64,000 nt of DNA from Mycolicibacterium lutetiense (GTDB taxonomy: Bacteria > Actinomycetota > Actinomycetes > Mycobacteriales > Mycobacteriaceae), in the NCBI RefSeq assembly GCF_017876775.1, contig NZ_JAGIOP010000002.1, forward strand, positions 2,728,001 to 2,792,000, in the 5' to 3' direction. Within the stretch, counting starts at the first letter, position 1. Every line of letters begins with the position of its first letter. The position numbers and the translations under genes were made by a program. Below the pieces are notes generated by a model. It searched no databases and was not told the origin of the DNA. It saw nothing but the letters and a program-made list of their open reading frames with translations. Shown piece by piece: positions 1 through 64,000 of this stretch.

Positions 1-1
1 C

Positions 2-460
2 GGGTTCCAGGCGCTGATCGCGATCGCCGAGAAGGCCAACACCAACACCCGACAAGCATCAGTTCGCTGGGCACACATTCAGGCCGTCCAGTACGGCACA
101 TCGCTCTCCACTGCGAAGCGAGCTATCAAGGAACTTGAAGGTGCGGGCTACGTTCGGAAAGTCAAGCGCGGGTTCAACAATCAACAGGGCAGGTCAGCGG
201 CACGGGTTTATGAGTTGTCCACAATGCCTGTCCGGGCGGACATTCCACGGACATTGGGGCGGATCACCCAACACGAACGGGTCATCCATGGTGACCCATT
301 CGAGGGTAGGCGAACGGGTCGCCCAAGACGACCCAATCGCCACCCCCACACTCGATTTGCTGGACTGCGACTCGGACCGACTGGGTCATGGAACCGGATC
401 GAACGGGTCAAATCCGGGTACCGAACGGGTCAAATCCGGACGACCTACTTGACGGGTTAA
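2..460 (+). CDS. Replication-initiator-like winged-helix protein, 5' end outside window
   Basis: The open frame enters from the left edge and ends at the TAA at 458-460, leaving 152 visible residues. The visible N-terminal part reads as a winged helix-turn-helix: a Ser/Thr-Ala-Lys recognition-type helix around residues 38-52 (STAKRAIKELEGAGYV), then a basic wing. The rest is Arg/Pro-rich and low in complexity because the DNA holds repeats of CGAACGGGTC. A DNA-binding head at the start of a small-gene cassette, with iteron-like repeats in its 3' end, is typical of plasmid or integrative-element initiators. I cannot name the family. A transcriptional regulator is the alternative. Truncation at the window edge prevents judging the full length. 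Confidence 0.5.
   Translation, partial: GFQALIAIAEKANTNTRQASVRWAHIQAVQYGTSLSTAKRAIKELEGAGYVRKVKRGFNNQQGRSAARVYELSTMPVRADIPRTLGRITQHERVIHGDPFEGRRTGRPRRPNRHPHTRFAGLRLGPTGSWNRIERVKSGYRTGQIRTTYLTG
274..440 (+). repeat. Iteron-like direct repeats (CGAACGGGTC)
   Basis: CGAACGGGTC occurs at 274, 311, 400 and 422. The last two copies extend to an identical 18-mer, CGAACGGGTCAAATCCGG, at 400-417 and 422-439, one start every 22 bp. A weaker copy, GACTGGGTCA, lies about 21 bp before the 400 copy. The 21-22 bp spacing, about two helical turns, is what initiator-binding iterons show. The repeats lie inside the initiator-like frame. They could instead be coincidental coding repeats. Confidence 0.5.
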
Positions 461-702
461 CACCTGACGCCGCAAAACCCCCTGACGAACAGCAGCTGGT
501 ATTTCGTGACGGGGGTACGTCACTAGGGGCCAGCCGCGAGCCGACGCGCTTCGACAACAACCTCGCTCAGCAGTTGTACGCCGACGCCGACATGGACCAC
601 CAGTGCCCAAATTGCCGCGCCGATGCTCATGAGTGGTGTCAGCGGGACGACGGCTCGCAGAAGCGCATGCCCTGCCTAGCCCGCACTCGGAGACCAGCGT
701 GA
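388..702 (+). CDS. Small zinc-finger protein of an integrated element
   Basis: This predicted protein has 104 residues. Its C-terminal 40 residues form a treble-clef-like zinc finger: CPNC, then a Trp-Cys pair (EWC) and a final PCLAR, giving C-x2-C-x(8)-C-x(11)-C spacing. This motif is common in small proteins of mycobacterial phages and islands. The frame overlaps the end of the initiator-like gene, and the true start may lie downstream of 388 because the first 60 residues look unconserved. Its TGA overlaps the next start (GTGA at 699). The following gene repeats the same finger, so the two are tandem paralogues. The role is unknown; nucleic-acid binding is inferred. Confidence 0.55.
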   Translation: MEPDRTGQIRVPNGSNPDDLLDGLTPDAAKPPDEQQLVFRDGGTSLGASREPTRFDNNLAQQLYADADMDHQCPNCRADAHEWCQRDDGSQKRMPCLARTRRPA

Positions 703-970
703 CGTCGCGAGTGTTCCAGGACGTCTACGCCGACGCCGCAATGGATGCCGAGTGCCCGAACTGCCAGGCACCACCGCACAGGTGGTGCAAGCGCCCAAAC
801 AGCGACACCGGCCAATTCCGTGCATCGCCCGTATGCGCGTGACTGCCCGGTACCCCGGCCGCACTAGAAACTGCCCGTCGACGACGTCCGACGTCGAGCC
901 CGATGACGCGCGGGCCTTCTCGACACGATTCTTCTCCGAGCCAATCCACCAGCCCGAGGACGATCTGTGA
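699..970 (+). pseudogene. Second zinc-finger paralogue, frameshifted
   Basis: The frame starts at GTG 699, inside the previous stop. It reads YADAAMDAECPNC...HRWCKRP, very close to its neighbour's YADADMDHQCPNC...HEWCQRD. In that frame it stops at 842 after 47 residues and lacks the closing P-C-x-A-R. Those residues (IPCIARMR) are present in another frame just downstream, which runs on to a TGA at 968-970 overlapping the next GTG at 967. A single indel near 800-820 would restore a protein of about 90 residues with the complete finger. I therefore read it as a recently broken gene or a sequencing error. Confidence 0.5.
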
Positions 971-1250
971 GCGCCCGCGCCGCGCTGGTCTGCTACCGCC
1001 AAACCGAGTCCGGGCCGGTCTCAGCGGAGTTCACCTATTGGGACACCGCCTGCCAAGCACGACAGGCCGCAGCCGAACTCACTCCTGCGGTCCTCAGTGC
1101 ATCGGTGTTCACAGTGTCGTGCGACTGGACCGCGGGCCGGACCGCAGGCGACGGCTGTCGTCGAAGACCAGCGCGGCCACCAGCGAAGGCGCCGGGGTTG
1201 CGTTCACCAGTCGCGGTCGGTGCGATCGCCAAAAGGAGTCTGGCCGGTGA
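967..1250 (+). pseudogene. Small element gene, probably frameshifted
   Basis: GTG 967 opens a frame (VSARAALVCYRQTES...) that looks coding for about 60 residues. It then degenerates into an Arg-rich stretch running into unrelated genes. A different frame takes over near 1130-1180 and ends with TGA at 1248-1250, overlapping the next gene's GTG at 1248. The same overlap style links its neighbours, so the likely ancestral gene is 967-1250 with one indel. The family is not recognised; the start resembles short conserved hypotheticals of mycobacterial islands. Confidence 0.35.
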
Positions 1251-1628
1251 ACACCGAGTCCGGTCTGATCCGCGCCGGCGCGATCGTAGTCAGGTCCGGC
1301 CCGGCGCTGAAGGCGGCCCGCGACTGCGCCCTGATCGCCAGGGCACCGCAAGCTGTCCGGCATCCCGTATCAAACCTACGAAGCTCTGGCCTGCGAACTC
1401 GGCGCCGCGATGGCCGCAGCCGGTGACTCGGACGTCCGTTCGCCCGCCGTCAGTAAGGCTGTCGCCATGGAGCAACCGACCGTGCCAGTCGCCGAAGCAG
1501 CTGCCCGCCTGGGCATCTCGGTCAGGCAGGCTCGTCGACTCGCCCCGCAACTTGAGGGCCGCAAGATTGCCGGTTGCGTGTTTGTCGACGAGACGGCACT
1601 TCGCCAACACACCGAAGGAACGCAATGA
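1248..1628 (+). pseudogene. Helix-turn-helix (excisionase-like) protein, frameshifted
   Basis: The first part, from GTG 1248, reads VVRSGPALKAARDCALIAR. The second part, in another frame from about 1355, reads KLSGIPYQTYEALACELGAAMAAAG and then a helix-turn-helix (VAEAAARLGISVRQARRLAPQ, residues 30-50 of the second piece) ending at TGA 1626-1628. These two pieces belong together in small DNA-binding proteins of mycobacterial islands, as I recall the family. One indel around 1345-1360 separates them. The C-terminal HTH alone could still be made from ATG 1410. An excisionase or element regulator is inferred. Confidence 0.5.
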
Positions 1629-1870
1629 ACCGCCTAGAACGAGACCGACTCATCGCCAGCCTGACCGACGACGAACTCGAGCAACTCGGCAAGCGCCATG
1701 TCGAAGCTGCCGCTCCCGAAGACCCGACACGGCAGTTCCTGCGAGCCATCAACGCCGAACGCGACGGCGACTGGATCACGGAGGTTTCAGCGCGGCTCTC
1801 GCTCCCGGCACAGTCCAGGCCCAGAACGTTCGCCCAAACCTTCACCGCCCAAACCGAACCCACACGCTGA
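1625..1870 (+). CDS. Small hypothetical protein of the element
   Basis: This intact 81-residue frame starts at the ATG inside the preceding TGA (ATGA, 1625-1628), which suggests translational coupling. The product is charged, with a helical N-terminal half (MNRLERDRLIASLTDDELE) and a Thr/Pro-rich tail. There is no signal peptide, membrane segment or known motif. Its position between an excisionase-like gene and another broken element gene suggests an accessory role in the integrated element. The function is unknown. Confidence 0.5.
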   Translation: MNRLERDRLIASLTDDELEQLGKRHVEAAAPEDPTRQFLRAINAERDGDWITEVSARLSLPAQSRPRTFAQTFTAQTEPTR

Positions 1871-1884
1871 AAGGACCGAACACC

Positions 1885-2457
1885 ATGCAGCTCACTGCCC
1901 GCTTCTACGCATCACAAGTCAGGAAAACCGCCGAAACACTCGGCATCCCACTACCCGCCGCGCTCGTCGAGCAGCTCGATCACGCCGACAGGTCGCCGGC
2001 ACCGCCGAAACGATGCTCGGCGGCGCCGGCGACCTGAACGAAGCAGTCCTCGACGCAATCGAAGCTGGCCGCGGCACTCGAACCGCACACCGCCGCGCTC
2101 ACAGCAGCCGCCGCCGCGCTACCCGTCGACAACCTCGACGACGTCCAAGGTGTCATCGTGCGCGGGCCCGACGTCGTACAGCACTGGAGCAACGCGAAGA
2201 AATCGGTCACCTTGTGGTCCGCTGCGGTACAAGGATTCACCGCCCTTGCCGAGGCGACCGGCATCGACTACACCAATCACAGGCCGTTGATCCTCACCGA
2301 TACAGACGCACTCGCCGCCCGCCTCAAAGGCGTCTCCCACATCGACGCATGGACGCTTGCCCGCAACGGATTACCGCTCGCGCTCGCCACCCTCGGTCAA
2401 TTCGTAGCGCGCATGACGCGCTACGAAGCCGACCACGACACCGCCGCCGCGAACTAG
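1885..2457 (+). pseudogene. Element hypothetical gene with two frameshifts
   Basis: ATG 1885 opens MQLTARFYASQVRKTAETLGIPLPAALVEQLDHAD, then drifts to a stop at 2037. A second frame supplies VAGTAETMLGGAGDLNEAVLDAIEA. A third frame supplies ALEPHTAALTAAAAALPVDNLDDVQ and continues through GFTALAEATGIDYTNHRP to the TAG at 2455-2457. The order and composition fit one protein of about 190 residues needing two indels (about 1990 and about 2060). The frame starting at GTG 2158 alone would be a 99-residue remnant. The family is not recognised. Confidence 0.45.
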
Positions 2458-2605
2458 GCCCGGCAACGCTCCGTGACCTCTCCACCAATCGACCTCGCAG
2501 CCGACCAGGGGGATGCGCCCATGGGCACCCCACCCGCCGCCTCCCATCGCATAGGCGCTGCCCCCTCTGCACCGCCCCGAAAAAAAATCGCCTCCGTCGC
2601 CGGGC

Positions 2606-3631
2606 TTAACCGTTTGCCTTCGCCGCCGCGATCAGAGCGCGCAATTGGTCGGGGTTCATCCACGGTCGGGCATGGTGGATCATTCGATGACAGTTTGCGC
2701 AGATGAGAACGAGGTCTTTGAGCCGAGTCGATTTTGGGCCACTCTCGTGGAGCGGGACGACGTGATGGCACTCGATGATGCCGTCACCCTTATCGCCATA
2801 CGCCGCTCTAAAGTCGAACCCGCACGTCTCACAAGCGAGATTGCCATGCTGTGCAAGATGCTGAGCGATTTTCTTGGTCCGGAGGCTTCGGCTGCGTTCC
2901 CGGACCATGTGGCGTCGCTCGAGTAGGCGCCCCTCTGGTGCTTCGCCCTCCATCTCATCAATGTCGACGAGATCGACGTAGTCGGCAGTCAATACGCCAG
3001 AACCCACCCCGTCGCGAATGAGTTGCGCCGTTTGAATCATCGCGGCTTCGTTGTCGAGGAAATCTTGGAGCACAACACCGTCGAGTCTGTTGCCGTGGCT
3101 CAGCTTGTTGCCCTTGCCTGGAAGGTGCGCAGCAATGTTGTAGGTCTTCATCGACACGCCGTCGGGATTGCGGAACCGCACTCCACGCGCATTCGGCGGG
3201 TGAATCGGCAGGCATTGCAGCAGCGCTGAAAGATCAACTGTCTCTTGCTGGCTTGTGCCTAGACCTTTCCAGTTGTTCTGCCGGAGAGCGTCACAGGCCA
3301 GGATGAGTTCATCCCGTGTCCAGTCCGGTTCGCTGGTTGGGACGGCGAAGCCCAACTTCTTGAGCCATTTCGCTGCGTCGGTCTTTCCGCCGGACAGCTG
3401 ATCAACGTTGAGCGGTTCGAGGCCTTCATGGAATCCGTGGGCGGCTGCGAAGATCGCTTTCGAGTCGTAGTGCTTGCCTTTGTGGATGAGAAAGTAGTCC
3501 TTGGCCTCGCCGAAACCGTACTTGGCCAAGAATGGGCCGCGCGTCAGCTCGTCGAACTCGACGATTGCCTTCAGGACGTCCCCCTCGTCTACGAGTTCCT
3601 TGGCGACTACAGGCGCGGGAGGGTTTGCCAT
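2606..3631 (-). CDS. McrA-like HNH endonuclease (putative type IV restriction)
   Basis: This 341-residue protein has an N-terminal module (about residues 25-70) reading FLAKYGF..AKDYFL and YDSKAI. It resembles the head domain of the Streptomyces McrA homologue ScoMcrA. A middle region (about 105-170) reads as the DELILACDAL...RFRNPDGV segment found in several HNH restriction proteins. The C-terminal HNH nuclease has CETCGF, then ECHHVVPLHE, then ICANCHRMIHH, supplying the His and paired zinc cysteines. McrA-type enzymes cut modified foreign DNA; that this one does so is inference. It stands alone, is transcribed against the flanking cassettes, and lies in an island rich in putative defence genes. 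Confidence 0.8.
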   Translation of the reverse strand: MANPPAPVVAKELVDEGDVLKAIVEFDELTRGPFLAKYGFGEAKDYFLIHKGKHYDSKAIFAAAHGFHEGLEPLNVDQLSGGKTDAAKWLKKLGFAVPTSEPDWTRDELILACDALRQNNWKGLGTSQQETVDLSALLQCLPIHPPNARGVRFRNPDGVSMKTYNIAAHLPGKGNKLSHGNRLDGVVLQDFLDNEAAMIQTAQLIRDGVGSGVLTADYVDLVDIDEMEGEAPEGRLLERRHMVRERSRSLRTKKIAQHLAQHGNLACETCGFDFRAAYGDKGDGIIECHHVVPLHESGPKSTRLKDLVLICANCHRMIHHARPWMNPDQLRALIAAAKANG

Positions 3632-4147
3632 AGCGGTCGAGCGTACTGAGCGCCGGATGGCTCCGGGTGAGCAATGCGACTATCAACCGGTCGTGAGGCC
3701 GGCGTGGGATCCGCCGCTGCGGGCTCGCGTGCTCGCATGCTTGGGCGGTGACGATGCGGCAGGAGGCGAAGGCGACGCGCGCCCTGTACGAGGGTTAACG
3801 CGCTGACGTTGACGACGTGAACCCGTATGCCGACCGATCAGTGGTCCTCGCGAAGCTGTGGATGCGCGGCTACAGGCATGCTGCACATACGTGTCACCAA
3901 CGGGCCGGCTACCGGCGACCCGGGGTACAGCCGATTAGGTGAACGACGCCGGCGACACCTAATTCGTGACCGTGCTGAACAACGTCGCCGCTTCTGTCCC
4001 GGCCTACTGTCAACCCGTCGCGGGCCCGCGACTATCTTCTTCGTACTAGGCCAGGTGAACTATCGAGCTTCTCGCTACTGTCAGGGACAGCTTTCAGATC
4101 GTGGCTGACAGAGTGACACTCAATCAATCGTTTCGCAGAGGAGTTGC
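3632..4147. other. Intergenic stretch between HNH gene and DUF262 gene
   Basis: This 516-bp stretch lies upstream of both the leftward HNH gene and the rightward DUF262 gene, so both promoters should be here. It holds a possible 41-codon frame at 3817-3942, listed separately. A good ribosome site, AGAGGAG, ends 4 bases before the DUF262 ATG at 4148. I see no clear terminator or long repeat. Confidence 0.4.
3817..3942 (+). CDS. Possible 41-residue island protein
   Basis: A GTG-initiated frame reads VNPYADRSVVLAKLWMRGY at its start and ends at TGA 3940-3942. The N-P-Y...W-M-R-G-Y pattern is reminiscent of very small conserved proteins in mycobacterial prophage-like islands. The evidence is weak: the frame is short and I see no strong ribosome site. 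It could be a remnant of a longer gene. Confidence 0.25.
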   Translation: MNPYADRSVVLAKLWMRGYRHAAHTCHQRAGYRRPGVQPIR

Positions 4148-4861
4148 ATGTCAGAGGCAAGAGCGTTCAACCGAAACCCAAGTCCGCAGATGGCCAGCTG
4201 GTTCCTGGATCTCAACTCCGCGAAGCGGCTCGACCTGGATCCTCCATATCAGAGGCGGAGCGTTTGGAATCTTGAGTTTCGCAGATTCTTCATCGACTCA
4301 ATTATTCGAAATTATCCAACTCAAGCGATATTTATCGATACGACACTAGATCCAGACCATCCCACTATTTACAAAATTCTCGACGGGAAGCAGCGACTTA
4401 CATCGCTGATTATGTTCACCGAAAACGAGTTTACAACCCCAGAATCACTGTCTGATCTAGATCTTGACGATACTTATTACAGCGACCTACCCCGCGAAGT
4501 AAAAACCCAAATCCTTCGCTATCTATTTACAGTTGAGACGGTCACTAACGCTAGCGCTGCCGAGTTAAATCAAGCGTTCGACCGCCTAAACCGCAACGTC
4601 ATACGCCTCAACAAGCAGGAGCTGCGCCACGCGCAGTACGCCGGCGCGTTCATATCGAAGATGGAAAGACTCTCCGACGAGCCATTCTGGGAGGATATCG
4701 GCTTGGTGACGCCCGCACGACGACGGCGCATGCTTGATGTGGAATATATTTCAGAGTTGTACGTGGTCGCCGCGCAAGGCATTCAAGATGGCAAAGATTA
4801 CCTCGACCTTATCTATTCTGATTGGGACGAAGAGATCGCGAACGAGAGGCGGGCTGATGCG

Positions 4862-4869
4862 CGGTTCCG
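4862..4869. repeat. 8-bp target-site duplication, left copy
   Basis: CGGTTCCG at 4862-4869 is repeated exactly at 6327-6334, directly flanking the insertion ends. Eight bases is the size usual for ISL3-family elements. Removing one copy plus the element restores the DUF262 reading frame. Confidence 0.9.
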
Positions 4870-6326
4870 GGCTCTTCCGACTTGATGGGGGTCTGGTGTG
4901 ACCGATTGGGTTCGTGTCGGTGACTGATTGAGGGCTCGCGCCCTTGTCAACTGGGTGTTCTCTACGCATCCAGAGCAAAGGCGCGAGCATGTCTGACAAT
5001 AGTGGTTCCCTGCTGCTTGGACTCGACGGCATCACCGTGGAGTCCGTGCAAGTCGATGACGGCGATGTCCGCATCGTTGAGGTGGGCACAGCGCTCGAGT
5101 GGGTCGGGATCTGCCCGGACTGCCGAACCAGATCGTCGCGGTCGAGGGGTTGGGTCACGACTCGGCCCCGGGACATCAAGATCGGTGCGGACCGGCCGCT
5201 GATCATGTGGCGAAAGCGGAAATGGTTGTGCACCAACACCTCCTGCGAACGCAGGTCATTCACTGAGTCGACGCCGTCGATCCCGCCGCGGGCTCGGGTG
5301 ACGGTGCGAGCCAAGGCGGAGATGGCCCTGGCGGTCCTCGACGACGACCGCTCGGTCAAGGCCGTCGCCGCCGCGTATGGCTGTAGCTGGAACACCTGCC
5401 ATGACGCGGTGATCGCCACCGCGGATCCGGTCCTGGCCGGTGAACCGCCCCCGGTGCGGGTGCTGGGCATCGATGAGACCCGCCGCGGGAAGGCCAAGTG
5501 GGAGACCTGCCCGGAGACCGGGGCCCGGGCGTGGGTGGACCGCTGGGACAGCGGCCTGGTCGACATCACCGGCGCCGGCGGGTTGCTGGTCCAGGTCAAC
5601 GGGCGTGCCGCGCGGCCGGTGACCGACTGGCTGACCCAGCGCGAGCAGGCGTGGAGGGACGGGATCGAGTTCGTCGCGATCGACATGTCGGGGGCCTACG
5701 CCAAGGCCGCCCGCGAGGCGTTGCCGCACGCGAAGCTGATCGTGGATCGCTTTCATCTCGTGAAGAAGGCCAACGAGATGGTCGATCGGGTTCGCCGCCG
5801 CGTCACCCAGACCTACCGCGGACGCCGCGGGCACAAGAGCGATCCGGAGTGGATCAACCGCCGCCGGCTGCTGCGCGCCGCCGAACGGCTGACCGACGAT
5901 CAACGCCACACGCTGTTCGAGAAACTGACCTGCGCAGACCCCAACGGGGACATCGCGGCGGCCTGGATCGCCAAGGAACTGCTGCGAGATGTGCTGGCCT
6001 GCACCGACCGTGGCGGTCTGCGCTACGAGATCGGCGACGCGCTGTACCGGTTCTACACGTTCTGCGCGGCGTGCTCGGTACCCGAGATCGTCAAGCTCGC
6101 CGAAACCATCTCCGCGTGGCAGGAACCGATGATCCTGGCCATCACCACCGGGCTGTCCAACGCCCGCAGCGAGGGCTACAACAGAATCGTCAAACACGTC
6201 GGCCGAATCGCGTTCGGATTCAGAACACCGGACAACCAACGCCGCCGCGTACGGTGGGCCTGCACCCGCCAATCACGGCGAGCGCCATCCAGAACCAGGC
6301 TCCGCCCCTGCTAAGTCGGAAGAGCC
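4870..6326 (+). mobile_element. ISL3-family insertion sequence, 1,457 bp, complete
   Basis: The ends are perfect 14-bp inverted repeats: GGCTCTTCCGACTT at 4870-4883 and its complement at 6313-6326. The right repeat overlaps the last codons of the transposase. An exact 8-bp duplication, CGGTTCCG, flanks the element. It carries one intact transposase gene, so it may still be mobile. It interrupts a DUF262 gene. Intact ends and an exact duplication argue for a recent insertion. Confidence 0.92.
4989..6314 (+). CDS. ISL3-family transposase
   Basis: This DDE transposase has 441 residues from ATG 4989. The N-terminus has a zinc-finger of ISL3 type (CPDC near residue 37 with later CTNTSC). The middle has a helix-turn-helix (residues 110-135) and the first catalytic aspartate in VLGIDE. 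A second aspartate lies in FVAIDMSGAY, followed by the typical IVDRFHLVKKAN. The C-terminus has the family signature SNARSEGYNRIVKHVGRIAFGF. I chose ATG 4989 because upstream codons run into the element end. The gene appears complete and functional. Confidence 0.92.
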   Translation: MSDNSGSLLLGLDGITVESVQVDDGDVRIVEVGTALEWVGICPDCRTRSSRSRGWVTTRPRDIKIGADRPLIMWRKRKWLCTNTSCERRSFTESTPSIPPRARVTVRAKAEMALAVLDDDRSVKAVAAAYGCSWNTCHDAVIATADPVLAGEPPPVRVLGIDETRRGKAKWETCPETGARAWVDRWDSGLVDITGAGGLLVQVNGRAARPVTDWLTQREQAWRDGIEFVAIDMSGAYAKAAREALPHAKLIVDRFHLVKKANEMVDRVRRRVTQTYRGRRGHKSDPEWINRRRLLRAAERLTDDQRHTLFEKLTCADPNGDIAAAWIAKELLRDVLACTDRGGLRYEIGDALYRFYTFCAACSVPEIVKLAETISAWQEPMILAITTGLSNARSEGYNRIVKHVGRIAFGFRTPDNQRRRVRWACTRQSRRAPSRTRLRPC

Positions 6327-6334
6327 CGGTTCCG
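6327..6334. repeat. 8-bp target-site duplication, right copy
   Basis: CGGTTCCG lies directly after the right inverted repeat and is identical to the copy at 4862-4869. It marks the insertion point in the DUF262 gene. Confidence 0.9.
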
Positions 6335-6634
6335 GCACGCCCGGCAGTTCTTAGAAGCAGTCAACGTCGAATATCCATTGTCTCCCACCCGGTATAGCAA
6401 CATTGCCGACTTCTACTCGGTTTGGGCTGCAGTGATTGAGCTCAGGACAGCTTCAGAATTAGACGACCCGTTGGTGTGTGCTGCTCGTCTTGCAGAGTTC
6501 TACGTCGAACTAGTATCCCAATCGTCGGACCGCTCACGTTCGTATTTGTTGGCGGCAAGGCAGGGCTCAAATAAGGCCTTAAATAGATCGCGGCGTGCCG
6601 AGATACTGAAGGATGTATTGACCGGTAAGACGCA

Positions 6635-7600
6635 ATGATCCCGGCTGAATTACTTACTCAGTACGGACTTCGGTCTGCGCAGCTTAATTCTCTGCGGGAC
6701 TTTTTTGATAAACGTTTGAGCGCCGATCTTTCGCACCTGAAACCGATCAGAATTGATGGCCGGGTCAAAGAACCTTCGAGCATCCTGCAGAAGCTCGCGA
6801 CGGGAAAATACGAAGGTGTCGCTAAGCTGCAAGATCTTGTTGGAATGACGGTCGTTCTGCTCCATCGGCGGGATGTCGGGTCGGCCATTGATGTGGTGAA
6901 GTCCTCTAGCTTGATAATTGTTGGAGAGTCGACGAGAGAAGTAGAGGCTACGGACTTTCGTTACAGGGAACCGAAGCTGTACATCCAGCCGCCCGCCGAC
7001 TTCCTTGATAGAAATCCAGAATTGAACGACTTCGTGGTCGAAGTGCAATTCACGTCAGCCCTCCAACATGCTCTAGATATGACTACTCACGATTTCGACT
7101 ATAAGGGCAAGTCATATTCATGGCGCAATTTTCGCCTCGTCGCAGAGCTTCGCGGCATGCTGGAATTGGTCGACAACATGATCGATGATATCGACAATGT
7201 CGAATTTGCGCGTTCTGAGGTAATAATTCCGCCGGCGAGGATCGTCTACGCTTCCGCCATCCTCGAAGTGCTTACCGCGAGATTCGAAGATGAACGGTTG
7301 CCGTCAGATCGCCGGCGATTTGCTGACACGGTGGCGGGATGGTGTCGCGCCATTGATATTGACCCTGACAGCCTTGCTGAACTGCTAGGCCGGCAAGAAC
7401 GGTTCTTGCGCGCTGAGTCGTTAGACCCGACGAGCGCGGTGCTCGGCGCACTCCTAACGGAGCATTCGTCCACGCTCACCGACAAGTTTGAGGGCCACTT
7501 CGTGGTGGGCAGCGAGCTTGAGTCATTATGTCCCGAAGCAGGGTCGATCGCGCCCGACAAGCGAGTCCGCCTCGACTGGCAAGACCGATTGACCAGTTAA
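6635..7600 (+). CDS. RelA/SpoT-like nucleotidyltransferase domain protein
   Basis: This 321-residue protein starts at the ATG inside the DUF262 stop codon. Residues 40-160 match the (p)ppGpp-synthetase fold by motif: RVKEPSS (43-49, the R-x-K-x-x-x-S pyrophosphate loop), LQDLVG (65-70), VEVQF (135-139, with the metal-binding Glu) and HDFDYK (152-157). The Arg that normally follows D-L-x-G-x is Thr here (DLVGMT). The C-terminal 160 residues are helical and unrecognised; no HD hydrolase, TGS or ACT domain is visible. Small RelA/SpoT proteins can be alarmone synthetases, toxSAS toxins or CapRel-like antiphage sensors. Pairing with DUF262 suggests defence (inference). AT-rich codon use fits horizontal gain. 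Confidence 0.78.
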   Translation: MIPAELLTQYGLRSAQLNSLRDFFDKRLSADLSHLKPIRIDGRVKEPSSILQKLATGKYEGVAKLQDLVGMTVVLLHRRDVGSAIDVVKSSSLIIVGESTREVEATDFRYREPKLYIQPPADFLDRNPELNDFVVEVQFTSALQHALDMTTHDFDYKGKSYSWRNFRLVAELRGMLELVDNMIDDIDNVEFARSEVIIPPARIVYASAILEVLTARFEDERLPSDRRRFADTVAGWCRAIDIDPDSLAELLGRQERFLRAESLDPTSAVLGALLTEHSSTLTDKFEGHFVVGSELESLCPEAGSIAPDKRVRLDWQDRLTS

Positions 7601-7706
7601 CGCGCGTCTCGCTGCAGCAGACCTGCCGGCCGAACCACCCGAGCGTGCCAGCCGTCGTGACCTGCGCTGGCACGCATGTGCATTCGGCGCCCGGCCCCGG
7701 TGGCTC

Positions 7707-8756
7707 TTATTCCGAGTCGTCGTACCGGCCGATGGCTGCATCCTCAGCAGCACTAATTTCGTCCGGTGTAGCTTCGTCCTCGTCCCACTGCGTCTCTCCT
7801 ATCTGTTCGAGGGGGAGTAGGTCAACGCTCAGCCGGAGACCGCAGACGGAGCATTCGAATTCCTGGGGTTCGCGGAACACTTCAACGAACGGAATTCCGG
7901 GCCTGCCGTTGTCGTCATACTCGACCTCGATCGTGCTTCGGTGGACCGAGTACTCGAGCCATCCTTCGTATTTGCAGACGGGGCATTTCTGGCGCGTCCA
8001 TGCGCCATCGTCGCCGTAGTACCCGGCGGGCGCTCGCTCTGCCCACTCAGATAGGGCGTCGTGATCCAAGCCCCGGCCCTGGAGTCTGTCCAATTCCCGA
8101 CGCGCAGCTGCCTTGAGCTGCTCCAGCATCAATCGCTTAGCTTCGGCCTGTGCTTTTAGACGTTCGTCGACTTGGGTTAGAAAGTCCTCGCCCCAGTAGG
8201 AGGTGCGATTCAGCGACGGATCGGACTCATTGATTGTCGCGATGACGTGTTCAGACAGGGCGACCATTGTGGTGAGGGCAGGTTCGAATGTCGTGAGGTC
8301 GACGCAGCCTATGTGTGTCGCAAGGTTCCGAATGTCGAAGACGACGGAGTCGCGTTCGGAGTTGTAATCGAATGGATCGCACTGCTTCAGAAGGGTCAAG
8401 CATTCGGTGGCCGATCTCGTCTTCACCTTCGCGGGGACGAGTTCGCCGACGCCGACGAACTGCAACAGATGCTTCGGCTGCCTGTCCTCGGCCAGTAGCA
8501 CAGGGCTGATGCTTGCGACTGCGGCTTTAGCAAGCAGCTCGACCGATGTACCGATTGACACAGCACGATCCAAGATAGAGAGATCATCGGATGCGCTTGC
8601 TAGTGCCCGTCGAGCGTGCAGGGACGCAACCCGAAATAGATACTTGGGTAGTTCGCTCTGCGACACAGCTCGGCCAATACCGGGCCATTGCGGCGGCGTG
8701 ACGGTCGGCATGCGGACAACGCTATTCCACTCGGTGGGTGGCCCCAACACCGACAT
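7707..8756 (-). CDS. HEPN-like protein with C-terminal zinc ribbon (hypothetical)
   Basis: This is a 349-residue protein if started at ATG 8756. In-frame TTG 8849, ATG 8837 and ATG 8711 are alternatives, none with a good ribosome site. The N-terminal 160 residues are mostly helical. They contain R-N-L-A-T-H (about 143-148), which fits the R-x4-H catalytic motif of HEPN ribonucleases, preceded by an acidic helical segment. A coiled stretch follows (about 180-230). The C-terminus has two CxxC pairs, CPVC and CSVC, about 50 residues apart, and an acidic tail. It converges with the RelA-like gene across 106 bp. A defence RNase is possible; homology is not shown. Confidence 0.55.
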   Translation of the reverse strand: MSVLGPPTEWNSVVRMPTVTPPQWPGIGRAVSQSELPKYLFRVASLHARRALASASDDLSILDRAVSIGTSVELLAKAAVASISPVLLAEDRQPKHLLQFVGVGELVPAKVKTRSATECLTLLKQCDPFDYNSERDSVVFDIRNLATHIGCVDLTTFEPALTTMVALSEHVIATINESDPSLNRTSYWGEDFLTQVDERLKAQAEAKRLMLEQLKAAARRELDRLQGRGLDHDALSEWAERAPAGYYGDDGAWTRQKCPVCKYEGWLEYSVHRSTIEVEYDDNGRPGIPFVEVFREPQEFECSVCGLRLSVDLLPLEQIGETQWDEDEATPDEISAAEDAAIGRYDDSE

Positions 8757-8951
8757 TCGCCTGGACGCGACGTTCACCGGGCGCGACCAGAACGCGGCGG
8801 GCCGAGTGTTTGCGGGTACTCCGTACTTTCCCTGCATAAACACCCGCAATCTGGCGGGAACTTACCCGCATCCACCCGTACTAGTTACTCACGTGATCCA
8901 TTGCAGTACAGCACTTCAGCGAACGGCAGTACCCTCTGACAGACCGGCCGG

Positions 8952-8994
8952 CCCCAAGCTGAACACGCGGGTTCGATTCCCGTCATCTGCTCCA
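8952..8994 (+). other. 3' fragment of a tRNA-Gly gene (candidate att site)
   Basis: CCCCAAGCTGAAC at 8952 continues into a variable region, a T-arm (CGGGTTCGATTCCCG) and an acceptor strand with encoded CCA (CATCTGCTCCA). This is the 3' half of an actinobacterial tRNA-Gly with a CCC-type anticodon loop. No matching acceptor and D-arm lies at the right distance, although a degenerate GCAG at 8904 might be a relic of one. A tRNA 3' end without its 5' half is what remains at the far end of an element integrated in a tRNA gene. This suggests the island lies to the left. Confidence 0.7.
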
Positions 8995-9084
8995 CGAACA
9001 CCCTGATAGAAGGCTTGTCAGCCGTCGAACGCCTGTTTTCATGACGCTCCTCTACCGCCGCCGTACCGCCGACCGCCCGTCGGT

Positions 9085-10488
9085 TTGCCGGAAATTACAA
9101 GCGTGTCAGTAACGCGTGGGATACTCGACACCGTGGCTGACCAGTGGGACCGGCGATTCGATGACCACCCCGTGTGGGGCGCGGTCGTCACGCTGAAGGA
9201 CCATCTGTCCAAAATCGACTTGCCATCCGATCCGCAACTCGCTGAGTCCTACAGGCGCCTGGAGCGGCTGGTTGCGACTCTCGATGCTTATCGCGAAGCC
9301 GAGAACAATAAAGACCTGTTCACGAACACAATGCTCCAGTCGGTGTACGACGCCATGGTGCAGTACGTCCTGAATATGCTTTCGCAGTATGTGCAGGATC
9401 CCGCGACCTACGCGGGATCCCTCACGTCGGCCGCCGACAACGTCGACACTGTGCATGAGCAACTCGCTAGGTGGCCCGCGCTCTCGCTGCGCGGACGCGC
9501 GGTCGCCGCAGGGCAAGCAGCGGGGCAGTACGAGGACGCCTCTAAAGAGGCACTCGCCAGGTTCAGCGTGCAGGTGGAGGAGATCGGCGAGAAGGTCACC
9601 GGTCTGCGGGCGCGCATCGACGACGAAGTCGAGCAGGTGCAGCAAGTACGTTCCGAGGCGATTCAGGAACTCCAAACAAATGTCGATACCCACCTGACGT
9701 CAGTGAAGGAACAGGTAGTTGAGATCGAGAATGCGGTCAGCGGGCATCTGAAAACCCTCGAAAACCTCACGGACAAAACAGAAGAAAGCCTCAAGGATCG
9801 GCTTGCGGAATTCGGCGAATGGTCACGGACTGAGGCGGCCGACAGCATCCGAGAGGCAATCAACGAACTCCGCGAGGATACGGCGAAGTCGGTCGCGGAG
9901 ACCAAGGCGGCCCTGGAGGAGACAAAGCGCCTCCACAACGAGACGGCCGAACTCGAGAAGCAAACCCGCAACACCGCTGAGGCTCTCGCCCAACGTGCCG
10001 TCGCCGACGATTACCAGAAGAACGCGCGCAACAAGGCTTTTGCGGGATGGGTCTGGGACGTACTCGGGTTCGTGGTAGGCGCTGTGCCGCTTGGATTCGT
10101 TCTCTATCACTTCCTAACCGTGACGGACAATACCGACAATCTCGCAGCTCTGACTGTGAGCCGGGTCGGCGTCTCCGCAGCCGCAGTCGGTGTCGCCGCG
10201 CTGTGCTTCCATCGGGGTAGCCAGAACCACAAGGAGTCGCGCATCGCGAAGCGGACAGACCTGCGCGTCCGTACTGTTCGCCCGTTCCTCGCGAATCTCG
10301 AGCCCGACGTGCGTGATGCGGTGATCGAGGGCATGGCGGACCAGCTCTATTTGCAAGGCAAGATGGAGACGCTTGGCCCGCAGGAAGGCGCGGAGGCCGA
10401 AGAGAATCTGCTAGCACGGTATTTGAAGGACCGCAGACTCCGAACAGCAATAACCGATGGCGATACCGAAGGCAAGGCCGAGACCTAA
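9085..10488 (+). CDS. Coiled-coil protein with two C-terminal membrane segments
   Basis: This predicted protein has 467 residues from TTG 9085; GTG 9103, with GGAAA 8 bases upstream, is an alternative start. Residues about 165-310 are rich in Glu, Lys, Gln and Ala with heptad-like spacing and few prolines, a long coiled coil. Two hydrophobic segments follow at about 318-345 and 353-377, then a charged cytoplasmic tail. The arrangement suggests a membrane-anchored coiled-coil sensor or scaffold. I recognise no catalytic domain. It sits between the tRNA-Gly fragment and an integrase remnant, and its stop overlaps the integrase stop by 3 bp in convergent orientation. It is probably accessory. 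Confidence 0.65.
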   Translation: MPEITSVSVTRGILDTVADQWDRRFDDHPVWGAVVTLKDHLSKIDLPSDPQLAESYRRLERLVATLDAYREAENNKDLFTNTMLQSVYDAMVQYVLNMLSQYVQDPATYAGSLTSAADNVDTVHEQLARWPALSLRGRAVAAGQAAGQYEDASKEALARFSVQVEEIGEKVTGLRARIDDEVEQVQQVRSEAIQELQTNVDTHLTSVKEQVVEIENAVSGHLKTLENLTDKTEESLKDRLAEFGEWSRTEAADSIREAINELREDTAKSVAETKAALEETKRLHNETAELEKQTRNTAEALAQRAVADDYQKNARNKAFAGWVWDVLGFVVGAVPLGFVLYHFLTVTDNTDNLAALTVSRVGVSAAAVGVAALCFHRGSQNHKESRIAKRTDLRVRTVRPFLANLEPDVRDAVIEGMADQLYLQGKMETLGPQEGAEAEENLLARYLKDRRLRTAITDGDTEGKAET

Positions 10489-10830
10489 CCTCGAAGCTGA
10501 ATCACGTTTCCTGCGTACTGCTTTGACATCGCACCTAGCGCGTCCATCGCGTCGGCGTGGTCGTCTTCGAAGAGGTGCGCATAGATCGTCAGCGTCGTGG
10601 TGACCTTGGTGTAGCCCATGAACCGCGCGATCTCCAACGGTGGAATCCCAGCCGCCACACAAACTGGCGTACGTGTGCCGTAACGAGTGGGACTTCAGCT
10701 CCGGCGAGAGCTTGGCCGTTGGTGTAGCACGTTGGCGCGGAGGACAGTTGGCCGATACACCGCCTTGTAGAAGGTCATGTGCCGCAACGGCTCCTCCCAG
10801 GTCAGCCAGCCTTGTTGCCGGCCCATTCGG
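10485..10830 (-). pseudogene. Tyrosine integrase, decayed C-terminal fragment
   Basis: Read on the minus strand in three frames, the pieces are WEEPLRHMTFYKAVYRP..LRAN, then LSPELKSHSLRHTYASL, then AGIPPLEIARFMGYTKVTTTLTIYAHLF ending at TAG 10485-10487. Together they form the catalytic domain of a mycobacterial phage-type integrase: the R-H-x-x-Y box, the GYTKVTTT segment and the nucleophile Tyr in IYAHLF. Frame changes fall near 10725 and 10672; the second looks like a 2-base loss in a GTGTG run. The N-terminal DNA-binding domain is absent or unrecognisable. It is a dead integrase beside the tRNA-Gly fragment. Confidence 0.82.
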
Positions 10831-10906
10831 TGAACTAACCCGACAGATAGCCAAACGGCGTAGCATTGTTGCTTGTCGGGGCCATAATCGGCCGGAGGTG
10901 TCGACC

Positions 10907-11155
10907 ATGTTTGACGCGACCCGCTCACTCGTCGTTGCTGGCACAGCAACATTGATGCTGGGCTTCAGCACCCCATTCGCCTATGCCGACCCGCCGGCAC
11001 CCGGCTCAGCCTGCGGCCCCGACAAGGTGATCACGTCCGTCAACACCTGTGAGCCGCTCAACTCGTCGTGCACGGGGTATGACGGCATGGTGATTGGCCG
11101 GGTGGCCGCTGACGGCCGGTGCGTGATTCCGGGACTCGACGGCACTCGGTGGTAG
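10907..11155 (+). CDS. Small secreted protein
   Basis: This protein has 82 residues from ATG 10907, with a strong ribosome site GGAGG 8 bases upstream. The N-terminal 27 residues form a Sec signal peptide with a hydrophobic core (LVVAGTATLMLGF) and an A-Y-A cleavage site before DPPAPG. The mature part is about 55 residues with four cysteines, probably two disulfides, as in many small exported mycobacterial proteins. The function is unknown. It marks the return to ordinary chromosome after the integrase remnant. Confidence 0.75.
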   Translation: MFDATRSLVVAGTATLMLGFSTPFAYADPPAPGSACGPDKVITSVNTCEPLNSSCTGYDGMVIGRVAADGRCVIPGLDGTRW

Positions 11156-11284
11156 CTGGAGAGTTCAGCTGCCAGCATCGGATATGACCGGGAATCACCG
11201 GAGGCTCGACCGATCGCCGAGCCGTCGAACCGGCACATCCTCCCATTCATTGAGAACCCTCGTTGACAATTGCCGCAGCCGTGG

Positions 11285-12424
11285 ATGACAGTGCTAGGCA
11301 TCCACCGCACGAAAGGCACGTCATTGAGCGCGAACCCGCCCGAAGGCCAGCTCAACGAACTCGGCTATTACGCCGTGACCCGCCACCCCGCGGATGTCCG
11401 AGTGGTCTTGCCCGAAGCCCGTACAGCGGACGCGCTCGGCCTGGGCTCCTGCCACATCGGTGAACGCTTCACGGTGAAGGACCCGGCGGTCCTCTCGGGC
11501 GCGGTCGCGGGCGCCAGCACCAGCCTGGGTATCGCGCCGTCGACGAACTACCACACGCGGCATCCCACGGTCACCGCGACGATCGGGTCAACGATGCACG
11601 CGCTCACCGAAGGCCGGTTCGCCATGGCGTTCGGCCGCGGGATGGCGGCGTACTGGCAGGCGATCGGTCTGCCGGTGGTGACCGAGGCCCGGATGCGTGA
11701 CTTCTTCGGCATCCTGCGCCGACTCTGGGCCGGCGAGATGATCCTCGACCACGATGGTCCGGCCGGGAAGTGGCCGTTTCTGCGCCATGCCAGCGGACTG
11801 CCCGACGGACCTCCCATCGGATTGGTGGCGGTTGGACCCAAGACCATGGAACTGGCCGGCGAGATCGCCGATTTCGTTGTGCTCCATACCTTTTTCTCCG
11901 ACGAGGCGACGACGTCATCGGTCGCGGCGGTGCGCCGGGGCGCGGAACGCGCCGGCCGGGATCCTGACAGCGTCCGCATCTGGGCGTGCCTGGCAACGGT
12001 CCCCGACGCGTTGTCGCCGGAGGATCAGATGCGTCGCGGGGTCGGGCGGCTGGCCACCTACCTGCAGGCGTACGCCGACGTGCTCGTCTCGGCCAACGGC
12101 TGGGATCCCGCGGTGTGGGAACAGATCAAGCAGACCGAACTGTTCGCCGACGCGGCCGCTGCGGGGCCGATCGACGCCAGTGCCTCATTCGAAACGCTGC
12201 AGCGCATCGCCGAGTTGATTCCCGCCGAATGGTTGGACTCGGTAGCCAAGGGGTCACCGCAGGACTGCGCGAAAACCGTTGCCCGGCAGTATGACCTGGG
12301 CACCCACTCGGTCATCATGCACGGGGCCAGCCCGCACGAAATCGCGCCCGTCGTACAGGCATACCGGGACATCCGGCCGGTGCTGCGCCGGGCTGTCGCA
12401 GCGAACCCTGGGAGGTTCGCCTGA
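11285..12424 (+). CDS. Luciferase-like F420-dependent oxidoreductase
   Basis: This 379-residue protein has the luciferase-like monooxygenase TIM-barrel pattern: a glycine-rich RFAMAFGRGM stretch near residue 120 and PIGLVAVGPKTMELAG near 185. Mycobacterial members usually bind coenzyme F420 instead of FMN and reduce or oxidise small substrates; the substrate here is unknown. I prefer ATG 11285 over the upstream frame because homology-like sequence begins at VLGIHRTKG. Its stop overlaps the start region of the TetR regulator directly downstream, suggesting a two-gene operon with its own regulator. Confidence 0.8.
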   Translation: MTVLGIHRTKGTSLSANPPEGQLNELGYYAVTRHPADVRVVLPEARTADALGLGSCHIGERFTVKDPAVLSGAVAGASTSLGIAPSTNYHTRHPTVTATIGSTMHALTEGRFAMAFGRGMAAYWQAIGLPVVTEARMRDFFGILRRLWAGEMILDHDGPAGKWPFLRHASGLPDGPPIGLVAVGPKTMELAGEIADFVVLHTFFSDEATTSSVAAVRRGAERAGRDPDSVRIWACLATVPDALSPEDQMRRGVGRLATYLQAYADVLVSANGWDPAVWEQIKQTELFADAAAAGPIDASASFETLQRIAELIPAEWLDSVAKGSPQDCAKTVARQYDLGTHSVIMHGASPHEIAPVVQAYRDIRPVLRRAVAANPGRFA

Positions 12425-13104
12425 ACAATCGCGAATCCCCGCAGGCCAACCGCGCTCGGGAGCAGTGGAACGACGCGGTCCCCCAGTCGGCCGCGGGTAC
12501 CCGGCTGAACAAGCGCGGACTGGAGACCCGGGCGCGCCTGCTCGACGTCGCGATCCGCTGCCTGGCCGACAGCGGTGGCGAGCCGGTGTCGGCCAATCGC
12601 ATCGCCAAAGACGCGGGCGTCACCTGGGGTACGGTGCAGCACCAGTTCGGCGACCTGGACGGCCTGTGGATGGCGGTGATCACCGAAATTCATTCCCGCA
12701 GTTGGTCCTCCAACGCCGAGACCCCGCCTCGCAGCGGCCCCCTGCGGGAGCGGGTGGCCACGGCCATCGACTCCGTCTGGTCCTACCTGGACACCACCGA
12801 AGGCCGGGCGCTCACGGCACTGCGCACCTCGCTGCCCGCGCGTCGTTCCGATATCGCCGCCGAATATCCGCGGACAGCAGCGGCTTTCGCTGCGCGCGAA
12901 CTCGACTGGACGCAGGGATTCGACTATCTGATGGACGGGCTGGACATCGACCCGGACCAGCTGTACCGGGTGCGGTGTCTGCTGCCCGCCGCGATCCGGG
13001 GCCTGAGCAACGAACGTCAGATCGGCTTCACCTCGGATCTCGACATCGCCCGCGCGACGTTGACCGACGCCGTGGTGGCGTTGTTGTCCCAGCCGAGGTC
13101 TTGA
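12421..13104 (+). CDS. TetR-family regulator, probable CTG start
   Basis: The helix-turn-helix of TetR type spans about residues 38-85 (LETRARLLDVAIRCL...VSANRIAKDAGVTWGTVQHQFG). ATG 12586 lies inside this domain and cannot be the true start. The frame is open back to CTG 12421, which has GGGAGG 5 bases upstream, at 12410-12415. No ATG, GTG or TTG gives a full domain with a ribosome site. With CTG the protein has 227 residues and overlaps the oxidoreductase stop by 4 bases. It likely controls that oxidoreductase. The C-terminal ligand domain gives no substrate hint. Confidence 0.75.
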   Translation: MNNRESPQANRAREQWNDAVPQSAAGTRLNKRGLETRARLLDVAIRCLADSGGEPVSANRIAKDAGVTWGTVQHQFGDLDGLWMAVITEIHSRSWSSNAETPPRSGPLRERVATAIDSVWSYLDTTEGRALTALRTSLPARRSDIAAEYPRTAAAFAARELDWTQGFDYLMDGLDIDPDQLYRVRCLLPAAIRGLSNERQIGFTSDLDIARATLTDAVVALLSQPRS

Positions 13105-13150
13105 GGCAGACCGACACCGGTGCGACGCCAGGTCGGTAGCATCCTGGGCT

Positions 13151-14011
13151 GTGTCACTGAAGGTGTGGAATGACAATCGGGCGTTGACTCCGCGGATCGT
13201 CGTATCACAACAAGACATGGCGGCACGTGGCATGCGACTCCGGTTCGTCACCGAGCAAGTCGATCAACCCACCGACTGGTGCTGCTTCGACGACTCGCGC
13301 CACCTGATCTACGTGCACCGCCAGGGAAGCCTGCAGAAGATGGAAACGGCTCTCCAGTGGGAACCATCGAGCCACGCAGTGCCGCGGGTGGGCGACATCT
13401 GGGTCGTACCGGCCGGCGAGAGGTGTGCGTCGCTGGTCCACGGTGGCGAGCCCGCGGGATTCTGCGAGATCGCCATTCCCGTGCAGACGGTTGGCGAAGA
13501 CGCTCACGTGCCACGCGTCAAGAAGCGCGATCCGTTGATCTACCAACTGTCTGAAGGTTTAGCCAAGCTCTTCGGCCGTGAGGATGCTCCGGCTCGGTTG
13601 CTCAAGGACTCTCTGGCCGAGTCGCTTCGGCTGCATATCTCCGACACCTGTGCGGTGACCCGGCCCCGCCGCACTTCGGGACGCACTGCACTGGACGCCT
13701 CAACCCGGACCATCCTTGTCGAGTACCTAGAGGACGGCCTGGATTCGGAGATCACCGTGGAGACGATGGCCGCACTTGCCGAGATGTCAGTCAGTAGATT
13801 CATCAAAGCATTTGCCGCCGCGTTCCATACCACTCCGCATCAGTATCTGCTGGGCCTGCGTATCGAACGCGCGAAGTCGCTGCTCGTGACGACATCGCGA
13901 TCCATCACCGAAATCAGTTCTGCGGTCGGCTTTTCGAAACCGAACCACTTCGCCACCGCATTCCGGTATCGGGTAGGTGTATCTCCGACCGACTACCGTC
14001 GAAACGGCTGA
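13151..14011 (+). CDS. AraC-family transcriptional regulator
   Basis: This protein has 286 residues from GTG 13151. The N-terminal half is a ligand-sensing cupin-like region of unknown specificity. The C-terminal 100 residues are the double helix-turn-helix AraC domain, with FHTTPHQYLLGLRIERAKSLL and the second-helix signature ITEISSAVGFSKPNHFATAFRYRVGVSPTDYR. The domain is strikingly similar to the short AraC-type gene at 24228, including the FHTTP-x-QYLL-x-LR string. It converges with the porin gene at a shared terminator. The target is unknown. Confidence 0.85.
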   Translation: MSLKVWNDNRALTPRIVVSQQDMAARGMRLRFVTEQVDQPTDWCCFDDSRHLIYVHRQGSLQKMETALQWEPSSHAVPRVGDIWVVPAGERCASLVHGGEPAGFCEIAIPVQTVGEDAHVPRVKKRDPLIYQLSEGLAKLFGREDAPARLLKDSLAESLRLHISDTCAVTRPRRTSGRTALDASTRTILVEYLEDGLDSEITVETMAALAEMSVSRFIKAFAAAFHTTPHQYLLGLRIERAKSLLVTTSRSITEISSAVGFSKPNHFATAFRYRVGVSPTDYRRNG

Positions 14012-14049
14012 GGCCCTACACACTTCGATCGCGGGCCGAATTGCTCGCG

Positions 14050-14086
14050 GGTGATCGACCCCCACCGACGGCGGGGGTCGATCACC
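14050..14086. terminator. Bidirectional hairpin terminator
   Basis: The arm GGTGATCGACCCCC (14050-14063) pairs perfectly with 14073-14086 over 14 bp around a 9-base loop. It lies between the convergent stops of the AraC gene (14011) and the porin-like gene (14098). There is no T-run, as is common for mycobacterial terminators. Confidence 0.75.
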
Positions 14087-14097
14087 TGGCCAGGTCG

Positions 14098-15375
14098 TCA
14101 CCCCTCGCTGTGGCTCTTTGAATCGCCGGAGGTCCTTGCGCGAGAGCCGTTAGCGGACTTGCGCTTTGCGCCTGGGCCCGCGGCAGTCTTCCTGAGGTCG
14201 ACCCTGAGCTTCTTGACCGTGGATTTGATGCCGTCGCTGACCCCCTTGTGTAGGTTCGTCCGCTCGGTGTGCGCAACGCCGGATTCGACCTTGCCGCGGC
14301 GTACAACCGGACTTTCACGCACCAATGATGGTTCGGTGCTGGTGATCTCGGTCGCAGCCTGCGCTGATTTCAGGTCGGCTTTTTCTCTGGGCGAGCTGAC
14401 GTCCAGTGCCAGCGTCTTGGCTGCGGCCGACGGCAACGACGCGACATCGGCAGCGGTGGGGGCAGGGGCAGGGGCAGGGGCAGGCGGAGTAATCGCGTCC
14501 GCAATCGCCTGAGGAATGTGCACCAGCAGGGCGCTGCCAAGGCCCCACCCGCTGGAGGTGGCGGGGGTGAACGTCAAGAGGCCCCCGATCCTCTTGCCGA
14601 ACCGGTTGACCTTTCCATTGACGACCACATCGGTGAGATCGGCGGGCGCGTTGACGATCGCGCTGAGTGCAGCCACCGGGTCACCGGCTTCGCCGGCATC
14701 AACGACTGCTTGCGCCGACTCGGCCAACTGCTGGACCGCCATCTGCACGGTGGCCAACAGGCCGAAGCCGGTCCGTCCGACGAGTCCGGTATCGAACATT
14801 GATTTCTGGACGATCGTGTTGAGTGCGGCTGTCACGTTTGCCGAAATCTGGTAGGGCAGTGAAAGAAGGTCGAGCATCGTGAAGAGGGTGGTCGCCAGCC
14901 CACTGAGGGCACTGGCGAACTCAGTCTGGGCTCCGACAATGTCGCCCTGCGAGAGGCGCTCGATGATCACCGGAAGCGATGCCGGCAGAGTGGTGCCGAT
15001 TCCGGTCCCTTGCTCCGACGTCAACCACTGCACCAGTCCGGTGGAGGTCCTCGTCAATGAGGTACCGATGGTGCTCGCGTACGCGGTTTGATTGGCGATG
15101 ATCTGCCGCAGCACCGGCATCGGGTCGGCCGCTGCCTTGTCGACGAGCGTCGACAGGCTGGCGTTCGTCGTTCCGAGCACATCTGCCCATCGGGTGATGG
15201 GGTTGACGAACGATCCAGCGGAGGCAGTCAACTCGACGCCGGCGGTGGATGAGTACACCGCCGGGACCCTCATGTCAGACGGCGCGGGGGGCGGGCCTAC
15301 GAGGCTGAGCGCGATGGCGCCGGCAGTGGCCAGGGCTGCGCCGGTCTTCGCGTAGGGCTGCAGGGCGGTGCGCAA
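14098..15375 (-). CDS. GjpA-like outer-membrane porin-type secreted protein
   Basis: This protein has 425 residues. A signal peptide (MRTALQPYAKTGAALATAGAIALSLVGPPPAP) leads into VPAVYSSTAGVELT, the start seen in mycobacterial proteins annotated as outer-membrane porin GjpA or as large exported hypotheticals. The body is Ala/Leu/Thr-rich and helical, with no transmembrane helices. A Pro-Ala repeat (about residues 290-300) precedes a highly charged Lys/Arg/Ser-rich tail of about 90 residues. The function in cell-envelope transport is inferred from the family label. A KstR-like palindrome lies about 90 bp upstream. Confidence 0.6.
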   Translation of the reverse strand: MRTALQPYAKTGAALATAGAIALSLVGPPPAPSDMRVPAVYSSTAGVELTASAGSFVNPITRWADVLGTTNASLSTLVDKAAADPMPVLRQIIANQTAYASTIGTSLTRTSTGLVQWLTSEQGTGIGTTLPASLPVIIERLSQGDIVGAQTEFASALSGLATTLFTMLDLLSLPYQISANVTAALNTIVQKSMFDTGLVGRTGFGLLATVQMAVQQLAESAQAVVDAGEAGDPVAALSAIVNAPADLTDVVVNGKVNRFGKRIGGLLTFTPATSSGWGLGSALLVHIPQAIADAITPPAPAPAPAPTAADVASLPSAAAKTLALDVSSPREKADLKSAQAATEITSTEPSLVRESPVVRRGKVESGVAHTERTNLHKGVSDGIKSTVKKLRVDLRKTAAGPGAKRKSANGSRARTSGDSKSHSEG

Positions 15376-15773
15376 GATGATTTCTCCTCTGAATCGACGC
15401 CGGCCATGCCGACCGGCGGTGTCGAACGATATGTGTGAGGAGACTGAGAAAACCGGAAAATGTGTAACACGTTCTAGAAATTGGGAATGGAGCGAGCAGG
15501 TGACACCGTCACAATAGTTGCCACAGTGGTATGACAGGCAGTTTCGCCATCGAACTCCGCGCTCCGCTCACGATGGTCGTGGCGCGCCAATATCTGCAGC
15601 CCAGTCCAGATAATCCCCGTGCAGCTCCGTAAGGCTCTACATCGCCGTCCTGTTGCCGAGGTGCAGCTCAGGTGTTTGCCAGATGGCACGCTCGCGGCCC
15701 ACGACAATTATTCGTACGTGTTACAGAATGCGTACGCGGTTCGCGCCTCGACTCCCACTCCGGGTGAGATCAA
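15376..15773. other. Intergenic region upstream of the porin-like gene
   Basis: This 398-bp stretch lies between the divergent-facing porin gene start and the end of the rhomboid-like gene. It includes GGAGAA 7-12 bases before the porin ATG (15376-15387 region) and one candidate KstR box (15463-15476). Two fairly AT-rich patches could hold the promoter. I see no convincing gene; the short frames here lack ribosome sites. Confidence 0.4.
15463..15476. promoter_or_regulatory. Candidate KstR operator
   Basis: TGTAACACGTTCTA, or TAGAACGTGTTACA on the other strand, fits the published KstR pattern TnnAACnnGTTnnA, which controls cholesterol genes in mycobacteria. It sits 88 bp upstream of the porin-like gene start. 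A single short match can occur by chance. Confidence 0.4.
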
Positions 15774-16424
15774 TCAGCCGGCGGGCACGCTCGGGTCGGC
15801 AGTTCTGACCGGCCCATCCCGCTTCCGCGTCAACGGATAGCAGCACAAACCGATCAGCAGAGCCGACATGTGGCCGATCGCGGTGAAGTTGATATTGCCG
15901 ACCAGTGCGGCACCGAAGTAGATGAACGCCGCGCCGAGGTACACCCACCGCCATGGCCGCGCCATGCGGTACGCCAGCACAGCCCCCACCCCGGCGAAGA
16001 AGTAACTCACCCCGACGTCGCGGACATGGACGAGCCGTTCGGGTGCGAGGTGCTCAAGAATAGCCAGGTACAGCACGCCTTCGCTGATGTAAGTGGCCAG
16101 CACATGCGCGGTCAAACCAACTGTCAGCCAACGAATTTGACCCAACCATCGTTCGGCGGGCGCGAGGATGAGGCTGAACAGCACCAGGTACGGCGTCCAG
16201 TACCGGCCGTCGATCCAGAACAAGCTGGTGCCGAGCACGTAAAGCGGGTCCGTGCCTAGGTGGTGGATGTTGGTCGAGCTCTGGACCAACAGATCATGGA
16301 GCTCCCGCCCATGCATCTGACGCTGGATGATCGTGGTAAACAGCAGTGCCACCAGCCAGGCATAGGTCAGCGGGGCGCTGCGCACATACCTCCACACCGC
16401 CGCCGGCCATGACCTCAGGCGCAC
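15774..16424 (-). CDS. Rhomboid-like integral membrane protein
   Basis: This protein has 216 residues from GTG 16424. A longer frame exists, but its extra 44 residues look unconserved and cross a perfect palindrome. About six membrane segments are visible: near APLTYAWLVALLF, YWTPYLVLFSLIL, LTVGLTAHVLATYI, VSYFFAGVGAVLAY, WVYLGAAFIYFGAALV and IGHMSALLIGLCCY. The layout resembles mycobacterial rhomboid-like proteins. The serine-protease motif GxSG is absent (VSYFFAG in its place), so proteolysis is doubtful. The terminal GHMSALLIG His is kept. The function is unknown. Confidence 0.65.
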   Translation of the reverse strand: MRLRSWPAAVWRYVRSAPLTYAWLVALLFTTIIQRQMHGRELHDLLVQSSTNIHHLGTDPLYVLGTSLFWIDGRYWTPYLVLFSLILAPAERWLGQIRWLTVGLTAHVLATYISEGVLYLAILEHLAPERLVHVRDVGVSYFFAGVGAVLAYRMARPWRWVYLGAAFIYFGAALVGNINFTAIGHMSALLIGLCCYPLTRKRDGPVRTADPSVPAG

Positions 16425-16555
16425 GCTACTCAGTATGTGCGCGACAGCTGGATACCGGCAGCGATAACGGTGACCGCCGGTGCCAAGAAGGCCCTCGGCG
16501 GCACGAGCGGGGCTTCGGACAACAGGGGATCCGAGGATTGATTCATGCGCGGTCA

Positions 16556-16581
16556 CCGCAACTCTCGATCGAGAGTTGCGG
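16556..16581. promoter_or_regulatory. 26-bp perfect palindrome, probable operator
   Basis: The half-site CCGCAACTCTCGA is followed immediately by its exact complement, with no spacer. It lies 80 bp before the MarR gene and between divergent genes. MarR proteins bind palindromes of this kind to repress themselves and a neighbour. With no loop, it is less suited to a terminator. Confidence 0.55.
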
Positions 16582-16661
16582 CGACTGCGTCATTTCTGTG
16601 AACTCTCCCGACCCGCCACATTGGCACCGGACCTCGAGCCGGACCGTGGGATACTCGCTGG

Positions 16662-17147
16662 ATGGGCAGCGCGCAGCAGCACGAGATGACCCGCACTCCG
16701 GTCGACGAGTTGTCGGCGTTCGAAGTGGCAACCCGAGATCTGGTGGGCGTGGCGCTGCGCAGCGTGGAACAACTGGAGATCTCACTGCCACAGTTCCGGC
16801 TGTTGCTCGTGCTGCAGGAACGTGGGAAGTCGACATCGACGGAATGTGCCCTGGCGCTGGGGGTGGTCGGGTCGACAGTGACGCGGTTGGCCGACCGACT
16901 GGACGCATCCGGACATCTGGCCCGCGGTTCCGACCCGAGCAACCGCAGTGTCGTCACGCTGTCGCTGACCGAGCGTGGCCGCAAACTGGTCCGCCAGGTG
17001 AACTCCCGGCGTCGACGGGAGCTGAGCAAGGTGCTGGACCGGCTCGATCCGGCCGAGCGGGCGGCGTGCGCGTCGGTATTGCGCAGTTTCCACGACCTGC
17101 TCACCGACGATGACGCCGACGATCTGAACCGCCCGATACCGCTGTAG
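16662..17147 (+). CDS. MarR-family transcriptional regulator
   Basis: This protein has 161 residues. It has the winged helix fold with STECALALGVVGSTVTRLADRLDASGHL (residues 67-94 recognition region) and the wing segment RGSDPSNRSVVTLSLTERGR. A leading Asp/Glu-rich helix and a C-terminal dimer helix complete the family layout at the usual length. It lies between the rhomboid-like gene, which is divergent and shares the palindrome, and the large sulfatase downstream. One or both are its likely targets. The ligand is unknown. Confidence 0.85.
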   Translation: MGSAQQHEMTRTPVDELSAFEVATRDLVGVALRSVEQLEISLPQFRLLLVLQERGKSTSTECALALGVVGSTVTRLADRLDASGHLARGSDPSNRSVVTLSLTERGRKLVRQVNSRRRRELSKVLDRLDPAERAACASVLRSFHDLLTDDDADDLNRPIPL

Positions 17148-17153
17148 GAATAG

Positions 17154-17168
17154 CGCCCGTTGCGGGCG
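17154..17168. terminator. Small hairpin after marR-type gene
   Basis: CGCCCG (17154-17159) pairs with CGGGCG (17163-17168) around a 3-base loop, 7 bases after the MarR stop. It is only a 6-bp stem without a T-run, so a weak call. Confidence 0.35.
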
Positions 17169-17290
17169 ATGCACACAATCGGTACATCGCCTATGGGAAA
17201 TGCCTTGGCCCCCAATGGGTATCAATTTCCACCGACTGGTGCGGCGATTTATCGGGACAAGGCGCCCAATCGGGCATAGTGTCAGGCCAC

Positions 17291-19810
17291 ATGGAATCGA
17301 ACACCGATGACATGGCCCGGTCTGATGGCGACAAGCGCGGCAAACTGTCGAGACGTTCGATGCTGGGGGGCATCGCCGCTACCGGAGTCGGAGTGGCCGC
17401 TGCCGGCGCATTCGTCGCCGGATGCGAAGACAACTCTGGAAAGCCCGGCGCCAGCGGAAAAGTCGGCCCTCCCGATTACGGGACCGGCATCAACGAAGGT
17501 TTCGACGGCAAGATCGAACTCGACGTTCGTGATTCGACCCCGGACTGGAAGCCGTTCGAGCTCAAGCACGCCCCGGAAGGTGCGCCCAACGTTCTGGTGG
17601 TGCTGTTCGACGACACCGGCATGGCTTCGTGGTCGCCGTATGGCGGCCGGATCAACATGCCGACGCTGCAAAAGCTGGCCGACAACGGGCTCACCTATTC
17701 GCAGTGGCACACCACAGCGCTGTGCTCGCCCACCCGGTCCTGTCTTCTGACCGGTCGCAATCATCACGTCAACCGGTTCGCGAGCATCACCGAGGGTTCC
17801 GACGGCTTCCCGGGCGCGGCCGCCCGGCTACCCGCACAGTGCGCGACGGTGGGTCAGGTGCTGCAGGACAATGGCTACAGCACGTTCTGGGTGGGCAAGA
17901 ACCACAACGTCCCCGAAGAAGACGTCTCCAGCGGCGGCAGCAAATCGGAGTGGCCGGTGCAGAAGGGATTCGACCGGTTCTACGGGTTCCTCGGCGGTGA
18001 AACCAACCAGTGGTATCCCGACCTGTCCGAGGACAACCGGTTCATCGACCAGCCGTACCCGCCGGAACAGGGCTACCACCTGTCGAAAGACCTTGCCGAT
18101 CAGGCGATTCGGATGCTGCGCGACCAGCGGTCCAGCAACCCGTCCAAGCCCTGGTACATGTGGTTGTGCCCCGGCGCGAACCACGCTCCGCACCACAGCC
18201 CCGAGGAGTACTCGGCAAAGTACAAGGGCAAGTTCGACGACGGCTACGAGGCCTACCGGGAATGGGTGCTGGGCCGGATGATCGACAAGGGCATCATGCC
18301 CAAGGGCACGGAGCTGACCCCGATCAATCCGCTTCCGGCTGACGTGGCTTCGGAGGCCGACGCGGTGCGGCCGTGGGAATCACTCAACCCCGACGAGAAG
18401 AAGTTGTTCAGCCGGATGGCCGAGGTATTCGCCGGATTCTCGGAGTACACCGATGCCCAGGTCGGGCGGGTTGTCGACTATCTGGAGCAGACCGGGCAAT
18501 TGGACAACACCGTCATCTTCTACTGCGCCGACAACGGTGCGTCCGGTGAGGGCTCACCGAACGGTTCGGTCAACGAAAACAAGTTCTTCAACGGTTACCC
18601 GGACGATCTCGCCGAGAACATGCAGATGCTGGACAAGCTCGGCACCCCCGACACCTACAACCACTACCCGACGGGCTGGGCGGTGGCGTTCTCCACGCCG
18701 TTCCAGATGTTCAAGCGCTACTCGCAATTCTCGGGCGGCACGTGCGATCCGATGATCATCCACTGGCCCAAAGGCATCAAGGCCAGGGGTGAGGTGCGCC
18801 ATCAGTACCACCACGCCACTGACATCGTCCCGACCATCCTCGACGTCGCGGGAATCAAGATGCCCGACGAATATCGCGGCATCAAGCAGTACCCGGTCAA
18901 CGGGGTGTCGATGCGATACAGCTTCGACGGTGCCGATGCCGCCACGACCAAGAAGCGGCAGTACTACGCGATGCTGGGCACCCGAGGTATCTGGCAGGAC
19001 GGCTGGAAGGCGTCGGCACTGCACGCGCCCATCAGTGGAAAGGGTCATTTCGATCAGGACAAGTGGGAGCTCTTCCACGTCGACGAGGATCGCTCCGAGG
19101 CCAAGAACGTGGCCGATAAGAATCCGGAGAAGCTCAAGGAACTGATTGCGGCGTGGGATGAGGAGGCCAGGAACAACTATGTCCTGCCGCTCGACGACCG
19201 GACCCCTATCGAACTGATCAGCATCGAGCGTCCCCAGTTCGAACCGCCCCGCACCCGCTACCTCTACTACCCGGACACCGCGCCGGTGCCCGAGGGCGTG
19301 GCGGTCAACATCCGCGGCCGGTCCTACAAGATCATCGCCGACGTCGACATGACCAAGGATGCCCAGGGCGTGCTGTTCGCGCACGGTTCACGCTTCGGCG
19401 GGCATGCCTTGTTCATCAAGGACAACATGCTGCACTACGTCTACAACTTCCTGGGCATCAAACCAGAGCAGGTGTTCGTCTCCGGTCCGCTGCCAGCCGG
19501 CAAGCATGCGTTGGGTATGGAATTCGTGTGGGAGAAGAAGGGTGAACACGGTGAATCCCTGGGAACCACAATCCTTTACGTAGACGGCAAGGAAGCCGCC
19601 AAGGGGCCGATGCGGGCCCAGATCGGCAAGTTCACCCTTGCCGGTGACGGACTGTGCGTCGGGTTCGACAGCGGTGACAACGTGTCCTCGCTGTACCAGA
19701 ACCCGGGCCGGTTCACCGGCGGCACCATCAGGGGTGTCGCGGTCGACGTGAGCGAGGAGAAGTACGCCGACCTCGACCGGGAGGCGCAGGCCGCGTTCGC
19801 GACGGACTGA
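17291..19810 (+). CDS. Tat-exported lipoprotein arylsulfatase
   Basis: This protein has 839 residues from ATG 17291; GTG 17279 is a 4-residue-longer alternative. A twin-arginine signal (LSRRSMLGGIAATGVGVAAAG) ends in a lipobox-like FVAGC, suggesting a membrane-anchored exported enzyme. The sulfatase core follows: DDTGMASWSPYGG supplies metal-binding Asp residues, and CSPTRSCLLTGR is the formylglycine motif C-x-P-x-R. DNGAS supplies the late metal ligand. A C-terminal region of about 170 residues (from about 670) looks like a beta-rich accessory domain. It should hydrolyse sulfate esters outside the membrane; the substrate is unknown. It probably depends on a formylglycine-generating enzyme encoded elsewhere. 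Confidence 0.88.
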   Translation: MESNTDDMARSDGDKRGKLSRRSMLGGIAATGVGVAAAGAFVAGCEDNSGKPGASGKVGPPDYGTGINEGFDGKIELDVRDSTPDWKPFELKHAPEGAPNVLVVLFDDTGMASWSPYGGRINMPTLQKLADNGLTYSQWHTTALCSPTRSCLLTGRNHHVNRFASITEGSDGFPGAAARLPAQCATVGQVLQDNGYSTFWVGKNHNVPEEDVSSGGSKSEWPVQKGFDRFYGFLGGETNQWYPDLSEDNRFIDQPYPPEQGYHLSKDLADQAIRMLRDQRSSNPSKPWYMWLCPGANHAPHHSPEEYSAKYKGKFDDGYEAYREWVLGRMIDKGIMPKGTELTPINPLPADVASEADAVRPWESLNPDEKKLFSRMAEVFAGFSEYTDAQVGRVVDYLEQTGQLDNTVIFYCADNGASGEGSPNGSVNENKFFNGYPDDLAENMQMLDKLGTPDTYNHYPTGWAVAFSTPFQMFKRYSQFSGGTCDPMIIHWPKGIKARGEVRHQYHHATDIVPTILDVAGIKMPDEYRGIKQYPVNGVSMRYSFDGADAATTKKRQYYAMLGTRGIWQDGWKASALHAPISGKGHFDQDKWELFHVDEDRSEAKNVADKNPEKLKELIAAWDEEARNNYVLPLDDRTPIELISIERPQFEPPRTRYLYYPDTAPVPEGVAVNIRGRSYKIIADVDMTKDAQGVLFAHGSRFGGHALFIKDNMLHYVYNFLGIKPEQVFVSGPLPAGKHALGMEFVWEKKGEHGESLGTTILYVDGKEAAKGPMRAQIGKFTLAGDGLCVGFDSGDNVSSLYQNPGRFTGGTIRGVAVDVSEEKYADLDREAQAAFATD

Positions 19811-19878
19811 GCGACGGGACGACGGCGACTCTCCGGCCCGACTAGTTTGGTCAGGGAAACCTGACGATAGGAACAGCC

Positions 19879-20496
19879 GTGGACTCCGACACCATCTGGC
19901 GCAATGTCGATGACCAGCGCGGACAGCTCGCCGATCTTCTCGACACCCTCGAACCCCAACAGTGGGCGACGCCGTCACTGTGCGCGGGCTGGACGGTGCG
20001 TGAGGTCGCCATCCACATCACGCAGTCCCACGCGAGTATCGGCGAGTTGTTGCCTGCTGCGTTCAAATCGGGCTTCCGGTTCGACGCCATGGTCCGCCGG
20101 GCCGCGCTGGAAGATCCCTCCGAGCCATCGGCCATCACGGCCCGGTTGCGCGCCATGGCGGGTTCGCGCAAGCGTCCGCCGATGACCAAGGAGGTCGATC
20201 CGCTGCTGGATATCCTGATCCACACCCAGGACATCTGCATTCCGCTCGGGATCGACCAGCCGATGCCCACAGCAGCCGCCGCAGCTGTCGCAGACCGCTT
20301 GTGGCACATGAAATTTCCGTTTGCGCCGCAACGGGATCTCCCGGGCTACCGGTTCGTGGCCACCGATGCCGGCTATGCCGTCGGCCCGGAATGGGGTGGG
20401 CGGCGCGAGGCGCCGATCCGTGACATCGTGCTGATGTTCTCAAGGCGACGCGACGTTCCCGATTCCGAACCCGAGGCGGAATCCGGGGAAGACTAG
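19879..20496 (+). CDS. Maleylpyruvate-isomerase/DinB-type (TIGR03083-like) protein
   Basis: This protein has 205 residues from GTG 19879. The N-terminal four-helix motif LCAGWTVREVAIHITQSHASIGELL carries the conserved Trp and the metal-binding His of mycothiol-dependent maleylpyruvate isomerase/DinB relatives. A later DILIHTQDICIPLG supplies the second His. These proteins bind a divalent metal and are thought to use mycothiol. The substrate is unknown. It overlaps the convergent ABC exporter gene by 4 bases at the stop. Confidence 0.75.
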   Translation: MDSDTIWRNVDDQRGQLADLLDTLEPQQWATPSLCAGWTVREVAIHITQSHASIGELLPAAFKSGFRFDAMVRRAALEDPSEPSAITARLRAMAGSRKRPPMTKEVDPLLDILIHTQDICIPLGIDQPMPTAAAAAVADRLWHMKFPFAPQRDLPGYRFVATDAGYAVGPEWGGRREAPIRDIVLMFSRRRDVPDSEPEAESGED

Positions 20497-22316
20497 CTTT
20501 CGTTCTGCACCTCGTGCAGCCGTTTGTACAGGCCATCCTGTGCCATCAACTCTTGATGGTCGCCGCTCTGGGAGATGCGCCCGTCCTCCAGCACCAGGAT
20601 CCGGTCAGCCACCGCGGCAACGAAATCCAGGTCGTGGCTGATCACCAAGCAGGTGCGCTCACTGGCGTAGCCGCGGATCACCCCGATCAACCGGGCCCGC
20701 TCGTCGGCGTCGAGGTTCTCGGTCGGCTCGTCGAGCAGGAGTACCTCCGGCCGGCGCAACAGGCAGCGGGCGAGGGCGATCAGACGTTTCTGCCCTCCTG
20801 AGGGGATCTGGACGTCGACGACGGTGCCGTAGCCGTCGGGCATCCTGGTCTCGATGACCGCATGGATATGAGCCTCGATGCATGCCTCTTCGATCTCGGC
20901 GTCGGTGGCCTGTTGCCGGGCCAACCGGATGTTCTCCCGGATGGTGTCCTTGGTGAAGAACGGGAACTGGGCGAGCTTGGACACCTGATCCCGCAGCGAG
21001 TCGATTGTGACACCGGATATGTCGTTGCCGTCCAACAGGATCCGCCCACCCTGCGGATCCCGGAATCGTAGGAGCAGATTGAAGATCGTCGACTTTCCCG
21101 ACCCGATTCCGCCGACCAGACCCACCGTCTCACCCTCGGCGATCGAGAATGACAACCCCTCGACGACATTCCGACCGGGCGTGTAGCCGAACGTCACGTC
21201 CTCGAAAACCACGTTGCCGTGTACCTCGCCCAGCGCCACGGCATCCTCGGCTTCGCGTACCGAGGGCTTCGTGTCGAGCAGTTCGTAGGTGGACGTCACA
21301 TTCGGCGCCAGGGCCTTGTATGTGGTGTAGGCCCCGAGAACCCGTTGTGCGGCGCTGAACATCACCGGAACCACGCCGGCGAACACCAGCAGGCCGGCGA
21401 ATGTCAGCCCGAAGTGCCCACTGAGCCCCACACCGACCAGTAGGACGATGACAGTGCTGAGCGCGACGAAGATCTGTGAGCCGTTGACGGTGGCCTGCAT
21501 CCACACCACCGAGGCTGCCGATCCCTTGGCGGCCTCCTCCGAGACGGCATGAAATCGCTCGCTCCGGAGCGGTTGCGCGTTGAACGTCTGGATCTCGGCG
21601 ATCCCGCTGATCGTCTGCTCAACCTCGGCGGCCATCGCCCGCTCAGCATTCATCACCCGGTGCATCACCGCCTGCACGTGGCGGCCGGCGAATCTCAGGC
21701 TGAGCAGCGCCAGTGGCGTGAGCACCAGCGCGGCCACGGTCATCTGCCACGAGATGGCCAGCAGGTAGCTGATCACCACCACCAGCACTACCGCGTCGAT
21801 CAGCGGTGGCAGCAGGCAGTCGGTCAGAAGCCGTTGCACACCAGTGGATTCCGTCATCACCCGATGCATCAGCTCGCCGCTGCGTGAGGCCAAGAAGAAG
21901 TCCAGGGACAGCGACTGCAGGTGGTCGTGTACGCGCTGGCGGATATCGACCACCAGCACCCGCTCGACCCTCGCGCCGATCCAGGCGTTGGCGAAGTACA
22001 TGAGTTGGGTCAGCACCAGCGAGGACGCCCAGACCACCAACAGCACGACGAACGGCACCGGACCGGCCAGTGATTTGAGCAGTCCGTCCTCCCGGGCCAC
22101 CAGCGGACCGCTCAAATCCCATACATTGCTGAGGCTTCCGCTGTTCCCGGCGTCGGCGATGACCTGGACCATCGGCCCGAAGGCGGCCACGGTGACATAG
22201 GGCAGCGCCGAGGCGATCCCGCCGATCACCAGCAGCAGGGTCAGCACGCCCCGGACCGCGCGCAGCATGCCCAGACTGCGCCAAACCATGTGCAGCGACG
22301 ACGCCACGTCGGCCAC
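20493..22316 (-). CDS. ABC exporter, fused membrane and ATPase domains
   Basis: This protein has 607 residues from GTG 22316, placed 6 bases after AGAGGGG; GTG 22322 is also possible. Residues 25-310 hold six membrane helices of exporter type I. The ATPase half has Walker A GGIGSGKST, a modified signature PSGGQKR, where LSGGQ is usual, Walker B VLLLDEPTENLD and a switch His in VISHDLD. As a half-transporter it should homodimerise to export lipids, drugs or peptides; the substrate is unknown. It follows a multi-pass membrane protein gene by 25 bp and is probably co-transcribed with it. Confidence 0.88.
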   Translation of the reverse strand: MADVASSLHMVWRSLGMLRAVRGVLTLLLVIGGIASALPYVTVAAFGPMVQVIADAGNSGSLSNVWDLSGPLVAREDGLLKSLAGPVPFVVLLVVWASSLVLTQLMYFANAWIGARVERVLVVDIRQRVHDHLQSLSLDFFLASRSGELMHRVMTESTGVQRLLTDCLLPPLIDAVVLVVVISYLLAISWQMTVAALVLTPLALLSLRFAGRHVQAVMHRVMNAERAMAAEVEQTISGIAEIQTFNAQPLRSERFHAVSEEAAKGSAASVVWMQATVNGSQIFVALSTVIVLLVGVGLSGHFGLTFAGLLVFAGVVPVMFSAAQRVLGAYTTYKALAPNVTSTYELLDTKPSVREAEDAVALGEVHGNVVFEDVTFGYTPGRNVVEGLSFSIAEGETVGLVGGIGSGKSTIFNLLLRFRDPQGGRILLDGNDISGVTIDSLRDQVSKLAQFPFFTKDTIRENIRLARQQATDAEIEEACIEAHIHAVIETRMPDGYGTVVDVQIPSGGQKRLIALARCLLRRPEVLLLDEPTENLDADERARLIGVIRGYASERTCLVISHDLDFVAAVADRILVLEDGRISQSGDHQELMAQDGLYKRLHEVQNES

Positions 22317-22341
22317 GCGCACCCCCTCTGTCCCGCGAAGG

Positions 22342-23268
22342 CTAACCTGCCGGGTCGTTGCTGTCGCGCGGACCATCGGACGGCGCCGGTGCACCGTCAT
22401 CCTCGAAGAAATGCCCGATCGCGGCGAGCCCGCCGTGCCGACGAGCCTGGTAGGCCCAGATCGCCGCGACGACCGGCAACGGGCCGAACGCCACCCACCA
22501 CCGCGCCGCGGGCGTGGCGAATTCGGCGATCACCTGTGCGCTCGGCCGACCGTCGACGTACGCGGGCAACCACTCGTGCAACAGAATGGTCAGCATTCGG
22601 GTCGCCTCGAAGGGGCCGAAGGCGGTGGCCAGCACCCAGGACAGTGCGGCGATCAGCAGCGCCCACGGCCATGCCAGCAGCAGAGACTGATCGTCGACGA
22701 TATGGGCGGCCGAGCGGATCGATTCCACGATGAATGCACAGCCCAACGCCACCAGCAACACACCGATCTGGGCGGCCAGCAGATCATCGATCACCGAGTT
22801 GGCCAGCTCGTCATCCGTTCTGGTGGGCAGCCCGGCCGCCAACGACAACAGGCCGGTCAACAGCGCCAACAGCATCAGCGCCGACGTGGCGTCGTTGATG
22901 CGGATGAAGGAAGCCGTCAGCACACCCATCACCAGCTTCGACGAAGCGGCCGGCCGGGTTCGGTACAGGATCATCACCACCAGCCCGGACAGGACGATCG
23001 AGATCAACCAGGTGACCACGGCCGCGCAGATGAGGACCAGGGCCAACGAGGCGATCAGCGGCACCAGCTGCGAATTCTCGGCCTGGCTGTTGCGCACCAC
23101 GAGTAGAGGGACCGCGCCGATGGCGCACACACCCAGCACCCGGACCAGGATGGGGAGAGTGAATCCCGCGATATCGCCGGGATCCAGGTCGGGATCACTC
23201 CGCCGGATCGCGGCAATCTCGGCGCTCATCACCGATCGTGCCCGGCGGAAAGACATTCTGCGCGCCAC
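22342..23268 (-). CDS. Multi-pass membrane protein (hypothetical)
   Basis: This protein has 308 residues with about seven hydrophobic segments (for example GFTLPILVRVLGVCAIGAV, LIASLALVLICAAVVTWLI, ALMLLALLTGLLSLAAG, IGVLLVALGCAFIVES and WALLIAALSWVLATAF) and an acidic Pro-rich C-terminus. There is no ATPase or enzyme motif. It is the first gene of a two-gene minus-strand operon with the ABC exporter, so it may help that transporter. The start could also be one of two later ATGs within the first 15 codons. Confidence 0.65.
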   Translation of the reverse strand: MARRMSFRRARSVMSAEIAAIRRSDPDLDPGDIAGFTLPILVRVLGVCAIGAVPLLVVRNSQAENSQLVPLIASLALVLICAAVVTWLISIVLSGLVVMILYRTRPAASSKLVMGVLTASFIRINDATSALMLLALLTGLLSLAAGLPTRTDDELANSVIDDLLAAQIGVLLVALGCAFIVESIRSAAHIVDDQSLLLAWPWALLIAALSWVLATAFGPFEATRMLTILLHEWLPAYVDGRPSAQVIAEFATPAARWWVAFGPLPVVAAIWAYQARRHGGLAAIGHFFEDDGAPAPSDGPRDSNDPAG

Positions 23269-23329
23269 GGTGCGAATCTAAGCCGCGTGCGCAGCCCAGA
23301 TCATGGGACACGCTGGGCGCACATCGGGC

Positions 23330-24031
23330 TCAGCGGAGGTACAGCTCGCCGCCGGTCGGGTAGCCGCCACCTTTGGTGGTCAGGTGGACGTGGTCGTAAT
23401 GGCCGTAGCCGCCGGATTGTGACCCGCCGGGCGTGTAATAGGTGCCCCGCCAGATGGCGTCCTGCAGGGCGAACCGGTCGGCGTTCTTCAGCGCATAGGC
23501 GACGATCCGATTACCGAGCGCGATGCCCGCCGCGCTGGTGGGGTTGGGGATCATCACGTCAAGGGCCAGGCCGTTGGGGTGCCAGCGCAGCGCGTCGGGA
23601 CGAACGCCGCCGATGTTATGTATCTCGGGGAAGTCAGCATGGACGCTGCGGGCGGCCAGGATGGTCTTGACCTGCAGACCCCGCTCCGGTGCGATGCCTA
23701 TGGGCAGCAGCTGGGGAATGTTGATGACGCGCCAACGCGAGGCGGCGGCGGCCGGCGCCTGCGCGGCGCTCAGCGAGACGGTCTGTACGGACGGAGCCGA
23801 CGCGGAAGCGGCCGGTGCGGCCACGATCTCCATGCAGCAGGGTGCCGCTTCGGTGGCGGCGACGGGTGTGGCGGCGGGCTCATTGGGATACGGATTGGCG
23901 TCACCACCGCTGACGAAGAACGCAGCGACGGGCGCAAGGATTGCAGCCGCTACCGCCGGGAGTTTGCGCTGGCGGGGACTGGCTAATACAGGTCGGCCCA
24001 CACGGGCACCATACGGGCACTTCTGCGGCAA
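23330..24031 (-). CDS. Secreted ARB_07466-like domain protein
   Basis: This protein has 233 residues. An N-terminal signal or anchor (LPAVAAAILAPVAAFFVSGG) is followed by an Ala/Pro-rich linker of about 60 residues. A globular C-terminal domain of about 125 residues follows, with GGVRPDALRWHPNGLALDVMIPN and GHYDHVHLTTKGG. The spaced H-x-N-G-x-A-x-D and H-x-H residues fit the zinc-peptidase-like fold of ARB_07466/VanY-type proteins. A cell-wall role is likely but unproven. The start may be slightly downstream; no strong ribosome site is seen. Confidence 0.65.
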   Translation of the reverse strand: MPQKCPYGARVGRPVLASPRQRKLPAVAAAILAPVAAFFVSGGDANPYPNEPAATPVAATEAAPCCMEIVAAPAASASAPSVQTVSLSAAQAPAAAASRWRVINIPQLLPIGIAPERGLQVKTILAARSVHADFPEIHNIGGVRPDALRWHPNGLALDVMIPNPTSAAGIALGNRIVAYALKNADRFALQDAIWRGTYYTPGGSQSGGYGHYDHVHLTTKGGGYPTGGELYLR

Positions 24032-24227
24032 CGCAGCAACCCCTGCTCCGATCTACGAGTTTCCTCAGAAACGTGTCAAGCATATCGACGGCGTGTTTTC
24101 GCAGGTCATTGGTCACAAATCGGTCACAAGAATAAGGGAACCCTAAAGGTTGAAACAGTCCCCCTCGTCCGCATTTGCTGGCTAATGTGCTGCCCAGATT
24201 GACGCCGACGTTGATTAGGAGACTGAC

Positions 24228-24566
24228 CTGCGCAGGCCCGACACGCTGGATGCGACCGCCCGCTCAAAAATCATCGAGCTTCTCCAGGACAGCATCGCCT
24301 CGACGATCACCCTCGAAACGCTCGCACAACAAGCGAACATGCCCGTGGCCGTGTTCATCACCGCGTTCCGCGCGGCGTTCCACACCACCCCGTATCAGTA
24401 CCTGCTGGACCTACGCTACGAACACGCCAAGGCCCTACTCAAGGAGTCCTCGCACACCATCGCCGAAATCGGTGCGATGGTCGGATTCTCGAGGCCGAGC
24501 CATTTCTCCACCGCCTTCCGGCGCCGCGCCGGAATGTCACCCCGCGCCTACCGCAACCGCCGCTGA
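24228..24566 (+). CDS. Stand-alone AraC DNA-binding domain, probable CTG start
   Basis: This protein has 112 residues if initiated at CTG 24228, which has AGGAGA at 24218-24223 and an in-frame stop just upstream. ATG 24339 would remove the first helix-turn-helix. The whole product is an AraC domain (ITLETLAQQANMPVAVFITAFRAAFHTTPYQYLLDLR, then IAEIGAMVGFSRPSHFSTAFRRRAGMSPRAYR; two helix-turn-helices) without a sensor half. It closely mirrors the C-terminus of the AraC regulator at 13151. It lies convergent to phnF, with 11 bp between the stops. Confidence 0.65.
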   Translation: MRRPDTLDATARSKIIELLQDSIASTITLETLAQQANMPVAVFITAFRAAFHTTPYQYLLDLRYEHAKALLKESSHTIAEIGAMVGFSRPSHFSTAFRRRAGMSPRAYRNRR

Positions 24567-24577
24567 ACGCACGGCCA

Positions 24578-25294
24578 CTACGGCGCCGTCATCACCGCGG
24601 TGAAAGTCATCCGGTCGCCCCGGTACAGCGAACGCCGCTGCTCGATCGGGATCCCGTTCTGGTCATAGGACACCCGGTTGAGCAGAAACATCGGCGTCCG
24701 ACTGTCGACGGTGAGCAACGCCGATTCGCGCGAGTCGGGAAGCGCCGTGTCGATGGTGTCGACGGTCCGTGCGAAATGGACTCCACGGCTGCGGATCTCG
24801 GCATAGAGCGAGTCACGATAGTCGAAGACATCCCGCAGTCCCGGGTATCGCGCCGCGGGTAGTTTGGTGGTCTCCAGACCCACCCGGATGCCGTCGGTGG
24901 TCAGGACGCGTTCCAATTGAATTATGGGAGCACCGATTTCGATGGCGAGTTGACCGGCCAGAATGTCATCGGCAACCAGATCGCTCCAGCCGACCAGGAT
25001 GCGCCCACCACTGCGGCCCTGCTCCTTGACCGCCTCGGTGTAAGACCCCATCGACAGGGGCTGCAAGATCTTGGGCCGCGCGACCACGGTGGTACGGCCG
25101 CGGCGTTCGATCCGACCGGCCAACAACAACTCTCGCAAAGCCTGTCGGACCGTCTCACGGGCGACGTCGAATCGTTCCGCAATCTCCCGCTCCGCCGGGA
25201 AGGGGTCATCGACCGCCAGGTCATCGAGCAGACGCTCCAGTTGCGCACGAACGACCTGATGCTTGAGAACCCGTGGTTCTGCGCTCGCGGACAC
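24578..25294 (-). CDS. phnF: PhnF-type GntR/HutC repressor
   Basis: This protein has 238 residues from GTG 25294. A longer frame crosses both operators and is unlikely. The N-terminal GntR winged helix (about 10-75) has FPAEREIAERFDVARETVRQALRELLLAGRIERRGR. The C-terminal UTRA ligand domain includes ERVLTTDGIRVGLETTKLP and LLNRVSYDQNGIPIEQRRSLYRGDRM. In M. smegmatis, PhnF represses phnDCE and itself and releases when phosphate is scarce. The two TTGGTATAGACCAA operators in the divergent intergenic region match the site I recall for PhnF. Confidence 0.85.
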   Translation of the reverse strand: MSASAEPRVLKHQVVRAQLERLLDDLAVDDPFPAEREIAERFDVARETVRQALRELLLAGRIERRGRTTVVARPKILQPLSMGSYTEAVKEQGRSGGRILVGWSDLVADDILAGQLAIEIGAPIIQLERVLTTDGIRVGLETTKLPAARYPGLRDVFDYRDSLYAEIRSRGVHFARTVDTIDTALPDSRESALLTVDSRTPMFLLNRVSYDQNGIPIEQRRSLYRGDRMTFTAVMTAP

Positions 25295-25313
25295 CCGCTC
25301 ACCGTAGCAAGTC

Positions 25314-25327
25314 TTGGTATAGACCAA
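25314..25327. promoter_or_regulatory. PhnF operator 1
   Basis: TTGGTATAGACCAA is palindromic at both arms (TTGGT/ACCAA), 19 bp before the phnF start. It includes the TGGTATAGACCA core reported for M. smegmatis PhnF. Its position fits autorepression of phnF. Confidence 0.85.
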
Positions 25328-25371
25328 GGCTTGCCCTGTTGTTAACCTCCTCGCCAACTCGGATGCACCCG

Positions 25372-25385
25372 TTGGTATAGACCAA
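25372..25385. promoter_or_regulatory. PhnF operator 2
   Basis: This is a second exact copy of TTGGTATAGACCAA, 58 bp from the first and 86 bp before the phnD start. It is placed to block phnDCE transcription. Confidence 0.85.
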
Positions 25386-25471
25386 CGCACAGGGTGTGGG
25401 GCATGGCAATCGTCCGCCTCCGCAGGCGCCCCGCCAGCCAAACACCCTCGCCCCGAAAGGCTCTGCGCGCC

Positions 25472-26449
25472 ATGATGTTCCGCACGCCCAACAACGCAGT
25501 CCGGATCGCTGCCGTGGTCGCCGCCAGCGCCGCGCTCACCTTGTCCGGCTGTTCGAGCTCCGAGGGCTCCGACGCCAAGACCGCCCAGGGCTTCCCCGAA
25601 ACCCTCACCCTCGCGGCGATCCCTGCCGAGAACTCCACCGACCTCAAGGCCAGCTACCAGCCGCTGATCAAGCTGCTGGAAAAGGAGACCGGCGCCAAGG
25701 TCAAGTTCGTGCAGGCCTCCGACTACGCCGGCGTGGTCGAGGGCATCATCGCCGACAACGTCGACCTTGCCTTCTTCGGCCCGTTCGCCTACGTGGTGGC
25801 CGGCGTCAACGGAGCCAAAGTCACCCCGGTCGGCGCGGTGATCCAGGAGCAGGGCGCCGCGCCCGGATATCAGTCCTACGGTCTGGCCCGCGCAGACGAG
25901 GCGGACATCAACGGTCTCAAGGACTTTGCCGGCAAGAAAGTCTGCTTCGTAGACCCCAGCTCGACCTCGGGATTCCTCTATCCGACCGCCGGGCTGATCG
26001 AGGCCGGGGTGATCAAATCCGGAGCCGAGGGTGATCTGTCCACGGCGATGTCACCGATCTACGCCGGTGGTCACGATTCCTCGGCCCTGGCGATCGCCAA
26101 CGGCGACTGCGACGCCGGCTTCGCGTTCGACACCATGGTCGACCAGACCATGATCGCCAAGGGCGACCTCGAACCCGGTGAGCTCAAGACGGTCTGGAAG
26201 TCCGAGAAGATCGCCGGGTCGGTGTTCGCCGCCAACGATTCGCTGGGCAGCGAGGCCATCGGTAAGCTCGAGTCCCTCTTTGCCGACAAGGTCAACGTGC
26301 CCAACCTTGAGGCGGAAGGCCTCTGCCAGGGCGACGCGTGCCGGATCACCGACGAACGCGCCTGGGGGTTCGTGCCGGTCGAGGATTCGGACTACTCCGG
26401 CGTGCGCCACGTCTGCGACGTCACCGGCTCCGAGAAGTGCAAGGGCTGA
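25472..26449 (+). CDS. phnD: Phosphate/phosphonate ABC transporter substrate-binding lipoprotein
   Basis: This protein has 325 residues from ATG 25472, preceded by GAAAGG; ATG 25403 is further upstream and would place 23 non-signal residues first. A lipoprotein signal runs to the lipobox LSGC, then an SSSEGSD linker. The periplasmic-binding fold shows the PhnD family segments LAAIPAENSTDL, DVDLAFFGPFAYV-like DNVDLAFFGPFAYV, VCFVDPSSTSGFLYP and SALAIANGDCDAGFAFD. In mycobacteria PhnDCE is a high-affinity phosphate importer, whereas elsewhere it takes phosphonate. It is the first gene of the divergent phn operon. Confidence 0.9.
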   Translation: MMFRTPNNAVRIAAVVAASAALTLSGCSSSEGSDAKTAQGFPETLTLAAIPAENSTDLKASYQPLIKLLEKETGAKVKFVQASDYAGVVEGIIADNVDLAFFGPFAYVVAGVNGAKVTPVGAVIQEQGAAPGYQSYGLARADEADINGLKDFAGKKVCFVDPSSTSGFLYPTAGLIEAGVIKSGAEGDLSTAMSPIYAGGHDSSALAIANGDCDAGFAFDTMVDQTMIAKGDLEPGELKTVWKSEKIAGSVFAANDSLGSEAIGKLESLFADKVNVPNLEAEGLCQGDACRITDERAWGFVPVEDSDYSGVRHVCDVTGSEKCKG

Positions 26450-26454
26450 AACCC

Positions 26455-27264
26455 ATGAGCACAGGCGGACCCCACCATCCCGTCGCGGGCGACGATCTCG
26501 TCGTCATCGCCCAGGACGTCACCAAACGATTCGGCGACACCCTGGCCCTGGACCAGGTCAGCCTGGAAGTCCGGCGCAGCGAGATGCTGGTGCTGCTCGG
26601 CCTTTCCGGCTCGGGCAAGTCCACCCTGCTGCGCTGCCTCAACGGCCTGCATCAGGTCACCTCCGGCAGTGTCGAGGTCGGCGGCACTCACGTCGATACG
26701 GCTTCGGCCGCACAATTGCGCGCGCTGCGCCGCAATGTGGGGTTCGTGTTCCAGCATTTCAATCTGGTCGGGCGGTTGAGCTGCCTGGAGAACGTCCTGA
26801 TCGGCGGCCTCGGCCAACTGCGGCTGCCGCGGTACGGCGCACTGACCTACCCCAAGGCGATGCGCGCCGAAGCCCTCACCTACCTGGATCGGGTCGGCCT
26901 GGCCGACTACGCCGACCGCCGCGCCGACACCCTCTCCGGCGGCCAACAACAACGCGTCGCGATCGCCCGCACCCTGATGCAGAAGCCCGGCCTGCTGCTG
27001 GCCGATGAACCCGTCGCCTCACTCGATCCCGAAAATGCCGGTGTGGTCATGGATCTGCTGTTCCGGGTCTGCATCGAGGAGAAGCTGACCGTGGTGTGCA
27101 CCCTGCACCAGGTGGACCTCGCGCTCGGCTGGGCGCACCGCTTGGTCGGGCTGCGTCACGGCCAGAAGATCCTCGACCGGCCCGCCGTCGGCATGACCCG
27201 CGACGACGTCATGGAGATCTATCAACGCGTCGACCCCGCCCGTTCGGCGGTCCGCCCGTCGTGA
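26455..27264 (+). CDS. phnC: Phosphonate/phosphate ABC transporter ATPase
   Basis: This protein has 269 residues, starting 5 bp after phnD. The ATPase motifs are complete: Walker A LSGSGKST, Q-loop FVFQHFNLV, signature LSGGQQQR, Walker B LLLADEPVASLD and switch His in CTLHQVDLA. The LENVLIGGLG and HQVDLALGWAHRLVGLRHG segments are typical of the PhnC subfamily. Its TGA overlaps the phnE GTG (GTGA, 27261-27264), implying translational coupling. It energises uptake by the PhnE permease. Confidence 0.92.
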   Translation: MSTGGPHHPVAGDDLVVIAQDVTKRFGDTLALDQVSLEVRRSEMLVLLGLSGSGKSTLLRCLNGLHQVTSGSVEVGGTHVDTASAAQLRALRRNVGFVFQHFNLVGRLSCLENVLIGGLGQLRLPRYGALTYPKAMRAEALTYLDRVGLADYADRRADTLSGGQQQRVAIARTLMQKPGLLLADEPVASLDPENAGVVMDLLFRVCIEEKLTVVCTLHQVDLALGWAHRLVGLRHGQKILDRPAVGMTRDDVMEIYQRVDPARSAVRPS

Positions 27265-28856
27265 GCACCGACCTGACCGAACGCCCGGCACCGGCCGCGC
27301 CGCCGGCACCCCCGCGCCGGCCGCTGCCCGGCCTCCTGCACCTGGTCACGGTGGCCGCACTGCTGGCCACCCTCGTCGCGGCCTGGTCGATCGACTTCGC
27401 TCCCGCGACACTGCTGAACGGGCTCGACGACGTGATCGCGTTGCTGCACCGCATGATCCCGCCACGACTGGACGATCCGGGGCGAATCGGCGGACTGGCG
27501 GTCGAGACCCTGTTGATGGCCGTGCTGGGAACAGTGCTCGCCGCGGTCGCCTCAGTGCCGCTGGCCTTCCTGGCCGCCCGCAACACCACCCCGCATCCGG
27601 CCGTGCAGGCCGTGGCCCGGGCGATCATCACCTTCTGCCGCGCCATGCCGGACCTGCTGTTCGCCGTGCTGTTCGTCCGGGCCCTCGGAATCGGTGTGCT
27701 CCCCGGCATTCTCGCGTTGGCCCTGCACTCGATCGGCATGCTCGGCAAAGTATTCGCCGATGCCATCGAGCAGACCGACCCGGGCCCGCGCGAGGCGGTC
27801 CGCTCCACGGGCGTCGGCTACTACCGCGAGATGCTCAACGCCGTCGTCCCCCAGGTCGTCCCGTCCTGGGTCTCCACCTTCATCTACCGCATCGACATCA
27901 ACCTTCGAATGTCGGTGGTGCTGGGCTTCGTCGGCGCCGGCGGCATCGGCTTCGCGTTGCAGGATGCGTTGCGGGGGTTGATCTATCCACGGGCCCTCGG
28001 CATCGCCTGCGTCATCCTCGCGATCATCGCCGCGATGGAACTGCTGTCCATCGTGATCCGGCGGATGCTCCTCGATTCTGCTGTGTCGAACCCGGCCCTC
28101 GAGCGCGCCGCCCGGTTCGTGTTCGGCGGCGCACTGGTCGGTGTCTGTGTGACGGCCCTGGTGGTGTTGAAGATCAGCCCGCTCTCCCTGGTCACCTGGG
28201 TGGGGCCGGCCCTCGAGGTGTTCGCCCGGATGATCCCGCCCAACTTCTCCGCACTGGGCGGTGAGTTGTTCGCGGCCGCAGGACAAACCGTCGCGATCGG
28301 TGTGGTGTCCACCGCCATCGGCGTGGTGTTGTCGATCCCGGTCGGAATCCTGGCCGCGCGCAACGTCACACCCCACCCGGCGGTCTACTGGTTGGCTCGG
28401 GCCTGGATTCTGCTGGTCCGGGCGGTACCCGAGCTGATCCTGGCCGTGGTGTTCGTCGCGGCATTGGGGCTCGGCCCGATCGCCGGTACCTGCGCGCTGG
28501 CCATCGGCTCCATCGGATTCCTGGCCAAACTGGTCGCCGATGCGGTCGAGGAGATCGATCCGGGACCGCTGGATGCCGTGCGATCGGTGGGCGGCGGGTG
28601 GTGGAAGACCCTGTTCTCCGCGGTGATTCCGCAAGCCATGCCGGCGATGGTCGGGTCCAGCCTGTACCAGTTCGACGTGAATGTGCGTACCTCGACAGTC
28701 CTGGGCATCGTCGGTGCGGGCGGCGTCGGCTTCCTGCTATTCGAGTCGATTCGCACGCTCAACTTCGACGTCGCCGGTGCCATCGTCCTCGTCATCTTCG
28801 TCATCGTCTACGCCATCGAAAGGTTGTCCGGATGGATCCGATCCCGCCTCGTGTGA
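27261..28856 (+). CDS. phnE: Fused double PhnE permease
   Basis: This protein has 531 residues, about twice a normal PhnE. Two homologous permease modules lie in tandem: the first has an EAA loop around residues 170-190 (EAVRSTGVGYY...VLGFVGAGGIGFALQ), the second around 440-460 (DAVRSVGGGWW...VLGIVGAGGVGFLLFES). Each has five or six membrane helices, and both start with conserved TLLMAVLGT/QTVAIGVVST-type segments. Fused permeases remove the need for a homodimer. It continues the phnDC operon and overlaps the next gene by 25 bases. Confidence 0.9.
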   Translation: MSTDLTERPAPAAPPAPPRRPLPGLLHLVTVAALLATLVAAWSIDFAPATLLNGLDDVIALLHRMIPPRLDDPGRIGGLAVETLLMAVLGTVLAAVASVPLAFLAARNTTPHPAVQAVARAIITFCRAMPDLLFAVLFVRALGIGVLPGILALALHSIGMLGKVFADAIEQTDPGPREAVRSTGVGYYREMLNAVVPQVVPSWVSTFIYRIDINLRMSVVLGFVGAGGIGFALQDALRGLIYPRALGIACVILAIIAAMELLSIVIRRMLLDSAVSNPALERAARFVFGGALVGVCVTALVVLKISPLSLVTWVGPALEVFARMIPPNFSALGGELFAAAGQTVAIGVVSTAIGVVLSIPVGILAARNVTPHPAVYWLARAWILLVRAVPELILAVVFVAALGLGPIAGTCALAIGSIGFLAKLVADAVEEIDPGPLDAVRSVGGGWWKTLFSAVIPQAMPAMVGSSLYQFDVNVRTSTVLGIVGAGGVGFLLFESIRTLNFDVAGAIVLVIFVIVYAIERLSGWIRSRLV

Positions 28857-29845
28857 CCGTGGCCGCGGTGTGGACCGGCTCGGGTGTCGATGTGCGGACG
28901 GTGCCGATCCCCGAACTCGGCGCGGGTGAGGTCCTGGTCCGGGTGCGGTTGGCCACCGTATGCGGCAGTGACCTACACACCGTCACCGGCCGGCGTCCCG
29001 CCGCCTGCCCCTCGGTCCTCGGCCATGAGGCCGTCGGCGAGGTCGTCAGTGTCGGTACCGGTACGAATGTCCTAGTGGGCCAACGCATCATCTGGTCGGT
29101 GACGGTGGTCTGCGGAACCTGTAGCCGCTGCCGATCCGGTCTCAGCGCCAAGTGTCTGTCGGTGCGCAAGGTGGGCCACGAGTCGTTCGACAGCGACTGG
29201 CCGCTGTCGGGCTCCTATGCCGCACACCTGGTTCTGCCTCGCGGCACCACCATCGCCGTGGTTCCCGACTCGCTGCCCGACGCGGTCGCCGCACCCGCCG
29301 CGTGCGCGACGGCGACGGTGATGGCCACCCTGGAAGCCGCCGGCGAACTGGCCGGCCGGCGGGTACTCATCGGCGGAGCAGGCATGTTGGGGCTGACCGC
29401 GGTTGCGGCATGCGCCGACGCGGGTGCCGACGTGCAGGTGGTCGACCTCGACTCCGACCGCACGGCGCTGGCGTCGCGGTTCGGTGGCCGGGCCTCCGAT
29501 GGTGGGCCGGTCGACGTGGCGATCGACTACACCGGTTCGAGCATCGCAGTCGCGGATGCGTTGGGGCGCCTCGACATCGGCGGCACCCTGGTGCTGGCCG
29601 GATCGGTGACTCCAGGGCCGCCGTTGACGGTGGATCCGGAAACCGTTGTACGGCAATGGCTGACCATCACCGGCGTGCACAATTACGAACCCCGGCACCT
29701 GCACCGGGCCGTCGGCTTCCTCGACCGCACCCGCGACCGTCATCCGTGGGACACGCTCGTCGTCCCCGCAGTCCCGCTCACGCAGATCGCGTCGGCACTC
29801 ACCCCACCGCCGCCCGGCAAGTTACGGACTGCGGTCTGCCCCTGA
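28832..29845 (+). CDS. Phosphonate-associated zinc alcohol dehydrogenase
   Basis: This protein has 337 residues from ATG 28832, inside the end of phnE, with GAAAGG 14 bases upstream. It has medium-chain dehydrogenase features: catalytic zinc in VCGSDLHT and GHEAVGEV, structural zinc cysteines in VVCGTCSRCRSGLSAKC, and the nucleotide fold GGAGMLGLTAVAACADAGA with the NAD-type acidic VVDLD. The overlap with phnE and the family of phosphonate-catabolism-associated dehydrogenases (TIGR03366-like) suggest it acts on a transported organophosphonate or its alcohol. That substrate is inference. It is the last gene before a strong hairpin. Confidence 0.8.
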   Translation: MDPIPPRVTVAAVWTGSGVDVRTVPIPELGAGEVLVRVRLATVCGSDLHTVTGRRPAACPSVLGHEAVGEVVSVGTGTNVLVGQRIIWSVTVVCGTCSRCRSGLSAKCLSVRKVGHESFDSDWPLSGSYAAHLVLPRGTTIAVVPDSLPDAVAAPAACATATVMATLEAAGELAGRRVLIGGAGMLGLTAVAACADAGADVQVVDLDSDRTALASRFGGRASDGGPVDVAIDYTGSSIAVADALGRLDIGGTLVLAGSVTPGPPLTVDPETVVRQWLTITGVHNYEPRHLHRAVGFLDRTRDRHPWDTLVVPAVPLTQIASALTPPPPGKLRTAVCP

Positions 29846-29887
29846 CCCACGGCCAGGCGGCCCAGGCTGCCAGGCTGCCCAATGTCA

Positions 29888-29925
29888 CGCTGGAGTGGCG
29901 CTCGGCTACGAGCGCCACTCCAGCG
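29888..29925. terminator. Strong hairpin after the phn operon
   Basis: CGCTGGAGTGGCGCTCG (29888-29904) pairs perfectly with 29909-29925: a 17-bp stem and a 4-base loop, with no T-run. It lies 43 bp after the dehydrogenase stop and between convergent genes. Confidence 0.8.
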
Positions 29926-29977
29926 CGACAATGCAAGGTATAGCGAGGTATAGCGGGCGGACGATCCAGACGAGAAC

Positions 29978-30847
29978 TCAGCCCTCGAAGATGCGGATCC
30001 AGTCGATCAGCATCTCGGCCGGGTAGCTGCCACCGCTCGGATCGCGGCCACCGGAGCCACCGACGGCGATGTTGAACACCGGCACCATGGTGTAGCCCGG
30101 ATCATTGAAAGGCCAGTCCTCCAACGAGTTTGCCGGAACCGTGAAGAAGGGTTCCATGCCCGGGGCATAGTCCTTCCAGAAGTACATGCCCGTCGGCATC
30201 CATGACATCCGCCAGGTGTGCCAGGCGCCGTCGATCGGGTGCCGATCGGTGGCGAAGGACTCACCATCGAGACGGGCGTGCACCGTGGTGCCCGACGGCC
30301 AGTCCCGGTTGCCGTACCACTCCACCAGGTCAACCTCGCCACCGCGGACGGGATCGTCGTTGAGGAGCCAGAACGCGGGCCAGGCGCCGTCGGTCAGGCA
30401 GTTGAGCTTGACCCGGGCCTCCCACGTCGTACCGATGCCACCGCGCCAGTTTCCGACCACCTTGGCGCCGGCGTACTTCTCCTGGACGGTGGTGCCCGGG
30501 CCGCGGGTTGCGCGGATCACCAGGTTGCCCTTGCCGTCCTGGAAGGCATGGTCGGTGTCGGTGACGTAGCGGCCCATGTTGAACGGCTTGTCCCACTCGA
30601 CCGGGTTCTTGATGGTCTCGCGCTCGGGCACCAGGTGCCACCACGTGGGGTCCGGCGGGGACCCGGCCGGACCGTTGAACTCATCCTGGAACAGGAACGT
30701 GGGTGACGCCGCGGTAGCGGCCGGCGGAGTGGGAGCTCCGGGCGCGGCGGGGCCAGGTGCGGCCGGGTCGGCGTTGGCCGTCCCGGCAGGCAGCGCTGCC
30801 GCTGCCACCCCCAGACCCATCATGAACATCACGCTACGACGATCCAT
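29978..30847 (-). CDS. Secreted glycoside hydrolase family 16 protein
   Basis: This protein has 289 residues from ATG 30847; GTG 30856 is an alternative. A Tat-type signal (MDRRSVMFMMGLGVAAAALPAG) leads into a Pro/Ala linker of about 25 residues and then the GH16 jelly-roll domain. The catalytic motif GEVDLVEWYG (E-x-D-x-x-E) lies near residue 175, with WPAFWLLND before it. GH16 enzymes cut beta-1,3 or beta-1,4 glucans. It resembles M. tuberculosis Rv0315, annotated as a beta-1,3-glucanase precursor, and lies in matching gene order. Confidence 0.85.
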   Translation of the reverse strand: MDRRSVMFMMGLGVAAAALPAGTANADPAAPGPAAPGAPTPPAATAASPTFLFQDEFNGPAGSPPDPTWWHLVPERETIKNPVEWDKPFNMGRYVTDTDHAFQDGKGNLVIRATRGPGTTVQEKYAGAKVVGNWRGGIGTTWEARVKLNCLTDGAWPAFWLLNDDPVRGGEVDLVEWYGNRDWPSGTTVHARLDGESFATDRHPIDGAWHTWRMSWMPTGMYFWKDYAPGMEPFFTVPANSLEDWPFNDPGYTMVPVFNIAVGGSGGRDPSGGSYPAEMLIDWIRIFEG

Positions 30848-30934
30848 CTCAGGCACAGCAGAACCTTAACCGAACTCTTACCGAGATATCCGACCCCTGC
30901 CCAAAGTTTTGTGCGCACATGCCTGTTTCCCCAG

Positions 30935-31384
30935 CTAGGGGCACTCGGCAGGCGCGTCGCCTCGCATCGGAGCGTCGGCGGGCAGCGTGTAGGTCACGAC
31001 GACGTCGGCGTCGACGACCCCCTCGTTGGTCACCTGATGGGCCACCCCACCCGGGATGACGACCATCTGGCCCGCGGTGTACACCGTCGGCGCACAATTA
31101 CCCGCGCTCCGCACGATGACCTCGCCGCCGTTGATCACCGACTGCTCCGGACCGGGATGGGTGTGCCAACCGCTGCCGGCCCCGGGTTTGAGCAACAGGC
31201 CCTGCACATGCAAGGTGGTCGGCTGTCCCGCCGTCACGATCCAGATCGGCGCGGTGGTGGTGCCTTTGCCGAGATCGGTGCGCACGACGTCACCCTCGGC
31301 CGGGGTGGCTGCGGCCGGGCCGGCCAGCACGACTGCGGCGACTGCGGTCGTGGCACCGACGGCGACGATATGCGTGAGTTTCAT
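30935..31384 (-). CDS. Secreted cupin protein
   Basis: This protein has 149 residues. A clear Sec signal (MKLTHIVAVGATTAVAAVVLAGPAAA) is followed by one cupin barrel. The first motif is GWHTHPGPEQSVINGGEV (H-x-H...E) and the second AGQMVVIPGGVAHQVTN (with its His). The four metal ligands, three His and one Glu, are all present, so it probably binds a metal. The substrate and reaction are unknown. Two cysteines (NCAPT and AECP) could form a disulfide. It lies in line with the GH16 gene 78 bp downstream. Confidence 0.8.
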   Translation of the reverse strand: MKLTHIVAVGATTAVAAVVLAGPAAATPAEGDVVRTDLGKGTTTAPIWIVTAGQPTTLHVQGLLLKPGAGSGWHTHPGPEQSVINGGEVIVRSAGNCAPTVYTAGQMVVIPGGVAHQVTNEGVVDADVVVTYTLPADAPMRGDAPAECP

Positions 31385-31431
31385 GGGTCCTCCCGGCGTT
31401 GACCGAAAGCTACCTCTCCTGGCATTTTTCG

Positions 31432-33273
31432 TCAGGGATACGGCTGGTACGGGTACTGCGGCTGCTGCTGATACGGGTACTGCGGCTGTTGCGGGTAGGG
31501 GTTCTGCGGCTCGCCGCGGTTCGGCACCTGGATCGGGATGGGCACCGGGACGAACGGCACGGTGACGTAGGTCGTCGTCATCGGGTTCGTCGTCGTGGTG
31601 GTCGTGGTCGGCGGTGTCGTCGTCGTGGTCGTCGGCGGCGTCGTGGTTGTCGTCGTTGTTGTCGTGGTGGTGGTGGTGGTCGTGGTGGGAGGCGGCGTCG
31701 TCGTCTGCGTGACAACGTGCGTCTCGGTCACCGGGGGCGGTGGAGCTTGGGTCACCGTGACCGGCGGGGGCGGCGGTTCGACCGGTTCCGGTGCGGGCGG
31801 CGGTTCGACCGGGGGCGGGGGTGCGACCGGGCTCGGCGCCACCTCCTGTGCAGGCAACGGCTTGGGCTCAGGCGGCTTGACCTCTGAACTCGGCGCGGTG
31901 CCCGTCGCACTGGTCAACGCATACGTCACACCACCGATGGCAACGAGAACCAGGGCCGCGGCCACGGCGAAGACGGTCAGCGGCAAGCGCTCCCACCCGC
32001 CACGCTGCTGCTCGATCGGGCCCGTCGGCGGTACGTACTGCACGGCGGGACGCGCCGCCGTCTCACTGCCGTAGGCATCCACCAGATCCGGTCCGGTGTA
32101 GGGCACCACGTCGTCGCCGGCCTCATCCTCCGACCAGGCCAATGCGCGGAAGGTGGACGAACCCGCAGAACCCTCTGCGGCGGAAGGTATTCCGGCCGTC
32201 GCCGACACCGCCGCCACTCCCAGGGTCGGGGCCATACCAGTCTGCGCATCGGCATCCACCGCGTAGGCCGCGGACAACGCGGCACCGATCGCGGCATCCA
32301 GCGCCGGCTGCGGAGTCGTCACCACCTGCGCCTGTGAATGCTCTGAAAGTCGTTGGGTGACCAGTGGAATACTGGCCCCGCCGCCGATGGTCACCACCGC
32401 CGAGACCGCCGGCCAGCCGATCCCGTTGCGCTCCAACATCTTTTCCAGCGCATCCAATACACCGTCGAGCGGTGCCTGCATCAGCCCCTCGAGTTCGGTG
32501 CGGGTCACCCGCACCGTGGCCGAATATCCGGGCAGCTCGACCACCAGGTCGGTCGCGGTGTCGGCCGACAACCGTTCCTTGGCCTGACGACATTCCTCGC
32601 GCAGCCGGCCCAGTGACCCCACCGCCTCGGTACCGGCCGGATCGATTCCACCGGCCTGGGCCACACCGTCGAGCACGTGGGTCAGCAGCGCCTGATCGAA
32701 CTGGTCACCCGAGAAATCGGGATAGCGGGTGGTCTCGTCGATCGGCTCGAAGGCCGCCGCGGCATCGGCCAGCGTGATGCTGGTACCACCGCCGCCGAAG
32801 TCCAGCAATGCCACCACGCCGTTGGACGGCAGGCCCGGGTTGGCGCGCAGCGCAGCCAGCGAGGCGACGGCATCGGGGATGAGTCGGGGTGGCCGCCCGT
32901 CGCGCGACAGGCTGGGGTTGTGCCTGAGTGCGTTGCGCAGGGCTCGCAAGGTGGGTGCACCCCAGTGGGCAGGCACCGCGATGGCCAACTGTTCGGACGG
33001 GCCCCCGACGAGCTCGACCATCGCATCGAGGGACTCGACCAACAAGGTGTCTGCGGGATAGGACGCACCGTCGGGCGCCACCAACGGCACCGGGTCACCG
33101 ACCCGCTCGACGAACCCGCTCAACGTGACACCGGAACCAGATTCGGGCACGCCGACCTGCGGCGTCCGGTCTGTCGACAAGGTCAACACCGAACGCCGGC
33201 TGACAGGTTGATTGCCGACACGCGCCGCAACCAAGTTGGTGGTCCCGATCGACAACCCCAACGGGCCGCTCAT
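31432..33273 (-). CDS. Hsp70/actin-fold ATPase-like membrane protein with Thr/Pro-rich tail
   Basis: This protein has 613 residues from ATG 33273. The N-terminal 370 residues have the Hsp70/actin layout: LGLSIGTTNLVAA (phosphate 1), VVALLDFGGGGTSITLAD (phosphate 2, with an extra glycine) and VVTIGGGASIPLV (adenosine). A single membrane helix at about 470 (LTVFAVAAALVLVAIGGVTYAL) leads to an outside tail. That tail has Pro-rich stretches, a Thr run interrupted by PP, and a closing PQYPYQQQP repeat. No chaperone substrate domain is evident. It matches M. tuberculosis Rv0312, Pro/Thr-rich, in kind and place. Confidence 0.8.
   Translation of the reverse strand: MSGPLGLSIGTTNLVAARVGNQPVSRRSVLTLSTDRTPQVGVPESGSGVTLSGFVERVGDPVPLVAPDGASYPADTLLVESLDAMVELVGGPSEQLAIAVPAHWGAPTLRALRNALRHNPSLSRDGRPPRLIPDAVASLAALRANPGLPSNGVVALLDFGGGGTSITLADAAAAFEPIDETTRYPDFSGDQFDQALLTHVLDGVAQAGGIDPAGTEAVGSLGRLREECRQAKERLSADTATDLVVELPGYSATVRVTRTELEGLMQAPLDGVLDALEKMLERNGIGWPAVSAVVTIGGGASIPLVTQRLSEHSQAQVVTTPQPALDAAIGAALSAAYAVDADAQTGMAPTLGVAAVSATAGIPSAAEGSAGSSTFRALAWSEDEAGDDVVPYTGPDLVDAYGSETAARPAVQYVPPTGPIEQQRGGWERLPLTVFAVAAALVLVAIGGVTYALTSATGTAPSSEVKPPEPKPLPAQEVAPSPVAPPPPVEPPPAPEPVEPPPPPVTVTQAPPPPVTETHVVTQTTTPPPTTTTTTTTTTTTTTTTPPTTTTTTPPTTTTTTTNPMTTTYVTVPFVPVPIPIQVPNRGEPQNPYPQQPQYPYQQQPQYPYQPYP
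31585..31690. repeat. Trinucleotide-type repeat encoding a threonine run
   Basis: GTC/GTG/GTT triplets repeat over about 105 bp. Read on the minus strand they give more than 30 threonines broken by proline pairs in the Hsp70-like protein's exported tail. Codon use varies (ACC, ACG, ACA, ACT not all equal), so it is an imperfect repeat that may still change length. Confidence 0.8.
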
Positions 33274-33634
33274 AACGTTCGCCACGATAGCCGCCACGGA
33301 GCCCCGCAGCTGTCCGACACTCCGCGGGGACCGCCCCAAGCGCGTTCCGCCGGTGCACGTTTGACCACGTCAGCAACGCCCATGCCGCACACAGGAATGA
33401 TGATGGTTACTTCAGATGGCGGCCAGTGCGGAAATCTGGCAACGTTTTCCGGGCGGTCCGCACCGAGCCGCACATGCGGATGTCAGACCCTGTGACGAGC
33501 GTGCAGCTTTCTCGAGGCGGACATCGAGTGTCCGTCGCGAATGCCTGTACATTCGCCACAGTGGCCGGGGATGGTGTGCGCCTCGACGGGAGGCGCAGCA
33601 CAACGCTCATCTCGGAACTCCTAGCGGGCCACGC
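33274..33634. other. Intergenic region
   Basis: This 361-bp stretch lies between the Hsp70-like gene start and the end of the next minus-strand gene. Short frames here have no ribosome sites or recognisable motifs. I see no tRNA, strong hairpin or repeat. Confidence 0.4.
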
Positions 33635-34492
33635 TCAGCAACCCTTGACAAGGGTGATCCGCAATTGATTGCTCGTCCATTCTTCAGCAGCAGAGATATC
33701 GCTAGACCAACCAATTGCGCGCAGCGGCAAGATATTCGGCCCACAAGGCAGGTGAATATTGGGGTCAAACTGCACGGGCGCAACGATGTAGGTACCACCA
33801 CCGGGGGCGTAGCTACCGATATTCATCCCGTCGGACCAGATTGCGTCAGAGGCGATTAGGCCGTCCGGATGGGCCGACGTTCCGTATCTGACGCTGCCCC
33901 GTACCGGATTGATGCCCTTCGGCAGTTCGATCTTCAACGTGACGTCGTTGTGGCCTGCATCGCCCCGATTCTTGTACTCGATCAGTGTCTCCACGATCGC
34001 AGCGGGCTCGGTCACCGTGATCGCATCCGCCCATATCGGGCTCTGCCAACGGCCCTCAAGCTTGAACTGATCGAGCGGTGTCACAGGATCGCTTGATGGC
34101 GAAGGTTGTTGCGAAAGAACCCATTTGACGACGCCACCTGAAAGGCCGAGGATCACGCACGCGGCCACAGCCGTGCCAGTCAAGGCGCGGCGATTGACCT
34201 CCATCGCCCGGTAGTCGTCTCGGTGTATCGCAAAGTAGAGGCTGATCGATCCCAGTGCCCACGCGGAGGCTATCGTGATCGCAAGCTGCGCGTTCAGCCC
34301 GAAGATCTTCACAGTCATGAGCCAGGCCGCTTCCATACCGACCACGACAAACAGGGCAAATAGCCCTCGCTGGGTAAGCGTGTTCACCGCAGGCGACTTG
34401 CACCGATCTGTGTCGCCAGGTTCAGGTGTCGACTCTTCATTGCACGATTCTTCCGAGTCCTTTGCGTCAACGTCCGCATCAATATCGGCCAT
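33635..34492 (-). CDS. Membrane protein with extracytoplasmic C-terminal domain (hypothetical)
   Basis: This protein has 285 residues from ATG 34492. The first 50 residues are acidic and cytoplasmic. Three hydrophobic segments follow (LFALFVVVGMEAAWLMTV, AITIASAWALGSISLYFA and GTAVAACVILGLSGGVV). A C-terminal domain of about 160 residues has beta-rich composition (IVETLIEYKNRGDAGHNDVTLKIELP). The family is not recognised. It sits 70 bp downstream of a small DUF2510 protein on the same strand, suggesting an operon. The pair interrupts an otherwise M. tuberculosis-like order and may be a local insertion. Confidence 0.6.
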   Translation of the reverse strand: MADIDADVDAKDSEESCNEESTPEPGDTDRCKSPAVNTLTQRGLFALFVVVGMEAAWLMTVKIFGLNAQLAITIASAWALGSISLYFAIHRDDYRAMEVNRRALTGTAVAACVILGLSGGVVKWVLSQQPSPSSDPVTPLDQFKLEGRWQSPIWADAITVTEPAAIVETLIEYKNRGDAGHNDVTLKIELPKGINPVRGSVRYGTSAHPDGLIASDAIWSDGMNIGSYAPGGGTYIVAPVQFDPNIHLPCGPNILPLRAIGWSSDISAAEEWTSNQLRITLVKGC

Positions 34493-34562
34493 CCACACCC
34501 CTCGAGCGTTCCGCACACCCGAAGGTGCTTCCCAACCCAGATACGACCGGCCCAGGTACGCG

Positions 34563-34970
34563 CTAGTGATCGAACATGCGCGAGATCTCGTTGCGCTTGT
34601 TCGACATCTCGTTCTCGATGTAGATCGCGTTCACCAGCGCAAGCGCCAAGAGCACGGCGGCGACGATGCGAACCCACTTCGCAGCCCCTAGGAAGAAGGC
34701 GACAGCCGTGCCCGCGGCTACGACGGCAACTCCGGTCCACACCGGGCCTGAGCCGGTTAGGAGGCTGACGGATTGCATGGACATCACAAGCCCGATCACG
34801 ACGAGCACACAGACGCCAGCAGCAACTGCCGCTTGCTTGCCATTGTTGGCTTTGTCCGGTGCGGTTGGTCCCGACGCTGGCCCGCTCCAGGCGGCGCCGT
34901 TCCAATAGATCCGGTTCTCGGGGTCAGAGGGGTCAGGATACCAGCCCGGCGCCGGATTCGGAGCGTTCAT
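34563..34970 (-). CDS. DUF2510 domain membrane protein
   Basis: This protein has 135 residues. It opens with the DUF2510 signature APGWYPDPSDPENRIYWNGAAWSG, a Trp-rich module common at the cytoplasmic N-terminus of actinobacterial membrane proteins. Three or four short membrane helices follow (QAAVAAGVCVLVVIGLVMS, VWTGVAVVAAGTAVAFFLGA and IVAAVLLALALVNAIYIEN). The C-terminal tail is charged. The function is unknown. It precedes the membrane protein at 33635-34492 on the same strand. Confidence 0.75.
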   Translation of the reverse strand: MNAPNPAPGWYPDPSDPENRIYWNGAAWSGPASGPTAPDKANNGKQAAVAAGVCVLVVIGLVMSMQSVSLLTGSGPVWTGVAVVAAGTAVAFFLGAAKWVRIVAAVLLALALVNAIYIENEMSNKRNEISRMFDH

Positions 34971-35125
34971 CGTGGGTAGCCCCTTTCTGTCAGAATGACG
35001 AGAGCGTAAACCCGCCGGGTGACACGCCAGGCCGATTGTCTGGAATCGTCACAGCAAAACGAAGCCGCCGCCGGAGCTCACGAACAGACCCATCGCGAGT
35101 AATCCGGCGCGCCCGGTGTGCTCCA

Positions 35126-35593
35126 ATGTCGGACATGGGTGACATCGACGACATCAAGCAGGTCAAGTACCGGTACCTCCGTGCCCTCGACACCAAGCAC
35201 TGGGACGAGTTCGCCGACACCCTCACCGAGGACATCGCGGGCGACTACGGACAGTCCATGGGCAAGACGCTGCATTTCACCGACCGCGACGCTCTGGTCG
35301 AGTACATGAAGAGCTCGTTGGGCCCCGAGGTCATCACCGAGCACCGCGTCGCGCACCCCGAGATCGAGGTGAACGGCGACGAGGCGACCGGCACCTGGTA
35401 CCTGCAGGACCGCGTGATCGTGCCCAGCGTGAACTTCATGCTGTTCGGGTCGGCGTTCTATCACGACCGCTATCGGCGTACCGCCGACGGCTGGAAGATC
35501 AGCGCCACCGGCTACGACCGCACGTACGACGCCACCCTGTCGCTGGAGGGGCTCAACTTCAAGCTGGAACCCGGTACCGCCCTCAATATTTGA
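35126..35593 (+). CDS. SnoaL/NTF2-like polyketide-cyclase-fold protein
   Basis: This protein has 155 residues from ATG 35126. The DDIKQVKYRYLRALDTKHWDEFADTL opening and the HRVAHPEIEVNGDEATGTWYL strand pair are typical of the SnoaL-like fold, which includes BaiE-type dehydratases and cyclases. A conserved aromatic pocket is likely; the catalytic pair cannot be assigned. It resembles M. tuberculosis Rv0310c in kind and order. It converges on the L,D-transpeptidase-like gene with 4 bp between stops. Confidence 0.8.
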   Translation: MSDMGDIDDIKQVKYRYLRALDTKHWDEFADTLTEDIAGDYGQSMGKTLHFTDRDALVEYMKSSLGPEVITEHRVAHPEIEVNGDEATGTWYLQDRVIVPSVNFMLFGSAFYHDRYRRTADGWKISATGYDRTYDATLSLEGLNFKLEPGTALNI

Positions 35594-35597
35594 CGCG

Positions 35598-36251
35598 TTA
35601 CTTCGCGACGGCGATCACGGCGCCCGGCCGCAGCCACTGGATGATCTGCACCAACGTGGCGTCGTCGATCGCCACACAGCCTGCGGTGGGGCTGCCATCG
35701 GTGGTGTGCAAGAAGAACGCACTCCCGTTGCCGGGCACCCTGGTTTTGTTGACGCCCATCACCACAGCGTGTTTGTACTGAGGGATCTGCAGGTTCTCGG
35801 TGGCACTGCCCGAGTCGGTGCTGAACGGGCACTGCGCCTTCTGACACACCTGCATGGTGTTGTAGGTCGGGCTCTTCGTGTCGCCGTCCCACCAGTGGTC
35901 CGGACCGACCTGGACGTACTGCAGGCCACCGCCGGGGTTGGGGGCGGTTCCGAACGCGAAGTCGAGGGTGAATACCCCCATTGGGGTCGCCATATCGCCT
36001 TCGCGGGTCTGTGGGGCCATACCGTTGGAACCGATGTTCGCCGGGATACCGGCGCCGACCGGCTCCCAGCCCGCAGGCCCGCGTTGCCAGACATCCATCT
36101 TCGCCTTCGAACCACCCACTCCGACAACGGAAATCACCTGGGTGGCGTTGCCCACCGAAGAGGCGAACCAGGGTGGGTCGACGGCACCGGCGGTGGGCGC
36201 GCATGCCAGAGCCAACACCCCGGCACACAACATGGCGAGCAGTCGGCGCAT
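35598..36251 (-). CDS. Secreted L,D-transpeptidase (YkuD)-like protein
   Basis: This protein has 217 residues. A signal peptide (MRRLLAMLCAGVLALACAPTAGA) precedes a YkuD-like domain with MGVFTLDFAFG, and the active-site segment FFLHTTDGSPTAGCVAID has the catalytic Cys and the H-x(8-9)-C spacing. An internal Cys pair (CQKAQC) may form a disulfide. The family makes 3-3 crosslinks in peptidoglycan, but this short subgroup (like Rv0309) is less well characterised. Expected site: cell wall. Confidence 0.8.
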   Translation of the reverse strand: MRRLLAMLCAGVLALACAPTAGAVDPPWFASSVGNATQVISVVGVGGSKAKMDVWQRGPAGWEPVGAGIPANIGSNGMAPQTREGDMATPMGVFTLDFAFGTAPNPGGGLQYVQVGPDHWWDGDTKSPTYNTMQVCQKAQCPFSTDSGSATENLQIPQYKHAVVMGVNKTRVPGNGSAFFLHTTDGSPTAGCVAIDDATLVQIIQWLRPGAVIAVAK

Positions 36252-36329
36252 CCGTCCATCGTCGTCGGCAGCCCTCTCGGCCGGATAAAGCTTGCAACAC
36301 GATCCGGTCGCGATGGCTACGTTGGTGAC

Positions 36330-37793
36330 ATGGACGTGCAGGCGATCGGCAAGGGTTTGGGCACGTTGGACCGAGAGGTCTTCGAGGCCGTGGCCGAGTC
36401 ACCGAGCCCACTGCTGGACACCGTGATGCCCGGGCTGACCAGGGCCGCAGACCATTCCAAGCTGTGGTTTGCCATCGCGGCCGCCATGGGCGCGCTGGGC
36501 AGCACGTCGTTGCGGCGTGGTGCTGCGCGGGGCGTGGTCAGCCTGGCGGTGACCAGCCTGGTGACCAACCAGGTCGCCAAACGGGTCTGGCGGCGGCCGC
36601 GACCGGACCGCAGTCTGATCCCGCTGGCCCGACGGACCCGACGGGTCCCCACCTCGCATTCCCTGCCATCGGGGCACTCCGCGAGCGCTGCGGCCTTCGC
36701 GGTGGGCGTGGGCCTGGAGTCCCCCTCGGCGGGCCTGCCGCTGGCTCTGCTCGGCGGCCTGGTCGGGCTGTCTCGGGTCGCCACCGGCGCGCACTATCCC
36801 GGCGATGTGTTCGCCGGATTCGGCATCGGCGCCGCGATCGCGGTCCTCGGCGCACGCATCGTCCCGACCATCCCGGCTGCCACCCTGCCGGCTTCGGATC
36901 CGTTGCGGTTCCATACCGAGCCCCGGCCGGATGGTGCCGGCGTGGCACTGGTGATCAACCCGGCCTCCGGCGGCGGAACGGGCGCACGGATCGTCGACGA
37001 AGTGCGAAAAGCCCTGCCCCGCACAGAGATCGTCGAACTCGACAACGGCGACGACATCGAGGCGGTGTTACGCGAGACCGCTGCCCGCGTCGAGGTGCTC
37101 GCGGTGGGCGGCGGCGACGGCACCGTGGCGTGCGCGGCGGGCATCGCCGTCGAGGCGGGTGTCCCGCTCGCGGTGTTCCCCGGCGGGACGTTCAACCACT
37201 TCGCCAAGGACATCGGCTGCGATTCGGTGGCCCGGACCGTCAAGGCCATCACCGACGGCACCGCGGCCTACGTCGACCTGGTGTGCCTCAACGAGGAACA
37301 CATGGTGATCAACACCGCCAGCATCGGCGCCTACCCGAACTACGTGCGGATGCGCGAGAAGCTCGAACACCGGATGGGCAAGCGTCTGGCCGGGATGTAC
37401 GCGCTCTACCTGACGCTGCGCCGGGAAGCCCCGGTACGGATCAGCTACGACGACAAGACCCTTGAGACCGAGTTGTTCTTCCTGGGCAATTCGACGTACT
37501 TCCCGTCCGGGTTCGCCCCGTCGCTCCGGCCGCGTCTGGATGACGGTCTGATCGACGTGCGGATCCTGGAGACCGGGCGGCGGTTCAGCCGGCTGCGCAT
37601 CGCGACGTCGGTGTTGTTGGGCCGGCTCGAACGCAGCCCGCTCTATCACGAACTCCGGGTGCCACAGTTCCGGTTCGTCGCCGTCGACGGACCCACCGTC
37701 CTGGCGCACGACGGCGAGGTGGGCGAGGCACTCAGCGAGGCCAGTTTCACCGTTCGGTACCGGGCGCTGCCGGTGTTTCGTCCGCTGCCGTAA
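36330..37793 (+). CDS. Bifunctional PAP2 phosphatase / diacylglycerol-kinase-like protein
   Basis: This protein has 487 residues from ATG 36330. Residues 1-190 are a PAP2 phosphatase with its three motifs: KRVWRRPRPDRS, PSGHS and SRVATGAHYPGDV. Residues 205-485 are a lipid kinase of DAGK type with the nucleotide-binding GGGDGTVACAAGI and FPGGTFNHFAKDIG. The fusion could remove phosphate from a lipid and phosphorylate another in membrane lipid recycling; substrates are unknown. The last 47 bases overlap the convergent PAP2 gene. Confidence 0.88.
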   Translation: MDVQAIGKGLGTLDREVFEAVAESPSPLLDTVMPGLTRAADHSKLWFAIAAAMGALGSTSLRRGAARGVVSLAVTSLVTNQVAKRVWRRPRPDRSLIPLARRTRRVPTSHSLPSGHSASAAAFAVGVGLESPSAGLPLALLGGLVGLSRVATGAHYPGDVFAGFGIGAAIAVLGARIVPTIPAATLPASDPLRFHTEPRPDGAGVALVINPASGGGTGARIVDEVRKALPRTEIVELDNGDDIEAVLRETAARVEVLAVGGGDGTVACAAGIAVEAGVPLAVFPGGTFNHFAKDIGCDSVARTVKAITDGTAAYVDLVCLNEEHMVINTASIGAYPNYVRMREKLEHRMGKRLAGMYALYLTLRREAPVRISYDDKTLETELFFLGNSTYFPSGFAPSLRPRLDDGLIDVRILETGRRFSRLRIATSVLLGRLERSPLYHELRVPQFRFVAVDGPTVLAHDGEVGEALSEASFTVRYRALPVFRPLP

Positions 37794-38421
37794 CGGTTGT
37801 CGGATACGGCGGCACCAACAGCAGGCAGACAACGAAATACCCGTAGCCCAGGGCCCAGCCGGCCAACACATCCGACGGATGGTGGACGTTGAGCACCACC
37901 CGGCCCACCCCGATCGCGACGACGACCAGCACCCCGGCAACCACCCACCATCCCCGCAGCCGCGGGTGGAGCCTCGGCCACGCCAGCGTCAACAGGGCCA
38001 GCACCGCAACCATCACGCCCAGCGCGTGCCCGGACGGGAACGACGTGGACAAAGCATGGACCAGCGCGGTGGCCGGCCGCGGACGGTCCGCCAGAAACTT
38101 GGCCACCTCGGTCGTCACCGCGCTGAGCTCGATGGTCAAGAACAGGAAAAGCGCGATGCGTCGTTGGCGGCGGACCAGTGCGACGACGATCATCACCAAC
38201 GCGAGCAACCGGAATGCAAACGGGCCGAGCACGGTGCAGAACACGTTCCACGCGGTCACCCAGCCCGGGTGCGCCGAGCCGTACCGGTACGGACCCGCCA
38301 AGCCCGCGGCGTCGACGTCGGCCAGCCAGGTCCACTGATTCGCGTAACCGATCCACAGCGCCGCATACACCGCGACGGCCAGCACCGCGGTCACCACCAA
38401 CCAGCTTTCACGGGTTCTCAC
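37747..38421 (-). CDS. PAP2-family membrane phosphatase
   Basis: This protein has 224 residues from GTG 38421; the longer upstream frame looks non-coding. About six membrane helices carry the PAP2 motifs: KFLADRPRPA, PSGHALGVMVA and RVVLNVHHPSDVLAGWALG. The family dephosphorylates lipid or prenyl pyrophosphates at the outer membrane face; the substrate here is unknown. Its 3' end overlaps the neighbouring PAP2-kinase gene on the other strand by 47 bp, so the two C-termini share DNA. Confidence 0.85.
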   Translation of the reverse strand: MRTRESWLVVTAVLAVAVYAALWIGYANQWTWLADVDAAGLAGPYRYGSAHPGWVTAWNVFCTVLGPFAFRLLALVMIVVALVRRQRRIALFLFLTIELSAVTTEVAKFLADRPRPATALVHALSTSFPSGHALGVMVAVLALLTLAWPRLHPRLRGWWVVAGVLVVVAIGVGRVVLNVHHPSDVLAGWALGYGYFVVCLLLVPPYPTTVTAADETPAAPGTER

Positions 38422-38479
38422 CAGACAATCTCTACCAGCTCCAACCGATTTGCCATGTTTGCGCGCTACCGTCGAAGAC

Positions 38480-38962
38480 ATGGCCCTGATACTGCGGAAG
38501 CTGATGCACATCGGTGGACTACCGGAGGGTCTGCGGTCGGAGGCCGAAGCCGAAGGCATCCTGTTCCTGGCCGAGTACATACCGGTGACCAGGCGTTTCA
38601 CTGGATCGATCCCCGGAACGCGATCGGCAGGAAGCGTCGCCAGCTACGCCGGTTCACTGGTTCTCACGAACTACCGGGCGCTGGCCACCATGTCCACCCT
38701 GCCCAAGCTCGCCGGCCGCAGCATCGACCAGCCGTGGTTGGCCCCGCAGGTCGGTGCGGTGCACGCCGAGATCAACGAGACCGGGCTGGTCCTGCAGGCC
38801 GACGTGGCCCATATCGACCGGCGCTGTCACGGGAAGCTTTCGCTGCATTACAAGACCGAGATCCCGGACGAGGTACTGACGCAACTGCCCCGCCGGTCGC
38901 TGGCCTTCGACGTGGGCGCGGAGTACGTGTTCCGCGCGGTCGGCGTGCCGTACCACCCGTAG
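38480..38962 (+). CDS. Conserved hypothetical protein
   Basis: This intact protein has 160 residues from ATG 38480. There is no signal peptide or membrane helix. The middle (SYAGSLVLTNYRALATMST) resembles the PH-like strand pattern 'LVLTNYRAL' seen in proteins that respond to cell state, but I cannot place it in a family. It lies divergent from the PAP2 gene (58 bp) and upstream of a sulfatase gene. Confidence 0.6.
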   Translation: MALILRKLMHIGGLPEGLRSEAEAEGILFLAEYIPVTRRFTGSIPGTRSAGSVASYAGSLVLTNYRALATMSTLPKLAGRSIDQPWLAPQVGAVHAEINETGLVLQADVAHIDRRCHGKLSLHYKTEIPDEVLTQLPRRSLAFDVGAEYVFRAVGVPYHP

Positions 38963-39060
38963 CAAACGCCGCACCGAGTATGTAGCTCGCGATGAGCCAA
39001 ACGGTTGCGGGCAGCGCATTCAGGCTGTTCGGTCGTGGGTGTGGACGGAAAGGAAGTGAC

Positions 39061-40431
39061 GTGACCGAGCCGCAACGGCAGAACCTGTTGATCGTGCACT
39101 GGCATGATCTCGGCCGCTACCTCGGCGTGTACGGACGCCCGGATGTGGTGAGCCCACACCTCGACCGCCTCGCCGCCGAGGGGGTCCTGTTCACCCGCGC
39201 CCACGCCACCGCACCGTTGTGCTCACCATCGCGGGGCTCGCTGTTCACCGGCCGCTACCCGCAGAGCAACGGACTGGTGGGCCTGGCCCACCACGGCTGG
39301 GAGTACCGCGCCGGGGTGCGCACACTCCCCCACTGCCTTGCCGAATCAGGCTGGCACACAGCCCTGTTCGGCATGCAACACGAGACCTCGCAGCCGGCCA
39401 ATCTGGGGTATGACGAGTTCGACGTCTCGAACTCGTTCTGCGAATATGTCGTCGAGCAGGCCAACGCCTGGCTGACCGCGCCACCACGGAAACCGTTCCT
39501 GCTCACCGCCGGATTCTTCGAGACACACCGGCCGTATCCGCGCGAACGATACGAACCGGCCGATTCTGGGTCCGTCGAGCCTCCCGACTACCTGCCCGAC
39601 ACCGCTGAGGTGCGGGACGACCTCGCCGAGTTCTACGGCTCGATTGCGGTAGCTGACGCGAAAGTCGGTGAACTGCTCGGCACTTTGGCTGCGACCGGTC
39701 TCGACGAGAGCACGTGGGTGGTGTTCATGACCGATCACGGGCCGGCGTTGCCCCGGGCCAAGTCGACGCTGTACGACGCGGGTACCGGCATCGCGCTGAT
39801 CGTGCGCCCACCGCGTGGCTCCGGGATTCCGCCGCGCCGCTACGACGAACTGTTCAGCGGGGTCGATCTGCTGCCCACCCTGCTGGACCTGCTCGGCGTC
39901 GATATCCCCGACGAGGTCGAGGGCCTGTCTCACGCCAGCAACCTCACGGCGACGCCGACGGAGACGGCTGAGGTCCGTTCCGAGGTGTACACGACAAAGA
40001 CCTATCACGATTCTTTCGACCCGATTCGTGCCATTCGCACAAAGGAATACAGCTATATCGAGAATTACGCGGCGCGGCCATTGTTGGACCTGCCGTGGGA
40101 TATCGCCGACAGCCCCTCTGGCCGCGCCCTCGGCGATACCGTCCTGAGGCCCCGGCCCGGCCGCGAACTGTACGACCTCGTCGCGGACCCGACCGAAAGC
40201 AACAACCTGCTGGGACCGGACGCCACCGACAAGGCCGAGGCGATCGCGAACGACCTCGCACTGCTGCTGAACGACTGGCGCGAGAAGACTCTCGATGTCA
40301 TTCCCTCCGAATTCGCCGGCACCCGGATATCGGAGCGTTACACCGAGACGTATCTGCATATCCACGGCCGTCCGGCCACCAGCAGATCGGCCATCGCCGT
40401 CGACCGCGGCATCACCGATACCCGCCAATAG
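39061..40431 (+). CDS. Cytoplasmic sulfatase (Rv0296c-like)
   Basis: This protein has 456 residues from GTG 39061, with AAGGAAG 5 bases upstream. It has no signal peptide. The sulfatase core shows VHWHDLGRYLGVYG (first metal site), the formylglycine motif APLCSPSRGSLFTGRYP (C-x-P-x-R), HRPYPRERY and MTDHGPALPRAKSTLYD (second metal site). It resembles M. tuberculosis Rv0296c, next to stf0 in that genome as well. Pairing a sulfatase with a trehalose sulfotransferase suggests turnover of a sulfated trehalose or lipid. That is inference. Confidence 0.85.
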   Translation: MTEPQRQNLLIVHWHDLGRYLGVYGRPDVVSPHLDRLAAEGVLFTRAHATAPLCSPSRGSLFTGRYPQSNGLVGLAHHGWEYRAGVRTLPHCLAESGWHTALFGMQHETSQPANLGYDEFDVSNSFCEYVVEQANAWLTAPPRKPFLLTAGFFETHRPYPRERYEPADSGSVEPPDYLPDTAEVRDDLAEFYGSIAVADAKVGELLGTLAATGLDESTWVVFMTDHGPALPRAKSTLYDAGTGIALIVRPPRGSGIPPRRYDELFSGVDLLPTLLDLLGVDIPDEVEGLSHASNLTATPTETAEVRSEVYTTKTYHDSFDPIRAIRTKEYSYIENYAARPLLDLPWDIADSPSGRALGDTVLRPRPGRELYDLVADPTESNNLLGPDATDKAEAIANDLALLLNDWREKTLDVIPSEFAGTRISERYTETYLHIHGRPATSRSAIAVDRGITDTRQ

Positions 40432-40459
40432 TTTTCATCACGGCGAACGAAAACTATTG
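40426..40459. promoter_or_regulatory. AT-rich inverted repeat between sulfatase gene and stf0
   Basis: CAATAGTTTTC (40426-40436) is perfectly repeated inverted as GAAAACTATTG (40449-40459) around a 12-base loop. The left arm contains the sulfatase TAG stop. It is unusually AT-rich for this chromosome. It could be an operator or an RNA hairpin that terminates or modulates stf0 expression. Confidence 0.55.
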
Positions 40460-40509
40460 ACGCCCCGTTAAATAGGCGCCGCAAACAATTCATGGTTAGA
40501 GTCTCGCCC

Positions 40510-41349
40510 ATGCCAGATCATCCGACGGCCTACCTGGTGCTCGCATCCCAGCGCAGCGGCAGCACCCTGCTGGTGGAATCCCTGCGCGCCACCGGCATGG
40601 CCGGGGAGCCCCAGGAATTCTTCCAGTACCTGCCGACCACCAGCATGTCGCCGCAGCCGCGGGAATGGTTCACCGGTGTCGAGGACGAGTCGATCCTGCG
40701 CCTGCTCGACCCCCTGATCGAGGGCAAGCCGGACCTGGCCCCAGCTGAGATCTGGCGCGACTACATCCGCACCGTCGGCCGCACCCCCAACGGGGTGTGG
40801 GGCGGGAAGCTGATGTGGAACCAGACGCCGCTGCTGCTGGAACGTGCTGAGGGCCTGCCCGAGCGATCCGGGCCCGGCCTGCTCGACGCGATCCGCGACG
40901 TCACCGGCGGCGACCCGGTGCTGATCCATGTCTACCGGCCCGATGTTGTGTCACAGGCGGTTTCGTTCTGGCGCGCGGCGCAGACCAGGGTGTGGCGCGG
41001 CCGGGCCGATCCGGTGCGCGATGCGCGTGCCGAGTACCACGCGGGTGCCATCGCCCACGTGATCCAGCTGCTGCAGGCCCAGGAGGAGGGTTGGCGGTCC
41101 TGGTTCGCCGAGGAGAACATCTCCCCCATCGACGTGTCCTACCCGTATCTGTGGCGAAACCTCACGACCGTGGTGGCCACCGTGCTGGAAGCGCTGGGCC
41201 TGGACCCACGATTGGCGCCGCACCCGGCCCTGGAACGGCAGGCCGATCAGCGGTCCGACGAATGGGTGGACCGCTACCGCCGCGATGCCGAGGAGCAGGG
41301 CCTACCTACCAGTGATTTGGGTGCGTTCAGCGGCGGTCAGCGCCGGTGA
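40510..41349 (+). CDS. stf0: Trehalose 2-sulfotransferase Stf0
   Basis: This protein has 279 residues from ATG 40510. The Stf0 fold shows a PAPS 5'-phosphosulfate loop in [17 protein letters not shown] and a 3'-phosphate-binding segment near [27 protein letters not shown]. Stf0 transfers sulfate from PAPS to trehalose, making trehalose-2-sulfate. In M. tuberculosis (Rv0295c) this is the core of sulfolipid-1. Rapid growers keep stf0 without classical SL-1, so the product here may be trehalose-2-sulfate or a simpler lipid. Upstream lies the sulfatase on the same strand. Confidence 0.9.
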
Positions 41350-41376
41350 TTGCACCGGAGTCACGGGCTGACTCCA

Positions 41377-42141
41377 TCACCGGACCTGGGCCACCGCGAA
41401 CACGCGACGGAACGGGAAGAACGTGATGCCGTCAGCGCGTTTCGGATAGGCCTCGGCCAGCATCGGGATGATCGCCTGTCGGTAGAGCTCCCACATCTGC
41501 TCGCTCAGCCGGCCTTTGACCTGGGTCAGAGCGGTCCCGGTGATCCAGTCCAGAACCGGTGTCTCACCGGATAATTGGTGCACATAGGTGGTCTCCCAGG
41601 CATCCACCACACACCCCGCATCGGTCAACAACCCGGCGTATTGCGCGGGCGTATCCACCTGGCCGGCGTCACGCCACGGCATGTCGCGCAGCGGCTCGAC
41701 GAACGGTTCACGGCGGGCCAGCTCGCGTACCGCGTGATGGGACGGGGCATCGAAATTTCCCGGCACCTGAAAGGCGATCCAGGCGCCCGGAGCCAACTGC
41801 CCGGCCCAGCGCACCAGGAGTTCACGATGGGTGGGTACCCACTGCAGCGCCGCGTTGGTGATCACCACGTCGGTGTCGGGTTGCGGTTCCCAGTCCTCGA
41901 TCGCCCCGACATGTGCCTCAAGCCCGCGGCCCTGCGCCGCGGCAACCATCTCCGGCGAGCTGTCCCAGGCCTCCAAAGTGGCCCCGGGCCAGCGCTGTCC
42001 CAGCGTCTCGGTCAGGTTGCCCGGCCCGCAACCGAGGTCGACCACCCGTGACGGCGCCGACGCCGCGACCCTTGTGAGCAGGTCGTAGAACGGCCGGCCC
42101 CGATAGTCGGCGAAGGCGAGGTACGTCTCCGGATTCCACAT
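41377..42141 (-). CDS. tam: Trans-aconitate 2-methyltransferase
   Basis: This protein has 254 residues from ATG 42141. It is a class I SAM methyltransferase with motif [16 protein letters not shown], an acidic motif II in [10 protein letters not shown], and the Tam-family [14 protein letters not shown] and [17 protein letters not shown]. It methyl-esterifies trans-aconitate, a spontaneous by-product that inhibits aconitase. It matches M. tuberculosis Rv0294. It converges on stf0 with 27 bp between stops. Confidence 0.88.
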
Positions 42142-42199
42142 GCCCCCGATCATGCCCCCCACTCGTGGTTCGGGGGCGGGTGGTTATCGTCAGACCCCG

Positions 42200-43078
42200 A
42201 TGGACGAAGCAAACAAGGTACGCAAGATCTGGACCGAGCTGGGCCTGCCCGGCATCGTCGACGTGCACACCCACTTCATGCCCAAGAACGTCATGGACAA
42301 GGTGTGGCGGTACTTCGACAGCCAGGGCCCGATGATCGGGCGGGAATGGCCCATTACCTACCGCGCCGACGAGGCTGAGCGGGTCGCCACTCTGCGGGAG
42401 TTCGGCGTCCGCAGGTTCTCCTCACTGATCTACGCGCACAAGCCGGAGATGGCCGCCTGGCTAAACCAGTGGGCGGTCGGCTTTGCCGAGGACACCCCGG
42501 ACTGCCTGCACACGGCCACGTTCTTCCCCGAACCGCAGGCCACGGCCTATGTCACCGAGGCGATCACCGCAGGTACCCAGGTGTTCAAGGTCCACATCCA
42601 GGTGGGCAACTACGACCCGAACGATCCCCTGCTCGACGAGGTGTGGGGGCTGATCGAGGACGCCGGCGTCCCAGTGGTCATCCACTGCGGTTCCGGCCCG
42701 GTGTCCGGCCAGTTCACCGGCCCCGAACCGATCGCCAAGTTGCTGGGCCGCTATCCGCGGCTGGTGCTGATCGTCGCGCACATGGGGATGCCGGAGTACT
42801 CCGCCTTCCTGGATCTCGCCGAGCAGTTCGAGCAGGTGCGGCTGGACACCACCATGGCGTTCACCCCGTTCGTCGAAGAGACGATGCCTTTCCCCACCTC
42901 GGAGACAGACCGGCTGAAGGCCCTGGGTGAGCACATCCTGTTCGGCAGCGACTTCCCGAACATCCCCTACGGCTACGCCGAGGCCATCCACCACCTGATC
43001 GACCTGCCGGGTGTCGACGACACCTGGCGCCGCAATGTTCTGCACGACAACGCCGCGAAGTTGTTCGGGCTCAGCTGA
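42200..43078 (+). CDS. Amidohydrolase (metal-dependent TIM-barrel hydrolase)
   Basis: This protein has 292 residues from ATG 42200. Amidohydrolase-2 features: VDVHTHFMP (H-x-H), VPVVIHCGSGP, LVLIVAHMGMPEY and a closing FGSDFPN with the catalytic Asp. Such enzymes hydrolyse or decarboxylate small carboxylates. It is divergent from tam with a 58-bp gap and 23 bp ahead of the alpha/beta-hydrolase gene, so it may share regulation with one of them. The substrate is unknown. Confidence 0.82.
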   Translation: MDEANKVRKIWTELGLPGIVDVHTHFMPKNVMDKVWRYFDSQGPMIGREWPITYRADEAERVATLREFGVRRFSSLIYAHKPEMAAWLNQWAVGFAEDTPDCLHTATFFPEPQATAYVTEAITAGTQVFKVHIQVGNYDPNDPLLDEVWGLIEDAGVPVVIHCGSGPVSGQFTGPEPIAKLLGRYPRLVLIVAHMGMPEYSAFLDLAEQFEQVRLDTTMAFTPFVEETMPFPTSETDRLKALGEHILFGSDFPNIPYGYAEAIHHLIDLPGVDDTWRRNVLHDNAAKLFGLS

Positions 43079-43101
43079 GCAGTTGGCTAGCATCGGGAAG
43101 C

Positions 43102-44301
43102 GTGGAGCCGTCCAGCGCAGACCCGGTGGAACCCCCGATCCCTGTTCCCGACGTCCCCGGCGGTGAGGCCGGTGCGCGCGGCCTGCCCCGGCGTGCCGAT
43201 CTGACCGTGCGGCAACGCGCGATCGTGGACGCCTCCGCGATCGCCGACATCGCGTTGCGCACCGGGGTCGCCTCGATCGTGGCCACCTCGATGGTGCCGA
43301 CGGCGCTGGCGTCGATGCTGCATCCGTCCGCGTCGCGCGCCGAGAACGACCACATGCGGTTCTACGCGGATCTGGCTGCGGCACAGGATCCCGCGGTGTC
43401 GTTCCCGGCGCCCACCCGACCACCCCGGGTATCCACCCGCCGGGCCAATCCGGTAGCCGAGATGATCGCGCACGGCCGGGTGGAGAACATCCGTTTCGAC
43501 AGCAGCTTCACCGCGGTCAACCCGGCGCTGCGCGATATGTGCGACGGGTTCACCCGCAACAACGTTGTGCGGGCCCAGCATTGGCGCCATGACGACGGCC
43601 CGCACCCGACATTGTGTGTGATCCACGGTTTCATGGGATCGCCGTACCTGGCGAACGGCCTGTTCCTGTCGTTGCCGTGGTTCTACCGCTCCGGCTTCGA
43701 CGTGCTGTTGTACACCCTGCCGTTTCACGGCCAACGCGCCGAACGGTTCTCACCGTTCAGCGGCTACGGATACTTCTCGCACGGGTTCGCCGGATTCTCC
43801 GAGGCCATGGCCCAGGCCGTGCACGACTTCCGTTCGGTGATCGACTATTTGGAGTACTCCGGTGTCGATCGGATCGCCCTGACCGGCATCTCGCTGGGCG
43901 GCTTCACCTCGGCGCTGCTGGCCAGCGTGGACGACCGGATTCAGGCCGTCGTCCCGAATGTGCCTGTGGTGACGCCGGATCGCACGGTCGACGAGTGGTT
44001 CCCGGCCAACAAGCTGGTGGCCCTGCAACGCCGGGTGTCCAGGACCGATCCCGCATTGATCGAAGCGGCGGCGCGGTATGCCTCACCGCTGAACTATCGT
44101 CCGCTGGTGCCCAAGGAGCGGCGGATGATCATCGCCGGCCTCGGCGACCGGCTGGCTCCACCGCAGCAGGCCGAAATGCTGTGGGAACACTGGGATCGCT
44201 GCGCGTTCCACTGGTTCCCCGGCAACCACCTGCTGCATGTGAGCCAGCCGGACTACCTACGCCGGATGACCCGCTTCCTGCGGGATTTCATGTTCGACTG
44301 A
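43102..44301 (+). CDS. Alpha/beta hydrolase (Rv0293c-like)
   Basis: This protein has 399 residues from GTG 43102. The alpha/beta hydrolase core starts near residue 160 (LCVIHGFMGSPYLANGL) and has the nucleophile elbow TGISLGGFTSALL (G-x-S-x-G) near 260. A late catalytic His lies in FPGNHLLHVSQPDYLRRM. The N-terminal 150 residues are an uncharacterised helical extension. It resembles M. tuberculosis Rv0293c and sits beside ESX-3 there too. Its last 45 bases overlap the eccE3 3' end on the opposite strand. Confidence 0.8.
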   Translation: MEPSSADPVEPPIPVPDVPGGEAGARGLPRRADLTVRQRAIVDASAIADIALRTGVASIVATSMVPTALASMLHPSASRAENDHMRFYADLAAAQDPAVSFPAPTRPPRVSTRRANPVAEMIAHGRVENIRFDSSFTAVNPALRDMCDGFTRNNVVRAQHWRHDDGPHPTLCVIHGFMGSPYLANGLFLSLPWFYRSGFDVLLYTLPFHGQRAERFSPFSGYGYFSHGFAGFSEAMAQAVHDFRSVIDYLEYSGVDRIALTGISLGGFTSALLASVDDRIQAVVPNVPVVTPDRTVDEWFPANKLVALQRRVSRTDPALIEAAARYASPLNYRPLVPKERRMIIAGLGDRLAPPQQAEMLWEHWDRCAFHWFPGNHLLHVSQPDYLRRMTRFLRDFMFD

Positions 44302-45177
44302 CGGCTGCTGCAGCGCCAACGGCACCTCGACCGGAGTGCCGTCCAGGCGGTCCGAGGACAACGGGTTCAGCGCCGCCAACGCCGGGCGGTGCCGGCCCCC
44401 CGCCGGTTTCAGGCTGGGTAGCGGGGCCTTGCGTGCGGGCCGGTCCTCGGTACGGATCGCCGCGCCCACCGTCAGCTGCGGCTCGGTCGGAGATCCGGTG
44501 AATTCCAGTGCCGTCCAGATTTCCTGGGCCGGTAGCGCGCCGATGCCGGCCAGCACGGCGTCCAGCTCGTTGCTCACGTTGACGCGGTAGGCCGCCACGT
44601 ATCCGGAGTCGTCCGTCACGCCGCGCCAGGTTTCCTTACCCGGGTCGGGCAGCGGGGAATCGACGCCGTCGACCAGCGTGATCGTCCAGCCCTGCTCACG
44701 CAGATGGTCGGCGAGCCGCCGCCCGACGATTTCGGTGGTGTCCCGCAACGGGATTCGCGAGGAGCGGGCGCGCAGTGCATCGAGATTGTCCGATGCTGCC
44801 ACGGTCAGGCTGATCCAGCTGCGGCGGGTGCCGCCGGCGTCACGGTGGGTGATCCGGACCTTGTCGCAGCGAATGCCGTAGCGATCCAGGTAACTGACCA
44901 CCACCGGCAACTGGGCCGGGTCCGCGGGATCGACGCGCAGCGTGACGGTCTCGGATTCCGACCGCTCGGCCGGCCCGTTCTTGGCGCGGTTCCGCCGCCA
45001 CATCGCCAGGTGCCGGGCGATCCGGGTGGTCAGGAACACCCCGCCCCACCAGGCCAGCAACAACACCACAGCTGCGACGGAAACTCCGAGCACCCACCGT
45101 TCGGTATTGGTCTGCCATGGCCGGGCCAGGACGGCTGCGACGATGAACAGCGACGCCAGCGCGAGTCGGGCGGTCAT
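44257..45177 (-). CDS. eccE3: ESX-3 secretion membrane component EccE3
   Basis: This protein has 306 residues. Two N-terminal membrane helices (LALASLFIVAAVLARPW and WVLGVSVAAVVLLLAWWGG) lead into a cytoplasmic domain of about 240 residues, the usual EccE plan. In the ESX-3 complex EccE lies at the outside of the inner-membrane channel with EccB, EccC and EccD. The start overlaps the mycP3 stop (ATGA). It is the last gene of the operon and runs 45 bp into the convergent hydrolase gene, so no spacer or terminator separates the two. Confidence 0.92.
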   Translation of the reverse strand: MTARLALASLFIVAAVLARPWQTNTERWVLGVSVAAVVLLLAWWGGVFLTTRIARHLAMWRRNRAKNGPAERSESETVTLRVDPADPAQLPVVVSYLDRYGIRCDKVRITHRDAGGTRRSWISLTVAASDNLDALRARSSRIPLRDTTEIVGRRLADHLREQGWTITLVDGVDSPLPDPGKETWRGVTDDSGYVAAYRVNVSNELDAVLAGIGALPAQEIWTALEFTGSPTEPQLTVGAAIRTEDRPARKAPLPSLKPAGGRHRPALAALNPLSSDRLDGTPVEVPLALQQPSVEHEIPQEAGHPA

Positions 45178-46550
45178 GTGGTGGGGTCCTTCCGTCGATA
45201 TGCGCCGAATGCGACGGCGAGCGCCGCCAGCGCAAGTGCTCCGGTGCCGGCGAAAGCGACGATTCGTCCGGTGTTGTCACGCGGTGCTGGTTCTGATGGT
45301 GCGGCAATGGGTTTGCCTGCGGGAGCCGCCGGTCCGTCCAGCGGCCGGTCGGCGACATCCCAGGTGAGTGCGGCCACCGGGTCGACACCGCCGGCACCGC
45401 TGATGTTCGACGGCGAGCGGGCGGCACCCTGGGCCGTCGTGGTCAGCCGGTGCACCACCTGGCGTGCGTTCAGGTCCGGGAACTTGCTGCGCACCAAGGC
45501 CGCAACCCCGGAAACGTAGGCCGCGGCGTAACCGGTGCCGTTGAGCGGAGCCAGCTTGCCCTGGTCGGTGGGCAGCGCGTTGGCCAGCCCTCCTCCGGCC
45601 GCATTGCTCACCGAGGAGATGTTCTCGCCCGGCGCCGAAATCCCCACCCAGGGGCCGGGCATGGTGAATCCGGAGGGCTGGCCGGTGGCGTTGAGCGCGC
45701 CGACCGACAAGACGTAGGGCTGCCACCACGACGGGATGGACACCGAGGAGACACCGCCCCAGTTGCGCGGATCATCCGGCGTTCCGGACAGCGGATTGGA
45801 CCCGCACGCCGACCCGGTGGCGGCCCCGCCCTGGGTGTCGCCCGCGGCCGCGATGATGACCGCGTCCTTCTCGAGCGCCGCATAACGCAGCGCCGCACCG
45901 AGTTCGGTCTGGTCGATCTGTTTGTCAGCGGGCAGGCAGGTCACCACCGAGATGTTGATGACGCGCGCACCCAGGTCCGCGGCGCGCACCACGGCCCGGG
46001 CCAGGCTGGCCACATCCGCGGCGGCACGGGCCTCGGCCGCATCGGCGCTGGGGGTGCGCGGGGCGAATCGCGGTGAGTTCTGCCGGATCGAGATCAACCG
46101 GGCTTCCGGCGCCACCCCGGAGAAACCGTCGGGTCCGGGTTGGCCGGCGATGAGACCGGCCACCGAGGTGCCGTGACCATCACAATCGGTCAGTCCGTCG
46201 GTGGATTCGATGAAGTCTCCACCGCCCTCGATATGGGGCAACCGCGGTCCCGGCTGCACCCCGGTATCGATGACCGCAACGGTCTGGCCCTGCCCACGGC
46301 TTTGCTTCCAGGCATCGGACAGGTTGAGCGCCAACTGGTTCGGGTTGACCGCGCCGGGATCGGTACCCGGCCTCGCTTCGGTGGCGACGCACGCCGAACG
46401 CTGCGTCATCGCCTCCACCGGGCCGGCACTACCGGCCGGTGGGGCGATCTGCGGGTCGACCTCGGGCGGGCTGACCGCACCCGCCGACGGGGAGCCGACC
46501 AACAGCACCAGACCGGCTGTGGCCAGAACACCCAGACTCTTGTGGATCAC
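45174..46550 (-). CDS. mycP3: Mycosin MycP3, catalytic Ser replaced by Gly
   Basis: This protein has 458 residues: signal peptide (1-25), subtilase domain and a C-terminal membrane anchor (about 430-450, IVAFAGTGALALAALAVAFG). Asp95 (VIDTGV) and His126 (DGHGTS) of the triad are present. At the nucleophile position the motif reads NGTGYAAAYVSG, with Gly340 (codon GGT at 45531-45533) where subtilases have G-T-S. The oxyanion position is AAAGD (Asp238), often Asn in subtilases. In other mycobacteria MycP is needed structurally for complex stability even when inactive. The gene lies between eccD3 and eccE3 as usual. Confidence 0.92.
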   Translation of the reverse strand: MIHKSLGVLATAGLVLLVGSPSAGAVSPPEVDPQIAPPAGSAGPVEAMTQRSACVATEARPGTDPGAVNPNQLALNLSDAWKQSRGQGQTVAVIDTGVQPGPRLPHIEGGGDFIESTDGLTDCDGHGTSVAGLIAGQPGPDGFSGVAPEARLISIRQNSPRFAPRTPSADAAEARAAADVASLARAVVRAADLGARVINISVVTCLPADKQIDQTELGAALRYAALEKDAVIIAAAGDTQGGAATGSACGSNPLSGTPDDPRNWGGVSSVSIPSWWQPYVLSVGALNATGQPSGFTMPGPWVGISAPGENISSVSNAAGGGLANALPTDQGKLAPLNGTGYAAAYVSGVAALVRSKFPDLNARQVVHRLTTTAQGAARSPSNISGAGGVDPVAALTWDVADRPLDGPAAPAGKPIAAPSEPAPRDNTGRIVAFAGTGALALAALAVAFGAYRRKDPTT

Positions 46551-46557
46551 CGATTCA

Positions 46558-47976
46558 TCACCTGTCGAGGACGAGGCTGAACAGCCCGATGAGGAAGGCC
46601 ATCACCGGAATCAGCGATGCATCGAGCCCGGTTGCCAGGAAGCCCACCAGGCGCCGCATCGGCAGCGAGTAGGTATCCGGCGATGCTGCCCGCGGATTCA
46701 GTGCGGCGAGAATCCACACCGCGACGAGCACGGCGAGCGTAGCCAGAGTCAACCAGGCGGCCGCATACCGGCCGTCGATCGCGAAGGCCACCAACAGGAC
46801 AACGGACAGCAGGTAGGGCTGGGCCAGCAGCCAGGCCTTGCAGGAAGCGGAGTCCCACACGCGAGCCCGCAGGGCGGAGCCGAGCGCGGCGGCGACCACG
46901 ACGTACCACGCCCACGGCGACGCAGCCGACGAACCGACCAGGGCCACCGACCCCGCGACGCCGAGCAGCACACCCGCGGCGATCACGCCGGTCTGATGCG
47001 ACTGGCTCACCCGGACCCGGCGCGGCAGATCGGCCAGCACCGAGAGCGGATGTGCGGACGGGGAAGGATCACCCGGCGCCGGGATGACCGGCAGCGGGAA
47101 ACGCGCCCACATGGCTGACAGTTGGGCGGCCTGAACGGTGACCACCAGGGCGATCAGGATCAGGGCGCACCCGATCACCGTCGCGTTGAGCTCCCACAGC
47201 GTGGCCGCTGCGGCGACCAACAACACGCCGGCACCGGCCACGGTGGTCGCGGTGAACACCGCGATACCCCGGTCACCGGGCGAGCTGGCCATGCTGATCA
47301 ACGACCACGCAGCCACTCCCGCCGCAGCCAGCAGGATGCTGGGTGCACCGAATTCGCCTGGGACACCGAGGGCGAACGCTGCGCCGACCGGGACCAGCGC
47401 GGTGACGGCCAACGCGGTGGCCAGGGCTCCTGACCGGGCCCGGGTCGACAGCGCAGCCAGCACGGTGGCGACGGCGATGCCGCCCGCCACGAACAGCCCG
47501 AGCAGCTCACCGGTGACGACGCGATGGGCGACGGCCAGACCGGTGCCCACCAGGATCAGCCCGATCAGGGCCAGCGCCGCGCCCCGTGCGATGTGCGCGG
47601 GGCCCCACGGACGTCGCCGGGCAGCCGAGAAGATCACCGCCGCATCGGCGATGTCCTCGACGATGCGCGGGGCAGCCGGGCCGGACGGGACGGCTTGCAG
47701 CGCAAGCAGGTCCCCGTCCACCACACCGACCGTGTCGAGGGTGGCATCCAGGCTGTAGGGCGCACCGCCCACCGGGGCCAGGCTGAGCCGAACCGGGTCC
47801 GGGGCGCTCGCGCCGTCGTCGCCGCCGCTGGGGGGCAGCACGATGCGCTGGACCGCGGGCAGAATCTCGCGCAGCGGCAGACCGGACGGCAGGGCCATCT
47901 CGGTCAGCCGGCCACCATCGTCTCCGGCAGCCAGTACGGCCACCCGGACGATCGGCATCACAGTGTTGTCGGACAT
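46558..47976 (-). CDS. eccD3: ESX-3 channel component EccD3
   Basis: This protein has 472 residues from ATG 47976. The longer upstream frame crosses espG3, and 472 is the length I recall for EccD3. Residues 1-90 form a ubiquitin-like cytoplasmic domain (MPIVRVAVLAAGDDGG...LALQAVPSG). The rest has about 11 membrane helices. EccD dimers line the ESX membrane channel. It starts 2 bp after the espG3 stop and ends 7 bp before mycP3. Confidence 0.92.
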   Translation of the reverse strand: MSDNTVMPIVRVAVLAAGDDGGRLTEMALPSGLPLREILPAVQRIVLPPSGGDDGASAPDPVRLSLAPVGGAPYSLDATLDTVGVVDGDLLALQAVPSGPAAPRIVEDIADAAVIFSAARRRPWGPAHIARGAALALIGLILVGTGLAVAHRVVTGELLGLFVAGGIAVATVLAALSTRARSGALATALAVTALVPVGAAFALGVPGEFGAPSILLAAAGVAAWSLISMASSPGDRGIAVFTATTVAGAGVLLVAAAATLWELNATVIGCALILIALVVTVQAAQLSAMWARFPLPVIPAPGDPSPSAHPLSVLADLPRRVRVSQSHQTGVIAAGVLLGVAGSVALVGSSAASPWAWYVVVAAALGSALRARVWDSASCKAWLLAQPYLLSVVLLVAFAIDGRYAAAWLTLATLAVLVAVWILAALNPRAASPDTYSLPMRRLVGFLATGLDASLIPVMAFLIGLFSLVLDR

Positions 47977-47978
47977 TC

Positions 47979-48902
47979 CTATGCTTTCTGGGTTCTTCTC
48001 ATGGAGCGTGGATCTCGGTGGGGTACAGCATCGTTGGATAGTGCGTTGTTGGCGGCTTCGCTGTCGAAGTCGCGGATGAGCGGTTGGTCGGGAAACCAGG
48101 AACCGCTCGGCAGGGAGGCGGTGAGCCGTTCGATCGCCATGGCGATCGCATCGGCACTGCCTGCCGTGAAGGTCGAGATCCACTCCCCGTCGAAGGCTTT
48201 CGACGGGGAGACCAGAATCCGTCCCCCGGGGGTGTCGATGATGCTGACCCCCACCTGGGTGGTGACCCGGTGGCCGTCGCGATGCTCTCCGGCCACGATC
48301 TCGACATACGTCCGGCGCCCGTCGAACACCGCCTCCACGATCGGGCGGGCCGAGGCCGGGACTCCCAGGAATCCCAGCACCTCGGTCAGCGGCGTGCCGT
48401 TGCGGATCTGCTCGTCAGCGCGGGCGCCGGCCGCGGCCGGCAGCGCGAACTCCTCGAACCGCGCCGGCCTACGCTGCGACAGCCCGGCCGTGAGCACCGG
48501 GCCCAGGGCGTGGGGGTGGGCGATGTCCATCTCGGTGAACGTCACCAACTGCGCGTTACGCAGGACGACAACGGTCCGGCCGGTCAGGTCGCCGGTGCGC
48601 GCCACTATGCCACGCAGCAGATCCCCCGGCCCGGAGACGAACCGCAGGTCCAACCACTGGGCCGCCCGGCAAGCCAGCCGAACCCATTGCGCCACCCGAG
48701 GATTGACTCCGCCACCGGCGTCGAGCACGCCCATCCTGGTCAGTTCAGCGGCCTGTTCGGCGACAAAGCCGGCCCGCTGTGCCGGTTCGCTGTAGGGCGG
48801 CGTGATGGCCAGCACCCACGGGTACCCCCCGGCGCCCAGTACCTCGGCGAGGTACCAGGCCTGATCGGTGGTCAGCTCGACCGCGTTGGCTCCGGTACTC
48901 AA
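47979..48902 (-). CDS. espG3: ESX-3 chaperone EspG3
   Basis: This protein has 307 residues if started at TTG 48902, just after the esxH stop. The frame is open further upstream but would overlap esxH. A conserved start ([23 protein letters not shown]) and a central [16 protein letters not shown] stretch fit EspG proteins. EspG3 binds the tip of the PE5-PPE4 heterodimer, keeps it soluble and delivers it to the ESX-3 ATPase. The start codon is uncertain. Confidence 0.88.
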
Positions 48903-48918
48903 TGCGGAGCCACCGGCA

Positions 48919-49206
48919 TCAGCCCCACTTGGCGCCTTCGGCCGCGTCGCGGGCACTCATCGACATGGTGTTCATCTCGTGCGTGGACGCCATGGCACGG
49001 TAGGCCCGGGTCAGCTCTTCCATCGCCTGGTTCCACTGGGCCTGCCAGGCCTGGTAGGTCATACCGGTGTCACCCTGCCAGGCGCTGCTCAGCGCGGCCT
49101 GCTCACTGGCGATGTCGGCACCGACGGCATGCAGGGCAGCCGAGTAGGTGTTCATCTCTCCGGCGTGAGCCAGCATGGCCGGGTAGTTGTACATGATCTG
49201 AGACAT
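48919..49206 (-). CDS. esxH: WXG100 substrate EsxH
   Basis: This protein has 95 residues, a helical hairpin with W-x-G at SSAWQGDTG (residues 41-45 region) and the export signal-like YxxxD/E tail area near YRAMASTHE. The start, [19 protein letters not shown], is very close to the EsxH (TB10.4) family. It pairs 1:1 with EsxG and is secreted by ESX-3 for siderophore-dependent iron uptake. ATG follows an AGGAGT-type ribosome site. It lies 29 bp after esxG. Confidence 0.95.
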
Positions 49207-49235
49207 GAAAACTCCTGTATCCGGGGGTAGTTCGG

Positions 49236-49529
49236 TTAGACCGCGGTGTAGGTGCTGGCGGCGGCGGCATCCTGGGCGACGTAGGTGCCCGCGGCGTCGC
49301 CGAGGTTGAGCTGCGCGATGTCCAGCAGCGCGTTCACCTTGGCCGACACCTCGACGAATCGGACGTGTGCGGCCTGGAACGCCGCGGAGGCCTCACCCAT
49401 GTGGAAGGCCTGAGACGACATGGCGGCCTGCTCGGCCTGCGCGATGGTGCTGCGCATCAGGGCAGTCTTGGCGCCGAAGGCCGCCTCGGAGGCGATCAGC
49501 TGGGGAATGTGAGCATCCAACAGGCTCAT
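49236..49529 (-). CDS. esxG: WXG100-like substrate EsxG
   Basis: This protein has 97 residues ([21 protein letters not shown]...). It is EsxG (TB9.8 family) and carries an SQAFH turn where a W-x-G is usual; that replacement is typical of EsxG. It forms a heterodimer with EsxH, gaining a shared zinc site in some species. It lies in the standard order between PPE4 and esxH, with 61 bp upstream and GGAAA before the ATG. Confidence 0.95.
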
Positions 49530-49590
49530 GGATTTTCCTTTCGGGTCGTAGACATTTGGCGGTGCGTCGAACGTGGTGGAGATGATCTGG

Positions 49591-51162
49591 TCAGCTGCGG
49601 ATACCCCCTTCAGAATCGCCGGGCGCCCAGGAACCGGGCAGCATCGGCGAGGCGGGACTCTCTTCGTAGGTCTCGCCGGCCAGGGTGGTCAGCCCGGCCG
49701 CGGTGGCATCGGATTTCGTCTCGGTACCGGTGAATCCCACGGTGCCTGCACCGCTTTCGGATGCCCGCACCCGCGGCTGCGGCCGTGGTGCGGGGTCCAG
49801 GTCGGGCTGTTCGTAGTCCATGTACGCGTCTGCGTAGGCGTGGTCTTCCAGTGCCGCACCTCGCTTGCGACGGCGCTTACGCCGTGCCGCGAGCGATGCG
49901 GCCACACCGGATGCCGCCGCGGGAATGCCGGAAGCCGGTGCGTGCGCACTGGACTTGCCCCCCACCGTCGGGCTGAAGCCCTCCTCGGGGTCACTGCCGA
50001 GCACCGCATACGGTGCGAAGGCCGCCGCGGCGACTGGAGCCGGTGCCGCAACCCCTCCGGAGGCAGGCGCGGCCGCGGGCGCGGCGGCTCCCGCTCCGGC
50101 GCCGACTCCCCCCGGAGCCAGGCCGGCCATCGGCAGGCCCTGATCGCCCCGCACCGGCGCCGCCGGAGCATCCCCATCGGCCGGAGCGTCGGGTGCAACG
50201 TCGTCGGTGGGAAGCAGGTCGAGGAAACCCAATGCGGCAAGGCCGATGCCGAGGAGCGGCACCAGAAACGGGGACAGCGCAACGCCGATCCACGTGCCCC
50301 AACCCACCGGCTGGAAGATCATCTGATAGATGACGCCGAACAGGAACGGCCCCCAGGTGGTCAGGAAACCGGCCGGGTTGGTCATCAGGTCGGTGAGCAT
50401 GGCCTGGATGGTTCCGAGCGGATCGTTGAGGAACCGCAGCAGCTCCTTGCCGCCGATCATCGCATCGTTACCGAGGTAGTCGACCAGCCATTGCGGCAGA
50501 TTCGGGTACTGGTTGTCGGCGGTCGCATCCGCAGTGGTGAGCGCCGATCCGGATTCGGACGCAGTGCCCTGCGAGGCCATCTGCCGCGCGTTGGCCGAGG
50601 CCGTACCGGCCTCCCCGACGCCTGGCTTGAGCAGCATCGGCGACGGTGTGCTGGTCGGTGTCGCCATCACTGCGGCCCCCGAGATGGCCTGGTAGGTGGC
50701 CATGGTGGTGGCCGCCTGGATCCACATCCGGACGTAGTCGGCCTCGTTGACCGCGATCGGAATCATGTTGATGCCGAAGAAATTCGTGGCGATCAGCACG
50801 CCGTGCACCGCATGGTTGAGCGCCAGCTCGGGCAGGGTCGGCATGGCGGCCAGTGCCGTCGTGTACGACGCGGCCGCGGTCTCGTGCTGCACGGCCACCG
50901 CAGCGCTGTTCGCGCTCTGCTGCGCCAGCCAGGTCAGGTAGGGCCCGTGCGCGGCGATGTACTGTTCCGAGCTCGGACCTTCCCAGGACCCGGCCTGTAC
51001 CGTACCCAGCACACTGGTGAGTTCTGCTGCCGCCGAAGCATATTCGGCACTCAGCGACTGCCAGGCCCCCGCGGCGGCCAGCAACGACCCGGCACCTGGA
51101 CCGCTGGTGAGCAGCGTCGAGTGCACCTCGGGTGGTAGGGCCATCCACATGGGGGCAGTCAT
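49591..51162 (-). CDS. PPE family protein PPE4
   Basis: This protein has 523 residues. Residues 1-180 are the PPE domain: [12 protein letters not shown] carries the P-P-E, and [15 protein letters not shown] carries the W-x-G turn. The second half contains membrane-like segments ([17 protein letters not shown] and [24 protein letters not shown]) and a Pro/Ala- and acid-rich tail. The PE-partner surface pairs with PE5 just upstream. The pair is exported by ESX-3 with EspG3 and helps iron uptake at the outer membrane. PE5 lies upstream with 1 bp between stop and start. Confidence 0.92.
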
Positions 51163-51163
51163 C

Positions 51164-51475
51164 TCAGATGCCGCGTGCGATCAGGTAGGACGAAGCCGCC
51201 ATCGCGTCGCCGGTCAGGTAGCTGGCACCGGACTCGCCGACGCCGACGCCCGAACGGCCGAGCTCCTCGACACCCTGGGCGGCCATCGCCGAATGCTGGG
51301 CGCCGTGCGCGCTGAAACCGGTCGCGGTCTGCAACGAGACTGCGTCGGCCGCAGGCGGGATCACCGCCGAGACCAGGGGGGCGGCCGCGGCGTGCGCGGC
51401 AGCCAGGCGCGCGGTGAGCGCCTCGACGGCCGCGCTGGCGGCGGTCAATCCTTCTGGAACTACCCGCAATGTCAT
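51164..51475 (-). CDS. PE family protein PE5
   Basis: This protein has 103 residues, a helical hairpin. It starts [20 protein letters not shown], with the P-E near residue 7, as in PE5. The C-terminus has the secretion motif region [13 protein letters not shown] (Y-x3-D/E type). It dimerises with PPE4 and is recognised by EspG3 through PPE4. The ATG overlaps the eccC3 TGA (TGATG), so translation is coupled. There is no long PGRS tail, as expected in this ancestral cluster. Confidence 0.92.
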
Positions 51476-54400
51476 CAGAATTCCTTTCGCCCGTTGTTCA
51501 CGGAAAGTGCCGTGTCATCGATGAGTGGGTTGACGAGTTGGACGAACTCGGGCGCGTCGCCGTTGCCCAGCAACATGCCTCGTCCCGCGGGGAACCGGGC
51601 GAACCGATGCCCGCGGAGCTTGCCGCTGTCGGCCGGATTGCCCGACAGCATCAACGTGGTCGCCTGCAGATCGTTGAGGCGACGCAGCAGCGGCGCCGTC
51701 ATCACGGCATGCGCCGACCCGGTGGCCCGGGCCGTCACGATGACACGCAGGCCCAGATCGGTTGCCTCGGCCAACAGTCCCGCGATGTTCGTCCACGGGC
51801 GCTGCCCGGCGAACGGCCCGCCGGCCGCCGGTCCGTCGGGGATCTGGTCCACGTCGTCGATGATCAGATAGTGGATGTGGCCGTCGGGTCCCGAGCGCTG
51901 ATTCCAGGCGCTGAGCTCCTGCGGACTCAGACCGGCCGGCGGGCGGCGCTTCTCGATGAGTGCCGAGAGGCCCAGCATGGCCGGCAGCACCCGATCGATG
52001 TTGGCGGTGTACTCGTTGTCCGGGAACAACGGCTCCTCCACCAGGTGCAGCCGCCGGTCGATGACCGTGAAGGCGACCTCGTCCGGCCGGGAGTTCTCCC
52101 GGATGGTCCGGATGATGTGGCGCAGCAGCGTTGTCTTGCCCGACTTCGTATCGCCGAACACCGCGAGCAGCGGGTTGTCCTTGAAGTCGAGCACCACCGG
52201 CGCCAGATCCTCTTCGCGCTGTCCGATGACCACCTGCTCCGGGGCCGGGTACAACGTTGCCAGCGCGGCGGGGGCCAACGCGGTGGGCAGCAAGCGCACC
52301 GGCGGTGCGCTCTGCCCCGGGTAGCGGGAGTTGATGACGGCGATGTCGCTCAGTGCCGGTTGCGCGAACAGGAAGTGCTCGGCGGCCATCGTCAGGCCGC
52401 GGCCCGGCTGATCGGCGGGCACCGACTCCGCTGGGCGGCGCAGCGCACCCACCACGCGCACGATGCTGTCGTGACTGTCGTGCAGCTTGAGCTCCAGACG
52501 CAAGCCCAGGCCGTCACGCATCGCCAGCGGCACCTCCAGCCAGTTCGGCGTGGTGATCACGACGTGGATGCCGTAGGCCAGTCCGGTGTTGGCCAGCTCG
52601 GTCACCTTGGCCAGCAACGGATTGCGGGTGTTGAACGTGTCCGTGTTGTCCCGGCTGAACGCGTAGAGGTTGTCGATGACGAAGAACACTTCGCCATAGC
52701 CATCTTCATATCGGCGGCTTCCGTTCACCGCGCCCTGCTGCTGACGTGCCCGCAACAGTTGCTCGAGCTCGCCGAACGTACGGCGGATGCGCTCGGGCTC
52801 CATCGGGGTCGCCACGCTGCCGACGTGAGCCAGACCGGCCAGACCGGCGAGCTGTCCGCCGCCGTAGTCCAGGCAGTAGAAGCTCACCTCACTCGGCGAG
52901 TGCAGTGCCGCGGCCGACAGGACGAAGGTCTGCAGTGCGGTCGACTTGCCGGATCGCGGACCACCGTGGATCAGCACGTTGGCTGCCGACGAGTTGGCGT
53001 CGAACACCAAGGCGTCCCGGCGCATCTCGAATGGCTTGTCGATCTCGCCCAGCGGCCAGCGCAGTTGGCCGGGCTCCACATCGGTACGGGCCAGGACGTC
53101 GTCCAGCGCGATCGCGCCGTCCAGCGGCGGCAGCCACAGCTTCGGCGCCTGCGGACCGTAGGTGGCCAACTGGTCGCCGATGGTGGCGATCAGTTTGCGC
53201 GGCGGCGCAGCGGCGAACTCCGGCTCGTTCGTGACGATCACGGTATCGGGCTCGGGCTCGACCCGAGAGGCCGTGAACAGCTGCGGCTGCGGCAGTGCCC
53301 GCACCACGATCGACTTCTCGACGCGGGGCGGGTCGTAGATACCGTCGACGTAGGTGCTGCGGAACTTGATCGGCACCGCACCCGGGGCCGGCACCAGGAA
53401 GCCCTCGCCCTTGTGCTCGCGACCCGATTCGATGTGATAGGCGTCCTCGACCCCGATGATCTGACGAGAGATGCTGGGGCTGGACACCTTCAGGCCGATC
53501 CGGTACGACGTGTTCTTGTCGATGTCCTTGATCCGGCCCACGTCCAGGGTCTGCGACGCGAACAGAATGTGAATCCGGAACGAGCGACCCTTGCGCGCAA
53601 CGTAATCGAACAGGTCCGCATACTCGGGATGCTCGGCGAGCATCAGGGTGAACTCGTCGGCGACCACGAACAGCGTCGGCATCGGGGGCAGGTCATGCCC
53701 GGCCGCGATAGCCGCCTCGTACTCGGTGACCGAGTTGAACGCGCTGCCCTGAACCCGGCGACCGGCTTCCTTGAGCGACTGCTCACGACGGGACACCTCA
53801 CCTCGCAGGGTGTCGGCGAACCGGTCGGCCAACGACCGCTTCTCGGCCATGTTCGAGATGACCGCGACGACCTGCGGGAAGTTGCGGAAGATGTCGGCTC
53901 CGGCCTCACCCTTGAAGTCGGCGTAGATCACGATGAGCCGCTCGGCAGAGTGAGTCGTCAACAGCGACAACAGGATCGACATCAGGGTCTGGGACTTGCC
54001 CGAACCCGTCATACCGATCATCAGGCCGTGCGGGCCCATGCCGCCTTCGGCCTCGTCCTTGAGGTCGAAGTACAGCGGTTCGCCGGTGGCGGTGACGCCG
54101 ATCGGCACCCGCAGCTCGTCGTCGCGGTTGCGCGGGGCCCACAGGCTGGCCACATCCAGGGCCGAGGCGTCCGGGATGTCCAGCAGCGTGCCGAAAGTGG
54201 CACTGCCGGTGGCGGTGGACCGCACATAGCCGGGGTTGGAATCCCATCGCGACAGCCGGCGCGCGATGTGCGCGGCCTCGGCGGCCGACATCGTGTCGGC
54301 CTGCGCGACGTAGGGCTGCCAGCCGCTGCTCTGCCAGCGCTCGATCCGGCCTTCGATGACCCGCAGGATGGGCCGCTCGGGATCGGGATACTGCTCGCGG

Positions 54401-55443
54401 TTGGGCAGCGTGTCAGATCGGTGGATCACGGTCACGCCGGTCAGACCGGGCCGTCGCGCGATGTCGTCGGGATCGGCTTCAGGGTCGTCGAGGACCACCA
54501 GCAGATGCTTGAGGACCTGATCCGGTTCGGTGGGGAAGGCGGGTCGGCCGGCCAGGGCCGAATCCAGTTGCCCACGCAGCTCGTTGACACCGGTGGTCAG
54601 ATAACGGGCCGGGCCGACACCGTCCGCCTGGGACGGAACGTCCACGTGCGGAAGCCATTTCAGCCATGACCAGGCGTCGGAATCGACGTGGGGTGAGGCC
54701 AGTGCCACTCCGAGCATGGTCGGGTCGTGCCAGGTGACCGCCTGGGTGATCCAGGCGCGCAGCGCGTCACGGACTTCCTCGGCCTCACCGATCACCGTGA
54801 TCCGGGCCAGCTTGGTGACGTCGATGCCGGTCGGGGCATCGCGCACGGTGCGCTGCACATCGAGCAGACCGCGCAGGGTGCTGTGCGACACCGGTTCCAG
54901 GTCGATCTCGTCGGCGGTGTCCTTGACCTTCAGCGCAGCGTCCAGCGGCACATCGTGCAGCCCGGCGCGGAGCACCAGGAAGTCTCGGTCCCGCGGGTCG
55001 CGTTCCCACTGCCTGCGGGTGCCGGGGATGGTCGCCAGAACCTCGGGTTCCGGGTGCGACCACTCCAGCGCCGCCCGCTGCTCACCGGCGTGGGCACGGA
55101 CGTTGTCCCGGACGACGGACAGGTAGCGCAGGTAGTCGGCGCGCTCGGCGTCGACCTCCTCGGTGCGCATCTTGTTGCCGCTGCCGCGGTAGAGCGCCGT
55201 GGCCGCCAGCAGCAGCACGAACGGGAAAAACAGCATGGTCGGCGAGATCATCCGCATGCCGGTGGCGAACAGCGCCACGATCATGCCCACGATCAGGATG
55301 ACGATCAGGTACGGCAGCACCCGGCGCAGCAGGGACGGCGGAACCATCCGCTCCAACTGGGGTGGCGGCTCGATCGTGATGGTGCCCTTGCGGGTGGTCG
55401 GCGGAGCCAGCCTGCGCTGGTGCTCGAAGATCAGCCTACTCAT
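51475..55443 (-). CDS. eccC3: ESX-3 FtsK/SpoIIIE-type motor ATPase EccC3
   Basis: This protein has 1,322 residues. Two membrane helices (about 40-85, [21 protein letters not shown] and [16 protein letters not shown]) are followed by three FtsK-like ATPase domains. Walker A sites: GMTGSGKSQ near 480, [10 protein letters not shown] near 830 and [10 protein letters not shown] near 1,100. The first domain is the conserved motor; the outer two bind substrate and regulate. It is a single chain, as in ESX-3 to ESX-5, and not split as in ESX-1. ATGA couples it to eccB3 upstream, and TGATG couples it to PE5 downstream. Confidence 0.95.
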
Positions 55444-56993
55444 CGCGTGGCCTCCAGGCGCGCAGCATTTACGTTGGGCGACAGCGCATCATGTGCGGTC
55501 AGGGCGTCGCCACGGGACAAGGTCGGACCCGCCGCGAACTGCGTCAGGATCGACCACGGAATGGGTCGGGCCGGCGAGGTGAGACCAAGTGCCTCAACAA
55601 CTTTGTCGTCACCTGCGGTGTCGATGCCGTATCGGACGCCGGTGTCGCTCACCCAGAACAACGAGCCTGCGGTCGGCGATCCCGGTTCGGCGCCGACGGT
55701 CTGGACGAAGTAGCCACTGCCGGGGGTCAGTGCGACCCGGTTGGCGGCACCGTTGCTGCCCGCTCCGACCAGGTCGACGGTGTGCAGACCGTCCCGTACC
55801 GGCAAGGCCGCTCCGGAGAGCACCGACAGCTTGCTCTCGGTGGCACCGGCGGGCTTGATCCACTGTGCACACGTCACCGGGGCGGTCGACGGTGCGACCA
55901 GGGTGACGGGTGCCTCCGGGTAGCCCGCAGTGTCGATGGCACGCGAGACGGGCATCCGCGACACCTCGTCGGGCCCGATGCGCGGCGCCTGGTCCAGGCC
56001 ATAGGAGTTGCTGTTGCGCAGGATCGAGGCGAGCACCGGCGAAACCGGCTGCAGGCCGTCGGAGAGCACCGCGTAGTAGCGGGCGGTGTTGTCGGCGTCG
56101 TAAGCGGCCACCACACCGCCGACGGGCACCGGTGTCGACAAGGCGTAGCTCGTCGGCGCGCCGGCATCGGCGATGCCGGGCACGGTCAGTGCCGGAGCCT
56201 CGGGGATGGCGTTGAACAGGCCGGCGGCGATCGGTCGCGGCGCCGGGATCTCTGCGCCGAAGCCGAGTGCATCGGTGACCGCGCGGTCGGCCAGAACGAT
56301 CGGACTGCGCTTGCCGTCCCACAGCACCCAGTCGCCCGGGGTCGGCCCGGCCGGGTTGTGCACCAGCACGGCCTGACCGGGCGCCAGCGGCAATGCGCGC
56401 TCGTCGCCCGTCGCGAGTTCGCCGGCGATGACCGTCACGCCCACGTTGGTGCCCGAAACTGCGTCGCACACAGTCCAATCGGCGGCACTTGCGGTGTTCT
56501 GCGCCATACGTTCCGGCGCGCCGGGGATGCCCAGCAGGTTGCCCCGCGGGAACTTGTCGATCTCACTGGTCTTCACCGTGGTCGGGTTGTCCGCCTTGCC
56601 GGTGATCAGCCGCGCCGAGGTCAGATTGAGCACCGGATGCAACTGCTCACCCACGCGCACGTACAGCGCCGCCGTCGACCGGTCGGCGAGGACCGCGTCG
56701 TTGCCCGCCGATCCACCCGGCCGGAACAGTGAGAACAGGAAGCAACCGATCAGACCCGTGACCAGGATCAGGGCGCCGGTCAGCACTGCCCGGCTCTGCG
56801 TGCGCAGCGGGTCGACCAACATGCGGGTGTCGTGCAGCGCGACACCGGAAGCGATGCGGCGCATGACGAATCGCCAGCCCGTGACCTGGTTTTTGGTGAC
56901 AAAGCCACGCCGGTAGGACACCTGGTCCGGGTTCTCGTTGGACGGCGTGCGGGACGTGAACGAGCGACGCTCGTCGGGGCCGGGCGCGGTCAT
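55440..56993 (-). CDS. eccB3: ESX-3 secretion component EccB3
   Basis: This protein has 517 residues. The N-terminus is cytoplasmic ([31 protein letters not shown], the conserved EccB start), then one membrane helix (about 85-108, [21 protein letters not shown]). The long periplasmic part has repeats rich in Pro/Gly/Ala and two cysteines (VCDAVSG and VTCAQWI). EccB sits on the periplasmic face of the ESX channel. ATGA overlaps with the eccA3 stop. Other EccB3 proteins are about 20 residues longer, so the exact start may differ. Confidence 0.94.
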
Positions 56994-58816
56994 GCGGGCA
57001 CCGTCAGACCCAGGCCACGCAGCAGCGGGCCGGCCGAACTGTTCACGTCACCGGCGGTGATCGTCATCATCTCCTCGTCGGTGAAGTCGTCGTGCTCGGA
57101 ATGATCGAGGCGGTACTCGCGCTCCTCTTCGGAACGCTCGACCAGGTTGCGGACGAAGCGGCCGTTACCGGCGATGTCCAGGCTGCGTCGCGGCACACCG
57201 TTGCCGTCGGGCGTGGTGGCCTGCGCCAGGTAGCCGAACAGCTTCTCCATGTCGTCGTGCGCGGCCTTCTCGAAGGTGCTGTCACGCTTCTCGGCCATCC
57301 GCTCGGCGATCTCGACGAGTTCGGGCGAGGAGTAGGACGGGAAGTCGATGCTGCGGGTGAAGCGCGAACGCAGACCTTCGTTGGTGTCCAGGAACATGTC
57401 GAGGTCCTTGCGGTACCCCGCGACGATCACCACGAGCCGGTCACGGTCGTTCTCCATGCGGGCCAGCAGCGTGTCGATGGCGACCAGGCCGAAGTCGTTC
57501 TTGGCCCCGGTGGACACCAGCGCGTAGGCCTCATCGAGGAACAGCACACCGTCCAGCGCGCTGTCGATGATGGCGTTGGTCTTGGCTTCGGTCTCACCGA
57601 TGTGCTGACCGATCAGGTCGGCACGGTGAACCTCGCGGACCGTCTCCTTCTTGAGAAGTCCCAGGCCGCAATAGATCTTGGCGACGACGCGGGCGATGGT
57701 GGTCTTGCCCGTTCCGGGCGGGCCGGCGAACACGAGGTGGTTGGTGCGCTGCGCGACGGCCAGTCCGCGCTCCTGGCGTCGGATCGACATGGCGACCGAG
57801 CTCTTGAGCCGCGCCACCTGGAACTTCACTTCTTCCAGACCGATGAATTCGGCCAGCTCGGCCTCGGCCTCGATCAGAAGGTGGGCCTTGCGCTCCTTGG
57901 CACCGGGGTCGACGAAGTCGGACTCCGACGGTTCGGTGTCGGGATCCCACGGGTCGCTGCGGGCGTCGATGCGCGAGGCCGTGGTGATGAGCAGCCCGAA
58001 GGTGGGATCCGACAGGGCGTCTTCGACCTGCTTGTTCTCCGGGTGCGCGGCGAAGAGATCCTGCAGCACCTCGTTGGCGTCCTCGTCCTCGCCCTGCCCG
58101 CGCAGGGTCAGCGCCTTGGCGAGCGCGCCGTCGAGGGCGGCCACGGCGATCGGACCGGACGGGTCCTCCAGGTACGACAGGGCGGGTGCCAGCATGCCGA
58201 GCCGGGCCAGCGCGATACCCAGCGTGGTCCGTGCGGCGTGACCGGTGACCTCATCGAGCGACGGGTCGGTGACGACCGGGGTGAGCAACCGCACCACGTC
58301 GTTCCAGCGCTGGGCCTGGTGGTTGAGCGCCACCCGCAGCCAGGTGGCGTTCAACCATCCCGGTCGACGGGCGAGCAGCTCACCCACGAGCGCGTCGGCC
58401 TCGGCGAGCTGCCCCTCGCCGGCGCGCCGCGCCGCGTAGGCGAGCTGGAAGTCGTCCACCTCGGTGGCCCGGAACTGCAGGTACAGCCCGCTGTCAAAGG
58501 TGAAACCGAGGTCTCCGGCGGCCAGGTCGATCTCGCGCTGCAGCAGACCGGCACTGCCGCGGGTGCGCCACACCGCGTCGATGACCGCACCGGACACGTC
58601 GCCCGCGGCAGCCAGACCGGTCCAGGCGTCACAGTGATCGTGCGCGATATGTGCGAGTCCAGCAAAGCCGGACCGGGCTGCGGTGAGGTCGGCCGGACGC
58701 TGCCGGTCGTTCACCGTCAAGCCCAAAGCACGACAACATGTGGCGAAACGGCTGATCACATCGCGATCGAGCCGGGGCGCTCCCTGAGGCGGAGCCGCAA
58801 GCGTGTCACTACCCAT
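56990..58816 (-). CDS. eccA3: ESX-3 cytosolic AAA+ ATPase EccA3
   Basis: This protein has 608 residues. The N-terminal half (about 1-300) is TPR-like helical repeat. The C-terminal AAA+ domain has Walker A VFAGPPGTGKTT (about 360), Walker B GVLFLDEAYAL (about 425) and the CbxX-type sensor region FPSYSSPELVEIAERMAEK. EccA helps remodel or release substrates in the cytosol. It is first in the operon; an IdeR-like box lies 39 bp before its ATG. Length and order match Rv0282. Confidence 0.94.
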   Translation of the reverse strand: MGSDTLAAPPQGAPRLDRDVISRFATCCRALGLTVNDRQRPADLTAARSGFAGLAHIAHDHCDAWTGLAAAGDVSGAVIDAVWRTRGSAGLLQREIDLAAGDLGFTFDSGLYLQFRATEVDDFQLAYAARRAGEGQLAEADALVGELLARRPGWLNATWLRVALNHQAQRWNDVVRLLTPVVTDPSLDEVTGHAARTTLGIALARLGMLAPALSYLEDPSGPIAVAALDGALAKALTLRGQGEDEDANEVLQDLFAAHPENKQVEDALSDPTFGLLITTASRIDARSDPWDPDTEPSESDFVDPGAKERKAHLLIEAEAELAEFIGLEEVKFQVARLKSSVAMSIRRQERGLAVAQRTNHLVFAGPPGTGKTTIARVVAKIYCGLGLLKKETVREVHRADLIGQHIGETEAKTNAIIDSALDGVLFLDEAYALVSTGAKNDFGLVAIDTLLARMENDRDRLVVIVAGYRKDLDMFLDTNEGLRSRFTRSIDFPSYSSPELVEIAERMAEKRDSTFEKAAHDDMEKLFGYLAQATTPDGNGVPRRSLDIAGNGRFVRNLVERSEEEREYRLDHSEHDDFTDEEMMTITAGDVNSSAGPLLRGLGLTVPA

Positions 58817-58855
58817 ATGCGTGCACGGGAGCGACGAAGCCCCCGATTCTCTCCC

Positions 58856-58874
58856 TTATGTATGGCTAAGCTAA
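58856..58874 (-). promoter_or_regulatory. IdeR-like iron box before eccA3
   Basis: On the minus strand TTAGCTTAGCCATACATAA fits the 19-bp IdeR pattern TTAGSTTAGSCTAACCTAA at about 15-16 positions. ESX-3 is iron-repressed in mycobacteria, so this site is expected. Just beside it GCTAACTT (58870-58877) and AAGTTAGC (58884-58891) form an inverted repeat with a 6-base loop, which may extend regulation or bind a second regulator. No clear Zur box is seen. Confidence 0.7.
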
Positions 58875-58945
58875 CTTTTGCTGAAGTTAGCATTGCATAA
58901 CTTAACTGTCGAGAGGCACGTAGGTGGACTAGCTCGTGAACTGCC

Positions 58946-59839
58946 TCACCTTTTGGTCGCAGCCACCAAGGTGATAGTTCCCGTCATCACGCCGGCATCG
59001 GACCCCGGAGCGGGCACGGGCCGGCCTGCCCGGGCCAGGAGGTCATGAAGCGGTGTCGCGACGGCGTCCCAGCCGTGCTCGCCGAACCACTGCTCCGCGG
59101 GTGCGTGCTGCTGGTTGTACACCAGCGTGAAGAACGCGTTCTCCTCGCCGGAGGACACCGCTTCAGCCCGCTTGGCCTGGAATGCCTCGTCCGGCATCGG
59201 GCGCCCCTCCTCGACAGCGACGAAGCTCCCCGGCGCGGCCAGCGCATCAATACCAGCAAACAGCTGTTCCTGTGCCGTGGCAGGCAGATAGATGAGGAGT
59301 CCCTCAGCGATCCAGGCCGAGGGCCGCGACGGGTCGAAGCCGCTCTCCCGCAGCGCGCGCGGCCAGTCGTCGCGCAGGTCGATGGCCACCTCACGGCGCT
59401 CCGCCGTCGGCGACTCCCCGAGCAGGTCGATGGTCTCGCGCTTGAACTCGAGCACCCGGGGTTGATCCAGCTCGTAGACCACGGTGCCGTCGGCCCACGG
59501 CAGGCGGTAGGCCCGCGAATCCAGACCGGCCGCCAGCAACACGATCTGGGTAATCCCGGCGTCGATGGCCCGGTTGAAGTACTCGTCGAAGTACTTCGTG
59601 CGGACCCCCTGGAAGTTGACGAAGTTCTCGCCGAACTCGGTCTGCAACGGGTGCTCGGGGTCGGTGCCCTCGACCGCTCCGATCCATTCGCCGCCGGCCG
59701 CGCGACAGAAGGCCTCGGCGTACTTGTCGACAGCGAGCGGATCGGCCTTGCGGGCCTCCAATGCTCTTGAGGCCGCGACGAATAACGCTGTCGAACCTAC
59801 GCTCGTGGTGATATCCCAGTTGTCATTATCGGTGCGCAC
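58946..59839 (-). CDS. TIGR00027-type SAM-dependent methyltransferase (Rv0281-like)
   Basis: This protein has 297 residues from GTG 59839. Family signatures: [24 protein letters not shown] (SAM-binding motif I), [13 protein letters not shown] and [11 protein letters not shown]. Mycobacteria carry many such leucine carboxyl methyltransferase-like enzymes; individual substrates are unknown. In M. tuberculosis Rv0281 also sits next to eccA3. It is 130 bp upstream of eccA3 on the same strand and ends before the iron box. Confidence 0.88.
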
Positions 59840-59910
59840 CAGCGCGAGGGTACGCCGCTTCCCTGACACTCACCCCGGAGTGATGCGTGTGATGCGCGTA
59901 CCATGACATC

Positions 59911-60168
59911 ATGCGCACCACCGTTGCGATCGCCGATGAGCTGCTGGCCGCGGCCAAGCTCCGCGCTCAACAGCGGGGGCAGTCGCTCGGCTCGCTCGTC
60001 GAGGACGCGCTGCGCCGCGAGTTGGCCGCCGAGCAGAACTCCGCGCCGCCGCCTGCGATTCCGGTGTTCACCGGCGGCAGCGGCCCCCGCCCCGGCGTCG
60101 ACCTACGGTCGAACCGGGCGTTGCACGAGACTCTCGATGAGAGCGTCGAACTCAACTCCCGCCGGTAA
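59911..60168 (+). CDS. VapB-type antitoxin
   Basis: This protein has 85 residues. The ribbon-helix-helix-like start ([38 protein letters not shown]) fits the DUF2191/VapB antitoxins. A Pro-rich linker (residues 45-62) leads to a C-terminal tail that should wrap the toxin. It lies 6 bp before the PIN toxin gene. The order, antitoxin first, is typical. DNA-binding autoregulation is expected by family. Confidence 0.85.
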
Positions 60169-60174
60169 CCGCGC

Positions 60175-60606
60175 ATGTTCCTGCTCGATGTCAACGTCGT
60201 ACTCGCCGTACACCGCGCCGACCACCCTGATCACGATGTGGTCAAAGGCTGGTTCGACCAGCTACTTGACGGAGACGAGCCCTTCGCCGTCCCGACTGTG
60301 GTCTGGGGGTCGTTTCTCCGATTGGCCACCAATCGAAGAATCTTCGAGGTCCCTTCACCGCGACCGGACGCCTTCTCGTTCATCGACGCCGTCAACGCCC
60401 AGCCGAACCATTTGACCATCGGGCCGGGCCCCCGCCACCTCACACTGTTGCGCGAGATCTGCGACGAAGCTGATGCCGCTGGCGATCTCGTCCCCGACGC
60501 CGTCTTGGTCGCCATCGCAGTCGAACACCACTGCGACGTGGTCAGCCTCGACCGGGACTTTGCGCGGTTCACTTCGATCCGTCACATCAGGCCGGGGCTG
60601 GACTGA
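60175..60606 (+). CDS. VapC-type PIN-domain toxin
   Basis: This protein has 143 residues. PIN-fold RNase with acidic sites in [14 protein letters not shown] (Asp5), [24 protein letters not shown] (Asp pair near 103 and 125). The usual central E is replaced by the [13 protein letters not shown] form common in some mycobacterial VapC groups. It would cleave RNA, often tRNA, when freed of its antitoxin. The pair with VapB at 59911-60168 is complete and likely functional. It is a chromosomal type II toxin-antitoxin module. Confidence 0.88.
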
Positions 60607-60612
60607 CCGGCG

Positions 60613-61512
60613 TCACACCAATGGACGGCCAGTGCGGATCCGCCAGTCAAGGTCCTTGAGCAGCACGTTGAACGGGAACTGACGCAGGAACGACGGGAGG
60701 AGGTCGTTGATCGTGCGCAGCACCCCGATCAGGCGGTCGAACCGCTTCTGACTCTCGGCATCCCACGGCAGCCGCATCTCCTCCCGGAAGCGCTGCGGGA
60801 GGAATCCGGTGGTGATCAGCAGGGCGACCGCATCGAGTCGGCTCTGCACGAAGCGGGGCAGTTTCGGATTCTTGGGCCGGCCCGCAGCGATCGGATACAG
60901 GTATCCACGCACGGTGTCGTCGATGTGCAGCTGCTCCAGGGATTCCTCCCAGTACCGGTCGAACGCCGCGCGGTCGGCCGGCCACATCGACTCGGGCACC
61001 TGCAGCGTGGTGCCCATCGTGACGCTGTCGCGGTAATGGCGGTCTGCGGTCTCGTCGTCCAATTCGCCGATGAACATCCGGAATACGTCGACGCCGCCCT
61101 TGTAGAGGCAGGCGGCCACCCACAGCTGAAGGTTCTTGTCGAACGCGTTGTACTTCACCGGGCTGTCCTCGGTGGAGTACACCTGCGCGTGCGCCTTGTT
61201 AACCGCACGCCGGTAGGCCGCCTTCTGCGCGTCGCTACCTCGGGTGGCCACGGCGAGGTAGGTGAAGGTGGTCCTGGCCCGCTTGACCGGGTGCAGGTCG
61301 GTGCGACCGCTCTCGACACGGCTCTCGACAACGCCGTAGCCGACGCCGGGGTTGGCCAGCTGCATGATCACGTTGGCGGGGCCGGCCAGCAGCGCCACAC
61401 CCATCAGCCCGTCGTCGACGCCGGCGGCCCGCCGCCGCTTGGGCGCGGCTCCGGGACGCGCCGACTCGTTCATCGGCCGCTCGATATGCGGGACCGGTTC
61501 GCTGACCGTCAT
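60613..61512 (-). CDS. DUF2236 (MpaB-like) oxygenase family protein
   Basis: This protein has 299 residues from ATG 61512. The DUF2236 pattern is visible: LLAGPANVIMQLANPGVGYGVVES, FTYLAVATRG and the conserved H-x(8-10)-Y/R segment VNKAHAQVYSTE. Helical throughout with no membrane helix. The family includes latex-clearing Lcp-like and MpaB oxygenases that may bind heme; the His in NKAHAQV is a candidate ligand. The substrate is unknown. It is divergent from the TetR gene, 77 bp apart, so likely regulated by it. Confidence 0.8.
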   Translation of the reverse strand: MTVSEPVPHIERPMNESARPGAAPKRRRAAGVDDGLMGVALLAGPANVIMQLANPGVGYGVVESRVESGRTDLHPVKRARTTFTYLAVATRGSDAQKAAYRRAVNKAHAQVYSTEDSPVKYNAFDKNLQLWVAACLYKGGVDVFRMFIGELDDETADRHYRDSVTMGTTLQVPESMWPADRAAFDRYWEESLEQLHIDDTVRGYLYPIAAGRPKNPKLPRFVQSRLDAVALLITTGFLPQRFREEMRLPWDAESQKRFDRLIGVLRTINDLLPSFLRQFPFNVLLKDLDWRIRTGRPLV

Positions 61513-61589
61513 GGCCACCCCTCCTAGAAACTGAGAACCTGCGTTTCCTGATAGTGGCCTGCCAGGCTGACAGGTGTCAAGATGTGTGG

Positions 61590-62204
61590 GTGAAGCAGGT
61601 CCGTCCGTACCGCGGCGTCGAAGCGGCCGACCGCCTGGCGCAGCGCCGCAGCCAGCTACTCGAGGCCGGGCTGGAACTGCTCGGAGCCGAAGACGCCGAA
61701 GTCACCGTGCGCGCGGTGTGCCGTAGCGCCGGGCTGGCCGCCCGGTATTTCTACGAGAGCTTCACCGACAAGAACGACTTCATCGCCGCGGTCTATGACG
61801 GGGTGATCGCCGATATCGCGACCTCGACGCAGGCCGCCGTCGCGGCTGTTCCACTGGCCGACCAGACCACCGCCGGGATGACCAACATCGTGCATCTGAT
61901 CGCCAAGGATCCGCGGATCGGTCGGCTGCTGTTCAGCGTCAAACTGTCCAACGAGGTGCTGCTTCGCAAGCGCATCGAGTCCGTCACGCTGTTCGCCACG
62001 CTGCTCGGTCAGCATGCCGGCGATGCGTTGCAGCTACGCGCGAACGACTATCTCAGGGCCACTTCATATTTCGCCGTCGGCGGGGTGACACAGACGATCA
62101 GCGCGTGGCTGTCCGGCGAGGTCGCGCTGTCCCCCGAACAACTCATCGGCCAGTTGCGCTCGATGCTCGACGCCGTGGCCGGCATGCAACAGCCAGGGGA
62201 TTGA
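61590..62204 (+). CDS. TetR-family regulator
   Basis: This protein has 204 residues from GTG 61590. The HTH is complete: LAQRRSQLLEAGLELLGAEDAEVTVRAVCRSAGLAARYFYESFTDKNDF (11-58), the classical TetR recognition helix ending YFYESF. The C-terminal ligand domain is of unknown specificity. It is divergent from the DUF2236 gene across a short region with imperfect repeats around GGCTGACAGG, and 1 bp upstream of the AraC gene. Confidence 0.85.
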   Translation: MKQVRPYRGVEAADRLAQRRSQLLEAGLELLGAEDAEVTVRAVCRSAGLAARYFYESFTDKNDFIAAVYDGVIADIATSTQAAVAAVPLADQTTAGMTNIVHLIAKDPRIGRLLFSVKLSNEVLLRKRIESVTLFATLLGQHAGDALQLRANDYLRATSYFAVGGVTQTISAWLSGEVALSPEQLIGQLRSMLDAVAGMQQPGD

Positions 62205-62205
62205 G

Positions 62206-63063
62206 GTGGCCGGCCCGGTATTGCTACGTCCGAGCCCACCGCTGGCGGCCCACGTTCAGTTTTTCGGATACTGGCACAACGCGCAGGCCACGACCCATCG
62301 CAGCCGTGCCCTCCCCCGCGGCGCCGCCACCGTGGTAATCGATCTCGGTTCCCGAGAGCAGGTCGATTTCTTCGTCGCCGATGCCACCACCCGCCTCGAT
62401 GTCGGGACCGCTTTCATCGCCGGGGCCGGTGTGACCTCGTACGTCACCCAGATCGATCCGTCCCAAACCGTGCTGACCATCCATTTCCGTCCCGGTGGCG
62501 CGTCGGCTTTCCTGCCGGCGCCGCAGGACGATCTGGAGGACCACTGTGTGGACCTGGACACGATCTGGGGTCGCGACGCATCGACCCTGCGCGCCCGACT
62601 GATCGAAGTGCCCTCGGCGCGGTCGAGGGTGGCCCTGGTGGAGTCATTTCTGCTGGCGCGCATGAGATCCCGCGATCCCGCAGTCGGTGCGGTCTTGCAG
62701 GCGGCCGAAGGTCGGCCTTCACTACGGGTGGCCGATGCCTGCACGCTGACGGGATTATCGGCCCGACGGCTGATCGCGGCTTTCCGGGCCGAGGTGGGTC
62801 TGACCCCCAAGACCTATCTGCGGGTGCGTCGGTTCCAGGCCGCTATGAGGCTGCTGGACGCCGGAGAAGCCAGTGGTGCCCGGATCGCGGCCGATCTCGG
62901 CTACTTCGACCAGGCACACCTCGTCCGGGAGTTCCGTTCGTTCACCGCCATGACGCCCACGCAGTACATGCCGCGCCGCACCTGGCTGCCGAGCCACGTC
63001 GGGATCGGGCCGCAGCGCCGGGACAAAAATATCCAAGCCCCGGGCACCGCCGAACGCGCATGA
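62206..63063 (+). CDS. AraC-family regulator
   Basis: This protein has 285 residues from GTG 62206. The N-terminal sensing half contains SRALPRGAATVVIDLGS and VTSYVTQIDPSQTVLTIHFRPGGASAFL, the DUF6597-type sensor seen in AraC regulators. The C-terminal double HTH includes LSARRLIAAFRAEVGLTPKTYLRVRRFQAAMRLL and AADLGYFDQAHLVREFRSFTAMTPTQY. It follows the TetR gene by 1 bp, an unusual two-regulator operon, and precedes a methyltransferase gene. Confidence 0.85.
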   Translation: MAGPVLLRPSPPLAAHVQFFGYWHNAQATTHRSRALPRGAATVVIDLGSREQVDFFVADATTRLDVGTAFIAGAGVTSYVTQIDPSQTVLTIHFRPGGASAFLPAPQDDLEDHCVDLDTIWGRDASTLRARLIEVPSARSRVALVESFLLARMRSRDPAVGAVLQAAEGRPSLRVADACTLTGLSARRLIAAFRAEVGLTPKTYLRVRRFQAAMRLLDAGEASGARIAADLGYFDQAHLVREFRSFTAMTPTQYMPRRTWLPSHVGIGPQRRDKNIQAPGTAERA

Positions 63064-63070
63064 TGGCGAT

Positions 63071-63907
63071 ATGACCAACTCCGGACAGCCCCCAAGTCAG
63101 GCCGTGGCCGATACCGGCACCCTGGTGGCGGCCATCCGCGCCGAGGAAACCCGCCGTCCCGACCGGCTTTTCGACGATCCGTTCGCGCAGAAGCTGGCCG
63201 GTGAAGCGGGACGGCGGATGCTCGCCGAGGCGGTGGCCGCCACCGGCGACAAATCGACCTTGCAGATCGTGGTGCGCACCCGGTACTGGGACGAGGCGCT
63301 GTTGAACGCCGTGCCGCCGGTGACGCAGGTGGTGATCCTCGCCGCGGGTCTGGATGCCCGGGCCTACCGACTGCCCTGGCCCGACGGCACAACGGTCTTC
63401 GAGCTCGACCAGCCCGCCGTGATCGCCGCCAAGGGGGACGTGCTGACCGGCGACGAACCCCGCTGCCGGCGGGTGGCCATCGGCGTCGACCTCACGCAGG
63501 ACTGGACCGATGCCTTACGGTCCAACGGCTTTGACCCGACAGTGCCTGCCGTGTGGTTGATCGAGGGCCTGCTGCAGTACCTCGATGAGGACGCCGTGCA
63601 CACGGTGTTCGAACGCGTCGACGCGTTGTCTGCACCCGGATCGGTCCTGCTCTACGACATCGTCGGCAAGACTCTGCTGGACAACGTGATGCTCGCTGCG
63701 GTCCGCGAGCAGATGGAGCGCAACGGTGCGCCGTGGCTGTTCGGTACCGACGCCCCGGAGCAACTGTGCGAACCACTGGGCTGGTCAGCGGTAGTCACCG
63801 ATGTGGCCGAGCCGGGCAACAAGTGGAACCGGTGGTTCGTCCCGGCGGTGTCGCTCGATGTCCCCGGCGTGCCGCGCGGCTACTTCGTCACCGCCACCAA
63901 GCCGTAA
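63071..63907 (+). CDS. TIGR00027-type SAM-dependent methyltransferase
   Basis: This protein has 278 residues from ATG 63071, 7 bp after the AraC gene. Signatures: VIRTRYWDEAL-like [27 protein letters not shown] VILAAGLDARAYRLPWPDG, FELDQPAVI and WLIEGLLQYLDED. It is a paralogue of the methyltransferase upstream of eccA3. The substrate is unknown, perhaps an O-methylated metabolite controlled by the adjacent AraC. Ends with TAA at 63905-63907. Confidence 0.88.
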   Translation: MTNSGQPPSQAVADTGTLVAAIRAEETRRPDRLFDDPFAQKLAGEAGRRMLAEAVAATGDKSTLQIVVRTRYWDEALLNAVPPVTQVVILAAGLDARAYRLPWPDGTTVFELDQPAVIAAKGDVLTGDEPRCRRVAIGVDLTQDWTDALRSNGFDPTVPAVWLIEGLLQYLDEDAVHTVFERVDALSAPGSVLLYDIVGKTLLDNVMLAAVREQMERNGAPWLFGTDAPEQLCEPLGWSAVVTDVAEPGNKWNRWFVPAVSLDVPGVPRGYFVTATKP

Positions 63908-63916
63908 CCGGACTGA

Positions 63917-64000
63917 CTACCGCCCGGCGCCCACCGGCGGACGTCTGTCGGCGGCAGTCTTGGGCGCCGCCTGCAAGTCGTTATCAGCGAATTCCTTGGT
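63917..64000 (-). CDS. C-terminal end of a gene running off the right edge
   Basis: On the minus strand a frame is open from the window edge to TAG 63917-63919, giving 27 residues ending KTAADRRPPVGAGR. Codon choice is high-GC in third positions and the stop lies 9 bp from the converging methyltransferase stop. No family can be assigned from so short a piece. Confidence 0.35.
   Translation of the reverse strand, partial: TKEFADNDLQAAPKTAADRRPPVGAGR

What the first reader, a model, noticed from the sequence alone, without database searches (positions are those of the whole stretch)
4148..7600. Candidate two-gene defence system: DUF262 protein + RelA/SpoT-like nucleotidyltransferase
Seen: after removing the IS, a 341-residue DUF262 gene (PPYQRRSVW, DGKQRLTSL) overlaps by ATGA a 321-residue protein with RelA/SpoT synthetase motifs (RVKEPSS, VEVQF, HDFDYK). 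Both are AT-rich compared with the chromosome and lie in an island with an McrA-like HNH gene and a HEPN-like gene. Known: DUF262 proteins include the GmrSD type IV restriction enzyme, and stand-alone RelA/SpoT proteins include toxSAS toxins and the CapRel antiphage sensor. Inference: DUF262 may sense phage or modified DNA and the RelA-like protein may make an alarmone or modify tRNA to stop growth. I know of no described system with exactly this pair.
Basis: partly seen in the sequence, partly recalled or inferred. Interest (0 to 1): 0.85.

Follow-up and report, generated by a model that had tools for sequence, protein, structure and literature searches.

The report
DUF262 sensor paired with RelA-like enzyme
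Two overlapping bacterial genes, one resembling the nucleotide-using part of a restriction enzyme and one resembling the enzyme that makes starvation alarm signals, are found together in several other bacteria, often beside DNA-restriction genes, and probably form an undescribed virus-defence pair, although the copy in this genome has been broken by a jumping element.

Summary
A DUF262 (GmrSD_N) gene, split by a recent 1457-bp ISL3-family insertion, overlaps (ATGA) an intact 321-residue protein with a SAS-type RelA/SpoT fold. Paired RelA proteins group together (SH-aLRT 95) against 25 unpaired ones; the group keeps the catalytic residues but lacks three substrate-site residues that 24-25 of those 25 have. 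In five of six contexts outside the window the neighbour is a methylase, restriction enzyme or Vsr gene; here it is an McrA-like HNH gene in a degenerate tRNA-Gly island. Related DUF262 genes pair instead with kinase or weakly HEPN-like genes. Best reading: DUF262 is an NTP-driven infection sensor with exchangeable effectors, this branch using a RelA-fold growth-arrest enzyme. Defence, trigger and product are inferred; the window copy is probably inactive.

The parts
4148..4869 (+). DUF262 / GmrSD_N gene, 5' part (240 codons up to the insertion); ParB/Srx-type NTPase domain with PPYQRRSVW and DGKQR
   Evidence: searches (PF03235, 72 bits; PADLOC NsnA 100 bits, PD-T4-2_A 63 bits), homologues
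4862..4869 (.). 8-bp target-site duplication CGGTTCCG, left copy (second copy 6327-6334)
4870..6326 (+). ISL3-family insertion sequence (1457 bp) splitting the DUF262 gene; transposase 4944-6314
6327..6638 (+). DUF262 gene, 3' part (C-terminal helical domain), ends in the ATGA overlap
   Evidence: (profile positions 238-339 matched)
6635..7600 (+). RelA/SpoT-fold nucleotidyltransferase, intact, 321 aa: SYNTH-type domain about 1-190, conserved all-helical C-terminal domain about 201-304
2606..3631 (-). island neighbour: HNH endonuclease resembling type IV (McrA-like) restriction enzymes
7707..8849 (-). island neighbour: 380-aa protein with no assigned family (HEPN claim not supported)
8965..8987 (+). 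23-bp repeat of the 3' part of the tRNA-Gly(CCC) gene that lies about 0.64 kb left of the window: putative right attachment site of the island

Best explanation
A two-gene defence module. The first gene encodes a DUF262 protein: a ParB/Srx-fold NTPase with the DGxQR motif plus a helical domain, without the DUF1524 nuclease of GmrSD. The second, probably translationally coupled gene encodes a RelA/SpoT-fold nucleotidyltransferase effector. The DUF262 protein detects infection (altered DNA, DNA breakage, or disturbance of the neighbouring R-M system), couples this to NTP binding or hydrolysis, and releases or activates its partner, which transfers pyrophosphate to an essential acceptor (most likely tRNA 3' ends as in toxSAS enzymes, or a nucleotide) and stops growth before phages multiply. 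SHOWN by computation: the conserved pairing, co-variation, folds, catalytic residues, R-M/island linkage and partner exchange of related DUF262 genes. INFERRED: defence function, direction of control, trigger, substrate. The window copy is IS-broken and probably inactive.
Against: No phage-protection or toxicity datum exists. G416 shows no R-M gene in what I looked at (ORF list; one neighbour scanned). The IS-split DUF262 beside an intact RelA gene in a viable cell argues against DUF262 being an essential antitoxin of a constitutively toxic partner, though the IS may silence RelA. 14 of 49 RelA clusters on contigs of at least 2500 bases had no length match. Of 39 listed DUF262 proteins at 60-64% identity, which include the Streptomyces, Micromonospora and Kitasatospora ones, only 1 matched, so their partner is unknown. 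In the family sample only 3 of 12 genomes with a DUF262 of this profile have RelA beside it. The line of 85 bits between paired and unpaired RelA matches was drawn after seeing them; unpaired G865 scores 84.6 with profile A5 (62.5 with A1). HEPN and nucleotidyltransferase assignments of other partners are below Pfam cut-offs. Foldseek E-values for the DUF262 model are weak (4e-3).
Confidence: 0.62

Rival explanations
1. R-M guardian. The pair does not sense the phage itself but watches the adjacent R-M system (or DNA ends it makes) and fires the RelA-type effector when restriction is inhibited or overwhelmed, as PrrC does for EcoprrI.
For: A methylase, restriction enzyme or Vsr gene is the neighbour in G145, G188, G958, pTi K1/93 and Rhizobium 007, with unrelated R-M types. 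PrrC/PARIS precedent seen in passages of PMC12707154.
Against: The window copy sits beside an HNH gene, not an R-M pair; in G416 no R-M gene was seen, with only one neighbour scanned. Simple clustering of defence genes gives the same picture.
Confidence: 0.3
2. Ordinary toxin-antitoxin module: the RelA-like protein is a constitutive toxSAS toxin and DUF262 its antitoxin, kept for stability of plasmids and islands.
For: Overlapping two-gene layout, toxSAS-like fold, mobile contexts.
Against: DUF262 is an NTPase-type fold known as sensor/regulator in SspE and BrxU (passages); related DUF262 genes have kinase or weakly HEPN-like partners; here DUF262 is broken while RelA is intact.
Confidence: 0.2
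3. The RelA-like protein is a (p)ppGpp or (p)ppApp synthetase used as a signalling enzyme, DUF262 being its regulator, with no role in defence.
For: Fold and catalytic residues of SAS enzymes.
Against: Substrate-site residues shared by the unpaired Rel/SAS proteins are lost throughout the group (0 of 26 against 24-25 of 25); patchy accessory distribution; R-M neighbourhood.
Confidence: 0.12
4. A decayed island remnant without present function.
For: IS insertion, degenerate integrase fragment beside the tRNA-Gly.
Against: Perhaps true for this copy, but the pair is intact and conserved elsewhere.
Confidence: 0.1

Closest known systems
PD-T4-2 (DUF262 and HEPN by the review passages of PMC10952713; PMC9519451 passages, report its defence but not its domains) and the ParB/HEPN/methylase operons in passages of PMC3710099
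   Same: DUF262 gene (PADLOC PD-T4-2_A 63 bits) with an adjacent small effector; HEPN operons with ParB and DNA methylase genes are on record
   Different: Effector is a RelA/SpoT-fold nucleotidyltransferase, not a HEPN RNase
Menshen (NsnABC, name recalled; DUF262 + predicted OLD nuclease, passages)
   Same: Best PADLOC model for the DUF262 protein is NsnA (100 bits)
   Different: No OLD nuclease or third gene seen; two overlapping genes
GmrSD / BrxU / SspE / DndI
   Same: DUF262 ParB/Srx NTPase-type fold, D-G-x-Q-R motif
   Different: No DUF1524 HNH domain; separate RelA-type partner
toxSAS / CapRel
   Same: SYNTH fold; use as growth-arrest effector is the proposed function
   Different: C-terminal domain predicted all-helical rather than pseudo-ZFD; partner is DUF262; group lacks the G-x-R arginine and the G-loop Gly/Ser
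PrrC guard of EcoprrI
   Same: Translation-targeting effector next to R-M genes (proposed analogy)
   Different: Unrelated proteins; type II rather than type I R-M; trigger untested
PADLOC candidate PDC-S33
   Same: Only PADLOC model touching the RelA-like proteins (window 23 bits; Rhizobium 007 24, G145 30)
   Different: Weak, synthetase domain only; it scores higher (57 bits) on the unpaired Bacteroidaceae protein L002, so it does not mark the pair

Membership tests
GmrSD type IV restriction | DUF262 N-terminal domain | tested here: met
   PF03235 72 bits over cut-off 33.2; fold hits SspE, BrxU
GmrSD type IV restriction | DUF1524 HNH nuclease domain in cis or as partner | tested here: not met
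   No such Pfam match in P0071 or in the RelA-like partner
RelA/SpoT synthetase superfamily | SYNTH fold with R-x-K..S..K, catalytic Asp and Glu | tested here: met
(p)ppGpp synthetase (SAS/Rel) | G-x-R arginine and G-loop G-Y-x-S | tested here: not met
   position 72 Arg 0 of 26 (25 of 25 unpaired); position 109 Gly 0 of 26 (24 of 25); position 112 Ser 0 of 26 (25 of 25)
toxSAS | toxic alone, pyrophosphorylates tRNA CCA or makes (pp)pApp | not testable with these tools
   needs expression and biochemistry
CapRel | C-terminal pseudo-zinc-finger antitoxin domain in cis | tested here: not met
   residues 201-304 modelled as helices, block pLDDT mostly 88-98; a predicted model only
PD-T4-2 | HEPN partner | tested here: not met
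   partner is PF04607
Menshen | NsnA-like DUF262 gene with nuclease partners | tested here: not met
   NsnA-like yes; no OLD/TOPRIM family among the neighbouring proteins scanned
Anti-phage defence system | protects against phage | not testable with these tools
   only linkage to R-M genes and islands shown

The most novel reading that the evidence does not exclude
A DUF262 'receptor' family forms a plug-in immune architecture in which one NTPase sensor is combined with interchangeable growth-arrest enzymes (RelA-fold transferase, HEPN RNase, protein kinase), and the RelA branch is a new enzyme class whose altered donor and acceptor pockets give a transfer chemistry different from (p)ppGpp, (p)ppApp and known tRNA-pyrophosphorylating enzymes, deployed as a second line behind type II restriction-modification.
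Probability: 0.25. Interest if true: 0.9.

Novelty: new variant of a known kind. Interest (0 to 1): 0.72.

Why it matters
If true, it adds a RelA-fold enzyme to the effectors controlled by DUF262 proteins, links alarmone-type chemistry to restriction-modification defence in actinobacteria and rhizobia, and gives a small two-gene system in which the open question of what DUF262 NTPases sense could be tested by swapping effectors.

Tried and rejected
HEPN label for 7707-8849: no HEPN match in Pfam, no match in PADLOC or PHROGs. Phage/viral carriage: no match of the RelA protein in 50,697 phage records at E 1e-5, none in viral contigs for RelA alignment A1 or DUF262 proteins P0074 and P0152. Bacteroidaceae locus L002 has a RelA-like gene (81 bits) but no DUF262 of this profile in its 20 kb. 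Upstream neighbours of L092, L095, L097 look weakly like NTP_transf_2 nucleotidyltransferases (all under cut-off): noted, not used. Of 14 plasmid records with a DUF262 match I opened 9: 3 with RelA (007, K1/93, 1078), 3 with a kinase, 3 (Sphingopyxis, Sulfurovum, Glutamicibacter) with neither; of the 5 not opened 2 carry a RelA match. Control for R-M linkage: 105 neighbours of 54 unpaired RelA/SAS loci; no methylase or restriction family among the 25 of 53 Pfam families displayed; the other 28 were not displayed, so zero is not shown. The tree is the 'quick' method with SH-aLRT only; L056, L006 and L002 are long branches. The C-terminal helical domain of the RelA-like protein was not searched alone, so no claim of a new fold. 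Window promoter/terminator scans were not run.
Full report
What is in the window. Positions 4148-4869 encode the first 240 residues of a DUF262 protein (PF03235/GmrSD_N, 72 bits). The gene is cut by an ISL3-family insertion sequence at 4870-6326 (1457 bp, 8-bp duplication CGGTTCCG; transposase families). The same transposase occurs 11 times at 100% identity in this genome, and 6 of the 8 copies fetched, the window's own among them, show an 8-bp duplication, so the insertion is recent. The remainder of the DUF262 gene ends at 6638 inside an ATGA overlap with a 321-codon RelA/SpoT-like gene, 6635-7600 (PF04607, 32.9 bits against a cut-off of 27). I kept the two DUF262 pieces apart. That the uninterrupted gene is about 341 residues follows from P0071, an intact homologue 94% identical to the first piece. 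Both genes are AT-rich (GC 0.506 and 0.537 against 0.667).

The island. A tRNA-Gly(CCC) gene lies about 640 bp left of the window. A 23-bp stretch of its 3' part recurs perfectly at window 8965-8987, and a 61-aa tyrosine-integrase fragment sits just inside the left repeat (PF00589 18 bits, under cut-off; PHROG integrases). This frames an element of about 9.6 kb that carries the HNH gene (2606-3631), the pair and the 7707-8849 gene. The HNH gene resembles type IV restriction enzymes. The gene at 7707-8849 matched no HEPN family, so that part of the finding is not supported.

Recurrence. The RelA-like protein has 69 homologues besides itself and the DUF262 piece 1424 at E 1e-20 or better, of which 120 were listed. 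Of 70 RelA clusters, 36 sit on a longest contig whose length equals, to the base, that of a listed DUF262 cluster (35 of 49 when contigs of at least 2500 bases other than the window's are counted); shifting the lengths by 1 to 3 bases gives 0 or 1 matches. This is an indirect linkage test, and probably a lower bound because only 120 DUF262 rows were shown. Microbacterium aurum shows consecutive locus tags, BOH66_15325 and 15330. Over the 36 presumed pairs the distance matrices correlate with r = 0.85, reached by 0 of 5000 permutations.

Direct DNA evidence comes from genome samples. With the RelA profiles, matches above 85 bits were found in G000, G145 and G188 in a family sample of 401 genomes, G000 and G416 in a class sample of 394, and G000 and G958 in a phylum sample of 336 (profile A5); the samples overlap, and the 85-bit line was drawn after the fact (the next match, unpaired G865, has 84.6 bits with A5 and 62.5 with A1). 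All four other genomes have a same-strand DUF262 neighbour; in G416 the DUF262 gene is cut by a contig end. Of 58 RelA loci fetched besides the window's own (L004, L005, L033) carry the DUF262 profile match and 55 do not, within flanks of mostly 1.5 kb. In plasmids, all 5 records with a RelA match are Rhizobium, and all 5 also carry a DUF262 match close by on the same strand. In Rhizobium sp. 007 the two genes overlap by 11 bases. The other four are pTi-type plasmids; in the two that I opened (K1/93, 1078) the RelA-like gene is itself split by an IS5 element. Insertions into two such pairs are notable but prove nothing about cost.

Seen from the DUF262 side the picture is mixed. In the family sample 12 of 401 genomes have a DUF262 of this profile at E 1e-25. 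Their neighbours: RelA in 3 (G000, G145, G188); a downstream protein with sub-threshold HEPN similarity in 3 (L093, L098, L099); an unassigned downstream protein in 2 (L094, L096); an upstream protein with sub-threshold NTP_transf_2 similarity in 3 (L092, L095, L097); none assigned in 1 (L100). So RelA is one of several partners of the wider family, and of 39 listed DUF262 proteins at 60-64% identity only 1 matched a RelA contig.

Neighbours of RelA-type pairs, context by context. G188: NaeI-type restriction enzyme, then C5 methylase, then the pair. G145: Eco57I-type methylase with a BsuBI/PstI enzyme, starting about 0.5 kb from the DUF262 start. G958: Vsr next to DUF262, then an unassigned ORF, a C5 methylase, and a second methylase-like ORF judged by eye. 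pTi K1/93: N6 methylase and BsuBI/PstI enzyme directly upstream; pTi1078 the same by annotation, with an IS701 transposase between. Rhizobium 007: N6 methylase directly downstream, no restriction enzyme annotated. G416: no R-M gene seen, but only one neighbour was scanned. Counting the pTi plasmids once, that is five of six contexts. As a control, 105 neighbours of 54 unpaired RelA loci showed no methylase or restriction family among the 25 of 53 families displayed. DUF262 relatives on other plasmids overlap a protein kinase (Asticcacaulis twice, Pseudanabaena; Pkinase 64 bits for the one scanned). Passages of PMC3710099 already report HEPN families in operon with ParB and DNA methylase genes, and passages of PMC10952713 list PD-T4-2, Menshen and Dazbog as DUF262 systems. 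So the architecture is a known kind; the RelA effector is the new part.

How it probably works. Passages of PMC10952713 describe NTP use by the DUF262 domains of BrxU and SspE and propose it for GmrSD; in SspE it switches on the nuclease. The simplest reading is that this DUF262 protein does the same for a separate RelA-type effector. The recent loss of DUF262 beside an intact RelA gene fits an activator better than an antitoxin, with the caveat that the insertion may silence RelA. A guardian role for R-M, as for PrrC (passages of PMC12707154), is an attractive alternative. None of these steps has been tested.

Novelty. No paper in the held library contains DUF262 with alarmone or both Pfam accessions. 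Broader searches listed none that, by title, abstract start or the passages I read, describes the pair; several of these lists were capped (for example 20 of 29, 20 of 38, 12 of 29). I read passages, not whole papers: PMC10952713, PMC9519451, PMC3710099, PMC5512222, PMC9712102, PMC11559606, PMC4619093, PMC12707154. The main toxSAS survey (Jimmy 2020, recalled) is not held, so a neighbourhood mention there is possible. PADLOC's PDC-S33 model touches the protein weakly and is not specific to it.

Host. 

Noticed in passing
window 8965-8987 and L079:19285-19358: repeat of the tRNA-Gly(CCC) 3' part marks a degenerate integrative island of about 9.6 kb; integrase fragment at L088:441-626 (-)
   Followed up: partly
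window 4870-6326: ISL3-family element, 1457 bp, 11 identical transposase copies in the genome: an active or very recently active IS
   Followed up: partly
L071, L073, L077: DUF262 gene overlapping a protein-kinase gene on Asticcacaulis and Pseudanabaena plasmids, with FtsK-like, PAPS-reductase or ATP-binding protein genes nearby: another possible two-gene module
   Followed up: partly
L092, L095, L097: DUF262 genes preceded by 232-269-aa proteins with sub-threshold NTP_transf_2 similarity
   Followed up: no
window 9085-10488: 467-aa coiled-coil protein with weak ZorA-like matches (24 bits or less), just outside the right repeat
   Followed up: no
window 10411-10971 (-): ORF with a tyrosine-recombinase-like HSLRHTYASL stretch by eye; no PHROG match
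   Followed up: partly
L070, L078: RelA-like gene of the pair split by an IS5 element on Rhizobium pTi plasmids
   Followed up: partly
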